Assembly (NCBI GenBank): GCA_025927655.1
Contig: JAICKY010000002.1
Coordinates: forward strand, 1 to 52,336
Length of the DNA: 52,336 nt
Origin: Candidatus Saccharimonadota bacterium
Lineage (GTDB): Bacteria > Patescibacteriota > Saccharimonadia > Saccharimonadales > UBA4665
Reading direction: 5' to 3'
Shown piece by piece: positions 1 to 52,336 of this stretch. A program made the translations under genes and the position numbers. Each line of letters opens with the position of its first letter. Positions within the stretch are counted from its first letter, which is position 1. A model generated the notes under the pieces. It saw nothing but the letters and a program-made list of their open reading frames with translations, made no database searches and had not been told where the DNA came from.

Positions 1-107
1 CCAGGGGCTATGCGGTCAGCACGGTTGGCCTGGAGGAGGAGACCATCCGAAACTACATCCGTGACCAGGAGAAAGATGAACTCGCAGCTGAAGCAGGACG
101 CTTTTAG
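1..107 (+). mobile_element. IS200/IS605 family transposase (TnpA), C-terminal end only
   Basis: The reading frame that starts at base 3 and stops with TAG at 105-107 encodes a 34-residue C-terminus beginning RGYAVSTVGLEEETIRNYI and continuing with RDQEKDEL. This is the characteristic tail of Y1 (HUH) transposases of the IS200/IS605 family, single-strand transposases that act on hairpin ends. The rest of the gene lies outside the window. The subterminal hairpin at 176-194 fits the right end of such an element. No tnpB is visible downstream. It could be an intact element cut by the window edge or a remnant. Confidence 0.8.
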
Positions 108-175
108 TCTCAGCTAACGTCGTATAACACTAAATTCGCGGCGGCATCGCCTTTTAGGCGACCCCACTCATCAAG

Positions 176-194
176 CCACCGGCTTGTCCGGTGG
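176..194 (+). repeat. Subterminal hairpin of the IS200/IS605 right end
   Basis: The arms CCACCGG (176-182) and CCGGTGG (188-194) pair perfectly around a 5-nt loop (CTTGT). It lies about 70 bp after the transposase stop. IS200/IS605 elements end in such hairpins, which TnpA recognises in single-stranded form. The exact right boundary cannot be fixed from sequence alone. Confidence 0.6.
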
Positions 195-204
195 TGTCTC
201 ACTA

Positions 205-229
205 AATTCTAGCTAATGTAGCTAGAATT
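205..229. repeat. 10-bp perfect inverted repeat, 5-nt loop
   Basis: AATTCTAGCT (205-214) and AGCTAGAATT (220-229) form a perfect AT-rich hairpin 10 bp after the IS-type hairpin. There is no T-run, so a terminator is unlikely. It may belong to the end of the insertion sequence. Confidence 0.5.
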
Positions 230-251
230 GTCAATAGCTTAAGCAATTTGC

Positions 252-395
252 TCAGAGATTTCCCGGCCACATGCCAACAACTCCCAAGGCTTTCAGCGTG
301 GGCTCAACATCCTCCAACTCACCGAAGAGGGTTTCGACCTGAGTAGTCGGTAGGGCTACCATAAAGTTATTCCAGATCAAACAGAGTTCGACGTT
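252..395 (-). pseudogene. C-terminal fragment, copy 1 of an unknown protein
   Basis: On the minus strand an open frame without a good start runs to TGA at 252-254. It encodes ...VALPTTQVETLFGELE followed by DVEPTLKALGVV. A diverged second copy lies at 1152-1352. Of the three differences in the best-conserved stretch, two are third-position changes and one gives Ile/Val, which suggests both were once translated. I do not recognise the family. The 144-nt frame looks like a remnant cut off by rearrangement. Confidence 0.4.
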
Positions 396-479
396 TTATT
401 TTGTCGGACTCTTTTGTGATATTACCTCCGTTATTCTGGAGTTTGATTCCTCGGAGGCGCTTACCGCTTGTCTTTAATA

Positions 480-516
480 TTGACACACGTTGTCTATGTA
501 TATACAATTGTATATA
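480..516 (+). promoter_or_regulatory. Antitoxin promoter with 18-bp palindromic operator
   Basis: TTGACA (480-485), a 17-nt spacer and TACAAT (503-508) make a near-consensus sigma70 promoter. A perfect 18-bp palindrome (499-516, centre CAA/TTG) covers the -10 box and reaches the A of the start codon at 516. This is the position expected for autorepression by an antitoxin. The predicted transcription start is within a base or two of the ATG, so the mRNA would be leaderless. Confidence 0.65.
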
Positions 517-779
517 TGAACAAATATACGGCCACAGTTATAAAAACGGGCAACTCTTATGCGCTACGTGTGCCAAAACGATACGTTGAGGATGCCCAGC
601 TTAAGTCTGGGCAGAAAACGGTGATCACACTGCCTATACCCGAACCAAAGCAAAACCGCGAAAGGATCCAAGAAACCATTCGCCAGTTGCAGGAGGTCGG
701 CGTCTATAAAGACATCAAAGATCCAGTGGCTTGGCAGCGTGAAATCCGCAAAGATCGTCCACTGCCCGATAGGGGGTAA
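516..779 (+). CDS. AbrB/MazE-type antitoxin of a VapBC-like pair
   Basis: An 87-residue protein. The N-terminus (MNKYTATVIKTGNSYALRVP) is the swapped-hairpin AbrB/SpoVT fold found in MazE and many VapB antitoxins. The C-terminal half is charged and helical and would be the toxin-binding tail. The frame is open further upstream, but 516 is preferred because it sits just after the promoter and operator and begins the conserved domain. The gene ends 7 bp before the PIN-domain toxin. It should neutralise that toxin and repress its own operon through the 499-516 palindrome. Confidence 0.75.
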   Translation: MNKYTATVIKTGNSYALRVPKRYVEDAQLKSGQKTVITLPIPEPKQNRERIQETIRQLQEVGVYKDIKDPVAWQREIRKDRPLPDRG

Positions 780-786
780 GTAGTTC

Positions 787-1149
787 ATGATTATTCTCGA
801 CTCTAACGCATTTATTTATCTCGCAAATGGGACGCTTGACCGGAAGATAATCAGTAATGAAGATATTTCCCACGCCAGTATTACCAAGATTGAAAGCTTG
901 GGCTTCTCACGTATTTATGCCAATGAGCTATTATTACTCGAAATACTTTTTAGCGAGTCATATAACTTGCCCCTTACCGATGATATAGTGGAGCGCGCCG
1001 TAAAACTTCGCCAAGTAAAAGGTATGAGTCTCGGGGATGCGATCATTGCCGCTACGGCGCTTGAGCACGATTATGAATTGTGGACGGCCAATGAAGCGGA
1101 CTTTGCCCATATTGATGGCTTACGGTTACGCAATCCACTCAAGCCTTAA
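787..1149 (+). CDS. PIN-domain toxin ribonuclease (VapC-like)
   Basis: A 120-residue single PIN domain. The acidic, metal-binding residues expected of VapC ribonucleases are visible: D5 (ILDSN), E36 (TKIES), D84 (MSLGDA) and the N102/D105 region (ANEADF). VapC toxins cleave tRNA or rRNA and are held inactive by the cognate antitoxin, here encoded 7 bp upstream. A strong terminator follows at 1266-1296. The pair lies in a rearranged patch between two copies of another gene fragment, which suggests it was acquired. Confidence 0.8.
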   Translation: MIILDSNAFIYLANGTLDRKIISNEDISHASITKIESLGFSRIYANELLLLEILFSESYNLPLTDDIVERAVKLRQVKGMSLGDAIIAATALEHDYELWTANEADFAHIDGLRLRNPLKP

Positions 1150-1151
1150 CC

Positions 1152-1352
1152 CTAAATGTCCAACACCTTCAATCTTTCATCAATATATTCCAACTCACCG
1201 AAGAGGGTTTCGATCTGAGTGGTCGGTAGGGCCACCAGTAGAAGATTGCAGATAGAAATAAGTACCCCGGCTTCAGTTTTGAAGCCGGGCGCTTTTTCTT
1301 CCGGTAGATTAATTCGATTCTCTTTGCCGATTTGATATGACGAGGCAAACAA
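1152..1352 (-). pseudogene. Fragment, copy 2 of the unknown protein seen at 252-395
   Basis: A 66-codon minus-strand frame whose C-terminal half (LLLVALPTTQIETLFGELE, then YIDERLKVLDI) matches copy 1. Its N-terminal half reads through the terminator hairpin at 1266-1296, so that part is probably not genuine coding sequence. I cannot name the family. Both copies point the same way and bracket the toxin-antitoxin pair, as expected from a duplication or nested insertion. Confidence 0.35.
1266..1296 (+). terminator. Rho-independent terminator after the VapBC-like operon
   Basis: CCCGGCTTCA (1266-1275) and TGAAGCCGGG (1280-1289) form a perfect 10-bp stem with a GTTT loop, followed by CGCTTTTT. 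Confidence 0.85.
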
Positions 1353-1746
1353 CCTGTTCGAGGTAAAGCTTCATGATGAAACCCCAATGAACACAACCAG
1401 CAATCGGCTTTTTTCGGTGCTTATTACGCTGGCAGAGAAGTTACAGACACACGCCATCGTCGCAGAAACCCCCAGCGGTGTCACTGTCTTGCAGATTGCC
1501 TCACACCGCAGCCTTGTGCCAATTATTGCCGTGATCCCACGCCTGCGAACGGCCCATCAGCTAGCCATAGTCTATGGCGCAAAGAGTTATGTCCGTCCCG
1601 ACGACACCCAGGCTGCAACAAAGCAACTGATTGGTTGCGTGATAATAGGTTCCTCACCAGGGGAATATGGTGGTAACGGCCTCTGGTCAACACCTTGGCA
1701 TAGCCGGAGCCTCCAACATCAAAGTCTGTGGAGTAGGTCTACTGAT
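1336..1746 (+). pseudogene. Decayed pyruvate kinase C-terminal domain (second, diverged copy)
   Basis: The three plus frames read in succession match the C-terminal domain of the intact pyruvate kinase at 5975-7396. Similarity starts at YDEAN (cf. YTEAN), continues through HAIVAETPSGVTVLQIAS and AHQLAIVYGAKSYVRP, then moves to a second frame (DWLRDNRFLTRG) and a third (NMVVTASGQHLGIAG). The catalytic barrel is absent. Both frame changes could be mended by single-base insertions at short runs. Identity to the intact copy is moderate, so this is an old paralogue or a second lineage's gene rather than a recent duplication. Confidence 0.75.
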
Positions 1747-2204
1747 TAATTGCCTGCTGCATGAAGTATGAGGCCGTTGTCAGTGCGCTGTTCAGCAGCG
1801 CCTTGGATGTGGATGTTGGTGTAGTCATTACCGAGTGCTGTGGCCAGGTTGCGTGCTGTTGCCGCGTCGGCGTCATTCTTATAGTACACGGTATAATCCG
1901 TAATTAAGCAGTGGACAGGTACACCGCTGATCTTAGTATATGCCCCTTCAAAGGCGGGGCCAGACCTTTTCGCTGCATCATCTAGGACTTTGAGTTCTTG
2001 GCTGCTTAAGCCGTGGAGTGGGGGTAGATCCTGGCTACAGCTGGCATGCCCAATTGCTTTTACCGTCTTGGTTGCGACTGGTCGCTGGCTTTTTTGGGCC
2101 TCGGGCGACCTCGGCGAACCTGCTTCTGCGCACCCTGACGCTAAAAGTGTCCCTGCTACGACGGTTGCTATTCCTATTGTTTCCAAACTTCTTTTCATGT
2201 CCAT
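1746..2204 (-). CDS. Small secreted lipoprotein, function unknown
   Basis: A 152-residue protein with a basic N-terminus (MKRS), a hydrophobic stretch and a lipobox (LLASGC, Cys about residue 25). It should therefore be exported, lipidated and membrane-anchored. The mature part has two further Cys (about 56 and 99) and no domain I recognise. Two nearby starts (MDM) are possible. No clear ribosome binding site is visible. Its 3' end touches the pyruvate-kinase remnant on the other strand. Confidence 0.65.
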   Translation of the reverse strand: MDMKRSLETIGIATVVAGTLLASGCAEAGSPRSPEAQKSQRPVATKTVKAIGHASCSQDLPPLHGLSSQELKVLDDAAKRSGPAFEGAYTKISGVPVHCLITDYTVYYKNDADAATARNLATALGNDYTNIHIQGAAEQRTDNGLILHAAGN

Positions 2205-2298
2205 GTTTTACATTTAATTTGAAATAAAGTCAATCCCAAACCCCTCTATTCCACCCCCCAACCGCACCAAGGATATTTTCTCGAAACCGCGCAATGCA

Positions 2299-2324
2299 AG
2301 AAGCCCTGAACGTTCAGGGCTTCT
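2299..2324. repeat. 13-bp inverted repeat downstream of the 2345-3151 gene
   Basis: A 26-bp near-continuous palindrome (centre ACGT at 2310-2313) lies about 20 bp past the stop of the minus-strand gene. On the plus side it is followed by ATGCATGTTTT. The minus side has no T-run, so it is at best a weak terminator for its neighbour. Confidence 0.4.
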
Positions 2325-2344
2325 ATGCATGTTTTACTAGTTCG

Positions 2345-3151
2345 CTATAGCGTTGCCACGACGGCCTTGGCAATCTGCTCGGCTTGGCTTTGGCCATAGC
2401 TTATGCTGCCATTGCTTTCGGCAAGGTAGGTTACCACGATTGAATAGCTGCCCTTCAAGACCGTGAGCGTGTTTGTCTTGGAGTCGTAAAAGGCTTGGTC
2501 GCCAATGCCGGCTACCGCAGTGCCGTTATCTTTGCTTTTGAGCGCCGAGAAAGCGGACGTGTTGAGCGTTTGCCCGCTTTGCGTAAGCGCACCGGTTATG
2601 CTGACGTTAGCCGTTGTCACATTAGCGCCATTTGTCACTTGATAGCCGCAAGAAGAGATGGATTGATCAGTGGTGCTTGTATCGGCTGCGCCGTTAAGGC
2701 TTGAAGCTTGCGCTGAACTCCCTAGGGTTGCCTGGGCTGCCGTAAGCGTAAAGGCATCGCAAGCTTTGGCGGAGGCTGGTGTAAAGCTGGAAGTGTTGCT
2801 GCTATTTGTCGTTGTGCCTGTGCTGCCAGTGTTGGATGTATTGTTGTTCTTTTTACCGTGGCTTAGCGCAAATATGAGGCCGGCGCCGACGGCAAGCAGA
2901 ACGACAACCGCGATAACGACCAGACGGGTTTTACGAGACCTTGTTGGCTGTTGTGGCATGTTTACGGTAGGGGCGTAGCTAGGCTGCGGAGACTGCATCG
3001 GCGATGGCATAGCGCCGGGATAGCCGGGCTGGGGCGCCGCTTGCTGCGGAGTGGCGGTCGGGGTGACGATTTGCCCTATTCCGGCCTCAGGCATTTGGTT
3101 CTGAGGTTGGTTCGAAGGTGATGGTTGTGGAGCTGGTTGTTGAGGTTCCAT
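2345..3151 (-). CDS. Pro/Gln-rich single-pass membrane protein, DUF3558-like outer domain
   Basis: 268 residues. Residues 1-70 are rich in Pro and Gln and probably cytoplasmic. A basic patch (RSRKTR) and a TM helix (about 77-97) follow, then a Ser/Thr/Asn linker and an extracytoplasmic domain of about 140 residues. That domain starts ACDAFTLTAAQATLG and carries a second Cys in SSCGYQ. The spacing is reminiscent of DUF3558 lipoproteins, with a likely disulphide; this similarity is a guess from pattern. The same architecture recurs at 23678-25210. Confidence 0.7.
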   Translation of the reverse strand: MEPQQPAPQPSPSNQPQNQMPEAGIGQIVTPTATPQQAAPQPGYPGAMPSPMQSPQPSYAPTVNMPQQPTRSRKTRLVVIAVVVLLAVGAGLIFALSHGKKNNNTSNTGSTGTTTNSSNTSSFTPASAKACDAFTLTAAQATLGSSAQASSLNGAADTSTTDQSISSCGYQVTNGANVTTANVSITGALTQSGQTLNTSAFSALKSKDNGTAVAGIGDQAFYDSKTNTLTVLKGSYSIVVTYLAESNGSISYGQSQAEQIAKAVVATL

Positions 3152-3208
3152 TTTTTATATCCTTTGTTATTTCTCTATCTAGCATATCATGGCGGCAGGC
3201 CGGGAGGT

Positions 3209-4026
3209 CTACAGAAAAGCGTCTATAACTCCAACCAGCACAAAGCATCCGACAGCAAGCCATTCTAGGTACCGCTTGCGCTGCTGCCGGAGCGCAGACA
3301 AGGACAGCGGCCGGGTACCAGGCGGCAGTGTGTCGCCCTCTTTTATGCTAAACCGGCGTGGCTTGTATAGGAGTAGTGCGTGCGGCAGATACTTGTAGTA
3401 AGCATATAAAAGTGGGGTGCCGAAGGGCACAAACAGCACGGCGTTGCCCGAAAACCGTGGAGAGCGCCGTTCGGCTGCCACCGAGTAAATACCCCATCGG
3501 ATAAAGAACGGCTTGAGGACCCATAGATACCAACGAAACAGACAGAGAGTATGAGTGCGCCGCCGCAGAGAGTGGGGATGGGGCTGGCGCGCATTATAAA
3601 GGAGACTCTTGGGCCAGCGGCAGCAATGATTGGCTCAGTATCTGGCTTTAATGCACTGTATTTTTGGAGCAATTCGTCGATGGGCGGACGCTTGTCGATT
3701 GCTTCGAACAACTCAGTGCTGCTATGTTCAAGGTGTTTGTGTAGTTTCGCCTCGGTCCACGGTTCGATGTCGAGCAGCCGAAAGACGTACCACCGCGACC
3801 CCACTACAATGTCGAGTTGTGAATAATCACTTCGAAACCTATAATCGGCGAGTGATAGAGGCGCGTTTAGTACCGTTCGTCCATCATTTAGCACAAATTC
3901 GATGCGTCCGCTTTTCTGAATGCTCAGCTCGCCGGTGGGGAGGTTTTTGGTTAGGGCATAGCCTTGTATTTGCCAGCTCGCCCGCAATGTAAGTGCGGCT
4001 TTCTGCTTGTTTCTGGAATGTGTCAC
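3209..4026 (-). pseudogene. Membrane-associated protein of unknown function, one apparent frameshift
   Basis: The frame from 4026 encodes a beta-rich N-terminal domain (GELSIQKSGRIEFVLNDGRT...) that resembles a PH-like fold, then enters a hydrophobic segment (TLCGGALILSV). There the sensible frame switches. A second frame reads LFRWYLWVLKPFFIRWGIY, a Tyr-rich region, and a final TM helix, stopping at 3209. One extra T in the TTT run near 3542-3545 would restore a single protein of about 272 residues with two hydrophobic segments. It may be a real mutation or a base-calling error. I cannot assign a function. Confidence 0.55.
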
Positions 4027-4140
4027 GATTATATCGTAGCAGATAAATGCTTATGGGCTATTGTACTGTTTGTTGCAGGGTGCAGATTTGCTGCAAACCA
4101 GCTCACCACGTATACTTAAACGATAAGCAGTAAGGAAAAT

Positions 4141-4776
4141 ATGGACTATTCTACTCTCAAAAAGGTTATCTTTCAGCATCGGTTCCTAAGCACAAACAGT
4201 ACTATGTATGATGCTTCCACCCACGCACCAGTGGGTTATGTGCCTATTGCCGCTTTTCATAGGCTGCGGGAGTATTCGATCTATACTGACGCATCCTCGC
4301 AGCAGGAGTTCGTACACGTTCGCAAACGCCAAGAGGCTGGCCCTCCCTCGATTTATGATGTCTACGGCGGCAACAGTGGCCCGCTGATCGCCATGATTCG
4401 GCTCACCACCTATCGTCCTGGCCGCTATCTCGCGCACGGACGCATTGATCTTTTTGACGCTCAGGGTGCGCCGATGGGTTACATACAAGACACTACGAGC
4501 GGGTTCAACAAGGTGATTCGTTTGGTACGCAATATTTTTACTGTCGGTCCGATTTTGTACGCGATATGCATCCCTCTTCTGTCCCTTACGTTCGATGTAG
4601 TCTACGCGCCGACTGGAGCGGCGCCTCAGTCGGCCGGCAAGATCAGTTATCGTCGCAGTTTCTTAAAGCCCAAACTTACTTTAGACATGACGGCAGCCCA
4701 AGTCGCCCTCAATCCCCAAGTCGCACTGGGTGCCTCGTCGTTGCTTAATCTGCTTGTTACTACCGCTGTAGCTTAG
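4141..4776 (+). CDS. Protein with possible tubby/LURP-one-like fold
   Basis: 211 residues. The N-terminal ~120 residues show repeated strand pairs with turn motifs such as MYDASTHAPVGYV, IYDVYGGNSGPLI and LFDAQGAPMGYI. This D-x-x-G-x-x-V/I pattern resembles LURP-one-related/scramblase-type (tubby C-terminal-like) domains. A hydrophobic helix (about 138-153) and a further C-terminal hydrophobic stretch suggest membrane association. The start has a weak AAGGA motif. The fold assignment is by pattern only. Confidence 0.55.
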   Translation: MDYSTLKKVIFQHRFLSTNSTMYDASTHAPVGYVPIAAFHRLREYSIYTDASSQQEFVHVRKRQEAGPPSIYDVYGGNSGPLIAMIRLTTYRPGRYLAHGRIDLFDAQGAPMGYIQDTTSGFNKVIRLVRNIFTVGPILYAICIPLLSLTFDVVYAPTGAAPQSAGKISYRRSFLKPKLTLDMTAAQVALNPQVALGASSLLNLLVTTAVA

Positions 4777-4778
4777 TT

Positions 4779-5049
4779 GGACAGGGCAGAGTGGTGCGGT
4801 TCCCGGCCAATCTCAGTACCACGAACACATTGGTTGCCAGGCCGCGAGATGCTTAACATCATTGCTCTCAGCCTTGTCTGACCTCCCTATCCAGGCACTC
4901 GGTAATGGCACCAGCGAGCGGGCACTGCCCAGGGATAGTCGGGCGACATCCTCGGCGAGCGAGGCCGGCATCTTTGTCATATCATGGGCGGCGTGTGCCT
5001 CGAAGAAGGCGTTGATTGCGGCGAGCTTTGCGGTTTTGTCAGTGGCCAT
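4779..5049 (-). pseudogene. Broken SnoaL/NTF2-like protein
   Basis: Starting at ATG 5047-5049, the frame gives MATDKTAKLAAINAFFEAHA and continues to a run ending LAEDVAR, a typical SnoaL-like N-terminus. Thereafter recognisable family sequence moves to another frame (TIPGQCPLAGAITE), and further on LATNVFVVLRLAGNRTT appears, resembling the family's last strands. The nominal frame ends at 4813 with unrelated residues. At least one indel has therefore disrupted it. The start overlaps the end of the TetR gene by 11 bp, so the two form an operon in which the enzyme-like partner has decayed. Confidence 0.6.
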
Positions 5050-5635
5050 ACAATTTCCTCTCGTTAGTAAGTGCCCGGGCGATGCCAGCGAGTTCATGCG
5101 CGAAGGCATCATCCAATGGCTTGTGCCTGTAAATCAACCGGTACCACATGGCGGCAGCCAAAAGCTCAGCAATTGCCGACGCAGGAACGGCGTACGTATG
5201 CCCGTGTTTACGAGCGTCTTCGACGACCACTTGCTCCAATATCGTTCGGCGTTGGTTAATAAGCGCCTGGATATCGAGGGTGAGCGCAGGGTCATCACTA
5301 GCCTGCACAAGCAGGATAGTCAAAAGGTCGCCGGTCCGCGTACGTGCAAGCTCGAAGAGGCGTTTCAGGTAGTCCTCGATGCTGCCGGCATTTGTAGCCA
5401 ATGCGGCTTGTTGGACCTGCGTGGTCACTACTTCCATGAATAAGCGCTCTTTTGTGGGCCAGCGGCGATAGATAGTCTGCCGACCCACCCGCGCGTGCTT
5501 GGCGATAGCTTTTATGGTCGTCTCTGCGTAGCCGTTGGCACGCGACAGCTCAAATGCTGCATCCAATATTCGTTGGTGCGCCTTGGCGTCGCGCGGCCGG
5601 CCGCGTCGTGTCCGGGCAGGGTCGTAAGTACTCAC
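5039..5635 (-). CDS. TetR/AcrR family transcriptional regulator
   Basis: A 198-residue protein from GTG at 5635. An N-terminal arm rich in Arg (ARTRRGRPRD) is followed by the TetR helix-turn-helix, with recognition-helix region HARVGRQTIYRRWPTKERLF at about residues 40-59. The C-terminal two thirds is all-helical, the ligand-binding and dimer domain. An upstream GTG at 5662 is also in frame. I chose 5635 because a TATGAT box (5642-5647) ends only 6 nt before it, implying a leaderless mRNA. It probably regulates itself and the adjoining broken NTF2-like gene. Confidence 0.85.
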   Translation of the reverse strand: MSTYDPARTRRGRPRDAKAHQRILDAAFELSRANGYAETTIKAIAKHARVGRQTIYRRWPTKERLFMEVVTTQVQQAALATNAGSIEDYLKRLFELARTRTGDLLTILLVQASDDPALTLDIQALINQRRTILEQVVVEDARKHGHTYAVPASAIAELLAAAMWYRLIYRHKPLDDAFAHELAGIARALTNERKLYGH

Positions 5636-5662
5636 AAGCCCATCATAGTGCAAAAAGATCAC

Positions 5663-5974
5663 TATTTAAATACCACGTGCCTCGTAAATACATCTCGTCT
5701 CATCCGGCGCTCTCCGGATAAGCCCGGCATTTAAAAGCTGATGATGGCATTTTGGCGCAAGCCCAAAGGCCCGAGGACACCGATTCTACAAAATTGCGGT
5801 CTCGAGCCGGTAGCATTCGGTAAGTTTGACAGTAAGAGCTGCCCAAAAATGCACGCCCATGGAAAGCAGCCAGCACTAACCCCGTTTTGTACACAGGCAT
5901 CGAAGCGGCTGATAGCTCTTGCTAGCAATACACATAAGCGGGTACACTAGTGAATAAGTATGGGTGGAGAAAAC
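5663..5974 (+). promoter_or_regulatory. Intergenic region with pyk promoter and ribosome binding site
   Basis: About 310 bp without a credible gene. A promoter TTGCTA (5919-5924), 18-nt spacer, TACACT (5943-5948) lies just before pyk. GGAG at 5966-5969 is 5 nt before ATG 5975 and decides the start over the in-frame ATG at 5960. A short hairpin with ATCCGG and CCGGAT arms lies near 5702-5719. Small ORFs on either strand show no recognisable protein. Confidence 0.55.
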
Positions 5975-7396
5975 ATGGCCATGGTGTCGCTGCAGCACTA
6001 CAAACGCACAAAAATAATTGCCACGATAGGACCGGCTACGCACAGTTACGAGACAATAAAGCAGCTGATAGCCAACGGCGCGAACGGATTACGGCTCAAT
6101 TTTAGCCATGGCAACTACCAGGAAAAGGGTCAGCAGATTAGCTGGATTCGCAAGGCCAGTAAAGAACTGGGAAAACCCGTAGCGATCATCCAGGATTTAC
6201 AAGGGCCCAAGATACGCTTGGGCGATTTCGACGATATTATTCAGGTGCAGGCTGCCCAAACCCTGCGGTTTGGGTATAAAACCAGCTGGGTCGAAACCGG
6301 CATCATTCCTACGCAGTACGATCTGAGCGCTAAAGTTAGCCGGGGCGAGCGGCTGTATTTGTACGACGGCAAAGTGCGCACCACGGTCAAAAGTGTGAAA
6401 GACGGCGTGGTGTATGCCGAGGCCGAAAATAACGGCATCTTGATAGCGCGAAAAGGCATTAACCTGCCAGACACTGACTTTGGCGGCGATGTTATTACCG
6501 AAAAGGACAAGGCAGATCTGGCGTTTGGCAGCCAGGAAGATATCGATTATGTGTCTATGAGCTTCATCCAGACGGCCGCGGACATAGAACAAATGCAGCG
6601 GCTTATCAAAAATTTGGGCAGTTCGCGCAAAATTATCGCCAAAGTGGAGACACAGCTGGCGGTAGAGAACATAGACTCTATAGTGCAGACAGCGGATGCG
6701 GTGATGGTGGCGCGTGGTGATCTGGCGGTGGAAACACTGCCCGAAAGCGTGCCTATAGTGCAGCGGAAAGTTATTGGGCTGGGCATAAAATATGGCAAGC
6801 CAACCATTGTGGCAACACAGATGCTGGCCAGTATGACCGAAATGCCCGAACCTACCAGGGCAGAGGTCAGCGATGTGGCGACAGCAGTGCTGGTCGGTGC
6901 GGATTGTGTGATGCTGAGCGACGAAACCGCCAGCGGCCAATACCCTCTGGAAGCGGTTAGCATTATGAAACGGGTGGTGTGCTACACCGAGGCAAACGCC
7001 CCGGTCAGACCGCTGTTTGTCGGCCAGCCCGAGCAGCAGGTCTCACGCTCATCTGCGATCAGCCGGGGTGTGATTAGCCTGGCGAGCAGCATCCGAGCGA
7101 CCGCAATCGTGGCTGAAACCAAATCTGGCGCTACTGCGTTGCAGATCGCTTCCGAACGGTCGGAAATACCAATCATCGCTGTTACGGACGATCCGCGCAC
7201 CGCGCAGCAACTGGCAATTGTTTACGGCGTGAAAAGTTATGTGCGGCCGGCCGGTAAACAAGCTGCCGCCAAGCTGACAGATTTCCTGCGCGAAACAAAA
7301 GTGCTGAAAAAGGGCGACATAGTAGTGACCGCCAGCGGCCAGTATCCGGGTGTGGTAGGCACGACAGACACGATAAAAGTCCGCCAGCTGGACTAA
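5975..7396 (+). CDS. pyk: Pyruvate kinase
   Basis: 473 residues, the usual length. It transfers phosphate from phosphoenolpyruvate to ADP in the last step of glycolysis. Visible motifs are KIIATIGPAT at the N-terminus, the substrate-loop RLNFSHG, the active-site segment RGDLAVE, ATQMLASM, and RAEVSDVATAVLVGADCVMLSDETASGQYP (given in the protein as consecutive short motifs). The C-terminal domain carries AIVAET and VVTASGQYPG. It is followed by pgk and tpiA on the same strand. A decayed copy of its C-terminal domain lies at 1336-1746. Confidence 0.97.
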   Translation: MAMVSLQHYKRTKIIATIGPATHSYETIKQLIANGANGLRLNFSHGNYQEKGQQISWIRKASKELGKPVAIIQDLQGPKIRLGDFDDIIQVQAAQTLRFGYKTSWVETGIIPTQYDLSAKVSRGERLYLYDGKVRTTVKSVKDGVVYAEAENNGILIARKGINLPDTDFGGDVITEKDKADLAFGSQEDIDYVSMSFIQTAADIEQMQRLIKNLGSSRKIIAKVETQLAVENIDSIVQTADAVMVARGDLAVETLPESVPIVQRKVIGLGIKYGKPTIVATQMLASMTEMPEPTRAEVSDVATAVLVGADCVMLSDETASGQYPLEAVSIMKRVVCYTEANAPVRPLFVGQPEQQVSRSSAISRGVISLASSIRATAIVAETKSGATALQIASERSEIPIIAVTDDPRTAQQLAIVYGVKSYVRPAGKQAAAKLTDFLRETKVLKKGDIVVTASGQYPGVVGTTDTIKVRQLD

Positions 7397-7431
7397 GTGC
7401 TAATGAACGCTAAGATTATGGATTTTTGAGG

Positions 7432-7475
7432 TTAGACTATAGAATGGAGTTATAAGCATAAGTTCTATAGTCTAA
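7432..7475 (+). promoter_or_regulatory. 13-bp perfect inverted repeat between pyk and pgk
   Basis: TTAGACTATAGAA (7432-7444) and TTCTATAGTCTAA (7463-7475) are perfectly complementary across an 18-nt loop and are followed by TTTTA. The repeat overlaps a possible pgk promoter (TTGAGG 7426-7431, TTATAA 7450-7455). It could be an AT-rich terminator after pyk or an operator/attenuator for pgk-tpiA. Confidence 0.6.
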
Positions 7476-7499
7476 TTTTAGGTCCAAGGCGGGAGTGGT

Positions 7500-8789
7500 A
7501 TGAGCTTTACGAAAAAAACAATCAAAGATGTCGATCTGAATGGCAAGCAAGTATTGTTGCGTGCGGATTATAATGTGCCACTGGACGACAGGGGTCAGAT
7601 AACCGATGATTATCGCCTGCAGCAGAGCTTGCCGACGGTACGCTATATGCTGGGCCATGGTGCCGCAGTTGTTATTTGTTCGCACCTGGGCCGCCCCGAC
7701 GGCAAACCAAATCCTAAATACAGCCTGCTGCCAGTAGCCAAACGCCTGAAGGAACTACTGGGTGTAGAGGTAGAATTTGCGCCCGATTGCGTGGGCGAGC
7801 GAGCAAAGAAGGCTGCCGATAGCCTGCAACCCGGACACGTACTATTGTTGGAAAACCTTCGGTTCCACGAAGAGGAAGAGACCAACGACGCCGAATTCGC
7901 CAAACAGCTCGCGAGCCTGGCGCAGCTGTTCGTGCAGGACGGCTTTGGCGTGGTGCACCGCGCCCATGCCAGTACCGAAGCGGTAACGCGCTTTTTGCCG
8001 AGTGTTGCCGGGCTGTTGCTGGAGCGCGAAGTCGATACGATAACCAACGTCATGGAAAATCCAAACCGGCCGCTGGTAGCGGTCGTAGGCGGCGCCAAAA
8101 TTGCCGATAAGATCGAAGTGCTGAAACGCTTTATAAATATTGCCGATATCGTGGCAGTGGGCGGCGCTATGGCGAACACGTTTTTGCAGGCTACCGGGAT
8201 GAAGATAGGCAAGAGCAAGACCGAAATCGATGATGTGCCGCTGGCAAAAGAGATATTGGAACTGGCCAAAGAAAAGTCTAAAAACGGCAAGTTCGTGTTC
8301 TATCTGCCGCAAGATGGCGTGGTTGCGAATAAGATCGATAGAGCGGCTAAAACACGCATCGTGGACTGGAGCGCGCACGTAATTGCCGATATAGAAAACT
8401 ACCCGAAGCGTCCGCTGAGGGAAAGCGGGCTGGTAGAATCGGATGAAATGATCTTGGACGTCGGTCCGTTTAGCGGCGCGTTTATTGCCGGGGCAGTGCA
8501 GCTTGCCGGTACGGTGGTGTGGAACGGTGCGTTAGGCGTGACTGAAACCGTAGGTTTGCAGGGCCCAGTGGGGCCGTTCGCGCATGGCACAGAACTGCTG
8601 GTGGAGGCCATGACGGGCCAGTTTGGCAATCGTCCATTCAGCCTGGTCGGCGGTGGTGACACAGTGGGCTATATAGAAAGCCGTGGCTTGCTGCAAGCGT
8701 TTAATCATGTATCAACGGGCGGTGGCGCCAGCTTGGAACTCATGAGCGGTCGTAAACTACCCGGCGTGGAAGCGCTGGAAAACAAATAA
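7500..8789 (+). CDS. pgk: Phosphoglycerate kinase
   Basis: 429 residues. It transfers phosphate between 1,3-bisphosphoglycerate and ADP. Family motifs are clear: LLRADYNVPLD near the N-terminus, ICSHLGRPDG, LLENLRFHEEE, DGFGVVHRAHAST, VVGGAKIADK, and the nucleotide-binding GGGDT and STGGGASLE near the C-terminus. A GGGAG ribosome binding site (7490-7494) precedes the ATG by 5 nt. tpiA follows after 25 bp, giving a glycolytic cluster with pyk. Confidence 0.97.
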   Translation: MSFTKKTIKDVDLNGKQVLLRADYNVPLDDRGQITDDYRLQQSLPTVRYMLGHGAAVVICSHLGRPDGKPNPKYSLLPVAKRLKELLGVEVEFAPDCVGERAKKAADSLQPGHVLLLENLRFHEEEETNDAEFAKQLASLAQLFVQDGFGVVHRAHASTEAVTRFLPSVAGLLLEREVDTITNVMENPNRPLVAVVGGAKIADKIEVLKRFINIADIVAVGGAMANTFLQATGMKIGKSKTEIDDVPLAKEILELAKEKSKNGKFVFYLPQDGVVANKIDRAAKTRIVDWSAHVIADIENYPKRPLRESGLVESDEMILDVGPFSGAFIAGAVQLAGTVVWNGALGVTETVGLQGPVGPFAHGTELLVEAMTGQFGNRPFSLVGGGDTVGYIESRGLLQAFNHVSTGGGASLELMSGRKLPGVEALENK

Positions 8790-8814
8790 TGATGTACAAT
8801 AAACTATAAGCATT

Positions 8815-9600
8815 ATGAACTCTGACAGAAAAACACTAATCGTAGGCAACTGGAAAATGCACTTGAATGTGCATCAATCGAGCTTGCTCGTACATCGGCT
8901 GAACGAACGCGTAAAGGTTCACCGGGACGTAGAAGTCGTGTTGGCTCCCAGTATGCTGGCCATGCAACCACTTAGTTTGGAAATAGACCACCGCAAGTTC
9001 CGTCTCTGCGCGCAAGACGCCTACCCAAAGGACGAGGGCGGCTATACCGGCGAAGTAAGCTTTGCCATGTTGGGCGACATTGTGCGTTACTGTATCGTCG
9101 GCCATTCTGCCCGGAGAATTTATTTTAACGAAACACTGGAAACGATTCGCGACAAAGTGCAAGCGGCAGTCCGCAATGGCATCTCGCCCATCATTTGCAT
9201 CGGCGAGACCAAGCAGGAGCGTGATGCCGGCGAAAGCAGACAGGTCATCCACGATCAGCTAACCACTGCTCTCATGAACATAACCAGCCGTGAACTGGAT
9301 AGCATTGTGCTGGTGTATGAGCCGACCTGGGCTATTAGCACCTTTGATGGTATCATCGCTAAGCCTGACGATGTGCAGAAAGCTATTGCGTACATGCGTA
9401 TGCAAGTTCGTGAGCTGTACGGCGAAAAGGCAGCGGAACGAATCTACGTATTGTACGGTGGAAGCGTGAACGAGCACGATGTCCGTAGTTACCTGAACAT
9501 CCCAGGGGTGGATGGAGCATTGATCGGGGCGGCCAGCCTGAATTATCATCAATTTGCAGCTATTGTTGATGCTGCCTATCGCCTGCGGCTTGAGGTGTAA
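8815..9600 (+). CDS. tpiA: Triosephosphate isomerase (atypical active-site region)
   Basis: 261 residues, normal length. It interconverts dihydroxyacetone phosphate and glyceraldehyde-3-phosphate. Catalytic Lys14 (GNWKM), His97 (VGHSARR), Glu169 (YEPTW) and the phosphate-binding YGGSV (214-218) are present. Two conserved features deviate. The usual HSERR reads HSARR (Ala99 for the buried Glu). The mobile phosphate-gripping loop, normally WAIGTG, reads WAISTF, losing both Gly. Position after pgk supports the assignment. Activity is likely but the loop may behave differently. Confidence 0.93.
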   Translation: MNSDRKTLIVGNWKMHLNVHQSSLLVHRLNERVKVHRDVEVVLAPSMLAMQPLSLEIDHRKFRLCAQDAYPKDEGGYTGEVSFAMLGDIVRYCIVGHSARRIYFNETLETIRDKVQAAVRNGISPIICIGETKQERDAGESRQVIHDQLTTALMNITSRELDSIVLVYEPTWAISTFDGIIAKPDDVQKAIAYMRMQVRELYGEKAAERIYVLYGGSVNEHDVRSYLNIPGVDGALIGAASLNYHQFAAIVDAAYRLRLEV

Positions 9601-9602
9601 TT

Positions 9603-10286
9603 ATGGTAAAGCCCACCAAAATAGATGACGTTAAGCGCCCCGAAAAGGTGGCACCGGCTACTACCAGCAGGCCGATTCTGGTAACTAACCGGCCGGTGCT
9701 TACAAACGACCCTATGATGGTTGCGGATGGAAAACCGGACGCGGATGGCGAAAAAGCAAACGGCGAAGTTATCAATCGGACCGCCAAGACTATCAAACCA
9801 ATCGCCATAAAGTCCGATCTGCCAGAGGAAAATGCCCCCGAAAAGAAGCCAGATAAAGCCCTGGATGAAGCGGCTGCAACATCTATAGGCGAGGCTGCGG
9901 CCGATAAAACCGAGGCCGAAACGCAGCCAGAAGAAACAGCGGAGCAACAAACGCGCGGCCTGGACGCCAAGCCCGAAGTTACTGAAGATACAGCCGCCAG
10001 CAACGATGAGCCCAGGCGTGACAGTGAAGCGGAGGTGAATGCCGAAGAGCTGGCGGCTGCCGAAGCAAAGGCGGCACGCGAGCAGAAACTTGAAGCAATT
10101 ATAGCCAGCGGTAAGTACAGGGTACCCATTAACGCCGTCCAACGGAAGCGCTCGCATATGTACACTATGTTGCTTTGTTTGCTAGCGATTGTGCTGGCTT
10201 TGTTATTGCTGGACGCTATGCTCGATACCGGCCTTATAAAACCGCCGGCCAAGCTGCCGCATACGCACTTCTTTTCTACAACGTAG
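9603..10286 (+). CDS. Charged, low-complexity protein with a C-terminal membrane anchor
   Basis: 227 residues, starting 2 bp after the tpiA stop. An N-terminal segment (RPILVTNRPVLTNDPMM) is followed by about 110 residues dominated by Ala, Glu, Asp and Lys and probably disordered. A basic segment (NAVQRKRSH) then leads into one hydrophobic helix (about 186-205) near the C-terminus, with a short tail outside. It looks like a tail-anchored, lineage-specific protein. No function can be assigned. The tight spacing suggests co-transcription with pgk-tpiA. Confidence 0.7.
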   Translation: MVKPTKIDDVKRPEKVAPATTSRPILVTNRPVLTNDPMMVADGKPDADGEKANGEVINRTAKTIKPIAIKSDLPEENAPEKKPDKALDEAAATSIGEAAADKTEAETQPEETAEQQTRGLDAKPEVTEDTAASNDEPRRDSEAEVNAEELAAAEAKAAREQKLEAIIASGKYRVPINAVQRKRSHMYTMLLCLLAIVLALLLLDAMLDTGLIKPPAKLPHTHFFSTT

Positions 10287-10326
10287 AACGGCCACGAAAC
10301 CGCTCCGGCTTTGTTAAAATAGAGTG

Positions 10327-12525
10327 ATGCCTGATGGATTTCACACTGACATGCTGTTGGAGGGGTTAAACCCCGAGCAACGGCGTGCCGTCGAAACAAC
10401 CGATGGCCCGCTGCTAATTCAAGCCGGCGCCGGCAGCGGCAAGACCAAAACGCTGACGCATCGCATCGCCTATCTTATTGCCACGCATCGGGCGACTCCG
10501 TATACCATTCTGTCTGTAACGTTTACCAATAAAGCGGCACGCGAAATGCGTGAACGGGTGGCGCATCTGTTGAGTGAAAACGCAGACAACAGGGGATTCA
10601 TGCCGTACATGGGCACGTTTCACAGTATATGCGTGCGGATTTTGCGGATGGACGGCGAACATATCGGCATCCCGCGTTCGTATGTTATTTTCGATGAAGC
10701 TGACCGCCTGAGCGCCGTCAAACGAGCCAGTAAACAGCTGGGGTTGGACGAAAAAGCGTTTCCGCCGCGTGTTATAGCCGGGCTGATTAGCAGTGCTAAA
10801 AACGAATTGATAACCCCAGATGACTACGATAGGGCCGGTGGCAGCCCGGCTGCCCGTGCGGCGGCAGAAGTGTACCCGCTGTACCAAAAGATCCTGAAGG
10901 ACAGCGGTGCGCTGGATTTCGATGATCTCATTGGCCGTACTGTTCAGCTGCTGCAAACCGTGCCGGATATCCGCATCAAGTGGCAGCGCCAGTTTGCCTA
11001 CATCATGATCGACGAATACCAGGACACCAATGCTGCACAGTACAAGCTAGTAAAACTACTAACCGCCGAGACAAATAATATCGCCGTGGTTGGCGACGAC
11101 TGGCAATCGATTTACAGCTGGCGTGGTGCCGATTTCCGTAATATTTTGAATTTTGAACGAGACTATCCAGACTGCGCAGTTATAAAACTGGAGCAGAACT
11201 ATCGATCCACTAGTAATATTCTGAATGCCGCCCATGGCATTATCACCAAAAATCAGCAGCGTAGTGATAAGGAACTATGGACGGCCGCCGGTGAAGGCGA
11301 AAAGGTACAGATTTTGCAGGTGGGTGGTGAGCGAGCCGAGGCCGAGGCAATTGTGCGGCGCGTAAAAATGGGCGTCGACAGCGGTGCGCGGAAGCTTCGT
11401 GATTACGCAGTGCTGTACCGCACGAACGCGCAGAGCCGCAGTGTTGAAGAGACATTTATACAATACGGCATTCCCTACCGTATCGTCGGTGGCGTACGGT
11501 TCTATGACCGCAAGGAAATCAAAGACCTGGTGGCATATCTGCGCCTGCTATATCAAGCTGAGGACCGGATAAGTTTTGAACGCATAGTAAACATCCCTAC
11601 ACGCGGTATTGGTGCGAAAAGCTTACAAAATTTCTATCAGTGGTACGAAGGCTTGGGATTGCAGCTGTCAGAGGCACTTACCCAGGCGGCAAACTGTGGG
11701 ACGGTAATCGGCAAAGCGAAGAAGGGTCTGATGGAACTGGGTGATATCCTGAAGAGTTTGCGAGAGCTCATCGACGACGTACCGCCTGCTGCACTGATCG
11801 ATTCGCTAGTTCGGCGCATAGGCTACATGAACTATCTGGATGATGGCACGCCACAAGCCGAAAGCCGCCAGGAAAACGTTCGTGAACTGATGGGTGTGGC
11901 ACAGAGCTATCAGGAACTTGGCTTGGCTGGGTTCTTAGAGGAAGTCGCATTGATTTCCGATCTAGACACGGCCGATTTGAACGGCAATGCCGTTACACTC
12001 ATGACACTCCACGCAGCCAAAGGTCTGGAATTCCCGGTGGTATTCATGACGGGTATGGAAGAAACCATCTTTCCGCACAGCCGTGCACTGTACGACGCCA
12101 GCGAAATGGAAGAAGAACGTCGCCTATGCTATGTAGGCATGACCCGCGCTCGGGAGGAACTCTATATGATTTACGCTAGCGCTCGAATGCTCTACGGCGG
12201 TATGCAGCACAATGTACCTAGCCGGTTCCTGAGTGAAATAGACGCCGCTTATGTGCAGGAAACAACTATGGGTATGAGCTTTGGCAATCAGTCGTTTCAG
12301 GGCAATAACTATGACGATCGTCAGTACGTGGCGCCCGCTCCGCCAAAAGCTGACGACGGCGAACCACACTATGTGCCGGACTTCGAAATCGGTGATGGCG
12401 TAAAACATCAGCTATTCGGCAGCGGTACCATAGTGGAACTGGACGGGGAAACGGCCACCATCTTCTTTCAGGGCAAGGGTCCCAAGAAGCTCAACATTGC
12501 GTTTGCCCCACTCGAGAAGCTCTAG
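10327..12525 (+). CDS. UvrD/PcrA-type DNA helicase
   Basis: 732 residues. A 3'-5' superfamily 1 helicase acting in repair and replication. Motifs in order: Q-motif LNPEQRRAV, Walker A GAGSGKT, Ia VTFTNKAA, II MIDEYQDTN, III VVGDDWQSIYSWRGA, IV QNYRSTSNIL, V MTLHAAKGLEFP, VI CYVGMTRARE. The C-terminus (VKHQLFGSGTIVEL...) is the PcrA-type Tudor domain. Motif III has Trp where UvrD usually has Asp, a known subfamily variant. The ATG at 10327 follows TAAAAT (10315-10320) by 6 nt, so the mRNA may be leaderless. GTG 10324 and ATG 10351 are alternatives. Confidence 0.94.
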   Translation: MPDGFHTDMLLEGLNPEQRRAVETTDGPLLIQAGAGSGKTKTLTHRIAYLIATHRATPYTILSVTFTNKAAREMRERVAHLLSENADNRGFMPYMGTFHSICVRILRMDGEHIGIPRSYVIFDEADRLSAVKRASKQLGLDEKAFPPRVIAGLISSAKNELITPDDYDRAGGSPAARAAAEVYPLYQKILKDSGALDFDDLIGRTVQLLQTVPDIRIKWQRQFAYIMIDEYQDTNAAQYKLVKLLTAETNNIAVVGDDWQSIYSWRGADFRNILNFERDYPDCAVIKLEQNYRSTSNILNAAHGIITKNQQRSDKELWTAAGEGEKVQILQVGGERAEAEAIVRRVKMGVDSGARKLRDYAVLYRTNAQSRSVEETFIQYGIPYRIVGGVRFYDRKEIKDLVAYLRLLYQAEDRISFERIVNIPTRGIGAKSLQNFYQWYEGLGLQLSEALTQAANCGTVIGKAKKGLMELGDILKSLRELIDDVPPAALIDSLVRRIGYMNYLDDGTPQAESRQENVRELMGVAQSYQELGLAGFLEEVALISDLDTADLNGNAVTLMTLHAAKGLEFPVVFMTGMEETIFPHSRALYDASEMEEERRLCYVGMTRAREELYMIYASARMLYGGMQHNVPSRFLSEIDAAYVQETTMGMSFGNQSFQGNNYDDRQYVAPAPPKADDGEPHYVPDFEIGDGVKHQLFGSGTIVELDGETATIFFQGKGPKKLNIAFAPLEKL

Positions 12526-12631
12526 CTATACAGTGCCACAAAGTTTACGGTGTTTTGCCCAGGTAGGACTGACCTTGCTATACTAGTACTGATGCTTTGC
12601 GGGTGGATAACCGTCCCGGCAGGCTTTAGCT

Positions 12632-13915
12632 ATGCAAAAAATCTGGAGAGTATTACAGCGTTCCCATAGGGCGCAGTCACAGCGTTTCGTGCGCTGGCGG
12701 AAGCATCCGTTCGGGTTGCCTATAGCGGTGTTTTTTGGTTTGATGGCTGCGAGCGGTGTTGCGCTGTGGATATTATCAACTACAAATACAACTACCACGT
12801 TTCACCCCGACACTAATTACATTGCTATTATTTCGCATGACCACGAAACTGAAACAGTGCCAACGCACGAACCAACCGTGGGTGCTCTACTCAAAAAACT
12901 GAATATACCTGTTGGTAAGCGCGACCGCGTGGAGCCAGCGCTCAATACGGCAATCGTACAGGACAATTTTCGTATAAATATCTATCGTGCCGTGCCAGTT
13001 ACGATTACCGACGGTACTACCACTACCACCGCATACAGTGCGGCTGCAACGCCCCGTGGTGTTATTGCCGATGCTGGATTGCCACTCTACGCAGAAGACC
13101 TCGTTACTGCGGAGCCGGCAGTGAACCTGGTATCGCAGCAGAGTCTTGGCGAGCAGATTGTCATCAACCGGTCAGTGCCCGTTACACTGAACGATTACGG
13201 TACGGTGCTTCCGATTCGCACACATGCCACAACCGTGGCTGGCCTGCTTCGTGCCAAAGGCATCACGCTGAAACCTCAGGATACGGTTATACCGGCGCTC
13301 GACACACCCATTACACCGAATATCCAGGTATTTGTAGCGCGCAAAGGCACACAGATTACGTCGGTCACGCAAAGCATACCTTCACCGCGGCAGACAGTTA
13401 CCGATAACTCACTATCATTCGGCACAAGTGCGGTGCGCCAGCAGGGAAGTCCAGGTACCGAAGTACTGACCTATCAGCAAAATACCGTCAACGGGGTCGT
13501 GGTGAGCCAGACATTGCTACAGACGGTTGTCACGGTGCAGCCTGTGCCAACTATTCTGGCGCAGGGCCAAGCGGTGAGTATCCCGGCTGACAAGCAGGCC
13601 GTGATGGCGCAGGCGGGTATTTCCCCAAATGACTATAAATATGTCGATTACATCGCGAGCCACGAAGGCGGCTGGTGTCCTACCAAGATCCAGGGTACGC
13701 ACACATGTCCCGGATATATGAATCCCGGCGATGTTCCGGCGTACGGAGGCTATGGTATATTCCAGGCGACGCCAGGCGGCAAAATGGCATCGGCCGGCAG
13801 CGATTGGGCGACCAACGCCGTAACGCAGATCCGCTGGGCCACGGGCTATGCGGTCGGCCGCTACGGCAGTTGGGCAGGGGCGTATAACCACTGGGTTGCT
13901 TCGCATAACTGGTAG
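12632..13915 (+). CDS. Rpf/YabE-like cell-wall protein: DUF348 repeats, G5 domain, lysozyme-like domain
   Basis: 427 residues. A TM signal anchor (about 27-48) precedes an extracytoplasmic region. This has two or three DUF348 ubiquitin-like repeats (about 60-250) and a G5-type domain (about 255-320) with the typical two long strands (TEVLTYQQNTVNGVVVSQ). The C-terminal ~90 residues contain YIASHEGGW, with a plausible catalytic Glu, then GGYGIFQATPGGK, WATGYAVGRYGSW and a final AYNHW. This matches resuscitation-promoting-factor-like transglycosylases that remodel peptidoglycan. Two Cys (WCPTK, HTCPG) may form a disulphide. It probably cuts the cell's own wall or that of a host. Confidence 0.85.
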   Translation: MQKIWRVLQRSHRAQSQRFVRWRKHPFGLPIAVFFGLMAASGVALWILSTTNTTTTFHPDTNYIAIISHDHETETVPTHEPTVGALLKKLNIPVGKRDRVEPALNTAIVQDNFRINIYRAVPVTITDGTTTTTAYSAAATPRGVIADAGLPLYAEDLVTAEPAVNLVSQQSLGEQIVINRSVPVTLNDYGTVLPIRTHATTVAGLLRAKGITLKPQDTVIPALDTPITPNIQVFVARKGTQITSVTQSIPSPRQTVTDNSLSFGTSAVRQQGSPGTEVLTYQQNTVNGVVVSQTLLQTVVTVQPVPTILAQGQAVSIPADKQAVMAQAGISPNDYKYVDYIASHEGGWCPTKIQGTHTCPGYMNPGDVPAYGGYGIFQATPGGKMASAGSDWATNAVTQIRWATGYAVGRYGSWAGAYNHWVASHNW

Positions 13916-13919
13916 GTAT

Positions 13920-13970
13920 ATGAGAGAACCTAGGTTCTCTCATCGCGCGGCGTGGCGGAATGAATCCGCC
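13920..13970 (+). repeat. Two adjacent hairpins between the wall hydrolase and rsmA
   Basis: A perfect 24-bp palindrome at 13920-13943 (arms ATGAGAGAACCT and AGGTTCTCTCAT, no loop) begins 5 bp after the stop codon. A second stem at 13954-13970 has arms GGCGGA and TCCGCC. Neither is followed by a T-run. They may mark an mRNA 3' end or a regulator site. Confidence 0.6.
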
Positions 13971-14047
13971 AACTCCGGCTGCTCTTTCCTGGGCTGCAAG
14001 GCTGCGGTCGGTGGTAATGTAGCGCTGGAATTGGTACTATCAGGGGA

Positions 14048-14842
14048 ATGAAAGACGTTATTCCAAAGAAGTCATTGGGGCAGCACTGGCTGCACGACGA
14101 GCCGACCCTGCAAAGCATTTGCGATAGTGCGGATGTGCAAGCTGGCGATGCTGTGCTGGAAGTCGGTCCGGGTTTGGGCACGCTCACCAAGCAGTTGTTA
14201 GTTCGCGGTGCCAAAGTAACGGCAGTCGAATTCGACCCAATCCTAGCCGAATCCTTATCAAAAGCAGACCTAGAGGTCGGACCTATAGGTGGGAGTTTAA
14301 CAGTGGTACAGCAGGACATTTTGAGTTTTGATCTTACGACACTGCCAGCTGGCTATAAAGTAGTTGCGAACATCCCATATTACCTCACTAGCAACCTCAT
14401 CCGCGTGCTTAGCGAAAGCAGTAATCCGTTCAGCACGGCTGCAATCCTCATCCAAAAAGAAGTTGCCGAACGTGTAGTGGCAAAACCCGGACAGATGTCG
14501 ATGCTGAGCGTAAGCGCGCAGTATTACTGCGAAGTGTCGCTGGGCGCGCTTGTCCCAGCGAAATTGTTCACCCCGCCGCCAAAGGTTGATAGTCAGGTGC
14601 TAGTCCTGCGTTATCGCACCGAACCGTTGTTTGAAGATGTAAACACCAAAAAGTTCTTCCAACTGGTAAAAGCCGGCTTCAGCCAAAAGCGCAAAACGCT
14701 CGTCAACTCACTCAGCGGCGGCTTGGCCATAAGCAAAGACCAGGCCCGCGAAATGCTCGGTGCGGCCCACATCGCCGAAAACACCCGCGCCCAGTCTTTG
14801 TCGCTCGCTGACTGGCACGCCTTGTATCAGACACTGTCCTAG
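14048..14842 (+). CDS. rsmA: 16S rRNA (adenine-N6,N6)-dimethyltransferase RsmA/KsgA
   Basis: 264 residues. It dimethylates the two adjacent adenines in the 3' hairpin of 16S rRNA during small-subunit assembly. It has the family start KKSLGQHWLHD, the SAM-binding motif LEVGPGLGTLT, the acidic motif VTAVEFDP and the catalytic NIPYYLTS. The C-terminal helical domain is present (KAGFSQKRKTLVNSL). TACTAT (14035-14040, preceded by TGG) ends 7 nt before the ATG, suggesting a leaderless transcript. Its end overlaps a convergent gene by 4 bp. Confidence 0.95.
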   Translation: MKDVIPKKSLGQHWLHDEPTLQSICDSADVQAGDAVLEVGPGLGTLTKQLLVRGAKVTAVEFDPILAESLSKADLEVGPIGGSLTVVQQDILSFDLTTLPAGYKVVANIPYYLTSNLIRVLSESSNPFSTAAILIQKEVAERVVAKPGQMSMLSVSAQYYCEVSLGALVPAKLFTPPPKVDSQVLVLRYRTEPLFEDVNTKKFFQLVKAGFSQKRKTLVNSLSGGLAISKDQAREMLGAAHIAENTRAQSLSLADWHALYQTLS

Positions 14843-15471
14843 CTGTCTTTTTGCCATGAGGCAATAATCGTTGGTAGGCCGAGCAGACACAAAATGCCGG
14901 CCTGATATAGCTCGTCATGTAGTCGTTGTGAGTGAACTCGCACCAGCAGAGCCGCTGCCACAATCGCTAATAGATTCACCACGTATGCCTTCTCGTAGAC
15001 CCGATTACGGACCGTCATTTGACGCTCATCGGAGTTTTGTTTATCGTGTCGATTCCAAAACGGCCAATAGATGAAGCGTTGCTGGTTCATAAGCGTCAGC
15101 GTGCAGGTGTAGGCTAAAAACAGCAGCGCCACGCCAGTGTTCTCTAGCACAAACTGTGTGCGGCTGAGAGAAAAAACATGGTTTGTGGACAGGTACGTAA
15201 TCACTACGCTTAATATGGTAGTCGCAGCAGCAATGCCGAGTGTTACCGACCATTTACGATTAACCTTGCGAGCTGGTTGGGATTTGGACGTACCGAATAT
15301 GAGTGTGGCCAGCGCGACTATAGCGATAAGCGGCAGGATGGAAAAAACGGCCACAAGTATATGGAATCCGATGGCGCCGGTCAAGCTGGGTGTGACGAGA
15401 AGCAGTAGCGAGAGCCCCGCTATCCCAAGCCCTGCATATATTGCGATAGTGCGTGCATTTAGCTGTTTCAC
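14839..15471 (-). CDS. Polytopic membrane protein paired with an XRE regulator
   Basis: 210 residues with five or six hydrophobic segments (about 10-30, 33-60, 75-97, 110-130, 165-180, 188-203) and a short charged loop (NRHDKQNSDERQMTVRNRVY) of the kind seen in DUF2178-type proteins. It overlaps the upstream helix-turn-helix gene by 4 bp (ATGA), so the two are translationally coupled. Such regulator/membrane-protein pairs are common in Gram-positive bacteria. The function is unknown. Confidence 0.7.
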   Translation of the reverse strand: MKQLNARTIAIYAGLGIAGLSLLLLVTPSLTGAIGFHILVAVFSILPLIAIVALATLIFGTSKSQPARKVNRKWSVTLGIAAATTILSVVITYLSTNHVFSLSRTQFVLENTGVALLFLAYTCTLTLMNQQRFIYWPFWNRHDKQNSDERQMTVRNRVYEKAYVVNLLAIVAAALLVRVHSQRLHDELYQAGILCLLGLPTIIASWQKDS

Positions 15472-15704
15472 TTTTTGTTCTCCTCCTGTGATAGAAATAG
15501 TGGTTTAAATGGCTGATCTGAAAATACGGTGGTGACACTTACTTTGAACGCAGCTGCTATCTTAAATGCCAGCTCCAGGCTTGGCGAGTAGTCTCCTCGC
15601 TCAATAAAACCAATGGTTTGGTAGTTAATACCAACGGCGTCAGCCAATACCTGGCGCGACAATCCGGATTCGGCGCGGAGCAGGGCAATACGGTTATATA
15701 TCAT
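15468..15704 (-). CDS. XRE-family helix-turn-helix regulator
   Basis: 78 residues, essentially one Cro/C1-type HTH: IYNRIALLRAESGLSRQVLA, then INYQTIGFIERGDYSPSLEL with the usual recognition helix and the GDYSPSL turn. ATG 15704 is chosen because the conserved domain starts there and a strong promoter ends 10 nt before it. The longer frame to 15755 would overlap that promoter. It is coupled to the membrane protein downstream (ATGA overlap) and probably represses its own operon. Confidence 0.85.
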   Translation of the reverse strand: MIYNRIALLRAESGLSRQVLADAVGINYQTIGFIERGDYSPSLELAFKIAAAFKVSVTTVFSDQPFKPLFLSQEENKK

Positions 15705-15709
15705 GACGC

Positions 15710-15743
15710 AATGAATTATTGCGCTAACACAACATAATGTCAA
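15710..15743 (-). promoter_or_regulatory. Promoter of the XRE/membrane-protein operon
   Basis: Read on the minus strand: TTGACA (15743-15738), 17-nt spacer, AATAAT (15720-15715). A short inverted repeat GCAAT-AATTC-ATTGC overlaps the -10 box and is a candidate autorepressor site. The predicted transcription start is only a few bases before the ATG at 15704. Confidence 0.7.
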
Positions 15744-15871
15744 CACCCAAAACAAGAATTACGATGCATGAACGGAGCTAGACAAAAATGCTTGTAGGCA
15801 GGGTACATCCTTCGGATATACCTGACAGTACCCGGAAAACCAAAACAGGTTTTCCTTTTCCTCTATGCTTA

Positions 15872-15880
15872 TGGTATAAT
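15872..15880 (+). promoter_or_regulatory. Extended -10 promoter of the tmRNA gene
   Basis: TGGTATAAT: a perfect -10 hexamer (15875-15880) with a TGn extension. No clear -35 is visible. The predicted start is about 35 nt before the mature tmRNA 5' end. Confidence 0.6.
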
Positions 15881-15921
15881 AAGCAATTGTAGGGATTTCA
15901 TAGCCTTGCACCACATATCGT

Positions 15922-16327
15922 GGGGCTGAATTTTAAGCTCGACGTTGGTACGTTACGGTTAGATCAGCAGGTCGCTTGTCAGCGATATAGGCACAATTTT
16001 TAGATGCAAAAACTACATCTAGCACTGAGAAGATGCTTGCCCTGAAGAACTCTTTGAAGAACTTCAAGGCGGCTTTCGCTCCAGTTGCACCAGCTCTCGT
16101 TTAATTACCCGAGCAACGCCTTCGCGACTTCAGATAGCGAATACGCGTTTTATATTTCTGAACGCTCGGACGGAACTATCCAGTCCGACCGCTAAGACCA
16201 GGATTGCTCGCATGCGATGTTTGTCGGTTTCGATACGCATGCGCTAAGACAGCAAAACCAACTAAGCCTGTAGACGACTAACTATAAACTCCGACGGACC
16301 CGGGGGCAGTACCCGGCAGCTCCACCA
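15922..16327 (+). ncRNA. ssrA: Transfer-messenger RNA (tmRNA)
   Basis: The 5' end GGGGCTGAATTTTAAGCTCGAC pairs with the 3' end CAGCTCC-ACCA as in E. coli tmRNA (shown here in parts), with CCA encoded. It rescues stalled ribosomes by acting first as tRNA-Ala and then as mRNA. The tag frame appears to resume at GCA 16006-16008 (after TTTTAGAT) and ends at TAA 16102-16104. It encodes 32 residues starting AKTTSSTEKM and ending APVAPALV. That is long, and ends in ALV rather than the common LAA. The T-loop reads GGCAGTA. A terminator follows at 16340. The resume codon is inferred from context. Confidence 0.93.
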
Positions 16328-16339
16328 AGTTCTGATTTT

Positions 16340-16364
16340 CGACGACTTTCGGGTCGTCGTTTTC
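16340..16364 (+). terminator. Rho-independent terminator of tmRNA
   Basis: CGACGAC (16340-16346), loop TTTCGG, GTCGTCG (16353-16359), then TTTT. It lies 12 nt after the encoded CCA. Confidence 0.85.
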
Positions 16365-16441
16365 ATTTTGTAAGGTGTAAATGTAGCTCAAAAATGGGGT
16401 GTAAACAATTTTCGACTAGCTCCACTACGTTGCTTATGTTT

Positions 16442-16470
16442 AAAAGACTTATTATGATAAGTCTTTTTCT
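16442..16470 (+). terminator. Second terminator-like hairpin after tmRNA
   Basis: AAAAGACTTAT (16442-16452) and ATAAGTCTTTT (16457-16467) pair perfectly with a 4-nt loop and are followed by T-rich sequence. It lies just before the Nudix gene and may insulate it. Confidence 0.65.
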
Positions 16471-16494
16471 TTTGCTATGATACCGACAACTATT

Positions 16495-17018
16495 ATGACC
16501 ACAGACGCACCAAACCCACGTGCCGTTGTATCGGCAATTATTGAAAAAGTTGAAGATGGCAAACGCTACCTTTTTATGCAGACCCGTTGGAAGCCGCAGG
16601 CAAGCCCAACATACCTAGTGTATTGGAAATCCCCGTGGGTGGGATTGATGGTTACGAGAATGCCTACGATGCTGTTAAGCGTGAAGTACGCGAAGAAACA
16701 GGGCTAGAGATAACCCGTTTTATCGATGACGAACAAACTCCTGCTATGTACACCCGCCCTGGTGATGCTTCAATTGCATTCCGCCCGTTCTTGTGCCAAC
16801 AGGTATTAGAGACGAATGGTGGCCTGCCTTGGGTTGGTTTTGTGTTTCGTTGCGAGGCCGAGGGCGAAATTGTTATGCAGTCTAGTGAAGCCAAAGATCC
16901 TCATTGGGTATCTATTGATGAATTGGATGACATTGTCCGAACAACTCCAGAGAAGATTTTCTCATTGCAGCTTGCGACCCTGCGATACTATATCGATACC
17001 GTGAACGAAATCTCATAG
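16495..17018 (+). pseudogene. Nudix hydrolase with one apparent frameshift
   Basis: The first frame (from ATG 16495; ATG 16477 is also possible) gives the family N-terminus AVVSAIIEKVEDGKRYLFMQ and runs to SPTY. The second frame then continues VLEIPVGGIDGYENAYDAVK and the Nudix box REVREETGLEI, ending at 17018. One extra C in the CC at about 16610-16611 would join them into a roughly 175-residue protein. This could be a real frameshift or a sequencing indel. Nudix enzymes hydrolyse nucleoside diphosphate-linked compounds; the substrate is unknown. Confidence 0.7.
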
Positions 17019-17225
17019 TTCTTCATCCAGGGATGCTATAACACTAGGCCTGTAGTATATTCTGCGAACGCAAACTTGCCGTGTATACATTCACTACTGG
17101 GTGGTGTACGGCTAGGAAACCACAGTTCCTGGAATGGTAGCAACTGGTAGTCAGCCCTACATAGGCGTACCTGCCTGTGTTTGCCATCCTAATGATGACC
17201 CTGTACTGGCTAGGTTGTACGATAG

Positions 17226-17855
17226 TTATCTTTGTTCGAGACACTGGAGGGTTTGGTGGCGGTGGGATAGCTCGTAAAACGGGTTGCCGCCGATGCAATG
17301 TACGCTGTCGTGGCCGAAGACGATCACCAGTATGGCGAAGCCTATAACGGCGACACTAATGGCGGGCCAGCTCTGCCGGGACGCGGTCATTATTGTCCAG
17401 ATGCCTTTCCCTGTTTCCCGGCGTTGAGATTGTAGCCAGCACAGCAGTGCGGCCAGATTCAGTAGTATAGCGATGGCTGGGAATACAACCAGCCAGGCGA
17501 ACAACACGTTCGTGTGCCAGATGACTGATTTCTCTAAACGCTTGCCGAATAAACTGTCTATGATAATAAACAGGAAAAATGGCGTGACCAACCATACGCC
17601 GGTCATGGCATTTTGTTTTAGGTAGTAGGGGGTGCCTTTCATAGTTTCTCCTGTGTAAGTTAGCTGTTGCTTGGTAACGCTGACAGGAAAATCCAGGGCG
17701 GTACGTATCCAGGTGGCTGTCTTGTTTCGCGCGGGGTCATCCAGCATATCCGCCAAAATCTGTAGCATCTGCTTGCTATATTCTTTGCGGTATCCAGCAG
17801 GGTATAGTGCTAGCAGCCTACTGTACCGTGGAAATCGATGGTTTAACTTGTCCAT
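17226..17855 (-). CDS. Membrane protein with permease-prefix-like N-terminus, PadR partner
   Basis: 209 residues. The N-terminal ~70 residues (RYSRLLALYPAGYRKEYSKQ, MLQILADMLDD) form a soluble helical domain like those in front of some PadR-linked membrane proteins. Three or four TM helices follow (about 85-105, 115-140, 165-185). It overlaps the PadR gene by 13 bp and probably forms an operon with it. A truncated paralogue of the N-terminal domain lies at 45313-45594. The 200 bp downstream (17019-17225) holds nothing recognisable. Confidence 0.7.
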   Translation of the reverse strand: MDKLNHRFPRYSRLLALYPAGYRKEYSKQMLQILADMLDDPARNKTATWIRTALDFPVSVTKQQLTYTGETMKGTPYYLKQNAMTGVWLVTPFFLFIIIDSLFGKRLEKSVIWHTNVLFAWLVVFPAIAILLNLAALLCWLQSQRRETGKGIWTIMTASRQSWPAISVAVIGFAILVIVFGHDSVHCIGGNPFYELSHRHQTLQCLEQR

Positions 17856-18199
17856 CGCAAAGTTCCTATGGTATTGCTTATCAGCCGGCGCTCCTGTGCG
17901 AGGCGGACGGTATTTTCGAAGTACTCCAGCTCGGCATTGAGGCGGTTCAGGCCTTTGCGGGTCAATCGGTAATAGCGGCGGCGCTCGTTGTCGCTTTCGA
18001 ACGGCATTTCCTCTATAAAATTATCTTCTCTCAGTTGCTTTATCGTGCCGTACAGCGCGCCCGGACCGAGTTGTATCTTGCCCTGGCTGTCATGTTCTAT
18101 TTGTTGCATTAGTTCGTAGCCGTGACGTGGCTTAAGGCTCAGCGCAAATAAAATGCTGAAAGTTACTTGGGGTAAGAGGCCGGATGAACGCTTAGTCAT
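17843..18199 (-). CDS. PadR-family transcriptional regulator
   Basis: 118 residues. The winged-helix PadR domain is clear: QVTFSILFALSLKPRHGYEL, then the signature GALYGTIKQLREDNFIEE and the wing RRRYYRLTRKGLNRL. A short C-terminal helix would mediate dimerisation. The ATG at 18199 follows TATAAT by 6 nt, so the transcript is probably leaderless. The promoter contains an ATATC-N7-GATAT repeat, a plausible PadR operator. It likely represses itself and the overlapping membrane-protein gene. Confidence 0.9.
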   Translation of the reverse strand: MTKRSSGLLPQVTFSILFALSLKPRHGYELMQQIEHDSQGKIQLGPGALYGTIKQLREDNFIEEMPFESDNERRRYYRLTRKGLNRLNAELEYFENTVRLAQERRLISNTIGTLRWTS

Positions 18200-18205
18200 A
18201 ATTCT

Positions 18206-18233
18206 ATTATATCGATAACTGATATATCGTCAA
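18206..18233 (-). promoter_or_regulatory. PadR promoter and operator
   Basis: On the minus strand: TTGACG (18233-18228), 16-nt spacer, TATAAT (18211-18206). ATATC (18209-18213) and GATAT (18221-18225) form an inverted repeat overlapping the spacer and -10. Confidence 0.7.
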
Positions 18234-18330
18234 TAGATATTGCAGTCAAAAAAATAGCAAAGAATATAGGATGCAGCGAACACAAGCGTATACTAAAGAT
18301 ATCAAGTTCGTGAAGCAAGGAAGTGGAGTT

Positions 18331-18399
18331 ATGTCAAAAGACAAGGGACGCAAAGAAGTTAAAAAGCCTAAACAGGCAAAAGTTAAGCAGGCGAGCTAA
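18331..18399 (+). CDS. Lys-rich 22-residue peptide
   Basis: MSKDKGRKEVKKPKQAKVKQ plus AS: a very basic small protein of a type seen in many bacteria (MSKDKG...KKPK). It has an upstream purine-rich AAGGAAGTGGAG, and its stop overlaps the next start (TAATG), implying translational coupling. Function unknown; nucleic acid binding is plausible from charge only. Confidence 0.6.
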   Translation: MSKDKGRKEVKKPKQAKVKQAS

Positions 18400-18647
18400 T
18401 GGCGTACCTGCAGGATCAGTTCGCTGCGGCCAGTGATGTACCCGAAGTGGAACTGCAAGCTGCACTTCAGCAGATGGAAGCGGACACTACCATGTCAACG
18501 CCACCCTGCTATACGCCAAACGGAACATTATATCCCGATCACATACTGCCGTTTACGGATAAACATATGTTGTATTTAAAGCAACACCCTAAAATAAACG
18601 CTGAACAGTATTTGGCAAACTTACGTATGAAGGTCCGTATCCGCTAA
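18399..18647 (+). CDS. Small hypothetical protein coupled to the Lys-rich peptide
   Basis: 82 residues (MAYLQDQFAAASDVPEVELQ...). The first half is an acidic helix, then a Pro-containing middle (STPPCYTPNGTLYP) and a basic C-terminus. The start overlaps the preceding stop (TAATG). I recognise no family. Confidence 0.55.
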   Translation: MAYLQDQFAAASDVPEVELQAALQQMEADTTMSTPPCYTPNGTLYPDHILPFTDKHMLYLKQHPKINAEQYLANLRMKVRIR

Positions 18648-18776
18648 ACCCAGTTAAAACTATCACAGTCCATGCGCGTCGTCCGGATTTGCGGTAGGAG
18701 GGTGCACGAAGTAACGAGCCTTACAGCGGAGCCGGCTGTGCCGAGGTATGCTTGATTTGTTAAAGGGGAGACTGGC

Positions 18777-18950
18777 ATGGCAAAGTATGGACCAAAAGCT
18801 CAGGAGGAAGTTGGCAAGGCGGTCAAAGAGGCTAAAGAGGGAAAGTTAAAAAGCGGCCGAAGCGGCAAGAAGGTTACAAACCGGAAGCAGGCTGTCGCAA
18901 TCGGCCTGCATAACGCACGAAAAGCGGGCGCACGCGTGCCGAAGCAGTGA
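18777..18950 (+). CDS. DUF6496-like small basic protein
   Basis: 57 residues: MAKYGPKAQEEVGKAVKEAK, a KSGRSGKKVTNRKQAVAIGL core and an ARKAGARVPKQ tail. This pattern is the widespread small protein family I know as DUF6496. AAAGGGGAG (about 18762-18770) provides a ribosome binding site. Function unknown, often seen near stress-related small proteins. TGA is the stop. Confidence 0.75.
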   Translation: MAKYGPKAQEEVGKAVKEAKEGKLKSGRSGKKVTNRKQAVAIGLHNARKAGARVPKQ

Positions 18951-19025
18951 TTCCCATCGCTTCCTGATGCCGACCATAAGCAGTATACTTAGGCTAAGTA
19001 CGTAGGGGGTTCGGAGTAAAGCGGA

Positions 19026-19946
19026 TTGAGGCGACACAGGCATAGTTCGGATAACATTGCGACAACAGGGGCGAGTGGTTTTGATGCGAAGCTCATTCCC
19101 GCGCTTGCGCTCTTTACACTGCTGGTACTGGCAGTGTTTTTGGGGTACCACATCGATAACACCCCGGCGGTCATACATCAAGCAGTTGTCGCCAAGCCTG
19201 TTGCTAAAAAAGCAACACCTGCCGTAGCGCCGCCTGATCCGCTGGCTACATTGACGCCGGATATGAACGCTGCCATTGCAACGCAGCCTGGGCTATCGGC
19301 ATCGGCTACGTTTATAGATCTGAATACGGGCAAAGAGTACGATGCCGGCAGTTACACTCAGAACTACGAGGCTGCCAGCACCTCGAAATTGGTTGCGGTG
19401 TTCGATTACATTCACCAGGTGGAGCTCCGCAAGGCTACGCTAACACAGTCCATTCAGGGTGAACAGGCGCAGGATATCATCATGCGGATGATCGTATACA
19501 GCGATAACGATGCCTGGACTAAGCTGAACACTTACCTGACCATGAAGCAGGAACAGGCGTACATAAACAGCTTGGGGTTGACGGCTATTATTCAGGTAGA
19601 CAACATGCAGTTCAGTACGCCGAATATGGCCAAGCTGCTACAGCTGTTGTATCAGGGCAAGCTTATGAACAGCATAAATCAGGCCATGGTCTACAATTAT
19701 ATGTCGCATACTACGGTGAAGAATTTGATACAGGCAGCGTTGCCGAGCGACGCGACGGTGTACCACAAGTACGGTCAGATAGACGGCGTGCTGCACGACG
19801 CTGGGATTGTGGAATATCAGGGGCATAATTTTGTGCTAGTGGTGTACACCAATAACGCTGCCGGTACGAGCGGACTGCATAATGCGCAGGTCAACCTTAT
19901 CCACGCGGTGACGACCGCAGCGTTCGATGACAGTATGAAGAGTTAG
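19026..19946 (+). CDS. Membrane-anchored serine hydrolase of the beta-lactamase/PBP fold
   Basis: 306 residues from a TTG start (GGAG at 19013-19016, TATACT at 18984-18989). A basic N-terminus and TM helix (about 22-42) are followed by a Pro/Ala linker and a class-A beta-lactamase-like domain. The triad motifs are visible: S118-T-S-K121 (SxxK), S159-D-N (SDN) and HKYG near residue 243 in the position of KTG. It could be a beta-lactamase, a D-Ala-D-Ala peptidase or a lineage-specific esterase. The HKYG variant makes true beta-lactamase activity uncertain. Confidence 0.8.
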   Translation: MRRHRHSSDNIATTGASGFDAKLIPALALFTLLVLAVFLGYHIDNTPAVIHQAVVAKPVAKKATPAVAPPDPLATLTPDMNAAIATQPGLSASATFIDLNTGKEYDAGSYTQNYEAASTSKLVAVFDYIHQVELRKATLTQSIQGEQAQDIIMRMIVYSDNDAWTKLNTYLTMKQEQAYINSLGLTAIIQVDNMQFSTPNMAKLLQLLYQGKLMNSINQAMVYNYMSHTTVKNLIQAALPSDATVYHKYGQIDGVLHDAGIVEYQGHNFVLVVYTNNAAGTSGLHNAQVNLIHAVTTAAFDDSMKS

Positions 19947-19974
19947 CGGCCTAACCTTGCTATACTGGGGGTAT

Positions 19975-20529
19975 ATGCAGGGGAGACCATTGGTTTTTGT
20001 GGATGTGGAAACGACGGGCGGTATGGCCCGGGATAGCCGTATTTTGGAAATCGGCGCACTACGAGTCGAAACTGGCAAGGTGGTAGCAAGCATGAGCCAG
20101 GTACTGGACCCGGAAGAACCGGTGCCGGGCTGGATTACAAACCTGACGGGGATAGAACCGTACGAAACAGCCGGGAAACCGACGTTTTCACAGGCGTTGC
20201 CGCAGGTAGCAGAGATTTTGCACGGCGCGGTATTTGTGGCGCATAACGTTAATTTTGACTATTCGTTTTTTACCGAAGAATTTCGCCGGCTCGGGAAAGT
20301 ATTCGCCATGGATAAACTCTGCACGGTGCGACTCAGCCGGGCACTGTACCCGAACGAGCAGAGCCACCGGCTGGATGAAGTCATCCGGCGCCATGGGTAT
20401 CATGTTTCTAGTCGTCACCGCGCGTACGATGACGCCGAAGTATTGCACAAATTCTGGCACGACAGTCTAGCGCATTTCGGCGCCGATCATTTTTACCCTG
20501 CATCGCAACGGCTACTACAGCTTGCCTAG
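19975..20529 (+). CDS. DnaQ-like 3'-5' exonuclease
   Basis: 184 residues, one DEDDh exonuclease domain. Exo I is FVDVETTG, Exo II HNVNFDYSFF and Exo III HRAYDDAEVL. It may act as proofreading epsilon-type nuclease or in RNA/DNA end trimming. ATG 19975 is preferred because TATACT (19961-19966) ends 8 nt before it and the conserved domain begins at once. The ATG at 19957 would lie in the promoter. Confidence 0.88.
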   Translation: MQGRPLVFVDVETTGGMARDSRILEIGALRVETGKVVASMSQVLDPEEPVPGWITNLTGIEPYETAGKPTFSQALPQVAEILHGAVFVAHNVNFDYSFFTEEFRRLGKVFAMDKLCTVRLSRALYPNEQSHRLDEVIRRHGYHVSSRHRAYDDAEVLHKFWHDSLAHFGADHFYPASQRLLQLA

Positions 20530-20591
20530 GCGCGACAGACAGAGAAAACAATTAGTAAGAAATATTATAGCAAACCTTCAGGTCTACCTCT

Positions 20592-20624
20592 CATAGTAAG
20601 GCCTGTAAGGAGGCTCTTACTATG
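20592..20624 (+). promoter_or_regulatory. Hairpin enclosing the ribosome binding site of the DUF2267 gene
   Basis: CATAGTAAG (20592-20600) and CTTACTATG (20616-20624) pair perfectly. The right arm contains the ATG start (20622-20624) and the loop holds AAGGAGG (20607-20613). Additional GCC/GGC pairing is possible inside. Folding in the mRNA would hide the start codon. Confidence 0.65.
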
Positions 20625-20984
20625 AAATACCATGAAATCGTTCGCCGTATAAAAGACGCCGCCAGCACCGACGAAGACGCGTCGCAGGATGCACTCGAAC
20701 TGGTGGTGGAAAACGTGGCAGCGCACCTTACCGACTACACGCGGCGGGAATTTGCTGCGGCCCTGCCTAGCGAGCTACAGAACGCGGCTCAAATGGTGCC
20801 GACGGCTAACCATATCGATGAAAGCATCATCGAGCAGCTGATGGACCTAGAGGATGTTGATGAAAATAACGCCAAGGCACGCATCAAGGCTGCCTGGCAA
20901 GCGCTGTGCGACATATTCGATAGCCGGGAAGTAGATGACATTACTGCCGAGCTGCCTCGCCAAATCGTTGCCGCATTGGAGTAA
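20622..20984 (+). CDS. DUF2267 family protein
   Basis: 120 residues, all helical and acidic. The sequence from KDAASTDEDASQDALELVVE through HLTDYTRREFAAALPSEL matches the DUF2267 repeat, found in many soil bacteria near stress proteins. Function unknown. It has a strong AAGGAGG site, but the start codon sits in a perfect 9-bp hairpin. Followed 37 bp later by a His-rich small protein. Confidence 0.85.
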   Translation: MKYHEIVRRIKDAASTDEDASQDALELVVENVAAHLTDYTRREFAAALPSELQNAAQMVPTANHIDESIIEQLMDLEDVDENNAKARIKAAWQALCDIFDSREVDDITAELPRQIVAALE

Positions 20985-21021
20985 AATAGAAAGTGTAAGC
21001 ATAAGGAGGAACGTATAGTCT

Positions 21022-21198
21022 ATGTCAATGGCAGAGAAAAATCGTCACCTTAACGTCAACCGTAGGGAGGAGAGCCGGGCGCACAGCCAGGCTCATAAAC
21101 ATGACACGCACAAGATGGCCAGTATTGTGAATCATAATCATTTTGAACGTAACCACGGATTTGAGAGCACTAAACACCGGGAGAGGAAACCGGAGTAA
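21022..21198 (+). CDS. His-rich 58-residue protein
   Basis: MSMAEKNRHLNVNRREESRA, then HSQAHKHDTHKM and NHNHFERNHGFE. Nine His in 58 residues suggest metal binding or pH-sensitive charge. AAGGAGGA (21003-21010) lies 11 nt before the first ATG; the ATG at 21028 is an alternative. A strong terminator follows. I know no matching family. Confidence 0.6.
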   Translation: MSMAEKNRHLNVNRREESRAHSQAHKHDTHKMASIVNHNHFERNHGFESTKHRERKPE

Positions 21199-21212
21199 CG
21201 CGCTTAGGTTTT

Positions 21213-21255
21213 ACTAAATAAAAACCACAAGACAAGCTAGTGGTTTTTATTTAGT
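21213..21255. terminator. Bidirectional terminator
   Basis: Arms of 16 perfectly complementary bases, ACTAAATAAAAACCAC (21213-21228) and its complement (21240-21255), with U-rich 3' sides in both directions. It separates the plus-strand small-protein genes from the minus-strand RelBE pair. Confidence 0.8.
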
Positions 21256-21392
21256 GGACCTTGCTAAAACTCTCGCACACCATGGTGTGAATAAGCGATA
21301 TCTGGTGGAGCATAAGAGACGTTAAGATAACTTTGGGCGATAATCCTGAAAATGACATCGAAGAAATTCGTGAGCTGCTCAATGACACCAGC

Positions 21393-21665
21393 TTAAAAAT
21401 CTCGATAGATTTCACGTCGGTGGCCGACCTTAACGACAAGGATGACTAATCTGTCATCGTGAAGCTGGTAGATAATCCGATAGTCGGTATGACGTACACG
21501 AAAAAGATCTAAAGATCCGCGCAGTTTGACTGATCCACTGGGGTGCGGATCAGTGGCTAGCGCCTGGATTCTTGCAACTATACCTTTAAGCTGACTGGAC
21601 GGAAGTTTGCGGAGATCTTTCTCAACTGACTTTTTGTACTGAATTTCATATTCACCGGAAGACAT
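21393..21665 (-). CDS. RelE/ParE-family toxin
   Basis: 90 residues with the RelE-fold pattern YEIQYKKSVEKDLRKLPSSQ, LRGSLDLFRVRHTDYRIIYQ and the terminal VVKVGHRREIYRDF, including conserved Arg, Lys and the HRREIY tail. RelE toxins cleave mRNA in the ribosome A site; ParE relatives inhibit gyrase. The start is 3 bp past the antitoxin stop. The assignment as RelE rather than ParE rests on the HRR-IY ending. Confidence 0.88.
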   Translation of the reverse strand: MSSGEYEIQYKKSVEKDLRKLPSSQLKGIVARIQALATDPHPSGSVKLRGSLDLFRVRHTDYRIIYQLHDDRLVILVVKVGHRREIYRDF

Positions 21666-21668
21666 AGT

Positions 21669-21887
21669 CTACAGCAAATCTTCGGTTTTCAGCTGTTTGA
21701 CAAGGTCGTCGAATGAATAATTCGGCTCACTCATACGCTTCGTAGCGTCTTCGATATCTTCAAAATCCTCGAGCACCTGGTACTTAACGGCATTTTCCAC
21801 AAGTTGAGAAATGCTCTCATCAGTTTCAGCAGCCCGCATCTTGAGAACACGAAATAACTTGTCGTTCATTGTAATGGTTGTACGCAT
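21669..21887 (-). CDS. RelB-like antitoxin (ribbon-helix-helix)
   Basis: 72 residues. The N-terminus (MRTTITMNDKLFRVLKMRAA) and ISQLVENAVKYQVLED form a ribbon-helix-helix DNA-binding domain. The acidic C-terminus would wrap the RelE toxin encoded 3 bp downstream. A good ribosome binding site (AAGGAGAT) and a promoter with palindromic elements lie upstream, as expected for autoregulation. Confidence 0.85.
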   Translation of the reverse strand: MRTTITMNDKLFRVLKMRAAETDESISQLVENAVKYQVLEDFEDIEDATKRMSEPNYSFDDLVKQLKTEDLL

Positions 21888-21910
21888 ATCCTATCTCCTT
21901 TTAAGTACAT

Positions 21911-21939
21911 TTTAGCATATATGCATCTATGCATCAATA
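21911..21939 (-). promoter_or_regulatory. RelBE promoter and operator
   Basis: On the minus strand: TTGATG (21939-21934), 17-nt spacer, TAAAAT (21916-21911). The spacer is filled by overlapping palindromes (two ATGCAT and one GCATATATGC, 21917-21937), a likely ribbon-helix-helix antitoxin operator. Confidence 0.7.
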
Positions 21940-21998
21940 TGATTTAAGGCGCCTGAGTCGATGGGGAGCGTCGGTATCGCGATATTTTCGCAGCAATA

Positions 21999-22028
21999 AA
22001 AACACCTCCTTTTTTATAGGGGTGTTTT
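21999..22028. terminator. Terminator-like hairpin, usable in both directions
   Basis: AAAACACC (21999-22006) and GGTGTTTT (22021-22028) pair, with extra CCT/AGG pairing inside. U-runs follow on both strands. It probably ends the minus-strand transcript from the 22160-23118 gene. Confidence 0.65.
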
Positions 22029-22044
22029 CTGATTTTTTAGAATC

Positions 22045-22203
22045 ATGTTCTTGGTGTACCACATTGACTCTAAATGGCACCGATTTGCGCCGGCTTTTAC
22101 GATCATACACAGTAAGCTCGTTGATCTTGGCTTTATTAAATACGACGTAGAAGAGGACACTATACTCTCTCAAGAGCTGCTCGTACTACGTGACGCTGAA
22201 TAA
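22045..22203 (+). CDS. Possible small protein, remnant
   Basis: A 52-codon plus-strand frame (MFLVYHIDSKWHRFAPAFTI... ending EEDTILSQELLVLRDAE). Its C-terminus resembles a plus-strand stretch at about 23185-23235 (FEEDTIYQELVLNLRVGD), so the two may be fragments of related genes on either side of the 22160-23118 gene. No family is recognised. It overlaps the end of the opposite-strand gene, so it may not be expressed. Confidence 0.25.
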   Translation: MFLVYHIDSKWHRFAPAFTIIHSKLVDLGFIKYDVEEDTILSQELLVLRDAE

Positions 22204-23118
22204 CAAGTGCCGCTAGAGGATTAACATATGACATATTAACTGGCGTCTTGTTTCCTACCTCATCCAAGACCGTATCAAAAACAACAGGCTCTATAGTCGC
22301 CTCTGCTTCTCCATCCTTCCAAGTAACGCCGTTAAAGTGGCCATGCATGTGCGGCATTAGTTGCAATGCTATGGCATATAGAGCGGTAGGGCCCTCAACG
22401 ACTCTATCAGGCTCTGCCTTTGCGGCTTCGGCCTTTAGTTTAGCGGCACGAGGTAGAACTCGTTCGGGATTGGACTCGGGACCAATGGGTAATATTTGCT
22501 TTGGCTCATAATTGTCACGAATGATACGGGATAATTCGTATCGATCATCGTGGAACATACATGCGAGTTTTATCGCAAGCTTTCCGGTTCCTCGTAGTGA
22601 GGTGTTATAGAGGTCATCAAGCCTGTTCTCTACCGATCTTATTATGCTACCCGCAAATCCACTATCGACTAGTGTGAAGTGATGAGATCGGTTACTGAGC
22701 GTCACTTCAGTTAAGCCATACCCGCTCAGAAATCGCCGCCCCAGGCTAGTATCCTGCCAGTTTTCTGCTCCCACAGGAGTTGACTAGCTGGCATCAAATA
22801 GTTCGGAGTGTCTCCCCTGTGCGTAAGCGCATAGTCATCATGAAATAGTTCACTATCACGTGCCAAGAAAAGCAACGTCTCGTCTTCAGTGGCCTGTTCG
22901 GCTAAGGCGTCCGAAGTGGAGTGTATAAAGGGCAGCAGTCCTTGTAGATCTGCCAGCGCCCCTTCCATGATTGGCGGTACATTTCCGAGCCGTTCCCATG
23001 CGTCGTATAGCATCTCATCCGTGAGCCCGGCCTCAACAAGCTGCGCCATTATTTGAGGTGTAGGACGAGCTCGATTCTCTAGTAAATTTATTGAATTCTC
23101 GTAGAGCCTATTAGACAT
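22160..23118 (-). pseudogene. Unknown protein, one apparent frameshift
   Basis: The first frame (from ATG 23118) encodes NRLYENSINLLENRARPTPQ through ETLLFLARDSELFHDDYALT to PASQLLWEQK. The second frame continues NWQDTSLGRRFLSGYGLTEV and VDSGFAGSIIRSVENRLDDL, ending at 22160. One extra A in the AAAA run at 22764-22767 would give a single protein of about 319 residues. The LFLARDSE and DSGFAGSI motifs look catalytic or ligand-binding, but I cannot name the family. It may be intact in the cell if the shift is a sequencing error. Confidence 0.6.
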
Positions 23119-23156
23119 GTAAGGTGGATTATATCATAATATTTAATCCGACAATT

Positions 23157-23176
23157 CCCCGAGCGTGAGCTCGGGG
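23157..23176. repeat. GC-rich hairpin, 8-bp stem
   Basis: CCCCGAGC (23157-23164) and GCTCGGGG (23169-23176) around GTGA, 38 bp upstream of the 23118 start. Another inverted repeat, AAATCCACCA/TGGTGGATTT (23261-23290), lies just downstream of the tRNA gene on its own strand and may help end that transcript. Confidence 0.5.
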
Positions 23177-23305
23177 AGATTCATTTGAAGAAGACACTAT
23201 CTACCAAGAGCTGGTGTTGAACCTACGGGTTGGGGACAATGCTGTATCTGTTATAAAGTTAAATCCACCATACGATTTGATGGTGGATTTAGACAAAGTC
23301 GTTTA

Positions 23306-23382
23306 TGGTGGAGCTACAGGGACTCAAACCCTGGACCTCTTCCATGCCATGGAAGCGCTCTAATCAACTGAGCTACAGCCCC
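23306..23382 (-). tRNA. tRNA-Ala, anticodon GGC
   Basis: Read on the minus strand, 77 nt: acceptor 5' arm GGGGCTG, D-arm GCTCAGTTGATTAGAGC, anticodon stem CTTCC/GGAAG with loop ATGGCAT (anticodon GGC), T-arm CAGGG-TTTGAGT-CCCTG, and 3' TAGCTCC-A with encoded CCA. It reads GCC/GCU alanine codons. Confidence 0.95.
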
Positions 23383-23677
23383 TCGTCCAAGCGTACGCTG
23401 CTGTCTCGTTTTGCCGCATGCGGCAAAAGCTTCGACCTACAGCTACGCTTCTCCTCTCAAAAATTTAAACAGCAGCGGAGCTGCTTCGGTTCAACTTTGG
23501 TTAGGAACAGGGGAGAGTATAGCTTATTTGGTGGGAGATTTCCAGGGCGGCAATCGGGCTGTGAAAAAATGATGCCAGGCTGTCGCCATAGGGTAAAACA
23601 CAAAGTGACCTTGCGAAGAGCTGGAGGCTCACTTATAGTAATCGGCATAAACATAGGCAGTATGGAGACACGCCAAT
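23383..23677. other. Intergenic region upstream of tRNA-Ala and the 23678 gene
   Basis: About 295 bp without a recognisable gene. It contains a perfect 20-bp palindrome (23409-23428, TTTTGCCGCA/TGCGGCAAAA) about 27 bp upstream of the tRNA 5' end on its strand, and a small AGCAGC/GCTGCT stem near 23471-23486. A TATAGT box near 23635 may serve the 23678 gene. Confidence 0.5.
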
Positions 23678-25210
23678 ATGGAACCACCAAAACCAAGCCC
23701 CGAACAAAACCCTGAACAGCCAGCAGCGGCAACCCCCGAAACGGTACAGCCAATGCCAGCTTCTGAACCACTGGCTAGCACGCCTCCGAATGAACCGGCG
23801 GCACCTATGGCACCAGTGGTACCTGAAACGCCGGCGGCGGTTTCTTCGGTACCCGACCCTGCGGCACCATCCAGCTTTGGGGGCAGTTCATGGCAACCGC
23901 AGGCGGTTGTTGGCGGCGCTGATCAACCTCCGGTTGCAGTGAACCCGGCTCCTGTTCCAATGGCCTCTGCGCCCATGCCGGGCGGCGGTAAGAAGCGCTG
24001 GGCTGTACCGGCTATCGTTGCAATTGCATTGCTTGTGGTGCTGGGCGGCGGCTACGTCTTTGCCTTCTACCTGCCTAATCGGCCGAGTGCAATCTATGCT
24101 GCAAGCCTAGACAAGAGCGGTAAAGCCGTTGACGCGCTCGTGCAGTATGGCGACAGTGTTGCGGCTAAAAACTACAAAAGCTCTACGTTTAGCGGTACGC
24201 TTCATGTCAAAACCAGCAGTGTGAGTTTTGATGCTTCGCTGAACGGTATGTACGACCAGAACGCTAATGCTACCGCAACATTGAATGCCGATGTGTTAGG
24301 GCAGAAAGTTGGTGTCAACGTGCGCAGTGTGCGCGACACCAGCAACACTAGTCCTGATGTCTATTTGCAGCTGAGCGGCGTAAAACCGACCCTCGATAGT
24401 CTGGGGCTCAGCAGTTTAGACACGCTGGACGGCCAATGGCTGAGCGTTGACCACACGCTTATCGATACCGTAGCCGCGAATGCTACGCAGACAAGTGCAG
24501 CGAGCGACCTTGCTACTGCAAAATTCCCGACCACTGCCCAGGTAGAAGATGCGGTATCTAAAGTACAAACCGTGAACAAGCAGTACATATTTACAACCAA
24601 TTCCAAGACTGCCGTGCTGAAACAATCATCCTTTGTGGGTAAGGAAACTAAAGACGGCCGCAATATGTACCATTACAAAGTCGGCTACAACAAAACCAAC
24701 CTGCAGGCGTACGTCAATTCCCTAGGCACCGCGCTTAACAGCAGCTCACTGAACACCTGGGCAAAAACTGTAAATGACGGTAAAGACATCAGCGCCTCAC
24801 TGAAAGGGCTGCACGATTCCATCAATAACGCGAAGGCAAACTACACGTTTGATGTTTGGGTAGACGCTAAGACCAAGCTTATACATTCGATTCAGTTTGT
24901 AGATCCATCTGATCAGTCGGTTCTGACGTTGTCCCAGAACTACACTGGCGGTGACACCTATCCGTTCATGCTCAATGTTTCCGGCAAGGACAGCGAAACC
25001 GGCCAAGCTGAAACCGTGACGGTGGACCTGAGTATTGACACTAAAACCAACAAAGACAGCGGTACGGTTAATCTGGGTGAGGGCGATAATAGTGGGTCGT
25101 TCAAATTTGCCGTCACTCCCTCTAATGACCAGGTAAAGGTAGCTGCTCCGGCTGGCGCTGTATCAGTTGTGGATGTCCTGAATCAGCTGGGACTGGGTGA
25201 CGAGCTGTAG
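23678..25210 (+). CDS. Pro-rich single-pass membrane protein with large outer domain
   Basis: 510 residues. An N-terminal ~105-residue Pro/Ala/Glu-rich segment is followed by a basic GGGKKRW patch and a TM helix (about 108-130). The remaining ~380 residues are extracytoplasmic, rich in Ser, Thr and Asn, with alternating strands and repeated motifs (SGTLHVKTSSVSFDASLNG, NMYHYKVGYNKTNLQAYV, ANYTFDVWVDAKTKLIHSI). This resembles LppX/LolA-type lipid-binding half-barrels, an inference from pattern only. The same plan occurs at 2345-3151, so a family of such surface proteins may exist here. Confidence 0.75.
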   Translation: MEPPKPSPEQNPEQPAAATPETVQPMPASEPLASTPPNEPAAPMAPVVPETPAAVSSVPDPAAPSSFGGSSWQPQAVVGGADQPPVAVNPAPVPMASAPMPGGGKKRWAVPAIVAIALLVVLGGGYVFAFYLPNRPSAIYAASLDKSGKAVDALVQYGDSVAAKNYKSSTFSGTLHVKTSSVSFDASLNGMYDQNANATATLNADVLGQKVGVNVRSVRDTSNTSPDVYLQLSGVKPTLDSLGLSSLDTLDGQWLSVDHTLIDTVAANATQTSAASDLATAKFPTTAQVEDAVSKVQTVNKQYIFTTNSKTAVLKQSSFVGKETKDGRNMYHYKVGYNKTNLQAYVNSLGTALNSSSLNTWAKTVNDGKDISASLKGLHDSINNAKANYTFDVWVDAKTKLIHSIQFVDPSDQSVLTLSQNYTGGDTYPFMLNVSGKDSETGQAETVTVDLSIDTKTNKDSGTVNLGEGDNSGSFKFAVTPSNDQVKVAAPAGAVSVVDVLNQLGLGDEL

Positions 25211-25274
25211 AGGCAACCCGCTGACGCGTCAAGCGGATTGCAGACGCGCCGCAAAAATGAAACAATAGCACTAT

Positions 25275-26894
25275 ATGAATCTTCGCGCCGTACTAAATCT
25301 GTACAACCCTACGTTTGCGGCAAATGTCATTAGCGAACTCAGACGCCAGCGCTATTCGGGCTGGCGTCTGTTTTACTGGCTGTGGCACTCCCGCATGTTT
25401 CAAAGTGAGGGCGAGCTGCCGGAAGTGCAGCGTTCTTTGGCGGTGCTACTCGGATTAGCTATGCTGGGGCAGCTTGGTTTGGGTGTGGGTTTTCTGGTGG
25501 AATGGGCGCGCTACGGGACTGCCGGTGCGTGGGAGTTTGGCGTGGCGCTGGTGCTTTCGTACCCGCTGGTGTGGTCGCATCTTGTGGTGTTCCTGGCTTG
25601 GATATGGAATTTGTCATGGGCTGTTTCGCACCCCAAAAAGGCTGCTCGGGCGGCGGTGTGTACGGTACTGGAATGGCAAGTGCGGCAGCTGCGGGTTCGG
25701 CACCACTTCAAAGTTGTAGCGGTGGTAGGGTCGGTGGGCAAAACCAGTACTAAACTGGCGATTGCAGATTTGTTAGGCCAAAGCTTGCGCGTGCGGTATC
25801 AGGCGGGCAATTATAACGACCGTGTCACCGTTCCGCTGGTATTTTTTGGCCTGAACGAGCCAAGCCTGTACAACGTGTTTGCGTGGTGGAAGGCGTTTGG
25901 CGTAACTCAGTCAGAAATAGCGCTGCCCTATCCATATGACGTCGTGGTGGTAGAACTCGGTACCGACGGCCCCGGCCAGCTGGCAGACTTTGCATACATC
26001 AAGCCCGATATTACGGTTGTTACGGCCGTGTCTCCAGAGCACATGGAATATTTTGGTACGCTCGATGCGGTTGCCGCCGAAGAGCTCAGCGTGTTTGGTT
26101 ATAGCAAGCGAGTATTAGTGAATGCCGATGATATTGCCGGTGGCTATCTGGCCGGCATGGATTTTTCCGAATACAGCCTGGTGAGCGAGCAAGCTACATA
26201 CGGTGCCACTGCCAAGCCTGATGGCCTGAAAGGCCAGGCGCTTGCGGTGCGCCTGCCAAAGAGCGAATTTACGGCTAACATACAGTATCTGGGCGACCAG
26301 GGTGCTAAGATCGCGCTGGCAGCTGCCGGTGTCGCCGATATGCTCAACGTAAAAAAGGGTGCCATTGCAGCGGGCTTGCCAAAGCTGGCCCCATTTGCCG
26401 GTCGTATGCAGGTGCTGCCGGGCGTAAAGGGCAGTACGCTGATAGACGACACGTATAACGCCAGCCCTATTGCCTGCAAGGCAGCACTGGATGCACTCTA
26501 TGCCGCCAAGGCCAAGCAACGTATAGCCATTCTGGGCAGTATGAACGAACTGGGCGATTACAGCCATGAAGCACACGACGAAGTAGGCATGTACTGTGAT
26601 CCGAAGAAATTGGACTTGGTCGTAACCATCGGTCATGATGCCAAACAGTGGCTTGCCCCAGCAGCTCGTGAACGCGGTTGCACCGTGCAAACATTCATGA
26701 GCCCGTACGACGCTGGCGCTTACCTATCCGGCAAACTGCAAAAGGGTGCCGTGGTACTGGCCAAAGGCTCCCAGAATGGTGTGTTCGCCGAGGAGACGCT
26801 CAAACCGCTATTGGCCGACCCTACCGATGCAGCCAAACTCGTTCGCCAAAGCTCATACTGGATGACGCGAAAGTCCAAACAATTTGACCGCTAA
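25275..26894 (+). CDS. MurF-like Mur ligase with N-terminal membrane segments
   Basis: 539 residues. Residues 1-125 contain two or three TM helices not found in standard MurF. The catalytic part follows: ATP-binding GSVGKTSTK, the central-domain AGNYNDRVTVPL, VVELGTDGPGQL and AVSPEHMEYFG, then the C-terminal domain with LIDDTYNASP, ILGSMNELGDYSHEAHDEV and AKGSQNGVFAEE. These are MurF hallmarks (addition of D-Ala-D-Ala to the UDP-MurNAc peptide). The membrane anchor suggests the reaction is held at the membrane. It may act on another precursor. Confidence 0.88.
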   Translation: MNLRAVLNLYNPTFAANVISELRRQRYSGWRLFYWLWHSRMFQSEGELPEVQRSLAVLLGLAMLGQLGLGVGFLVEWARYGTAGAWEFGVALVLSYPLVWSHLVVFLAWIWNLSWAVSHPKKAARAAVCTVLEWQVRQLRVRHHFKVVAVVGSVGKTSTKLAIADLLGQSLRVRYQAGNYNDRVTVPLVFFGLNEPSLYNVFAWWKAFGVTQSEIALPYPYDVVVVELGTDGPGQLADFAYIKPDITVVTAVSPEHMEYFGTLDAVAAEELSVFGYSKRVLVNADDIAGGYLAGMDFSEYSLVSEQATYGATAKPDGLKGQALAVRLPKSEFTANIQYLGDQGAKIALAAAGVADMLNVKKGAIAAGLPKLAPFAGRMQVLPGVKGSTLIDDTYNASPIACKAALDALYAAKAKQRIAILGSMNELGDYSHEAHDEVGMYCDPKKLDLVVTIGHDAKQWLAPAARERGCTVQTFMSPYDAGAYLSGKLQKGAVVLAKGSQNGVFAEETLKPLLADPTDAAKLVRQSSYWMTRKSKQFDR

Positions 26895-26912
26895 CCTAAC
26901 AGATCAGAATTG

Positions 26913-26921
26913 TGGTATAAT
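26913..26921 (+). promoter_or_regulatory. Extended -10 promoter before the leuS leader
   Basis: TGGTATAAT (26913-26921): perfect -10 with TGn extension, no clear -35. The predicted start falls 2-3 nt before the leader-peptide ATG at 26931. A second TATAAT at 26997-27002, after the terminator, could start a leader-independent transcript. Confidence 0.65.
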
Positions 26922-26930
26922 GAACTAAAT

Positions 26931-26975
26931 ATGAGTAAGCAATCTCTCCAGCTCGCACTTCTCCTCGCCCTGTAG
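26931..26975 (+). CDS. Leu-rich leader peptide of leuS (candidate attenuator)
   Basis: A 14-residue frame, MSKQSLQLALLLAL, then TAG. Six of 14 codons are Leu (four CTC, one CTT, one CTG), three of them close together before a terminator-like element. It sits between a promoter and leuS, the natural place for ribosome-mediated attenuation by charged tRNA-Leu. The CTCCTC codons (26961-26966) are also complementary to the GAGGAG ribosome binding site of leuS (27029-27034). Regulatory function is inferred. Confidence 0.55.
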   Translation: MSKQSLQLALLLAL

Positions 26976-26986
26976 GGCAATTTTTT
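26967..26986 (+). terminator. Short terminator overlapping the end of the leader peptide
   Basis: GCCC (26967-26970), loop TGTA, GGGC (26975-26978), AA, then six T (26981-26986). The stem is only 4 bp but GC-only, and it covers the last leader codons and the stop. Confidence 0.6.
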
Positions 26987-27042
26987 CTACATCTAGTATA
27001 ATTTTTATCAAACGACAGTAATCTACCAGAGGAGTTTTACCC

Positions 27043-29490
27043 GTGAAACGATATAATCCCAAAGAAATTGAACCGCGATGGCAGCAGCAGTGGGCTGACA
27101 GCAAAATCTACGAAGCCAGCGAAGACCCGGCGAAACCAAAACGCTACATTTTGGAATATTTCCCATACCCTAGCGGCGCTGCGATGCATGTTGGGCATGT
27201 CCGCAACTACACCATTGGCGACGTAGTAGCTCGCCATGCCCGCATGCAGGGCATGAACGTGTTGCACCCAATGGGATGGGATGCGTTTGGACTGCCAGCT
27301 GAAAACTACGCTATCAAGACAGGCATCAGCCCCCAGCAAGCCATTGCCGAAAACACCGGCAAATTTAAACAGCAGTTGACGCGCATGGGGTTCAGTTACG
27401 ACTGGTCACGCGAATTTGCCAGCTCTGACCCTGAGTATTACCGTTGGACTCAGTGGTTCTTCCTGCTGCTGCACAAGCGTGGCTTGGCGTACCGACAGGA
27501 AAGCTTGCAGTGGTGGTGCCCGGTGGATAAGACCGTGCTGGCCAACGAACAGGTTGAGGCTGGCCGCTGCTGGCGCTGTGGCAGCGAAGTCGAGAAAAAG
27601 GCGCTCAAACAGTGGTTTTTCAAGATTACCGACTATGCCGATCGTCTGGCAAAAGATCTGGATGATGTTGACTGGAGCGAATCTATCAAAAGCATGCAGC
27701 GCAACTGGATCGGCCGGTCTGAAGGTGCCGAAGTTGAATTCCCGGTTGAAGGTTCCAATGAAAAGCTAAGGGTATTTACTACAGCTCACGATACCATTTT
27801 TGGTGTGACCTTTATGGTACTTGCACCAGAGCATCCGTTGCTCCATACCATTGTACCGGAGACTCATCGTCAACAAGTTGAAAATTATCAACAGAAGTCC
27901 CGTAATAAATCGGACATTGAACGCCAAGAGACGAATCGTGAGAAAACAGGGGTATTTACCGGTGCATATGCGATCAATCCGCTAGATGGCGCTAAAATTC
28001 CTATTTGGACAGCAGACTATGTGCTGGCGGGCTATGGTACTGGAGCTATTATGGCCGTGCCCGGGGAAGATGAGCGTGATTATGAATTTGCCAAAAAATT
28101 TGATCTGCCTGTTATTTTTACGACCGAACAGCAGGAATTCGTAGACTACCAGAGCGAACTAAAGCCAAACCGCAAAACATATAAACTAGCGAATTCAGGT
28201 GAATTTGACGGGTTAGATTTCGAAACCGGCCGGCAAAAAATACTAGAGAAGCTGGAAGGGGCAGGCTCTGGTAAAAGTGTCATTAATTACCGCATCCGCG
28301 ACTGGCTGATCAGCCGCCAGCGCTACTGGGGCGCGCCAATCCCGATGATTCACTGCCTGAAGGACGGCATTGTGCCAGTCCCCGAAGATCAGCTGCCGGT
28401 GGTGTTGCCTGAACTAAAGAGTTTTGAACCAAGTGGTGATGGTCGCAGTCCACTGGCCAACGTGCCGGAATTTGTGAATACCGCCTGCCCGCAGTGTGGT
28501 GGGCCGGCCGAGCGCGAAACGGACACTATGGACGGCTTTGCCTGTTCCAGTTGGTACTTCCTGCGGTTTGCCGACCCGCATAACACCGAACAACCGTTTG
28601 ACGCTGACAAGGTTAAGTTCTGGTCCCCGGTAGATGACTATATCGGTGGTGCCGAACACGCCGTAATGCACCTGTTGTATGCTCGTATGTGGACAAAGGT
28701 AATGCAGGACGAAGGCCTGATTGACTTCGGTGAGCCGTTTAAATCACTGCGCAACCAGGGCATGATCTTAGCACCAGACGGCCAAAAGATGAGCAAGAGC
28801 AAGGGCAACACCATCCAGCCGGACGAGCTGATCGAACAGGGCTACGGCGCCGACAGCATTCGTATTATGGAATTGTTTATAGGCCCGTGGAACCAGAGTG
28901 CGGCATGGAGTGTGGAAGGCATGGGTGGCAGTTACCGGTTCTTGCAGCGTATCTGGAATCTGGTGCAGGAACATATCGCAGCGGGGGCCGCTACCGGTGA
29001 AAGCGAAGCGTTGCAACGCGCTATTCATCGCACGGTCAAGAAAGTAAGTGACGATCTGGCTGCTATGGGCTTTAACACGGCAATCGCCGCGCTGATGGAA
29101 CTGACAAACGATCTGTACAAACTAAAAACTGAAGTTCCCATGGGCGTACCGGTATGGAAAGACGTATTGTCGAAGACCGTGCAGTTGCTGGCACCGTTTG
29201 CTCCGCATATTAGCGAGGAGCTATGGAACCAGCTGGCACACGAGGGCTCGGTACACACCAGTGAGTGGCCAAGCTATGATGAATCCTACCTAGTAGAAGA
29301 CAGCGTAACCATTGCTGTCCAGGTAAACGGCAAACTGCGTGGAACTATCACTGCGCCGATGGATAGCGACGAGGTTGCGGTTACGGAACTTGCAAAGGCA
29401 GATGAAAAGATTGCTGCCAACCTAGCCGGCAAGCAAATCGTAAAAACCATCTATGTGCCCAACAAGCTGCTGAGCTTTGTCGTGAAATAG
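27043..29490 (+). CDS. leuS: Leucyl-tRNA synthetase
   Basis: 815 residues, standard bacterial length, starting at GTG with GAGGAG (27029-27034) 8 nt upstream. It charges tRNA-Leu. The class I signatures are PYPSGAAMHVGHVRNYTIGD (HIGH motif) and GQKMSKSKGN (KMSKS). The zinc-ribbon-like CPVDKTVLANEQV with CWRCG, and the CP1 editing domain (TTAHDTIFGVTFMVLAPEHP, GAIMAVPGEDERD) are present, as is a Leu-specific second zinc motif (TACPQCGGPAERETDTMDGF). A Leu-rich leader peptide and terminator upstream suggest control by Leu-tRNA supply. Confidence 0.97.
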   Translation: MKRYNPKEIEPRWQQQWADSKIYEASEDPAKPKRYILEYFPYPSGAAMHVGHVRNYTIGDVVARHARMQGMNVLHPMGWDAFGLPAENYAIKTGISPQQAIAENTGKFKQQLTRMGFSYDWSREFASSDPEYYRWTQWFFLLLHKRGLAYRQESLQWWCPVDKTVLANEQVEAGRCWRCGSEVEKKALKQWFFKITDYADRLAKDLDDVDWSESIKSMQRNWIGRSEGAEVEFPVEGSNEKLRVFTTAHDTIFGVTFMVLAPEHPLLHTIVPETHRQQVENYQQKSRNKSDIERQETNREKTGVFTGAYAINPLDGAKIPIWTADYVLAGYGTGAIMAVPGEDERDYEFAKKFDLPVIFTTEQQEFVDYQSELKPNRKTYKLANSGEFDGLDFETGRQKILEKLEGAGSGKSVINYRIRDWLISRQRYWGAPIPMIHCLKDGIVPVPEDQLPVVLPELKSFEPSGDGRSPLANVPEFVNTACPQCGGPAERETDTMDGFACSSWYFLRFADPHNTEQPFDADKVKFWSPVDDYIGGAEHAVMHLLYARMWTKVMQDEGLIDFGEPFKSLRNQGMILAPDGQKMSKSKGNTIQPDELIEQGYGADSIRIMELFIGPWNQSAAWSVEGMGGSYRFLQRIWNLVQEHIAAGAATGESEALQRAIHRTVKKVSDDLAAMGFNTAIAALMELTNDLYKLKTEVPMGVPVWKDVLSKTVQLLAPFAPHISEELWNQLAHEGSVHTSEWPSYDESYLVEDSVTIAVQVNGKLRGTITAPMDSDEVAVTELAKADEKIAANLAGKQIVKTIYVPNKLLSFVVK

Positions 29491-29503
29491 ACTTGAAAAC
29501 CGG

Positions 29504-29532
29504 TTGAGATTATTGAATTAACAGGGTATAAT
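29504..29532 (+). promoter_or_regulatory. rpmF-nusB promoter
   Basis: TTGAGA (29504-29509), 17-nt spacer, TATAAT (29527-29532). The leader is about 45 nt and contains AAGGAG before the rpmF ATG. Confidence 0.8.
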
Positions 29533-29584
29533 ACGAAGTAATTACAAACTAAACAAGAACTCAAATAAGGAGTTAGTACATCAT

Positions 29585-29740
29585 ATGGGTAAACCAAAGA
29601 AACGAACCAGCCCGCGCGCCACTGGCGCTCGCCGGAGCCACTTGTTAGTAAAACTGGCCCGTGCCGTTAACAAAAAGTCTCCAGTCAAAGCTTACACGAC
29701 CCGTCGTGAAAGCGGTAAAAAGCTTGCCGCTACCAAATAA
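29585..29740 (+). CDS. rpmF: Large-subunit ribosomal protein bL32
   Basis: 51 residues beginning MGKPKKRTSPRATGARRSHL and ending in a Lys/Arg-rich tail. The PKKRTS and RRSH motifs identify bL32. The zinc-binding Cys pairs of many bL32 proteins are absent, so this is a Cys-free form. AAGGAG precedes the ATG at a good distance. nusB follows after 22 bp. Confidence 0.85.
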   Translation: MGKPKKRTSPRATGARRSHLLVKLARAVNKKSPVKAYTTRRESGKKLAATK

Positions 29741-29762
29741 CCGGTTCCGAGGGTAATAAAAT

Positions 29763-30239
29763 ATGGCAAGTAATCGCCACCTCGGTCGTATTGTTGCTCT
29801 GCAAACGCTGTATGAGCAGGATTTTCGCCGCGAAGCAGGTGATGATTCGTTTGATCTTGGTTTGGTCCTTAAGCGCAACATCGCGCGCTACGAATCCACC
29901 GTCGACGACGTCTTCTTCATAGAAGAATTAGTAAAAGGTGTCGCTAAGCACGAGGCCGAGCTCGACGACGAACTGCGTCCATTAGCTCCTGAGTGGCCAA
30001 TCGAACAAATTGCCCGGATGGATCGGGTGGTGCTGCGCATGGGCCTGTACGAACTTAAATACACCAAAGACGTACCGCCAAAGGTTGTCATCAACGAAGC
30101 CGTGGAACTTGCCAAAGCCTTTGGCGGCGACAATTCCAGCAAATTCGTAAATGGTGTATTGGGTACTGCGCTGAAACGACAGAATGGCGAAGCCGCCGCA
30201 CCTGATCCGGCTCCTGCGGAAGGCACAGAGGCAGCGTAA
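29763..30239 (+). CDS. nusB: Transcription antitermination factor NusB
   Basis: 158 residues. It binds boxA RNA with S10 in rRNA antitermination. The all-helical family pattern is visible: [20 protein letters not shown] at the N-terminus, [20 protein letters not shown], and the C-terminal [20 protein letters not shown] with [20 protein letters not shown]. The last ~20 residues are an Ala/Pro/Glu extension. Transcribed with rpmF. Confidence 0.93.
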
Positions 30240-30243
30240 GCAT

Positions 30244-30401
30244 GAGCCTCCTTTCCTTCACGTCTCGGCTCCAAAACCAGCCGGCGGCACCGGGCGTCCG
30301 TTTTGCTCGCCGTCGTAGCTCGCTACGCCTTCTCATAAAAACAGGCACCCGGCACGCACCGGCTGACTTTTCGCTTTCGAGCCACAACAGAAAGGAGGCT
30401 C
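30244..30401 (+). repeat. Long imperfect inverted repeat that includes the Nudix ribosome binding site
   Basis: GAGCCTCCTTTC (30244-30255) is the exact complement of GAAAGGAGGCTC (30390-30401). Between them a second, imperfect pair (around AGCCGGCGGCACCGGGCG and its near-complement near 30350) extends the symmetry over most of the 158 bp. The right arm is the ribosome binding site of the gene starting at 30403, so the mRNA could fold to hide it. Confidence 0.6.
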
Positions 30402-30402
30402 C

Positions 30403-30966
30403 ATGTCTGCCATGAAGCGTCATTCCCGTCCAGATAATGATGCAAAGGGCTCTTCTGCCCGCAGCCCGATGGATAACATCCGGAAGCCTATCGAAGGCTT
30501 CCGCAAGTTCGTGACGCGCCGTCCGGCTATCGAAGAAGTAGTCCACGAAACCACCTCTGGCGGTGTTATTTTTCGTCGCAACAAAACACAAGATCTAGAG
30601 ATTTTGCTCATAAAAGACGCTAAAAACCGCTGGACCATTCCAAAAGGCCATGTAGAAGAGGGCGAGGAACCGAAAGATACCGCCGAGCGTGAGATCCGCG
30701 AGGAAACAGGCTTGCAGGAAATGCAAGTGCGCGACTGGCTGGGCAAGGTAAACTTCCGGTATCGCCGCAACCACACGCTGGTACTCATGACTATGCACAT
30801 CTATCTGGTGCAGGGAAAAGGTAATACTGATCGCCTGCACCCCGAAGACTGGTTGAGCGACATCAAGTGGCTACCGGCTACGACTGCGGTCGACAATATT
30901 GCTTATGAAGATATTGGTAAGTTAATGCTACTGGGCATGAAAAAAATAAGGGAAGCCAAGCTGTAA
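30403..30966 (+). CDS. Nudix hydrolase (Ap4A/RppH-like)
   Basis: 187 residues. A basic N-terminal extension of about 45 residues precedes one Nudix domain: TTSGGVIFRRNKTQDLEILL, WTIPKGHVEEGEEPKDTAER and EIREETGLQEM make the complete Nudix box (GX5EX7REUXEEXGU). The PKGH sequence resembles diadenosine-polyphosphate and RNA 5'-end hydrolases. A strong AAAGGAGG site precedes the ATG but lies in one arm of a long inverted repeat. Confidence 0.88.
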   Translation: MSAMKRHSRPDNDAKGSSARSPMDNIRKPIEGFRKFVTRRPAIEEVVHETTSGGVIFRRNKTQDLEILLIKDAKNRWTIPKGHVEEGEEPKDTAEREIREETGLQEMQVRDWLGKVNFRYRRNHTLVLMTMHIYLVQGKGNTDRLHPEDWLSDIKWLPATTAVDNIAYEDIGKLMLLGMKKIREAKL

Positions 30967-31080
30967 CACGTTCCCGGCGCGCATTGCAGCGTCAATGACT
31001 CCGACCCGCAGTCGCCGTATTAGCATACGACTCCCTTACGGTTCTCGTCGTTTCCTAGCACTGCATTACCAGAATTGCGT

Positions 31081-31187
31081 TACAATACATAGTACTAACC
31101 AAAGAAAGGAATAAGGATTAGTATTTAGTAGATGGCATTTAGACCCAGTCTAATTTCCGGCTACTAACTCCTAAAATTAAAAACATT
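31081..31187 (+). promoter_or_regulatory. rnc promoter and structured leader
   Basis: TACAAT (31081-31086) starts a leader of about 95 nt. TTAGTAG (31125-31131) pairs with CTACTAA (31161-31167), and inside it TTAGAC (31139-31144) pairs with GTCTAA (31148-31153). No good ribosome binding site is next to the ATG. A leader hairpin before rnc is the arrangement through which E. coli RNase III cleaves its own mRNA. Confidence 0.5.
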
Positions 31188-31883
31188 ATGGACACAACTG
31201 CATATCAGCAACTTGCAAAAGATAAACTGGGCGGCGAATTCGCTAACCTAGACCTGCTTATAACTGCACTGACCCACCGTAGCTATGTGAATGAGCACCG
31301 GAGTACCGTAAAAGAGCATAACGAGCGCCTGGAATTTCTGGGCGACGCAGTGCTAGAACTGGTGGTGACTGAATTCCTGTACGCCAATTATGCCGAACCA
31401 GAAGGTATCCTAACTAACTGGCGCAGTAGCCTGGTGCGTACCGAATCTATCGGTGCGGCTGCTGACCGGCTGGGTTTTGAGCCGCTGCTGCGCCTAAGCC
31501 GCGGCGAAAAACGCGGCACCGACCGCGCACGGGCGCAGATATTGGCTAATAGTTTCGAGGCGGTCACGGGCGCGATCTATCTGGATAAGGGGTACGAAGC
31601 CGCAAAAACATACATCACCGACAATATTCTGAGCACCTTCGGCGAAATACTGAAAACCGGTTCATGGATGGACCCAAAGAGCCACCTGCAGGAAGTTGTA
31701 CAGAGCCAGGGCGGCAGCACACCACAGTACAAGGTATTGAGCGAAGAAGGTCCCGATCACGATAAAACGTTCACCGTCGGCGCTTACGTCGATGGCGAGT
31801 TAAAGGGTGAGGGCACCGGCCCCAGCAAACAAGCAGCTCAAGTTGCCGCTGCCACTACAGCACTGCAAAAGTATAGTAATTGA
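31188..31883 (+). CDS. rnc: Ribonuclease III
   Basis: 231 residues. It cuts double-stranded RNA in rRNA and mRNA processing. The signature NERLEFLGDAVLELVV supplies E46, E49 and D53. The dsRNA-binding domain at the C-terminus includes PKSHLQEVVQSQGGSTPQYK and a final QAAQVAAATTALQKY. In the second catalytic motif the usual D-x-x-E reads N121-S-F-E124. Asp is replaced by Asn, seen in some family members but potentially rate-altering. The stop TGA overlaps the rpsP promoter. Confidence 0.94.
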   Translation: MDTTAYQQLAKDKLGGEFANLDLLITALTHRSYVNEHRSTVKEHNERLEFLGDAVLELVVTEFLYANYAEPEGILTNWRSSLVRTESIGAAADRLGFEPLLRLSRGEKRGTDRARAQILANSFEAVTGAIYLDKGYEAAKTYITDNILSTFGEILKTGSWMDPKSHLQEVVQSQGGSTPQYKVLSEEGPDHDKTFTVGAYVDGELKGEGTGPSKQAAQVAAATTALQKYSN

Positions 31884-31908
31884 CAATAGAGGTCGTTATC
31901 TGTAAAAT
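31880..31908 (+). promoter_or_regulatory. rpsP promoter
   Basis: TTGACA (31880-31885), 17-nt spacer, TAAAAT (31903-31908). The -35 box overlaps the rnc stop codon. Confidence 0.75.
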
Positions 31909-31976
31909 AGGTTAAAGTCACATTAGTATTAATCCCCCGCGAGCGGTGGAAGATAAGAGAAGAGTTTGAGAGATAT

Positions 31977-32366
31977 ATGTTAGCTATCCGTCTGCAACGT
32001 ACCGGTCGTAAGGGCCACGCAATGTTCCGCGTGGTTGTTCAAGACAGTCGCCGCACACCTACCAGTGGTAAAGTTGTGTCTCAGCTGGGTACGTACGATC
32101 CACACAGCAAGGCTGTAACGCTTGACGGCGAAAAAGCTAGCTTTTACCTGACTAACGGCGCGCAGCCAAGCCCACGCGCCGCTGTTTTGCTGAAGAATGA
32201 GGGTGTGAAGTTGCCTGAATGGGTAGCAACTTCTGATAAGAAATCCGGCGCCATCCGCCACCCCGAAAAGCTTCGTCGCAACCAGCCTAAAGAAGAGGTG
32301 GCCGCCGAAGTTTCAGCCGAGGCTGAGGCCGCAGTTCCTGTAGAAGAAGCTGCGCCAGAAGCGTAA
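31977..32366 (+). CDS. rpsP: Small-subunit ribosomal protein bS16
   Basis: 129 residues. The first ~85 are the bS16 domain (MLAIRLQRTGRKGHAMFRVV, QDSRRTPTSGK, LGTYDPHSK). The rest is an Ala/Glu/Pro-rich acidic tail, longer than in E. coli bS16 (82 residues). It is followed by a KH-domain protein and, after an insert, trmD. This keeps the classical rpsP-khpA-trmD order. Confidence 0.95.
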   Translation: MLAIRLQRTGRKGHAMFRVVVQDSRRTPTSGKVVSQLGTYDPHSKAVTLDGEKASFYLTNGAQPSPRAAVLLKNEGVKLPEWVATSDKKSGAIRHPEKLRRNQPKEEVAAEVSAEAEAAVPVEEAAPEA

Positions 32367-32426
32367 TAATACGCTTCAATCTTTATAATAAATGTAATAT
32401 TTCAGGCTATATCGCGCTGCGCTCTT

Positions 32427-32435
32427 TGGTATAAT
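32427..32435 (+). promoter_or_regulatory. Extended -10 promoter of khpA
   Basis: TGGTATAAT (32427-32435), the same extended -10 as before tmRNA and the leuS leader. ACAAGGAGA before the ATG acts as ribosome binding site. Confidence 0.6.
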
Positions 32436-32474
32436 GCGCAGTTAGCAACCTGAAACAAGGAGACACCTACTGTT

Positions 32475-32930
32475 ATGGCTACAAGCATTGATCAGCAATT
32501 TGTCGAATTTATAGTAAAGTCTCTAGTCAATAACCCTGACGCCGTTGCAATAGAACGGCGTATCGATGAAAAGGGTGTCCTGTTAGAGCTAACTGTGGAT
32601 GCCGAAGACCTCGGCCGCGTAATTGGCAAGCGCGGTGCAACCGCACAAAGCCTGCGCACGCTATTACGTGCACTGGGAACTAAAAACGAAGCTCGCTACA
32701 ACCTGAAAATCGTTGACGTCGACCGTCCGGAAAGCGAACGCGGTTCAAGCATGTCATCATCGACAGCTTCCCGAGATGACGATGTAGACAGCGGCGCAGG
32801 CTCCGTCCAGAACGTACAGGGCGACCACGACGATGACAATAATGATGCCGATGCCAGCTCCGTACCAGAAAGTGACGCCGTTACTCGTACCCGCAAAGAA
32901 CTTGCTGATCTCGACGATCTGGATATATAA
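32475..32930 (+). CDS. khpA: KH-domain RNA-binding protein KhpA with acidic extension
   Basis: 151 residues. The first ~78 form a single KH domain with the GKRG loop (51-54) in GRVIGKRGATAQSLRTLLRA, as in KhpA (YlqC), a small RNA chaperone encoded next to rpsP. The extra ~70 residues are rich in Ser and Asp (QGDHDDDNNDADA) and probably disordered. KhpA normally ends after the KH domain, so this tail is unusual. Confidence 0.88.
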   Translation: MATSIDQQFVEFIVKSLVNNPDAVAIERRIDEKGVLLELTVDAEDLGRVIGKRGATAQSLRTLLRALGTKNEARYNLKIVDVDRPESERGSSMSSSTASRDDDVDSGAGSVQNVQGDHDDDNNDADASSVPESDAVTRTRKELADLDDLDI

Positions 32931-32934
32931 AGGC

Positions 32935-33043
32935 ATGAGACACCCGCAAGCGGGTTCCTCACCACACCCCACAAAACAAGTTTTGTGGGGACCCCGTCAT
33001 CGCGCCGGCAAAAGGACGTGACTTTTTGCCGGGCTGCTCTTCC
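32935..33043 (-). repeat. Dispersed structured repeat, copy 1 (109 bp, inverted)
   Basis: On the minus strand it runs from GGAAGAGCAGCCCG (33043) through a GGCAAAA/TTTTGCC-type stem, CCGGCGCGATGA, a CCCCACAAAAC/GTTTTGTGGGG hairpin, and AACCCGCTTGCGGGTGTC to TCAT (32935). The two conserved ends and core match copy 2 at 44686-44756 in the opposite orientation. It begins 4 bp after the khpA stop. Confidence 0.7.
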
Positions 33044-33075
33044 CGGGAAACTCAGGCTTGTAAAAGCATGAGCGG

Positions 33076-33205
33076 TATAGTACAGTTGTACTTAAGCTTC
33101 ACATTGAAGTGGCACACGATAAAACAAACAGCAACAAAGCTCTGCGAGCCATCGCAAGATGGGAGCTTTATGTGTTAAAAACACCCCGTGTAACGGGGTG
33201 TTTTT
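33076..33205 (+). ncRNA. Candidate small RNA or trmD-region leader ending in a strong terminator
   Basis: A TATAGT box (33076-33081) and a 13-bp terminator stem (33177-33205, arms AAAAACACCCCGT and ACGGGGTGTTTTT) bracket about 100 nt with no ORF. The interior can fold: CTTCA-CATT-GAAG near 33100, and AAAGCTC/GAGCTTT (about 33139-33171). The 160 bp from the terminator to trmD hold only the trmD promoter. No known RNA family is recognised. Confidence 0.35.
33177..33205 (+). terminator. Strong rho-independent terminator between khpA and trmD
   Basis: 13-bp perfect stem, GTA loop, ending in five T. It separates khpA, or the candidate small RNA, from trmD. Confidence 0.85.
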
Positions 33206-33328
33206 GTATGGTGCCGGGGTTTAACGCTGCGCCGCAGCGAGGATAGTTCGCCTGACAAAGGCTTACGGTTTAGTCTAAACACTACGGTCGGAGCGGTGGA
33301 GCCGCTAATTTCTACAACCCCAACACAA

Positions 33329-33356
33329 TTGTAATATTTTGCAAATGCCCTATAAT
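33329..33356 (+). promoter_or_regulatory. trmD promoter
   Basis: TTGTAA (33329-33334), 16-nt spacer, TATAAT (33351-33356). It ends 8 nt before the GTG start, so the mRNA is predicted to be leaderless. Confidence 0.7.
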
Positions 33357-33364
33357 GAAGCCAA

Positions 33365-34018
33365 GTGAAAAGAATCCAAATTATTACCCTATTCCCCGAG
33401 ATGTTCGAGGGCGTGCTGGGAAACAGCATGCTCTGGAAAGCTAGTGACCGTGGAATTGCGCAGTACAGTTTTATAAACCTGCGGGACTTTGGGCTGGGGC
33501 CGCGTAAGCAGGTGGACGATACACCATATGGCGGCGGCGACGGCATGCTGCTTAAACCGGAACCGGTCGTTGCGGCTATAGAGCTGGCGAAACAGAATGA
33601 TCCGGATGCAATCGTACTGTTGCCAACACCTCGCGGCAGCGTGTACAAGCAATCCGACGCCAAAGAGCTAGCGGCAGATGCGAGGGGGATCATAATCGTC
33701 TGTCCGCGTTACGAAGGGTACGACGAACGTATTACTGCGTATATCGACCGCCAGTACTGCATGGGCAGTTATGTACTGACTGGCGGTGAATTACCTGCAA
33801 TGACCATTATCGACAGTGTAGTGCGCCTGCTTCCTGGTGTGTTGGGCGGGGAAAAGAGTGCTGAGATTGAATCATTCCAGGATGACGACGAAACTATTGA
33901 ATTTCCCCAGTACACTCGCCCCGATGAATTTCGTGGCAAACGAGTCCCCGAAGTGCTCCTGAACGGCCATCACGGCGAAATCGCCAAATGGCGAAAAACC
34001 CACAGCCACAAATCCTAA
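33365..34018 (+). CDS. trmD: tRNA (guanine-N1)-methyltransferase TrmD
   Basis: 217 residues, GTG start. It makes m1G37 in tRNAs and prevents frameshifting. SPOUT-fold motifs: KRIQIITLFPEMFEGVLGNS, NLRDFGLGPRKQVDDTPYGG, GGDGMLLKPEPV, the knot VCPRYEGYDERI and YVLTGGELPAMTIIDSVVRL. It ends soon after the GHHGEIAKWR motif. At 217 residues it is slightly short of the usual 230-250, with only the tail missing. Confidence 0.95.
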   Translation: MKRIQIITLFPEMFEGVLGNSMLWKASDRGIAQYSFINLRDFGLGPRKQVDDTPYGGGDGMLLKPEPVVAAIELAKQNDPDAIVLLPTPRGSVYKQSDAKELAADARGIIIVCPRYEGYDERITAYIDRQYCMGSYVLTGGELPAMTIIDSVVRLLPGVLGGEKSAEIESFQDDDETIEFPQYTRPDEFRGKRVPEVLLNGHHGEIAKWRKTHSHKS

Positions 34019-34063
34019 GTATCACGGTATACTGATAAGGTATTTAAGTGGAGGTGCTCTGTT

Positions 34064-34447
34064 ATGAAATTACCGTTTATTAAACCCGTATACGCACACT
34101 GTGATCTGCCGTGCGGAGTGTATGACCCGGCTCAAGCTAGGGTCGAAGCCCAAAGCGTCAAGGCTATCATGGATAAAATGGCTAATTTTGAAGGCGATGA
34201 TCGAATACGGGCGCTCTTTATCAAGGAAGAACGCGCCGAGCTGGTAAAACACCATCTGTGGGTACTTTGGACTGATTATTTTAAGCCGGAACATCTGGAG
34301 AAGTACCCGGATCTCCATGATAAATTCTGGAAGGCCACCAAGCAGGCCGGTGAATGCAAACACCACAGCGAGCCAGCTGAAGGCCAGAAGCTCTTGGATA
34401 TGATAGATGAGATCGCAGAGATTTTCTGGGCTACTAAGAAAGCCTAA
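34064..34447 (+). CDS. sodN: Nickel-containing superoxide dismutase
   Basis: 127 residues. It converts superoxide to hydrogen peroxide and oxygen. The nickel hook is exact: HCDLPCGVYDPAQARVEAQS, with His12, Cys13 and Cys17. The N-terminal MKLPFIKPVYA must be cut off to expose His12 as the new N-terminus. The rest is the four-helix bundle (KAIMDKMANFEGDDRI, HHLWVLWTDYFKPEHLEKYP, LLDMIDEIAEIFWATKK). TATACT near 34034 and GGAGG before the ATG serve it. The next gene encodes the matching protease. Confidence 0.95.
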   Translation: MKLPFIKPVYAHCDLPCGVYDPAQARVEAQSVKAIMDKMANFEGDDRIRALFIKEERAELVKHHLWVLWTDYFKPEHLEKYPDLHDKFWKATKQAGECKHHSEPAEGQKLLDMIDEIAEIFWATKKA

Positions 34448-34721
34448 GCAGTTTATAGTCCGGCAGGTTCAGGGCAGTAGTATGGAACCTGCACTAAAAG
34501 CCGGCCAACTGGTAGTTGGCCGGCAAACGCGCGATTTACAGCCCGGCGATGTGGTTATCGTAAGCCATGACGGTCTCGAGAAAATAAAGCGTATCGAACG
34601 GCAGCAGGGCGACCTGATATATTTGCTGGGCGATAACCCTGCGGCCAGTACCGATAGCCGCAGCTTTGGCTGGGTGCAAGCTAAAACTATCATTGCTAAA
34701 GTTGTTTGGCCGAAACTGTAG
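34407..34721 (+). CDS. sodX: Nickel-SOD maturation protease (S26 family)
   Basis: 104 residues, a minimal signal-peptidase-like protein without a TM helix. Catalytic Ser25 lies in VQGSSMEPALKAGQ and Lys61 in LEKIKRIERQ; GDNPAASTDSRSFG is the conserved S26 box. It overlaps sodN by 41 bp, so the two are co-expressed. Such stand-alone S26 proteins next to sodN remove the pro-sequence before the nickel hook. ATG 34407 is the only reasonable start. Confidence 0.9.
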   Translation: MRSQRFSGLLRKPKQFIVRQVQGSSMEPALKAGQLVVGRQTRDLQPGDVVIVSHDGLEKIKRIERQQGDLIYLLGDNPAASTDSRSFGWVQAKTIIAKVVWPKL

Positions 34722-34729
34722 GCTCTAGC

Positions 34730-35476
34730 CTAGGCTTCGATGTGGCGGAAGCGGTAAGCGCCGAACGTTACCAGCACTACGACTGTTACCGATAAGACAA
34801 GTAGGTCTTTCGGAAGCCCGAAGTGGGATTGGCCGATCAGCAGGCCGCGCATGGCATCGACAGCGTAGCTCATAGGATTACACTCCGCGACAATCCGAAG
34901 CCAGTTCGGTACATGTTGTAAAGGATACAACGCTCCGCTTAAGAAGTACAGTGGAAACACCAAGAACTGGTTGATCGCCTGAAAACCTTGCATGTCCTGC
35001 ACGAACGACCCGATGCCGGAGCTAAAACTGGCAATCGCTACCGAAAGCATGCCCAGTACCAGCACTACCACTGGCAGTAGTGCCCAATCGTGCGGGCGAA
35101 AACCCAGGAATAGCGATATGAGCAGGACTAGCAAGCCCTGTAGTGTCGCAGTGGTAGCGCCGCCTAATGCACCGCCGAACATGATCTTGAACCGCGACAC
35201 TGGTGCTACCAATGTTTCTTTCAGGAAGCCGAATTGCTTGTCAAACATAATCATAGCGCCGTAAAACATAGCCGCGAACAGCACCGTTTGGGCCATGATA
35301 CCTGGCACCAGGAACTCTATGTAGTTGCCTTGGCCGGCCTTTGAGTACACCGAGCCGATGCCGTAGCCGAGCGCGATCAAAAATAACAGCGGCTGACCTA
35401 TGGCGCCCAATATACGCGATTTAGCGCGAAAGAAGCGTTTGATCTGCCGTAGCCATAGCGTGTAGATAACCCGCAT
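34730..35476 (-). CDS. ABC-2 type transporter permease (DrrB-like)
   Basis: 248 residues with about six TM helices. The N-terminal WLRQIKRFFRAKSRILGAIG, the loop DKQFGFLKETLVAPVSRFKI and the late NPMSYAVDAMRGLLIG are typical of daunorubicin-type ABC-2 permeases. It should form an exporter with the ATPase encoded upstream, separated by a 19-codon linking frame. Last gene of the marR-MFS-ABC operon. Confidence 0.9.
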   Translation of the reverse strand: MRVIYTLWLRQIKRFFRAKSRILGAIGQPLLFLIALGYGIGSVYSKAGQGNYIEFLVPGIMAQTVLFAAMFYGAMIMFDKQFGFLKETLVAPVSRFKIMFGGALGGATTATLQGLLVLLISLFLGFRPHDWALLPVVVLVLGMLSVAIASFSSGIGSFVQDMQGFQAINQFLVFPLYFLSGALYPLQHVPNWLRIVAECNPMSYAVDAMRGLLIGQSHFGLPKDLLVLSVTVVVLVTFGAYRFRHIEA

Positions 35477-35477
35477 C

Positions 35478-35537
35478 TTACCTCATCCTCCTGTCCTGGA
35501 AGTTGAGTCCGTGAGTAAGATGTAAAAGTGCTCTCAT
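35478..35537 (-). CDS. 19-residue linking ORF between ABC ATPase and permease
   Basis: MRALLHLTHGLNFQDRRMR. Its start overlaps the ATPase stop (ATGA) and its stop lies 1 bp before the permease ATG. It contains the AGGAGG-type ribosome binding site of the permease. It probably keeps ribosomes moving between the two genes; the peptide itself may have no role. Confidence 0.4.
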   Translation of the reverse strand: MRALLHLTHGLNFQDRRMR

Positions 35538-36340
35538 CGCATACTCCTCGATCGGTGCCGGGCACGCCACTCATCACCTCTGCCGGGCGCTTCGTCGCGA
35601 ACTGTCTTACCGGTTAGTTCCAGATACGCTGCTTCCAGCGTTTTGGTATTAGTTTGCTTAGTAAGCTCTTTGGTCGTGCCTAGCGCAATCAGTTTGCCGT
35701 GGTCGATGATAGCGATACGATTGGCAACTGCTTCAGCCTCTTCCAGGTAGTGTGTCGTAAAGAAGACAGTCATGCCTTCTTCCTGACTGAGGCGCTTCAC
35801 GTAATCCCAGAGCAGGTTGCGGGTTTGGGTGTCCAGACCCAGCGTGGGTTCGTCCAGAAATAGCACATGCGGGTGGTGCAGCAGACCACGCGCAATCTCC
35901 AGCCGGCGTTTCATGCCACCGGAGAAGGTCTTCACCAGTGCATCTTTGCGGTCCCAGAGTTCCACGAGTTCAAGCAGTGTTTGCACACGGGCTTTTATTT
36001 CCGATCCGCGGATACCGTACAGAGCGGCGTGCAGCTCCATGTTTTCGTAAGCGGTCATTTCCGTGTCGACGCTGGGGTCCTGGAACACGATGCCGAAGGA
36101 TTTACGGGCGCTGTCCTGTGCTTTGGCAACATCATGACCTGCCAGTGTCAACTCTCCTGATGTTGGCCTTAGCAAAGTGGTAAGCATCTTGATAGTGGTG
36201 CTTTTGCCAGCGCCGTTCGGTCCCAGCAGGGCGAATAGCTCACCCTGCTGCACGTCGAAACTTACATCGTCTACGGCGGTAAAATCACCGAACTTTTTCG
36301 TTAGTTTGCTAGCCGTGATAGCTAATGGTGCTTTTGCCAT
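35534..36340 (-). CDS. ABC transporter ATP-binding protein (DrrA-like)
   Basis: 268 residues. Walker A GPNGAGKST, Q-loop GIVFQDPSV, signature FSGGMKRRLEIARGL, Walker B VLFLDEPTLGLD and H-loop TTHYLEEAE are all intact. DrrA-type subunits power drug or lipid export with an ABC-2 permease, encoded just downstream. The start is 3 bp after the MFS stop. Confidence 0.95.
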   Translation of the reverse strand: MAKAPLAITASKLTKKFGDFTAVDDVSFDVQQGELFALLGPNGAGKSTTIKMLTTLLRPTSGELTLAGHDVAKAQDSARKSFGIVFQDPSVDTEMTAYENMELHAALYGIRGSEIKARVQTLLELVELWDRKDALVKTFSGGMKRRLEIARGLLHHPHVLFLDEPTLGLDTQTRNLLWDYVKRLSQEEGMTVFFTTHYLEEAEAVANRIAIIDHGKLIALGTTKELTKQTNTKTLEAAYLELTGKTVRDEAPGRGDEWRARHRSRSMR

Positions 36341-36343
36341 GGG

Positions 36344-37978
36344 CTAGATCCCGTGCGAAGGTTCCAGGCCTTCGCCCTCGGCCTCTGCCTTGGTCGAGTG
36401 TTTCAGGGGCGATTCTTTTAGGAACAGGGAAACTATGAATGCCAGTAGTGCAAATGGTATGCCGATCAGGAACACGTCGTGGAATGAGCTTGCAAAAGCG
36501 GTCAGGATTTTCTCGACGACGTTTGGCGGCAGCGTATGTAAATTGCTGGCGCTACTGCTCAAACCCTTTGCAGCACTGGTTGCGGTTGCCGCAGGCAATG
36601 TTTGGCTCAGGTGTGCTGCCAGCCGGTTCGTCAGGACCGCGCCGAACACGGCCGCTCCCAGCGCGCTCCCAATCGTTCGGAAGAACACAACCGATGACGT
36701 GGCGGTGCCGAGGTTCTTGCGTTCTACAGCGTTCTGCACCGCTAGCGTCAGTACAGGCATAACCATACCAATTCCGGCGCCTAAGACAACCATCCAGGCC
36801 CCCAATAGAACACGGCTGGTGTTAACGGCTATATGACTAAAGAGCCAGAACGCTATCGTGACAAGCATGGTGCCGGCAATAGGGAATCGCCGGTAATGGC
36901 CTAGTTTCGAGATGAGGCGGCCAGAGGTTACCGAGGCTGTCATTAATCCCGCTACCAGCGGCAATAGCATCAAGCCAGACTTGGTCGCCGAGTCGCCGCG
37001 GATAATCTGTTGATATTCGGGCAAGAATATGAGCGCGCCGAACATCACAATACCAATGATGAAGCTAAGTGTACTTGCGACACTAAAGACCTCGTTGCGG
37101 AACAGGCTAAGCGGGATGATTGGTTCTTTGGCTAACTTTTCGCGCCATACAAACAGCAGCGCACTTACGACGGTAATGGCGAACATACCCACGATCTGCA
37201 TGGAGGCCCATGGATAATCCACGCCGCCCCAAACAGTGGCAAGCAGCAAGCTTACCACACTAATGGCCAGCAGCACCGCACCAGGATAATCGACTTTGTG
37301 CGGTGATTTTTTAACGGGCAGATGCAAGCGGGCAGCAATCGCAGACAAGGCTACGATACCAACCGGCAAGTTGATGTAAAACACCCAGCGCCAACTCAGG
37401 TGGTCGGTAAACAGGCCGCCAAGCAACGGCCCGATAACGCTCGATATAGCAAACACGGCACCGAAATACCCCTGATACCGACCACGCTGACGCGGTGGGA
37501 TGATGTCTCCGATGATGGCGAACACGAGAGTCATAAGCCCACCGGCGCCGATACCCTGCAAGCCGCGGAAGATGATCAACTGGTTCATGCTTTGGGCTGC
37601 GCCACAAAGGACCGAACCAACCAAAAAGACAACAATTGCGGTCTGAAAGATTTTCTTGCGGCCGAACATATCACTGATCTTGCCGTACAGTGGCGTTGCC
37701 ACGGCACTTGTCAGGAGGTACGAAGTGGCAACCCATGAATATTTGCTGAGTCCGTGCAGATCGCTGGCGATTTTCGGCAGGGCCGTCGACACGATGGTTT
37801 GATCCAGGGCGGCCAGCAACATGGCCAGCATCAAGGCAACGACGATAACCATAATCTCGGAATGGCTGCGTTCTTCGTGCTGATCTTCTGGCACCGGCTC
37901 GCTCAGCGTTGCGGTTGGTGCGGCATCTGCCGCCATGGTGCGTACGGTTGTTTTTGCGCGTCGTATATTTCGGAACAT
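36344..37978 (-). CDS. MFS drug transporter, DHA2 family (EmrB/QacA type)
   Basis: 544 residues with about 14 TM helices. The N-terminal ~40 residues are cytoplasmic. The motif [19 protein letters not shown] (motif D1), [13 protein letters not shown] (motif A) and the motif C region [18 protein letters not shown] mark a proton-driven multidrug exporter. The ATG abuts the MarR stop (TAAATG), so it is under MarR control. The Ser/Ala-rich segment near residue 480 is an outside loop. Confidence 0.93.
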
Positions 37979-38449
37979 TTACGGGGTCTCCTTTTTACTG
38001 TGTATGGTTGTCTCTGACTGGAAATGCTGGATCATCTTTGTTTGCACGCGCAGCCACACGGTCAGCTCCTCGTCGCTCAGATCTTGTATGAGCATGTCTA
38101 ACATGCTTTGCCGGTGTTTCTCTATATTTTGCAGCAGCTTCGCGCCTCTCTTGGAAACGTGTAGCAGCTGCATGCGCCGGTCCCGCTCGTCGGCATGCCG
38201 GCTTACGTAGTCGTGTAGTTCTAACCCTTCCACCAGCTGCGAAACCGCCCCCGGTGTCAGGTATAGTTGCCGGGCAAGCTGTTTAAAGCTGACAGGCTGC
38301 ATTTGGCGAATAGTGCGTAACAGCTCAAATTGAGAGCTGGATATAGGGCAGTCGCGGGTAGCCAGCTGTAAGTGGCCGGCCACACCACGCTTTAGGGCGT
38401 TCATGTTTTCGAACAAATTTCGAACAAGAATGTCACGATTTGTGTGCAA
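37979..38449 (-). CDS. MarR-family transcriptional regulator
   Basis: 156 residues from TTG 38449; the ATG at 38404 (MNALKRG) is an alternative. The winged helix is clear: SSSQFELLRTIRQMQPVSFK, QLARQLYLTPGAVSQLVEGL and the wing RHADERDRRMQLLHVSKRGA. MarR proteins release DNA on binding small aromatic compounds or on oxidation. A palindrome in its promoter (38469-38483) is the likely operator. It would control the efflux operon that follows. Confidence 0.92.
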   Translation of the reverse strand: MHTNRDILVRNLFENMNALKRGVAGHLQLATRDCPISSSQFELLRTIRQMQPVSFKQLARQLYLTPGAVSQLVEGLELHDYVSRHADERDRRMQLLHVSKRGAKLLQNIEKHRQSMLDMLIQDLSDEELTVWLRVQTKMIQHFQSETTIHSKKETP

Positions 38450-38468
38450 AATAAAGATCCTACAGATA

Positions 38469-38512
38469 GTTTAGTTACTAAACAGTGTAGGCGGTAACGC
38501 ATAGTCTGTCAA
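38469..38512 (-). promoter_or_regulatory. Promoter and MarR operator of the efflux operon
   Basis: On the minus strand: TTGACA (38512-38507), 17-nt spacer, TACACT (38489-38484), then a palindrome GTTTAGT-A-ACTAAAC (38483-38469) covering the transcription start. MarR binding here would block the polymerase. Confidence 0.8.
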
Positions 38513-38605
38513 GAAAACAGTTGCGGGTTAGTGAGATATTTCATAGATGCTTCGCTTCGACAGCCGTACCATAAGAATATATCAAGTAACACAAGGAGGT
38601 GTGGA

Positions 38606-38818
38606 GTGACACAAACTAGTGGAAAGGGTTGGCACGGAGATTCTACGGGCCACGCTCGTGCCGGCCGCAAGGGTGGCACGATGAGCTCCGGAAACTTTCG
38701 CAATGACCCCAAACGGGCGGCAGCTGCCGGCAAACTCGGGGGCAGCATGAGTCCTGGTAATTTTAAGAACGATCCTGAGCGGGCTAGGACAGCTGGCCGC
38801 AAGGGTGGCAGCAGGTAG
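38606..38818 (+). CDS. KGG-repeat stress protein (GsiB/Con-10-like)
   Basis: 70 residues from GTG, with AAGGAGG (38593-38599) 6 nt before it. It has three repeats of the type HARAGRKGGTMSSGNFRNDP, RAAAAGKLGGSMSPGNFKND and RARTAGRKGG. This Gly-rich hydrophilic pattern is the stress-induced KGG family (desiccation and general stress proteins). Neighbouring genes are also small stress-type proteins. Confidence 0.85.
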   Translation: MTQTSGKGWHGDSTGHARAGRKGGTMSSGNFRNDPKRAAAAGKLGGSMSPGNFKNDPERARTAGRKGGSR

Positions 38819-38838
38819 AGCAGTACAAGGAGGAAGAC

Positions 38839-39111
38839 ATGGTTTTAAATATTATTCTCTGGATCTTATTTGGAGCATTGGCTGGCTGGATCGCTTCGAT
38901 GATCATGGGCACTAATGCGCAGCAAGGTGCTATCGGCAATATTGTCGTCGGTATCATCGGTGCCGTTATTGGCGGCTGGATAGTCGGTATTTTTGGTGCT
39001 AGTGTGAGCGGGTTTAATCTGGGAAGTTTGCTTGTAGCTATTTTGGGTGCAATAATCTTATTGTTCATTATCAGACTGTTTACCGGACGCGGTGTACACC
39101 ATAACGTCTAG
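38839..39111 (+). CDS. GlsB/YeaQ/YmgE family small membrane protein
   Basis: 90 residues, three TM helices with Gly-rich faces: ILWILFGALAGWIASMIMG, IGNIVVGIIGAVIGGWIVGI and LLVAILGAIILLFIIRLF. This matches the transglycosylase-associated protein family, stress-induced in many bacteria. AAGGAGG-like site upstream; 20 bp after the KGG gene. Confidence 0.9.
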   Translation: MVLNIILWILFGALAGWIASMIMGTNAQQGAIGNIVVGIIGAVIGGWIVGIFGASVSGFNLGSLLVAILGAIILLFIIRLFTGRGVHHNV

Positions 39112-39143
39112 CACAAAAATAAAATCCTAACGGAGGTGTATCG

Positions 39144-39344
39144 ATGCCACCAGATGATCAGCACTATACCTATAACCCACTCAGCAACGAGGACAAAGAG
39201 CTCCTATTGCGTCACGGCTACCGGCCGGGCGAACTGCCGCCCGAAGAAGAACGCGAGCTGGTGGAAGACTTGCGCGAACAGAATGGTGGCGATGATGACG
39301 GCGACCGGTTGAGTACCGATGTCCCAGCGGACGAACGCGGCTAG
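39144..39344 (+). CDS. Small acidic protein, function unknown
   Basis: 66 residues (MPPDDQHYTYNPLSNEDKEL...GYRPGELPPEEEREL...). Strongly acidic, probably disordered or helical. ACGGAGGTG precedes the ATG. It lies in a run of small stress-type genes. No family recognised. Confidence 0.6.
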   Translation: MPPDDQHYTYNPLSNEDKELLLRHGYRPGELPPEEERELVEDLREQNGGDDDGDRLSTDVPADERG

Positions 39345-39434
39345 AGCGGCCGAAATGCCGGTTTCGGTGGGCTATCTTACAGCTATATTTTAAGATCTCG
39401 GGTAAGCTGGAAGCAGTGATAGGGAGGATGGAGC

Positions 39435-39575
39435 ATGGACGAATTTACGGTACGTAAACTAAACATCACCCCTCGTAGCGAGGAGGAACTCCACGGCGTG
39501 CTCACCAGTTTCGAGCTGAAGTGGCAGAACAAGGCTCGGCGTATAAACCAAGATGAGCGTAGCCCCCGGTTCTAA
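39435..39575 (+). CDS. Small protein of 46 residues, function unknown
   Basis: MDEFTVRKLNITPRSEEELH, then GVLTSFELKWQNKARRINQD. GGGAGGATGGAG is a good ribosome binding site. A perfect terminator palindrome follows 18 bp after the stop, supporting a real transcript. Confidence 0.5.
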   Translation: MDEFTVRKLNITPRSEEELHGVLTSFELKWQNKARRINQDERSPRF

Positions 39576-39593
39576 AGCTAGCGCCGCCGGCGC

Positions 39594-39627
39594 AGTAAAG
39601 GAACCCCTTATAAGGGGTTCCTTTACT
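39594..39627. terminator. 34-bp perfect palindromic bidirectional terminator
   Basis: AGTAAAGGAACCCCTTA (39594-39610) and its exact complement (39611-39627). It separates the plus-strand small-gene run from the minus-strand VOC gene. Confidence 0.75.
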
Positions 39628-39649
39628 TGTGTTTGTGCAGATTCACGGT

Positions 39650-40032
39650 CTAGCCGTTTTGTAACACCGACAAAATATTTCCGGCCGGGTCTTTGAACCA
39701 GGCTATGTCTGGCCCATACCGGCAGTACGGCCACGGGCGATACCCTTTTCGTCCTGATGCATGTCTGGGTACGCTTCGAAAATCACGCCTTTAGCAGCCA
39801 ATTCGTCTACGGCTGCGTCTATGTCGTCGACCACGAAATTTAGCATGGTGTATATGGCGGGAACGTGATTTTCCTTGCCGTACACAAACACCTCTGCACC
39901 ACCACTCAAGTGCAGTCGCAGACCCATGTCGCTGTCATCGATATCGAGCCCCAGTACATTGCCGTAAAAGTCTGCTGCGGCCGCCTGGTCGTCTACCGAA
40001 AATCCACTAAACGCTGGTGTATCTCTGAACAT
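39650..40032 (-). pseudogene. VOC (glyoxalase/bleomycin-resistance) protein with one apparent frameshift
   Basis: The first frame starts at ATG 40032 (GGAGGGATC before it): MFRDTPAFSGFSVDDQAAAA, then DFYGNVLGLDI, YTMLNFVVDDIDAAVDELAA, and ends at GMGQT. A second frame continues GPDIAWFKDPAGNILSVLQN and stops at 39650, the normal VOC ending. One extra C in the GGGCC at about 39709-39713 rejoins them into a 127-residue protein. It could be a sequencing indel. VOC proteins are metal-dependent enzymes or drug-binding proteins. Confidence 0.75.
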
Positions 40033-40103
40033 GCTGATCCCTCCATTCCTCTCATTAGTATACGCTCCCGGCGATGTGCTTGCGGTCTCTGTTAGTACCA
40101 CGT

Positions 40104-40628
40104 CTAGCTGCCCATAAGGCTTTCGGCAGTCACGAGGTTCTGGTGGCCAATGGCGTGCGCTAGTGATTTAAGGGCGGCGAGGTGTACATCTTCGCCGTGC
40201 AGTGTCGCCAGGCAATCTGCCACTACGCTCACTGGTACGTTCAGGTCGAAGATGCCCATCGCCGTCGATGCGACGCTTATATCGGTAAAAACGCCGGCAA
40301 TGTAGACATGGCCGTAGTTATGAATAACGGGCAGCAGCTCGGGCGTCAGGCATGAATACGTCGTGCGCCAGTAGCTGGGGAGGTGTAACGCAGCGATTTC
40401 GGGGATCTCGTCGGTATCAGGAGCGTCAACAAACTGGTACCAGTGCAATTCCGAATGAAACAGGCTGGCCGGGTCGTTTCGGTAACGGCAGTGAATTACA
40501 TCGCCGCCGAACTGTTTGCAGAGTTCGACGGTGCGTAACATGGCAGCTTCGCTGGCGGTTTTGTGCCGCCAGCCTTTTTGCAGGTCTATGACGATGAGTA
40601 GGGGTTTGGTGGTGTGTTGTGTAGGCAT
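40104..40628 (-). CDS. Isochorismatase-like protein lacking the catalytic Cys
   Basis: 174 residues. The Rossmann-like isochorismatase fold is clear: LLIVIDLQKGW with Asp15, DVIHCRYRNDPASLF, and VYIAGVFTDISVASTAMGIF. In cysteine hydrolases of this family the last motif is T-D-x-C-V; here it is TDISV (Ser118). The catalytic Lys region reads YWRTTYS with Arg. Two of the three triad residues are therefore replaced, so it may be an inactive or repurposed homologue. ATG 40628 follows TACACT by 6 nt. Confidence 0.82.
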   Translation of the reverse strand: MPTQHTTKPLLIVIDLQKGWRHKTASEAAMLRTVELCKQFGGDVIHCRYRNDPASLFHSELHWYQFVDAPDTDEIPEIAALHLPSYWRTTYSCLTPELLPVIHNYGHVYIAGVFTDISVASTAMGIFDLNVPVSVVADCLATLHGEDVHLAALKSLAHAIGHQNLVTAESLMGS

Positions 40629-40634
40629 GCTTCC

Positions 40635-40644
40635 AGTGTACACT
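40635..40644. promoter_or_regulatory. Shared symmetric -10 element for two divergent leaderless genes
   Basis: AGTGTACACT reads TACACT on both strands. It lies 6 nt before the minus-strand ATG (40628) and 8 nt before the plus-strand GTG (40653). Both transcripts would start at or next to their start codons. Confidence 0.45.
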
Positions 40645-40652
40645 GTAATATC

Positions 40653-40799
40653 GTGCCGGGTAACAAGCGCGACGGCAGGTATCCGGATGGTCGTCCCCAG
40701 TACGGCATCATTCCGGGCACGCACGTGCTCATGACCTGGCCACTCACTTGCGGCACCTCATGCTTATTTTTTACGCTCCGGAAGGGGCGTTTTTTGTAA
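40653..40799 (+). CDS. Possible small protein of 48 residues
   Basis: From GTG: MPGNKRDGRYPDGRPQYGII, then PGTHVLMTWPLTCGTS. The first half looks like a genuine conserved protein (polar, Gly/Pro/Arg-rich). The last 13 codons run through a terminator hairpin, so the true end may differ. It is divergent from the isochorismatase-like gene. No family recognised. Confidence 0.4.
   Translation: MPGNKRDGRYPDGRPQYGIIPGTHVLMTWPLTCGTSCLFFTLRKGRFL
40773..40795 (+). terminator. Rho-independent terminator before the ArsR operon
   Basis: ACGCTCC (40773-40779), GGAA loop, GGGGCGT (40784-40790; one G-T pair), then five T. Confidence 0.7.
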
Positions 40800-40808
40800 T
40801 CAAAGTCA

Positions 40809-40851
40809 TTGACAAAGGCTGCTACCTGCATTAACATTTAACCATATGGTT
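40809..40851 (+). promoter_or_regulatory. ArsR promoter and operator
   Basis: TTGACA (40809-40814), 17-nt spacer, TAACAT (40832-40837). The perfect palindrome AACCAT/ATGGTT (40840-40851) covers the transcription start and the ATG at 40846, so repressor binding would block initiation. The mRNA is predicted to be leaderless. Confidence 0.7.
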
Positions 40852-41175
40852 GAATTTACTTTTCCTCTTGATAACATCTTTGGATCACTGGCTGATCCAA
40901 CTCGTCGGGACATATTGGGTCGATTACAGCATGCCGAACTTACCATCAGTGATGTCGCCGGGCCATATGATATGTCGCTGGCGGCGATCAGTAAGCACCT
41001 GAAAATTCTGGAGCAAGCGAACTTAATACGGAAAAGGAGGCAGGGCAAAGAGCGCTACGTGTCGCTCGCACCCGAAACTATGATGCAAGCCGCAGATTAT
41101 CTAAAGCAATATGAGCGACTATGGAACCAACGTTTCGACAGATTAGAGCAATTTTTAAAGGAGGACAATATATGA
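40846..41175 (+). CDS. ArsR-family winged-helix regulator
   Basis: 109 residues. FGSLADPTRRDILGRLQHAE, ISDVAGPYDMSLAAISKHLK and ILEQANLIRKRRQGKERYVS are the ArsR/SmtB HTH and wing. No Cys-based metal site is visible. This type (next to AHSA1 genes) usually regulates its neighbours rather than metal resistance. The stop overlaps the next start (ATGA). Confidence 0.9.
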   Translation: MVEFTFPLDNIFGSLADPTRRDILGRLQHAELTISDVAGPYDMSLAAISKHLKILEQANLIRKRRQGKERYVSLAPETMMQAADYLKQYERLWNQRFDRLEQFLKEDNI

Positions 41176-41660
41176 ACGAAACTAAGCCAGTAATCATTAC
41201 CCGTATGTTTGATGCGCCCGTTGAAAAGGTCTGGGCCGCCTGGACCGAACCAGAGCAGATCAAAAAATGGTGGGGACCAAAAGGTTTTACCGCACCGGTA
41301 GCAGAAGTTGATTTGCGAGTCGGCGGTACATATCTGTTCTGTATGCGCGGCAGCGTAGCGCCTGGTGAGCCGGCGCAGGACCTATACAGCACTGGTACGT
41401 ACGAAGAAATTGTGCCGCTGAAGAAATTGGTTTACATGGATAGCTTTAGCGATGCCGAAGGCAATGTTGTGCCGGCCAGCGCCTACGGTATGGCAGATTT
41501 TCCTGATGCCATGAAAGTAACAATAGAGCTTGAAGAGCAGAACGATGGTACAACGAAAATGACGTTGACTCACGAAGGTGCGCCTGCCGGTGAAAATGCT
41601 GACAATATGCTGGTGGGTTGGAACCAGTCGCTCGACAAATTAGCGGAAAGCGTGCGATAA
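41172..41660 (+). CDS. AHSA1/SRPBCC domain protein 1
   Basis: 162 residues. TRMFDAPVEKVWAAWTEPEQ, KKWWGPKGFTAPVAEVDLRV and the C-terminal helix NMLVGWNQSLDKLAESV are the START-like (Bet v1/AHSA1) fold that binds hydrophobic ligands. AAAGGAGGA precedes the ATG, which overlaps the ArsR stop by 4 bp. It is common for an ArsR gene to be fused in operon with such proteins. The ligand is unknown. Confidence 0.92.
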   Translation: MNETKPVIITRMFDAPVEKVWAAWTEPEQIKKWWGPKGFTAPVAEVDLRVGGTYLFCMRGSVAPGEPAQDLYSTGTYEEIVPLKKLVYMDSFSDAEGNVVPASAYGMADFPDAMKVTIELEEQNDGTTKMTLTHEGAPAGENADNMLVGWNQSLDKLAESVR

Positions 41661-41666
41661 GTACAC

Positions 41667-42113
41667 ATGGAGCGATCTATTACTCACGGAACATTTACTG
41701 TTGAACGTACATTTAACGCCGGCGTTTCAAAGGTCTGGGCAGCATTTGCCGATACTGCGGCTAAGGAAAAGTGGTTTAAGGGGCCGGATGGCGCACCGAA
41801 CGATCACACCATGGACTTCCGGGTAGGCGGGCACGAGCACAATCGGGGCGAGTTCCATGGTACGGTACACCGGTTCGAAGCGATATATTACGACATTGTG
41901 CCGGACAGACGCATTGTATACACATACGAAATGTACCTGAATGGCGAACGGATTTCGGTATCGCTAGCAACGTTGGAATTTACCGCAGCTGGCGACAGAA
42001 CTCTGCTGGTGCTGACCGAAAGTGGCGCGTTTCTGGACGGTTTCGACAAGCCGGAAATACGTGAACATGGCACTGAAGAGTTACTGAATGCGGTTGCAAA
42101 GAGCGTAGAATAA
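41667..42113 (+). CDS. AHSA1/SRPBCC domain protein 2
   Basis: 148 residues, starting 6 bp after protein 1. FTVERTFNAGVSKVWAAFAD, KEKWFKGPDGAPNDHTMDFR and LTESGAFLDGFDKPEIREHG follow the same START-like fold. The two proteins are diverged paralogues in one operon. Confidence 0.92.
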   Translation: MERSITHGTFTVERTFNAGVSKVWAAFADTAAKEKWFKGPDGAPNDHTMDFRVGGHEHNRGEFHGTVHRFEAIYYDIVPDRRIVYTYEMYLNGERISVSLATLEFTAAGDRTLLVLTESGAFLDGFDKPEIREHGTEELLNAVAKSVE

Positions 42114-42142
42114 AAACATAAACTTTTTGGGAGGGCCGTAGT

Positions 42143-42709
42143 ATGGCGAAGTTGATTGTGTCGGAATTCGTAACCGTCGATGGCGTGTTTGAGGACCCGG
42201 GCGGGTCGGAAGGCACGTTGCACGGCGGCTGGCAGCTGCCGCTGATGGGTGACGATGAAATGGACTATAAGCTGGAAGAACTCCGGAGTACCGATGCGTT
42301 GCTGTTGGGGCGCGTTACCTACGAAGGATTTGCAGAAGCCTGGCCAAAGATGCCCGATGCCGGTGAATTTGGTGACTTGATGAACAGCCTGCCAAAACAT
42401 GTTGCCAGTTTGACGCTCTCAGATTTTACGTGGCGAAATTCGAGCGGACTCGAAGCGGATGCTACTACGGCAATCCGAAAACTGAAAGAAAAGTACGGAA
42501 GAAACATCATGGTCTACGGCAGCGGTGAGCTGGTGCGGTCATTGCTCCAAAATAATCTGGTGGACGAGCTGCGCCTAATGACCTACCCGATCATACTCGG
42601 AACCGGCCGCCGTCTGCTGGATGGCGCACCACGCACGAAAATGAAATTTGTGAGTGAGCAGACATTCCAGAACGGTACTGCATTGCTCACATATAGTCAG
42701 ATCGTCTAG
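42143..42709 (+). CDS. RibD C-terminal/dihydrofolate reductase-like protein
   Basis: 188 residues. SEFVTVDGVFEDPGGSEGTL, TDALLLGRVTYEGFAEAWPK, KYGRNIMVYGSGELVRSLLQ and LVDELRLMTYPIILGTGRRL are typical of the YwjB/RibD_C family with a DHFR fold. These bind NADPH; the substrate is usually unknown. GGGAGG lies upstream. It is likely the last gene of the ArsR operon, as alaS has its own promoter. Confidence 0.9.
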   Translation: MAKLIVSEFVTVDGVFEDPGGSEGTLHGGWQLPLMGDDEMDYKLEELRSTDALLLGRVTYEGFAEAWPKMPDAGEFGDLMNSLPKHVASLTLSDFTWRNSSGLEADATTAIRKLKEKYGRNIMVYGSGELVRSLLQNNLVDELRLMTYPIILGTGRRLLDGAPRTKMKFVSEQTFQNGTALLTYSQIV

Positions 42710-42777
42710 AGACTCATACTTTCATAATGATATATTATCGTATGTTTGTCAACGTTTGTGAACTCAGTCACCTCTGT

Positions 42778-42783
42778 TATACT
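42778..42783 (+). promoter_or_regulatory. alaS -10 element
   Basis: TATACT, 7 nt before ATG 42791, with a TTGTGA-type -35 near 42755. The alaS mRNA is predicted to be leaderless. Confidence 0.55.
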
Positions 42784-42790
42784 CAGACAA

Positions 42791-44680
42791 ATGAACGCAC
42801 AAGACATCCGCAACAAATATCTGAAATTTTTTGAAGATCGTGGCCACACGGTAATCTCACGGGCGCCCCTGGTACTACAAAACGACCCGACTACGCTCTT
42901 TACCGGCAGCGGTATGCAGCAGCTCATGCCGTATCTGTTAGGCCAAGACCACCCGGAGGGCGTGCGTCTGGTAGACAGCCAAACATGCCTGCGGGCACAA
43001 GACATAGAAGAAGTCGGCGATAACCGTCACACGACGTTTTTCGAAATGCTGGGTAACTGGAGCCTGGGCGACTATTTCAAGGCGGAGCAGTTTCCTTGGA
43101 TATTTGAATTTCTGACTGAGATAGTTGGTCTCGACCCCAAAAAATTGTATGTCACTACATTTTTGGGCCACGAAGCGTTCGGCATCCCCAAAGACACAGA
43201 ATCTGGCGAGATCTGGAAGAAGCTATTTGCCGGCAAAGGCATCGAAGCTGGTGAGGCTGAAATTGGTACCGAAGCTGATGGCTACCAAAAGGGCATGATC
43301 CCCGGTGCTCGCATTTTCTACTATGCGGCCGATAAAAACTGGTGGTATCGCGGCAAGAACATAGAAGACATGCCGGTCGGCGAGCCGGGCGGTCCTTCCA
43401 GCGAAATCTTTTATGAATTCGACTACGTAGAGCACAACCCCGAATATGGACCAAAATGTCATCCAAACTGTGATTGTGGAAGGTTTGTAGAAATTGGCAA
43501 CAATGTGTTAATGCAATACGTGCGTACCGACAAAGGTTTCGAACAACTGCCAAACAAAAACATTGACTTTGGCGGCGGCTTGGAGCGTATTGCTATGGCC
43601 GCCCTCGATAGCGCTGATGCTTTCAAAATCAGTATCTTGTGGCCAATTATTTCCAAACTTGAACAGGTCTCTGGCAAATCGTATGATGCTCATACGAATG
43701 CCATGAGAGTTATTGCCGACCACCTGCGTGCCGCAACCTTCCTGGCGGTGGACGGCGTGGTGCCCAGCAACAAAGAGCAGGGATACGTGATGCGCCGCCT
43801 GATGCGCCGGGCAATTCGTTTTGCGTTCGACCTGGGCATAGAACAGAACTTTCTGGAACAAGCCGTACCGGTCATCGCCGACATGTACCAGGCGGACTAC
43901 CCAGAAGTGAAAGCAAACCGTGACAAGGTAGTGGAGGTGCTGGTGAAGGAAGAAAAAGTCTTCCGCCAGACACTGCGCAAAGGTATTGCCGAACTACAGA
44001 AGCTAGCCGGTAGCAAGGTAAGCGGTGTTGATGTGTTTAAACTCTACGATACCTACGGCTTCCCGGTAGAACTCAGCACCGAAGAAGCGTTCAAGCAGGG
44101 AATAGACTTGAGTGAAAACTGGCGCGAAGAATTTGACGCGCACATGGCAGAACAGCGCGCCCGCAGCCAAACTGCCGCAAAGGGTACATTTAAAGGCGGT
44201 CTGGGCGGCCAGAGTGAAATCCACAAAAAGTACCACACGGCCACACACCTCATGTACCAATCGCTCCGTACCGTACTGGGCGACCACGTGATCCAGCATG
44301 GCAGCAACATTACCGAGGACCGCCTGCGGTTCGATTTTAGCCACGACGAAAAAATGACCCCGGAGCAAATCCAGCAGGTCGAAGACATGGTGAACGAACA
44401 GATCCAAAAGGATCTGAAAGTCAGCTTCCAGGAATATCCTACTGATGTTGCACACGGCGAAATGGGCGCGCTCGGGGCCTTTGGCGACCGCTATGGCGAC
44501 ACGGTAAAGGTCTACAAAATGATCGCTGATGGCGCAGACAAGCCGTTCAGCTTCGAAATTTGCGGCGGCCCGCATGTTGACCACACATTACAGCTAGCCG
44601 AAGGCGGCAAGCGCTTCAAAATTACCAAAGAAGAATCATCCAGCGCAGGCATCCGCCGCATCAAAGCCGTCCTGCAGTAG
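42791..44680 (+). CDS. alaS: Alanyl-tRNA synthetase, short form without C-Ala domain
   Basis: 629 residues. It charges tRNA-Ala and hydrolyses mischarged products. The class II core is clear (IRNKYLKFFEDRGHTVISRA, FTGSGMQQLMPYLLG, FFEMLGNWSLGDYFK, FGGGLERIAMA). The editing domain has its zinc ligands in KYHTATHLMYQSL (HxxxH) and CGGPHVDHT (CxxxH). Ordinary bacterial enzymes have about 870 residues; the C-terminal C-Ala domain is missing here. Start 42791 follows the TATACT box. The last 16 codons are duplicated 143 bp downstream. Confidence 0.96.
   Translation: MNAQDIRNKYLKFFEDRGHTVISRAPLVLQNDPTTLFTGSGMQQLMPYLLGQDHPEGVRLVDSQTCLRAQDIEEVGDNRHTTFFEMLGNWSLGDYFKAEQFPWIFEFLTEIVGLDPKKLYVTTFLGHEAFGIPKDTESGEIWKKLFAGKGIEAGEAEIGTEADGYQKGMIPGARIFYYAADKNWWYRGKNIEDMPVGEPGGPSSEIFYEFDYVEHNPEYGPKCHPNCDCGRFVEIGNNVLMQYVRTDKGFEQLPNKNIDFGGGLERIAMAALDSADAFKISILWPIISKLEQVSGKSYDAHTNAMRVIADHLRAATFLAVDGVVPSNKEQGYVMRRLMRRAIRFAFDLGIEQNFLEQAVPVIADMYQADYPEVKANRDKVVEVLVKEEKVFRQTLRKGIAELQKLAGSKVSGVDVFKLYDTYGFPVELSTEEAFKQGIDLSENWREEFDAHMAEQRARSQTAAKGTFKGGLGGQSEIHKKYHTATHLMYQSLRTVLGDHVIQHGSNITEDRLRFDFSHDEKMTPEQIQQVEDMVNEQIQKDLKVSFQEYPTDVAHGEMGALGAFGDRYGDTVKVYKMIADGADKPFSFEICGGPHVDHTLQLAEGGKRFKITKEESSSAGIRRIKAVLQ
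44627..44674 (+). repeat. 48-bp direct repeat, copy A (3' end of alaS)
   Basis: Identical to 44770-44817. It encodes KEESSSAGIRRIKAVL, the final alaS residues, followed by Gln and TAG. Copy B encodes the same residues followed by Val and TAA. Confidence 0.9.
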
Positions 44681-44685
44681 GACTA

Positions 44686-44756
44686 GGAAGAGCAGCCCGA
44701 GACTTTGGCTTTGCCAAAGCCCGGCGCGATGAGAAACCCGCTTGCGGGTGTCTCAT
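44686..44756 (+). repeat. Dispersed structured repeat, copy 2 (71 bp)
   Basis: Starts GGAAGAGCAGCCCG, then a CTTTGGC/GCCAAAG stem (44703-44719), CCGGCGCGATGA, and a hairpin TGAGA-ACCCGC/GCGGGT-TCTCA (44730-44755). Ends and core match copy 1 at 32935-33043, while the first stem differs in sequence but keeps pairing. It lies 5 bp after the alaS stop, between the two 48-bp copies. Confidence 0.75.
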
Positions 44757-44769
44757 TAGGCGGAGCCGT

Positions 44770-44817
44770 AAAGAAGAATCATCCAGCGCAGGCATCCGCC
44801 GCATCAAAGCCGTCCTG
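44770..44817 (+). repeat. 48-bp direct repeat, copy B
   Basis: Perfect copy of the alaS 3' end (44627-44674), 143 bp further on and in a different upstream context. Its own frame ends AVLV and TAA. It may be the original alaS terminus displaced by an insertion. Confidence 0.9.
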
Positions 44818-44898
44818 GTTTAAAGACTTTCATGTAGCTGTGCTGTCGTAATACTATTAACAGTGGAAAAGTGTGGGCTTTTAGATTAGAGTTATGTC

Positions 44899-45306
44899 AT
44901 GGACCAATCTAAAAAGATCATCATTGTCGAGGATGACGCCCGGCTGGCAGAAATCTATAAAACACGGTTGGAAATCATCGGCTACACCTGCTTCATAGCA
45001 TACAATGGTATAACTGCGTTGTATTTTATACAACAGGAACTACCCGATTTAGTGTTAGTGGACATCATGGTGCCGGACATTCCGGGGGACAAAATATTGG
45101 CGACAATGCGCGCGAGTACCTGGGGCAAACAGATTCCGGTATTTGTCATATCGAACCTGAACGAATCTGAAGCGCCCGCAGGTATACGAGGCCTGGGGAT
45201 TGAGGGGTATGCCGTGAAGGCCAATTTGCAGGACGACCAGATCGATCAGATTGTCGACAATATACTAAAGGTCAAACCGGTCGAACCGCCACCAGAACAA
45301 GCGTAA
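44899..45306 (+). CDS. Stand-alone response-regulator receiver 1
   Basis: 135 residues, one receiver domain. The acidic pair is in IIIVEDDARL, the phosphoacceptor Asp in LVLVDIMVPD, the switch Ser in FVISNLNES and the Lys in GYAVKANL. No output domain, only a short Pro/Glu tail (VEPPPEQA). It probably signals by binding a partner. The cognate kinase may be one of the two encoded within 6 kb. Confidence 0.92.
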   Translation: MDQSKKIIIVEDDARLAEIYKTRLEIIGYTCFIAYNGITALYFIQQELPDLVLVDIMVPDIPGDKILATMRASTWGKQIPVFVISNLNESEAPAGIRGLGIEGYAVKANLQDDQIDQIVDNILKVKPVEPPPEQA

Positions 45307-45312
45307 TCGGTG

Positions 45313-45594
45313 CTAGAAGCAGACGCAGGTTATACCACGGCCTTTAAAATATCTGTTGGGCTGGTACGATGCGCTGCGGACAGCGGCGATGAACCGCTGG
45401 CGGGGGATAGATGTACCCAGGTCGAGCCAAGCGGCCCAGTGCAGTTTTGCTTTCGTGAAATGGCTAAGATCGGTGTCATCCAGTATATCGGCCAAGGTTT
45501 GCAGCGTTTGCGTACAGTATTGGCGATAGTAAGCGGCTGGGTATAAGCGCAGTGCCCGGCTGTACGCCGGGAAGCGCTGTTTTAGGCTGCTCAT
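45313..45594 (-). pseudogene. Truncated paralogue of the 17226-17855 membrane protein
   Basis: 93 codons. SLKQRFPAYSRALRLYPAAY and TLQTLADILDD match the N-terminal domain at 17226-17855 (RFPRYSRLLALYPAGY, MLQILADMLDD), and similarity reaches about residue 70. The TM part is missing and the end (YQPNRYFKGRGITCVCF) is unrelated. There is no PadR gene next to it. Likely a remnant of a duplicated PadR-membrane-protein module. Confidence 0.6.
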
Positions 45595-45687
45595 ACTGCT
45601 GCTTTTCCGGGGATAGTGGCGTATGAAAGGCGTTTTTTTGCGAGTGCAACCGCTTCATGTATTGTCAATACGATTATGCTTGTGTAT

Positions 45688-46392
45688 TTACTGTTTGGAT
45701 TTTGCCAGGTCTAGCAGAATACTGCCGCCGCGCTCTTGCCAGCGGTCGAACGTGGGGCTGTCCTGCGCCTTGCGCTCACGCCACATGTTTAGTGCATCGC
45801 GGGAGTACACAACCGGTTGTGTATCTGTCATACCTTGCCCGTCGTAGAATTTACCGGCAGTTCCAGGACCGCCATTGTAGGCGGCGGCAACAAGTTCCAT
45901 GGTGTAATCCCATGACGGGCCTTGGCTGCTGTCTCCAAATTCATCACGTAAATGTGCCATGTAGGCGGCACCGAACTCGATATTGGTGCGGGGGTCCAGC
46001 AGATTATATTTTTGGACAGGTTTCTTGAGGTATTTTTTGGCGATGTCGCCCGCTGTCGGCGGCGTAATCTGCATCAATCCCACGGCGCCAGCTTCGCTTG
46101 CAGCTTTCGCGTAGCCGCCTGACTCCATTGTCATCAGGATGGCAATGGCTGTTGGGTCCACATTGTACCTTTTAGCCATTTCACCAATCAAAGGGTTCCA
46201 GTGTTTGACCGTTTGCGGAATCCAGGGGCTGGAGATTTGGGTTGTCTCGGCGGCAAGCGGTACGGTGGTCGCATGTTGAATAAGCGCAGTGCCGCCGATG
46301 ATTACTACGGTGAGCACGGCTCCAGCCGCCATCATTAACCCGTCCCGCCGTGAAGGCGGCCATAATTTTGAAGCGCGCAGCAGTATGCCCAT
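45688..46392 (-). CDS. Membrane-anchored lytic transglycosylase (SLT)
   Basis: 234 residues. A TM anchor (about 18-38) is followed by an SLT domain: WNPLIGEMAKRYNVDPTAIA, the catalytic Glu in LMTMESGGYAKAAS, GAVGLMQITPPTAGDIAK, INIEFG-type LDPRTNIEFGAAYMAHL and VAAAYNGGPGTAGKF. It cleaves peptidoglycan glycan strands. ATG 46392 is chosen because TATACT (46404-46399 on the minus strand) ends 6 nt before it. The upstream ATG at 46410 lies in the promoter. Confidence 0.9.
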   Translation of the reverse strand: MGILLRASKLWPPSRRDGLMMAAGAVLTVVIIGGTALIQHATTVPLAAETTQISSPWIPQTVKHWNPLIGEMAKRYNVDPTAIAILMTMESGGYAKAASEAGAVGLMQITPPTAGDIAKKYLKKPVQKYNLLDPRTNIEFGAAYMAHLRDEFGDSSQGPSWDYTMELVAAAYNGGPGTAGKFYDGQGMTDTQPVVYSRDALNMWRERKAQDSPTFDRWQERGGSILLDLAKSKQ

Positions 46393-46469
46393 ATGACTAG
46401 TATAGACCATCCGCTTGCACGAAAATGTATGGTAGCCTAGCTTTTAAGCTGCTATGCTTATGCTTAACG

Positions 46470-48170
46470 ATGACAGGCGATCATGAGATTATCTCGGCTC
46501 AAGAAAGCGCTCGACAGCTCAAAATTGTGCGCTTATATGTCTCTATTGCCTGGGTGTACGTGCTGGTGTTTGCGCCCATCTTCTTTTTTGCGGTGAAGAA
46601 TATTTGGCTTAATATTGTCATGCTTATTGACTTTGTAACGCTGGCCGCAGTGAGTTTGTCCTTTCGGCATAAACCCAGGACTGAACGCATCACGCTTGCG
46701 CTGGCGGCTATTGCCGGGCTTACCGTTGGCAGCATGGTTGTTACGGGCGGTATTGATCGGACAGGGTTGTACATACTGTTCCCGTACATTCCTTTTATTG
46801 TTTTCTTGCGCAGCCGGGTAAGCGCTCAACGCTGGTTGTACGGCATGCTGCTTTTTATCGGCATCGTATTAGTTTTATCCCTGGCGAAAAGGGTCACGCT
46901 ACCGTATGCGGATCCATTCCTTTCGATGGCGGTTGTAATGTACATATTTACGCTGCTGTTGACATTGGCGTATGTGCGCGAAAAAGCCATTGCTGACTAC
47001 CATCTGCGTACCAGCGCTAAAGAACTGGTGCGTATTAACCGCAAGCTATCAGAAGCAGCGTCGTCTCAGAAACGGGTCAGTGCCAGGACCGCGGCAATCC
47101 TGAGAAGCATAGGCGAAGGGGTGATCGTCTTCGGTGCGGACGGTAATGTAGAAGCTACCAACCGAGTGGCCGAAAAACTTTTAGGATTCAGTGAAAGCCA
47201 ACTGATACAGGGTGACTATACGGAACTCATCAAAGCTACCGACGAAAACGGGGCGGCCATAAGCGGGGAGGAGCGTCCGATAAGCAAGGTTATTGCCACC
47301 AGAAGGCCCGTCACCACTACGCTGTACTATATCCGTAAAAATGGCACGAAATTCCCGGCCCAGATAAACGTGGCTCCAATTATTATGGACGACGGGTTCG
47401 AGGGTGCAATTGAAGTCTTCCGTGACGTCTACCTGGAAAAAGAGATCGACAAATCGAAGACGGAGTTTGTGTCGCTTGCGTCGCATCAGCTGCGGACGCC
47501 GCTATCAACTATTAGCTGGTACGCCGAGATGCTGCTGGCTGGCGATGCCGGCAAGATTACTAAGGAACAGACGCGCTATCTCGACGAAATATACCAGAGC
47601 AACCGGCGTATGACAGAGCTGGTCGGGTCCCTGCTGAATGTATCGAGGATTGAACTCGGAACGTTTTCGGTGGAGCCTGAGCCAATCGATCTCGTTAGGC
47701 TGGCTCAAGGCACGGTGAAAGACCTGGAGCCGCAAATCTTTGCCCGCAAGATAAACTTCGAAGAAAAATACGATCCAAACATACCAATTATCAATGCCGA
47801 TCCAAAACTTATGCGCATGGTGATCGAAAACCTGGCATCCAATGCCATTAAATATACCCCCGAAGCTGGCAACGTGACGCTGCAACTAAAGCACCGGGCG
47901 GGTCATACGGAGATAACTATCGAAGACACCGGGCTGGGTATACCGGCAGGGCAGCAAGGTAAAATTTTCACCAAGCTGTTCCGGGCCGATAACGTCAAGA
48001 CCCACGATACCGAAGGTACGGGGCTGGGGCTGTATCTGGTGAAATCGATTGTTGATTATTCTGGCGGTAAAATCTGGTTCAAATCGGAAGAGAACAAGGG
48101 CACGACATTTTGTGTGAGTATACCGGACGGTGGTATGAAGCATAAGCGGGGTACCAAAGCATTAGGGTAA
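46470..48170 (+). CDS. Membrane histidine kinase with PAS domain
   Basis: 566 residues. Five or six TM helices (about 20-165) make an MASE-like sensor. A coiled-coil linker (about 175-205), a PAS domain (about 205-320: AILRSIGEGVIVFGADGNVE), the H-box SLASHQLRTPLSTISW, and the ATPase with N box (ENLASNAIKYTPEAG), G1 (EDTGLGIP), and G2 (DTEGTGLGLYL) follow. It should autophosphorylate on His and pass phosphate to nearby receivers. Start 46470 follows TATGCT repeats; GTG-type upstream frames are less likely. Confidence 0.92.
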   Translation: MTGDHEIISAQESARQLKIVRLYVSIAWVYVLVFAPIFFFAVKNIWLNIVMLIDFVTLAAVSLSFRHKPRTERITLALAAIAGLTVGSMVVTGGIDRTGLYILFPYIPFIVFLRSRVSAQRWLYGMLLFIGIVLVLSLAKRVTLPYADPFLSMAVVMYIFTLLLTLAYVREKAIADYHLRTSAKELVRINRKLSEAASSQKRVSARTAAILRSIGEGVIVFGADGNVEATNRVAEKLLGFSESQLIQGDYTELIKATDENGAAISGEERPISKVIATRRPVTTTLYYIRKNGTKFPAQINVAPIIMDDGFEGAIEVFRDVYLEKEIDKSKTEFVSLASHQLRTPLSTISWYAEMLLAGDAGKITKEQTRYLDEIYQSNRRMTELVGSLLNVSRIELGTFSVEPEPIDLVRLAQGTVKDLEPQIFARKINFEEKYDPNIPIINADPKLMRMVIENLASNAIKYTPEAGNVTLQLKHRAGHTEITIEDTGLGIPAGQQGKIFTKLFRADNVKTHDTEGTGLGLYLVKSIVDYSGGKIWFKSEENKGTTFCVSIPDGGMKHKRGTKALG

Positions 48171-48179
48171 GGTGCTAGT

Positions 48180-49169
48180 ATGAATCATATGCCTACTCAA
48201 ACTGCCGCAACTAAAAATGGTTCACGATCTATAGCTCCCGTTTTGCCCTACGGGGGGTTGTCTCTGGTCTGGCTGCTCATAGTCCTGCTGTCGGTCACGG
48301 CCGATAACAGCTCGCTTGCCACCAAATACAGGCTGTCTACCACGCAGCTACATTCCTTGCAGCTAGCGGTTTCAGTACCAGGGCTGGTGATTTGGCTGAC
48401 TATTTTATTCGCAGCCATAAGTATTGGACGCTACGCCCGCACGATTGCTGGTTCTAAAGAAGGACCGGGTTTTCGCCTCGTAGCATATAGCCTTTTCGCG
48501 CTGCTGGCCGGGTTGGTCGCTAATAGCTTTTTAGGGGGGCTAAAACAGGTGGTGGTTCAGCATGCGGCTAACCCTCAAGCAGTGGACACCGCATTCGTTG
48601 TACTAAACAATTACGTATCTGTTGTTGCGGCCTTGGCGAGCTACGGTTTGCTATTGCACGGCAGCAAACTGTTACTTCGTTCTATTGGCAAACGGCTTGA
48701 TCTGGCAAAGAAGCTGCTGCCCGTCGGGACGGCTTTTGTGGCTCTGACTATTGCATACCTTTGGTTAATCCACGGCAATCCTGCCCGTCAGATGTCGAGC
48801 GATCCGGTCATTAATACAACCTTTGGTTTACCCTACTGGCTTATAGTTTGCACCGTGGCGTTGCCGTTCGTAGCAGCTTGGCTGATAGGCGTGCTGGCGC
48901 TGATAGGCGTGTATCAATACCGCGCGGAGGCTTCCGGCATAATCTATAAGCTGCTGTTTAGGAAACTGGTTGTCGGTATGACGTTGTTTATAGGGCTGAC
49001 TATAAGCCTGCAGCTATTCATCCAGCTGTACAGCCTGTACGCTACCCGTAGCTTGTCATCGCTCCTAGGCATTGTCGCAGTCGTTTACCTGATTTTAGCC
49101 TATGGTTTTATCCTGATAGCCCAGGGTGCTCGAAAGCTTAATAAAATCGAGACATTGTTAATCGAATGA
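48180..49169 (+). CDS. Eight-TM membrane protein in the signalling cluster
   Basis: 329 residues, about eight TM helices (near 25-45, 65-85, 100-120, 143-165, 175-195, 215-243, 260-285, 295-318) and short loops. It starts 9 bp after the histidine kinase and overlaps the next gene by 4 bp (ATGA), so it is part of the kinase-receiver operon. No signature of a known transporter is seen. It may sense a signal or anchor the small helical protein that follows. Confidence 0.7.
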   Translation: MNHMPTQTAATKNGSRSIAPVLPYGGLSLVWLLIVLLSVTADNSSLATKYRLSTTQLHSLQLAVSVPGLVIWLTILFAAISIGRYARTIAGSKEGPGFRLVAYSLFALLAGLVANSFLGGLKQVVVQHAANPQAVDTAFVVLNNYVSVVAALASYGLLLHGSKLLLRSIGKRLDLAKKLLPVGTAFVALTIAYLWLIHGNPARQMSSDPVINTTFGLPYWLIVCTVALPFVAAWLIGVLALIGVYQYRAEASGIIYKLLFRKLVVGMTLFIGLTISLQLFIQLYSLYATRSLSSLLGIVAVVYLILAYGFILIAQGARKLNKIETLLIE

Positions 49170-49423
49170 GTACAGCCATGAATACTAGCCACCGGTACTA
49201 CAGGCAAGTGGTGCGCGCGACCGAAGAATACCTAGGGCCAGCTGCCGAACGGTTTGTGAACCGCCAGATTGAGTTCCGCTTGGGCAAAACGCCAGAAACC
49301 ATTGAACGCAGCGATATACCGAAGCTCAAGGAAGCCATCGGCACAGCCCTGGGCCTGCTAGTAAAAGACCAAGAGATTATTACCCAAGCTATGCACAAAA
49401 TTGACCTAATCGCAAAGGAGTAA
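49166..49423 (+). CDS. Small helical protein in the signalling operon
   Basis: 85 residues: MSTAMNTSHRYYRQVVRATE, EYLGPAAERFVNRQIEFRLG and a C-terminal helix KEAIGTALGLLVKDQEIITQ. Entirely helical by pattern. His9 is the only His near an HPt-like position, but no HPt signature is present. It overlaps the 8-TM gene by 4 bp and is 3 bp before receiver 2, so it probably works with them. Function unknown. Confidence 0.65.
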   Translation: MSTAMNTSHRYYRQVVRATEEYLGPAAERFVNRQIEFRLGKTPETIERSDIPKLKEAIGTALGLLVKDQEIITQAMHKIDLIAKE

Positions 49424-49426
49424 GCC

Positions 49427-49801
49427 ATGCCTCAAACCGCTCTAGTAATCGAAGATGATCTGTCATTGGCCCAGGCCATCGATAAAAAACTGAAACTTAG
49501 CGGCTTTAGTACGCTGACCGCCCGCTCGGTTGATGACGCTCTGCGGTGTATGGATAGCCAGCGGCCTAACGTTATTTGGCTTGATCACTACCTGCTTGGC
49601 GACAAAGACGGCATTGATTTTGCCGCCGAGGTTAAGGCGCACGATGACTGGAAAGATATTCCGATGTATATCGTTTCTAACACTGCCAGCAGCGACAAAG
49701 TGGCGACCTACAACAAACTGGGCGTTCGCCGTTACTATGTCAAGGCTGATCACCGGCTGGACGAAATTATTGCCGACATCAAGGCTGGCGCGGGTTCTTA
49801 G
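49427..49801 (+). CDS. Stand-alone response-regulator receiver 2
   Basis: 124 residues. TALVIEDDLSLAQAIDKKLK, phosphoacceptor VIWLDHYLLGDKDG, switch YIVSNTASS and Lys in RYYVKADH. The Asp is followed by His rather than the usual hydrophobic residue. No output domain. It lies 3 bp after the small helical protein. Confidence 0.92.
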   Translation: MPQTALVIEDDLSLAQAIDKKLKLSGFSTLTARSVDDALRCMDSQRPNVIWLDHYLLGDKDGIDFAAEVKAHDDWKDIPMYIVSNTASSDKVATYNKLGVRRYYVKADHRLDEIIADIKAGAGS

Positions 49802-49804
49802 GCT

Positions 49805-50170
49805 ATGGCTGGTGCTGTCAAAAAAGTCCTGGTTGTCGAAGACGAAAAGCCGCTGGCCGGAGCATTGGAGCTGAAGCTGAAAAAACAAGGCTATCAAGTA
49901 GCGGTCGCGCATAACGGCCAGGTTGCCCTGGAACTCATGGCAAGCGAGTCGTACGACGTAGCACTGCTCGATCTGGTAATGCCGGTTATGGATGGATTCG
50001 AGGTGTTGGAGGCGGCTCGAAAATTGCAGTCAGCTCCCGTTTTTATAGTTTTATCAAATCTAACGCAGCCTGACGACGCTTCCAGGGCGATCAGGCTGGG
50101 CGCTTATAAGTTTTTGGTAAAATCCGACACGCCTCTGGCGGCAATTGTACAAGAGATAGCCGCGCTATAA
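49805..50170 (+). CDS. Stand-alone response-regulator receiver 3
   Basis: 121 residues. KVLVVEDEKPLAGALELKLK, phosphoacceptor ALLDLVMPVMDGFEVL, switch FIVLSNLTQ, Lys FLVKSD. The most canonical receiver of the five. It starts 3 bp after receiver 2, so the kinase/8-TM/helical/receiver-2/receiver-3 genes form one operon. It overlaps the end of receiver 4, on the other strand, by 6 bp. Confidence 0.93.
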   Translation: MAGAVKKVLVVEDEKPLAGALELKLKKQGYQVAVAHNGQVALELMASESYDVALLDLVMPVMDGFEVLEAARKLQSAPVFIVLSNLTQPDDASRAIRLGAYKFLVKSDTPLAAIVQEIAAL

Positions 50171-50569
50171 TGCGGCTTTAGATTCGCCGATGACCTCGAT
50201 AAAGCGGTTGACTGTGTCGTCTAATCGGACTTCGGCCTTGATAATCCATTCTTTAGCACCGAGCTCGATCGCTTGTTTAATCAGGTCCGGGTTGCCGGTG
50301 TTGCTGACAATGAGGACAGGGCAAGTTTGCCAGCCGGGCATGGCGATGAACCGCTGCATAAATTCCAGGCCGTTGATTTCGTACACGTCAAAATCCAGCC
50401 AAATACCGTCAAAGTGTTTGCCGCGGGCAGTAATGGCATCGAGTGCCAGCTTCCCGTTATCAAACGTGGTTGGTTCCAGGCCTGCCTTAATAAGTTTTGT
50501 GTTGATGGCCTCTTTGAGGCTTGGTTCGTCCTCAATGACTAGGACTTGATACTTCTGATTCTGTTCCAT
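50165..50569 (-). CDS. Stand-alone response-regulator receiver 4
   Basis: 134 residues from ATG 50569 (MEQNQKYQVLVIEDEPSLKE). Phosphoacceptor GIWLDFDVYEINGLEF, switch LIVSNTGN, Lys EWIIKAEV. It resembles receiver 2 (IWLD, VSNT). Its start lies inside the end of the kinase gene upstream (overlap 38 bp), so the pair is co-translated. Confidence 0.92.
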   Translation of the reverse strand: MEQNQKYQVLVIEDEPSLKEAINTKLIKAGLEPTTFDNGKLALDAITARGKHFDGIWLDFDVYEINGLEFMQRFIAMPGWQTCPVLIVSNTGNPDLIKQAIELGAKEWIIKAEVRLDDTVNRFIEVIGESKAAL

Positions 50570-51665
50570 TTGTAGCCACTGTAACACCTTTTAGGGGCAG
50601 CGTAAACCAGAAGGTGCTGCCTTTTCCTACCTCGCTTTCAAACCAAATATTGCCGCCAGAGCGGTGGGCGATAATCCGGCACAGGTGCAGGCCCAAACCG
50701 GTTCCATCGGGGTCGTGCTGTATGGCGCTTTGATCGCGGTAGAACTTTTCGAAGATCATCTTTTGATGGTCTCTGGGTATGCCGATGCCGGAATCGGTCA
50801 CCTGTAGTAACAATACGTCCTGGAGTTTCGACAAGAAGATGGTTACGTCGGAGTTGTCCCGTGAGTACTTAATGGCGTTAGCGATTAGGTTTTCGAACAC
50901 GTACCCGATGAGCGTACCGTCCAAAAATATTTCCGGCAGGTTTTGGTGGAAACTGGTGATGAGGGTGATGTTTCGCCTTTGCGCCTGTACGGTTTGCGCT
51001 TGCACGACTTCTTGCAGTAATTTGTGAACCTCCACCGAATGAGGCTTTAGCTGCAAGGAACCGGTTTCGATACGGGATAATTGCAGCAAGGCTGCTATCA
51101 GGTCATTCATGCGGCCGATGCTTTGCACGACGTTGGCTAGAATGTGCGACTGCTCCGGGTTAAGTTGTGATTCGTAGCGTTTCAGAAACAGGCCAATGCC
51201 CCATTTGATGCCGGTTAAAGGCGTCCGGAGTTCATGCGAAGCCATCGTTACAAAATCACTTCTGGAACGCATTGCCGATTCGATGTCGGTCTTGTCGACG
51301 ATTACGATGGCCCATGTGTCAGAACCGCCGCGCGGTTTAATAATTTGAAATTCCAAATACCGCTCTGTGCTGTCTTCTTGGTCGATATATGTTAGTTTTT
51401 CAGTTCGCTGGTCTTCAGCCTGGGGCGGCGAATCTTTTTTAATAAGCCAAAAGGGACTCATGTCGGTGTCGGCCGGTACATTGGCGAGTGCTAAAATGCC
51501 CGGCCAGGAAATTCCGACCAGATCGGGCTTGAGCTTAAAGAAATTGATTCCGGCTTGGTTGATGCTGGTGACTTCTGTCGAGCCGGCGTTGACCAGCAAT
51601 ATCGGCCGGTCGATGTACTGCACAATGGCATCCAGTTCATCCGGGAGTGTAAGCATTAGCTCCAT
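50532..51665 (-). CDS. Soluble histidine kinase with PAS-like domain
   Basis: 377 residues, no TM helix. An N-terminal PAS-like domain (about 10-130: LDAIVQYIDRPILLVNAGST) is followed by the H-box VTMASHELRTPLTGIKW, N box ENLIANAIKYSRDNSD, G1 VTDSGIGIP, F box FEKFYRD and G2 PDGTGLGLHL. The frame is open further upstream, but ATG 51665 follows TATGAT (minus strand 51677-51672) by 6 nt and starts the PAS domain. It probably phosphorylates receiver 4 and perhaps receiver 5. Confidence 0.93.
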   Translation of the reverse strand: MELMLTLPDELDAIVQYIDRPILLVNAGSTEVTSINQAGINFFKLKPDLVGISWPGILALANVPADTDMSPFWLIKKDSPPQAEDQRTEKLTYIDQEDSTERYLEFQIIKPRGGSDTWAIVIVDKTDIESAMRSRSDFVTMASHELRTPLTGIKWGIGLFLKRYESQLNPEQSHILANVVQSIGRMNDLIAALLQLSRIETGSLQLKPHSVEVHKLLQEVVQAQTVQAQRRNITLITSFHQNLPEIFLDGTLIGYVFENLIANAIKYSRDNSDVTIFLSKLQDVLLLQVTDSGIGIPRDHQKMIFEKFYRDQSAIQHDPDGTGLGLHLCRIIAHRSGGNIWFESEVGKGSTFWFTLPLKGVTVATNGTESEVSSPSH

Positions 51666-51767
51666 AGCTGCATCATAGCACTTTTTCTTTATTAGCATGA
51701 AGCCCTGTGCTACAATCCGCATATGATTATTTGCAGTAAAATCCCCTGCAGAACGGAGCAAAACTAG

Positions 51768-52181
51768 ATGGCTAAAAAGATCCTGATCGTCGAAGACGAC
51801 AAAGTACTGGCAGAGACGCTTCAAGCTATATTGACTGATACCGGCCTGTACGAGGTAGCAGTAGCTAATGGCGGGGAGGCGGGGCTGCAACTGGCGGATG
51901 AGTTTAAGCCCGATCTGATCATTCTTGATTTGTTGATGGCAGGCACCACTGGCATGGATTTGCTGGCCAAATGGAAGGAAACGGGCCTGAGCGGCCGTGT
52001 ACCCGTCATCGTTGCGACCAACCTCGATCAGCTGCCATTTATGAATCACGCCATGACAATGGGCGTACACAATTACTTCCTGAAGAGCGAAATGTCACCC
52101 GAAGCGATTGTTAACCACTGCGCCAAGGTTTTAGCCGAGGCAGATGGCTCCCAGGTGCCGCCATCGGCACCCTCTCAGTAA
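51768..52181 (+). CDS. Stand-alone response-regulator receiver 5
   Basis: 137 residues. KKILIVEDDKVLAETLQAIL, phosphoacceptor LIILDLLMAGTTGMD, switch VIVATNLDQ (Thr) and Lys YFLKSEM. A short Ser/Pro tail replaces any output domain. It is divergent from the soluble kinase gene, sharing about 100 bp of upstream region with TACAAT near 51711 and a GGAG site. Confidence 0.92.
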   Translation: MAKKILIVEDDKVLAETLQAILTDTGLYEVAVANGGEAGLQLADEFKPDLIILDLLMAGTTGMDLLAKWKETGLSGRVPVIVATNLDQLPFMNHAMTMGVHNYFLKSEMSPEAIVNHCAKVLAEADGSQVPPSAPSQ

Positions 52182-52268
52182 TAAGTGTAATCTGATAAAT
52201 ACCCCCAAAGGTAATCCACCAGTTCTACTGGTGTGACTCGAAAAGGTTCGACCTTTACCCTTGCACAG

Positions 52269-52305
52269 AATAAGCCCCGGCATACAGTGTATGCCGGGGC
52301 TTATT
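52269..52305. terminator. 17-bp stem terminator after receiver 5
   Basis: AATAAGCCCCGGCATAC (52269-52285), AGT loop, and its perfect complement (52289-52305). A-rich and T-rich ends make it bidirectional. Upstream (52220-52256) are two small hairpins, CACCAGT-TCT-ACTGGTG and AAAGG-TTCGA-CCTTT. Nothing else is seen to the window end. Confidence 0.75.
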
Positions 52306-52336
52306 GCTGAGTTGGGAAAAATCCGCCGCGTCGAAA

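Follow-up and report, generated by a model that had tools for sequence, protein, structure and literature searches.

The leucyl-tRNA synthetase gene leuS of Candidatus Saccharimonadota bacterium is preceded by a very short leader gene that we read, with a probability of roughly 0.7, as a leader-peptide attenuator, coupling leuS expression to the supply of charged tRNA-Leu and chiefly to the GAG isoacceptor, which reads CTC and CTT. The gene lies in a stretch of 52,336 nt that was analysed as a whole and is called the window here, and its leader recurs as 20 diverged elements in 18 Saccharibacteria genomes from four families.

A sequence-only reading of the window had described a promoter, a 14-codon frame with six Leu codons, a GC stem and a run of six T upstream of leuS, and all of these read as described. 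The predicted −10 region of the first promoter, P1, is TGGTATAAT (26913–26921, forward strand as for all features of the locus, with TATAAT at 26916–26921), and 9 nt separate this TATAAT from the start codon of the leader ORF at 26931. The ORF (26931–26975) encodes MSKQSLQLALLLAL in 14 codons, six of them for Leu (ATG AGT AAG CAA TCT CTC CAG CTC GCA CTT CTC CTC GCC CTG, then TAG at 26973–26975), in a frame that is conserved in the 20 elements, and it would be near-leaderless if transcription starts at ∼26928–26931. Two putative control codons, CTC CTC (26961–26966, codons −4 and −3), which are assigned from the positional conservation of Leu, abut a terminator-like hairpin formed by GCCC (26967–26970), TGTA and GGGC (26975–26978), and the TAG stop lies within and at the edge of the loop of this 4-bp hairpin. 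Next come a T6 tract (26981–26986), the presumed termination point, a second −10 hexamer, TATAAT (26997–27002), the presumed basal leuS promoter P2, and a leuS Shine–Dalgarno sequence, GAGGAG (27029–27034), which is predicted to be able to pair with the CTCCTC at 26961–26966. The leuS gene itself (27043–29490) starts with GTG at 27043, 56 nt past the T-run and 67 nt past the leader stop, so the distance of 57 bp given before holds when counted from the T-run and not when counted from the stop codon. By its profile matches (TIGR00396, 1062 bits; Pfam PF13603, PF00133 and PF08264) the product is a clear bacterial leucine–tRNA ligase, and its nearest named relatives are the LeuS proteins of Saccharibacteria MAGs and genomes. 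A search of 26890–27070 against Rfam gave no match at gathering score or at E ≤ 1. Elsewhere in the window, positions 15922–16327 match the tmRNA family of Rfam (RF00023, 59.4 bits), a gene that ARAGORN did not report there.

The evidence from the leuS locus alone is weak, since at least six Leu among the 13 non-start codons have a probability of 9e-4 at the window's own Leu usage, the fold z-score of the hairpin (−0.47) is no better than that of shuffles, and the 4-bp stem, judged weak from the outset, falls below the 5-bp threshold of a simple terminator scan. It is the comparison with relatives that settles whether the element is real. The idea that a random short frame happens to lie beside a weak hairpin would suit a single locus that is unremarkable both in its fold and in the terminator scan, but the 20 copies, the blind scans, the positional Leu codons, the retention of the element throughout one LeuS clade, the cognate enrichment and the frame test, all described below, jointly exclude it, and we give it practically no weight.

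Within the family, leuS was detected in 86 of 93 genomes, and 14 of the 81 leuS upstream regions that we read carry the Leu-leader unit directly 5′ of leuS. The element moves to the operon front where leuS follows alaX or alaX-DUF2000: in genome G065 it heads an alaX-DUF2000-leuS operon, and in G009 it heads alaX and then leuS. A covariance model (R1), searched over 393 genomes of the order, added G095 and G143, each with an element directly before leuS, as well as an element before a DUF2000 gene in G366 and, in G075, a further copy preceding an AlaX-like gene; apart from these last two, the elements (18/20) are linked to leuS. The comparison is built on draft MAG assemblies and the list of 20 was hand-curated from structural and model matches, the order-wide R1 matches weaker than ∼E 1e-3 being mostly chance, with G009 as the exception. 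Across the family, the motif YTNGCCCNNTARGGC has well under one background match per genome besides the true ones. A structural scan that is blind to amino acids, run over both strands of 2.2 Mb of fetched loci, returned 27 matches, most of them the leuS-type Leu leader element, and it showed no such leader at the ileS and valS loci of the carrier genomes. A further model, R2, found the window as its sole match in a phylum-wide sample of 380 genomes, which includes few known carriers, so that absence outside is only weakly tested by it.

The sequence-only reading had predicted a conserved, Leu-rich short frame upstream of leuS in relatives, and the comparison bears this out, with the frame and its Leu codons kept in 20 copies. 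The leaders are 14–18 codons long, and a −10-like hexamer ends 7–11 nt before the start codon in 16 of the 20; G026, G065 and G095 have weaker hexamers 6–7 nt before the start, as judged by eye, and G070 has a clear TATAAT ∼36 nt upstream. In every element the frame is open, and an ATG placed after a −10 hexamer is in frame with the stop at the hairpin 18 times, whereas the two remaining frames give 0 and 4 such cases. Leu makes up 79 of 270 leader codons (29%), versus 9–10% in the genes of the window (p ∼5e-19 to 5e-21), and it occupies codon −3 in 19 and codon −4 in 15 of the 20 elements, with synonymous variation between CTC, CTT, TTG and CTG. Leader residues other than Leu are not conserved, and the Ala codon (GCC) and the CNN codons that follow the Leu run are dictated by the hairpin.

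A GC hairpin is present in all 20 elements (ΔG −4.7 to −9.7 kcal/mol), with the stop codon wholly or partly in its loop in all leuS elements and with a mean of 7.0 T in the 12 nt past it, though the stems are short and several U-tracts are imperfect. Its sequence varies, the arms being GCCC/GGGC, CGCCC/GGGCG, UCCC/GGGA or CUCUGG/CCGGAG. This turnover bears on a different reading of the same letters, in which the palindrome GCCCnnTAGGGC would be a DNA operator for a repressor acting on both P1 and P2 and the frame would be incidental. The core does lie between two promoters and is near-invariant in the main class, yet four copies have UCCC/GGGA and one has CUCUGG/CCGGAG, the open frame is linked to its start, the T-richness is one-sided, and other synthetase genes have different hairpins yet keep their cognate codons. 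We therefore reject the operator, because the sequence of the palindrome turns over among copies, and regard it as highly improbable. Behind the hairpin, a perfect TATAAT stands 21–26 nt past the stop in 10/20 elements, versus ∼2% expected, which is in line with the earlier suggestion that only some of the expression depends on the first promoter; P2 may carry most of it.

The choice of Leu codons is itself informative. CTC and CTT together account for 63 of the 79 leader Leu codons, versus 23% of the Leu codons in the window's genes, and the genome has tRNA-Leu genes with GAG, CAG, TAG, CAA and TAA anticodons. Because CTC and CTT are overrepresented in the leaders and a gene for tRNA-Leu(GAG) is present, the leader probably surveys this isoacceptor; pairing constraints are an alternative reason for the preference for CTC.

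From these features we infer that transcription starts at P1, that the frame is translated, that transcripts can end at the T-run and that the ribosome itself masks the hairpin, and we likewise infer which way leuS is regulated. The steps would be the following. RNA polymerase would start at P1 and make a short RNA with the AUG at or next to its 5′ end, and a ribosome would start at that AUG and trail the polymerase. When Leu-tRNA is plentiful, the ribosome would pass the Leu codons, terminate and leave, upon which the GC hairpin would form and transcription would stop in the T-run. When Leu-tRNA is short, the ribosome would stall once the two CTC codons occupy its P and A sites, and its footprint would cover the 5′ arm of the hairpin, such that no terminator could form while the polymerase crosses the T-run and leuS would be transcribed. 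Longer stalls in leucine shortage would then give more read-through, while P2, where present, would supply basal leuS mRNA. Terminator formation would thus be the default, prevented by a ribosome that occupies the 5′ arm while on the last codons. We favor a default terminator and direct masking for two reasons: the stop of the frame lies within the hairpin, and hardly any of the upstream sequence pairs well with the 5′ arm, the probability of such pairing exceeding 0.5 in only 2/20 elements. No classical antiterminator was found for leuS. The conserved frame and Leu codons bear out the leader-peptide attenuation first proposed for this locus; the antiterminator that classical attenuation requires is not evident.

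The 3′ edge of a bacterial ribosome lies ∼15 nt from the first base of the P site. With CTC CTC in the P and A sites this edge would extend to the stop codon, and the entire 5′ arm would be covered as the polymerase sits at the T-run. A ribosome paused at the stop would have the same masking effect, so that such a switch must be kinetic, and this is the weakest step of the mechanism.

The Leu run could also act on translation. The Leu run would then pair with the leuS Shine–Dalgarno sequence in read-through RNA and block translation, a stalled ribosome would free the Shine–Dalgarno sequence, and the hairpin would serve as a pause or spacer. At the window, 5.75 pairs between the Leu run and the Shine–Dalgarno sequence are expected, and 0 after recoding of the Leu codons to CTG; at least 2.8 are expected in 11/20 elements, a comparable stem occurs in the LEU element before actinobacterial leuA (PMC1262725), and the aspS leaders described below have a covarying structure without a T-tract. 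On the other hand, the pairing is near zero (<0.75) in 7/20 elements and below 2.5 in 9, the leuS gene of G075 has no Shine–Dalgarno sequence, CTC codons are kept in G065 and G366 though no such pairing is predicted there, RNA from P2 would lack the Leu run, and CTCCT pairs with any Shine–Dalgarno sequence by nature. We consider translational attenuation unlikely as the main mode of control. As a universal conserved core, the pairing of CTCCTC with GAGGAG suggested earlier is rejected; at the window it is possible, and because it falls to about zero in seven elements, we regard it as an optional second layer of attenuation, which would act in the same direction.

Further evidence for codon sensing comes from the rest of the same genome, of which we read 823 of 871 kb in stretches. 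A blind scan ignoring both amino acids and gene identity required a −10 hexamer with at least 5/6 matches 4–11 nt before an ATG, 8–25 codons, a GC hairpin near the stop and a T-rich tail, with thresholds set after the first examples. Across the 515 ORFs of at least 200 aa tested in these 823 kb, it picked out four genes only, leuS, metG, proS and aspS, all of them encoding aminoacyl-tRNA synthetases. In each set of leaders one amino acid is enriched, Leu ×3.2 for leuS, Met ×7.2 for metG, Pro ×2.4 for proS and Asn ×4.1 for aspS, and the others are near background, except for Pro in the metG leaders (×2.0), where the hairpin contains CCC. For these counts, the metG, proS and aspS leaders were hand-picked among mechanical mini-ORF matches, and the counts were repeated with the purely mechanical blind rule. 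At these three kinds of loci, too, Rfam gave no match at gathering score.

In this genome, the near-leaderless Met-rich leader MKAAAHTMHLMMPPRA lies ∼125–170 nt upstream of metG (contig C21, L336:1733–3175, reverse strand), and leaders of its kind, such as MTRTYFSVMMRMMPTRA and MSNFVTSNMHMMPPRA, occur in 17/30 family loci (L379–L408), with a Met codon abutting a hairpin, ATGCCC-N4-GGGCAT, that is followed by a T-rich tract. The near-leaderless, Pro-containing leader MKILGFNFVSIIPPRR (contig C24, L338:4960–5010) precedes proS at 5059, with a hairpin of CCGC-CCCG-GCGG, a T6 run and a TATAAT behind, as at leuS; comparable leaders, such as MSIIASIFSRIMPPRR, occur in 11/30 loci (L409–L438), and in these the Pro codons are inside the hairpin, whose fourth pair switches between C-G and G-C. 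An acidic, near-leaderless frame of 20 codons, MVEIEIDEDGVLTYVEADED, was seen 160 nt before a glycyl-tRNA synthetase-like gene, glyS (contig C4, L322, reverse strand, 5246), and was left out as a cognate leader as it has no Gly enrichment.

The aspS leaders differ in build. In this genome the leader starts at 17773 and aspS at 17893 (contig C3, L302, reverse), and 12/21 loci (L357–L378) share the motif N-x-N-[PS]-R-V-G-x before the stop together with a structure of 16 pairs, 11 of which show compensatory change. They are enriched in Asn and not in Asp, and since they mostly lack a T-tract, they are more likely translational than terminating. The enrichment in Asn suggests that AspRS also serves tRNA-Asn, that is, that it is non-discriminating, which fits the finding that no asnS scored above cut-off in the eight genomes tested.

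These leaders also speak to whether something other than tRNA charging is sensed, for instance by a ribosome arrest peptide or by release-factor or trans-translation control at a stop codon held in a hairpin loop. In every leuS element the loop does hold all or part of the stop, but several metG and proS leaders have it after the hairpin, and an arrest peptide is at odds both with the lack of conserved residues besides Leu and with an enriched residue that switches with the synthetase, as codon sensing predicts; we hold such logic to be rather improbable. Under codon sensing, the four leaders would form one system of near-leaderless mini-genes (leuS reading Leu, metG Met, proS Pro and aspS Asn), in which a stalled ribosome masks a minimal terminator without an antiterminator, aspS reads Asn since AspRS also supplies Asn-tRNA, and the AlaX-like and DUF2000 genes belong to the leucine set. 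We give this wider scheme about an even chance.

About 80% of the leuS genes in the family are without the element. A −10-like hexamer stands 4–12 nt before the gene's own start codon in 73 of 91 leuS genes without it, for which leaderless mRNA thus seems to be the rule in Saccharibacteria. On a quick tree of 99 LeuS sequences, the clade of the window's LeuS (SH-aLRT 85) has the element in 7/7 members although their leaders have diverged, so the loss of the frame or its Leu codons in close relatives, which would have spoken against the proposal, is not seen. Other carriers are scattered over this tree, and the pattern takes at least six state changes, a number below that of every one of 500 shuffles. 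Retention in one clade, scattered carriers and −10 hexamers before leuS genes without an element together point to a leader that is an old, added module with repeated losses or gains. The AlaX-like and DUF2000 (PF09391) genes lie in the leuS operon or behind a Leu leader of their own (L141 in G065, L251 in G009, L259 in G075 and L260 in G366), an arrangement that hints at a function linked to quality control of leucyl-tRNA or to the supply of leucine. A separate observation concerns G027 (L097), where a short frame, MQRYYPKDIES, right after a TATAAT and ∼85 nt 5′ of leuS, copies the first residues of LeuRS; it may be a partial duplication or another type of leader.

Control of synthetase genes by tRNA charging is known from T-box riboswitches, which bind tRNA directly and need no translation; the leader has no match to the T-box covariance model. 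The enterobacterial pheST attenuator, cited in the sequence-only reading as precedent, is a synthetase operon with a leader peptide and a terminator, as proposed here, but its leader peptide is leadered with a Shine–Dalgarno sequence and it has an antiterminator in addition. That synthetase genes can have leader peptides is thus known, and the closer precedent is Streptomyces leuS (PMC1262725, PMC8079986): leuS and trpS attenuators were predicted in Streptomyces (PMC1262725), and RNA-seq in S. lividans found a leaderless leuS leader peptide, LeuL2 (MRAVRLLLSEPR), along with leader peptides before trpS, alaS and thrS (PMC8079986). Both kinds of leuS leader are short, Leu-rich frames followed by a terminator-like hairpin, leaderless in S. 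lividans and putatively near-leaderless here. The Streptomyces attenuators have separate antiterminator and terminator hairpins; here there is a single hairpin, in which the frame stops, and no sign of an antiterminator, in a different phylum and with a different set of synthetases (leuS, metG, proS and aspS).

Short ORFs that overlap their terminators, rich in branched-chain codons, are known from the ilvB leaders of Actinobacteria (PMC1262725, PMC11857589, PMC13236596), although ilvB is a biosynthetic operon and antiterminator structures operate in C. glutamicum and M. tuberculosis, the C. glutamicum leader having been dissected into a terminator, an antiterminator and an anti-antiterminator (PMC11857589). 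As in the LEU element of actinobacterial leuA, the Leu run may pair with a downstream Shine–Dalgarno sequence (predicted here in 11/20 elements and near zero in 7), but the LEU element has a pseudoknot and no terminator and precedes a biosynthetic gene (PMC1262725). Mycobacteria have leaderless short ORFs of polycysteine type (Canestrari 2020, as cited in PMC13236596) that likewise read a cognate amino acid and attenuate the downstream gene by it, but on cysteine operons and in what is described there as translation attenuation. In leaderless leader-peptide regulators, cognate codons cluster near the end of the ORF, and this holds for Leu codons −3 and −4. By sequence, the leader has the cognate-rich ORF of the classical trp/pheST-type attenuators; the antiterminator, a defining feature of that class, was tested for and not found, and for this reason we do not file the element there; it would work like leaderless leader-peptide attenuation. 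The sequence-only reading knew of no described case in Patescibacteria, and our literature search for leader peptides or attenuation in Saccharibacteria or Patescibacteria, with incomplete full-text coverage, likewise found no earlier report. Control of this kind is already known; what looks new is its phylum, its minimal architecture and the set of several synthetases that it serves.

Ultrasmall bacteria that depend on a host have to import amino acids, and little is known about how they sense the supply. The conservation of this candidate circuit in part of the Saccharibacteria suggests that they probably sense amino-acid shortage via ribosome stalling on a mini-gene, and a single genome seems to do so for four amino acids. 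At ∼60 nt, comprising a start codon, control codons and a hairpin that holds the stop, this attenuator could hardly be much smaller, and it would demonstrate that masking by a ribosome suffices in place of an antiterminator. The same leaders offer functional leads for the AlaX-like and DUF2000 genes and suggest a non-discriminating AspRS.
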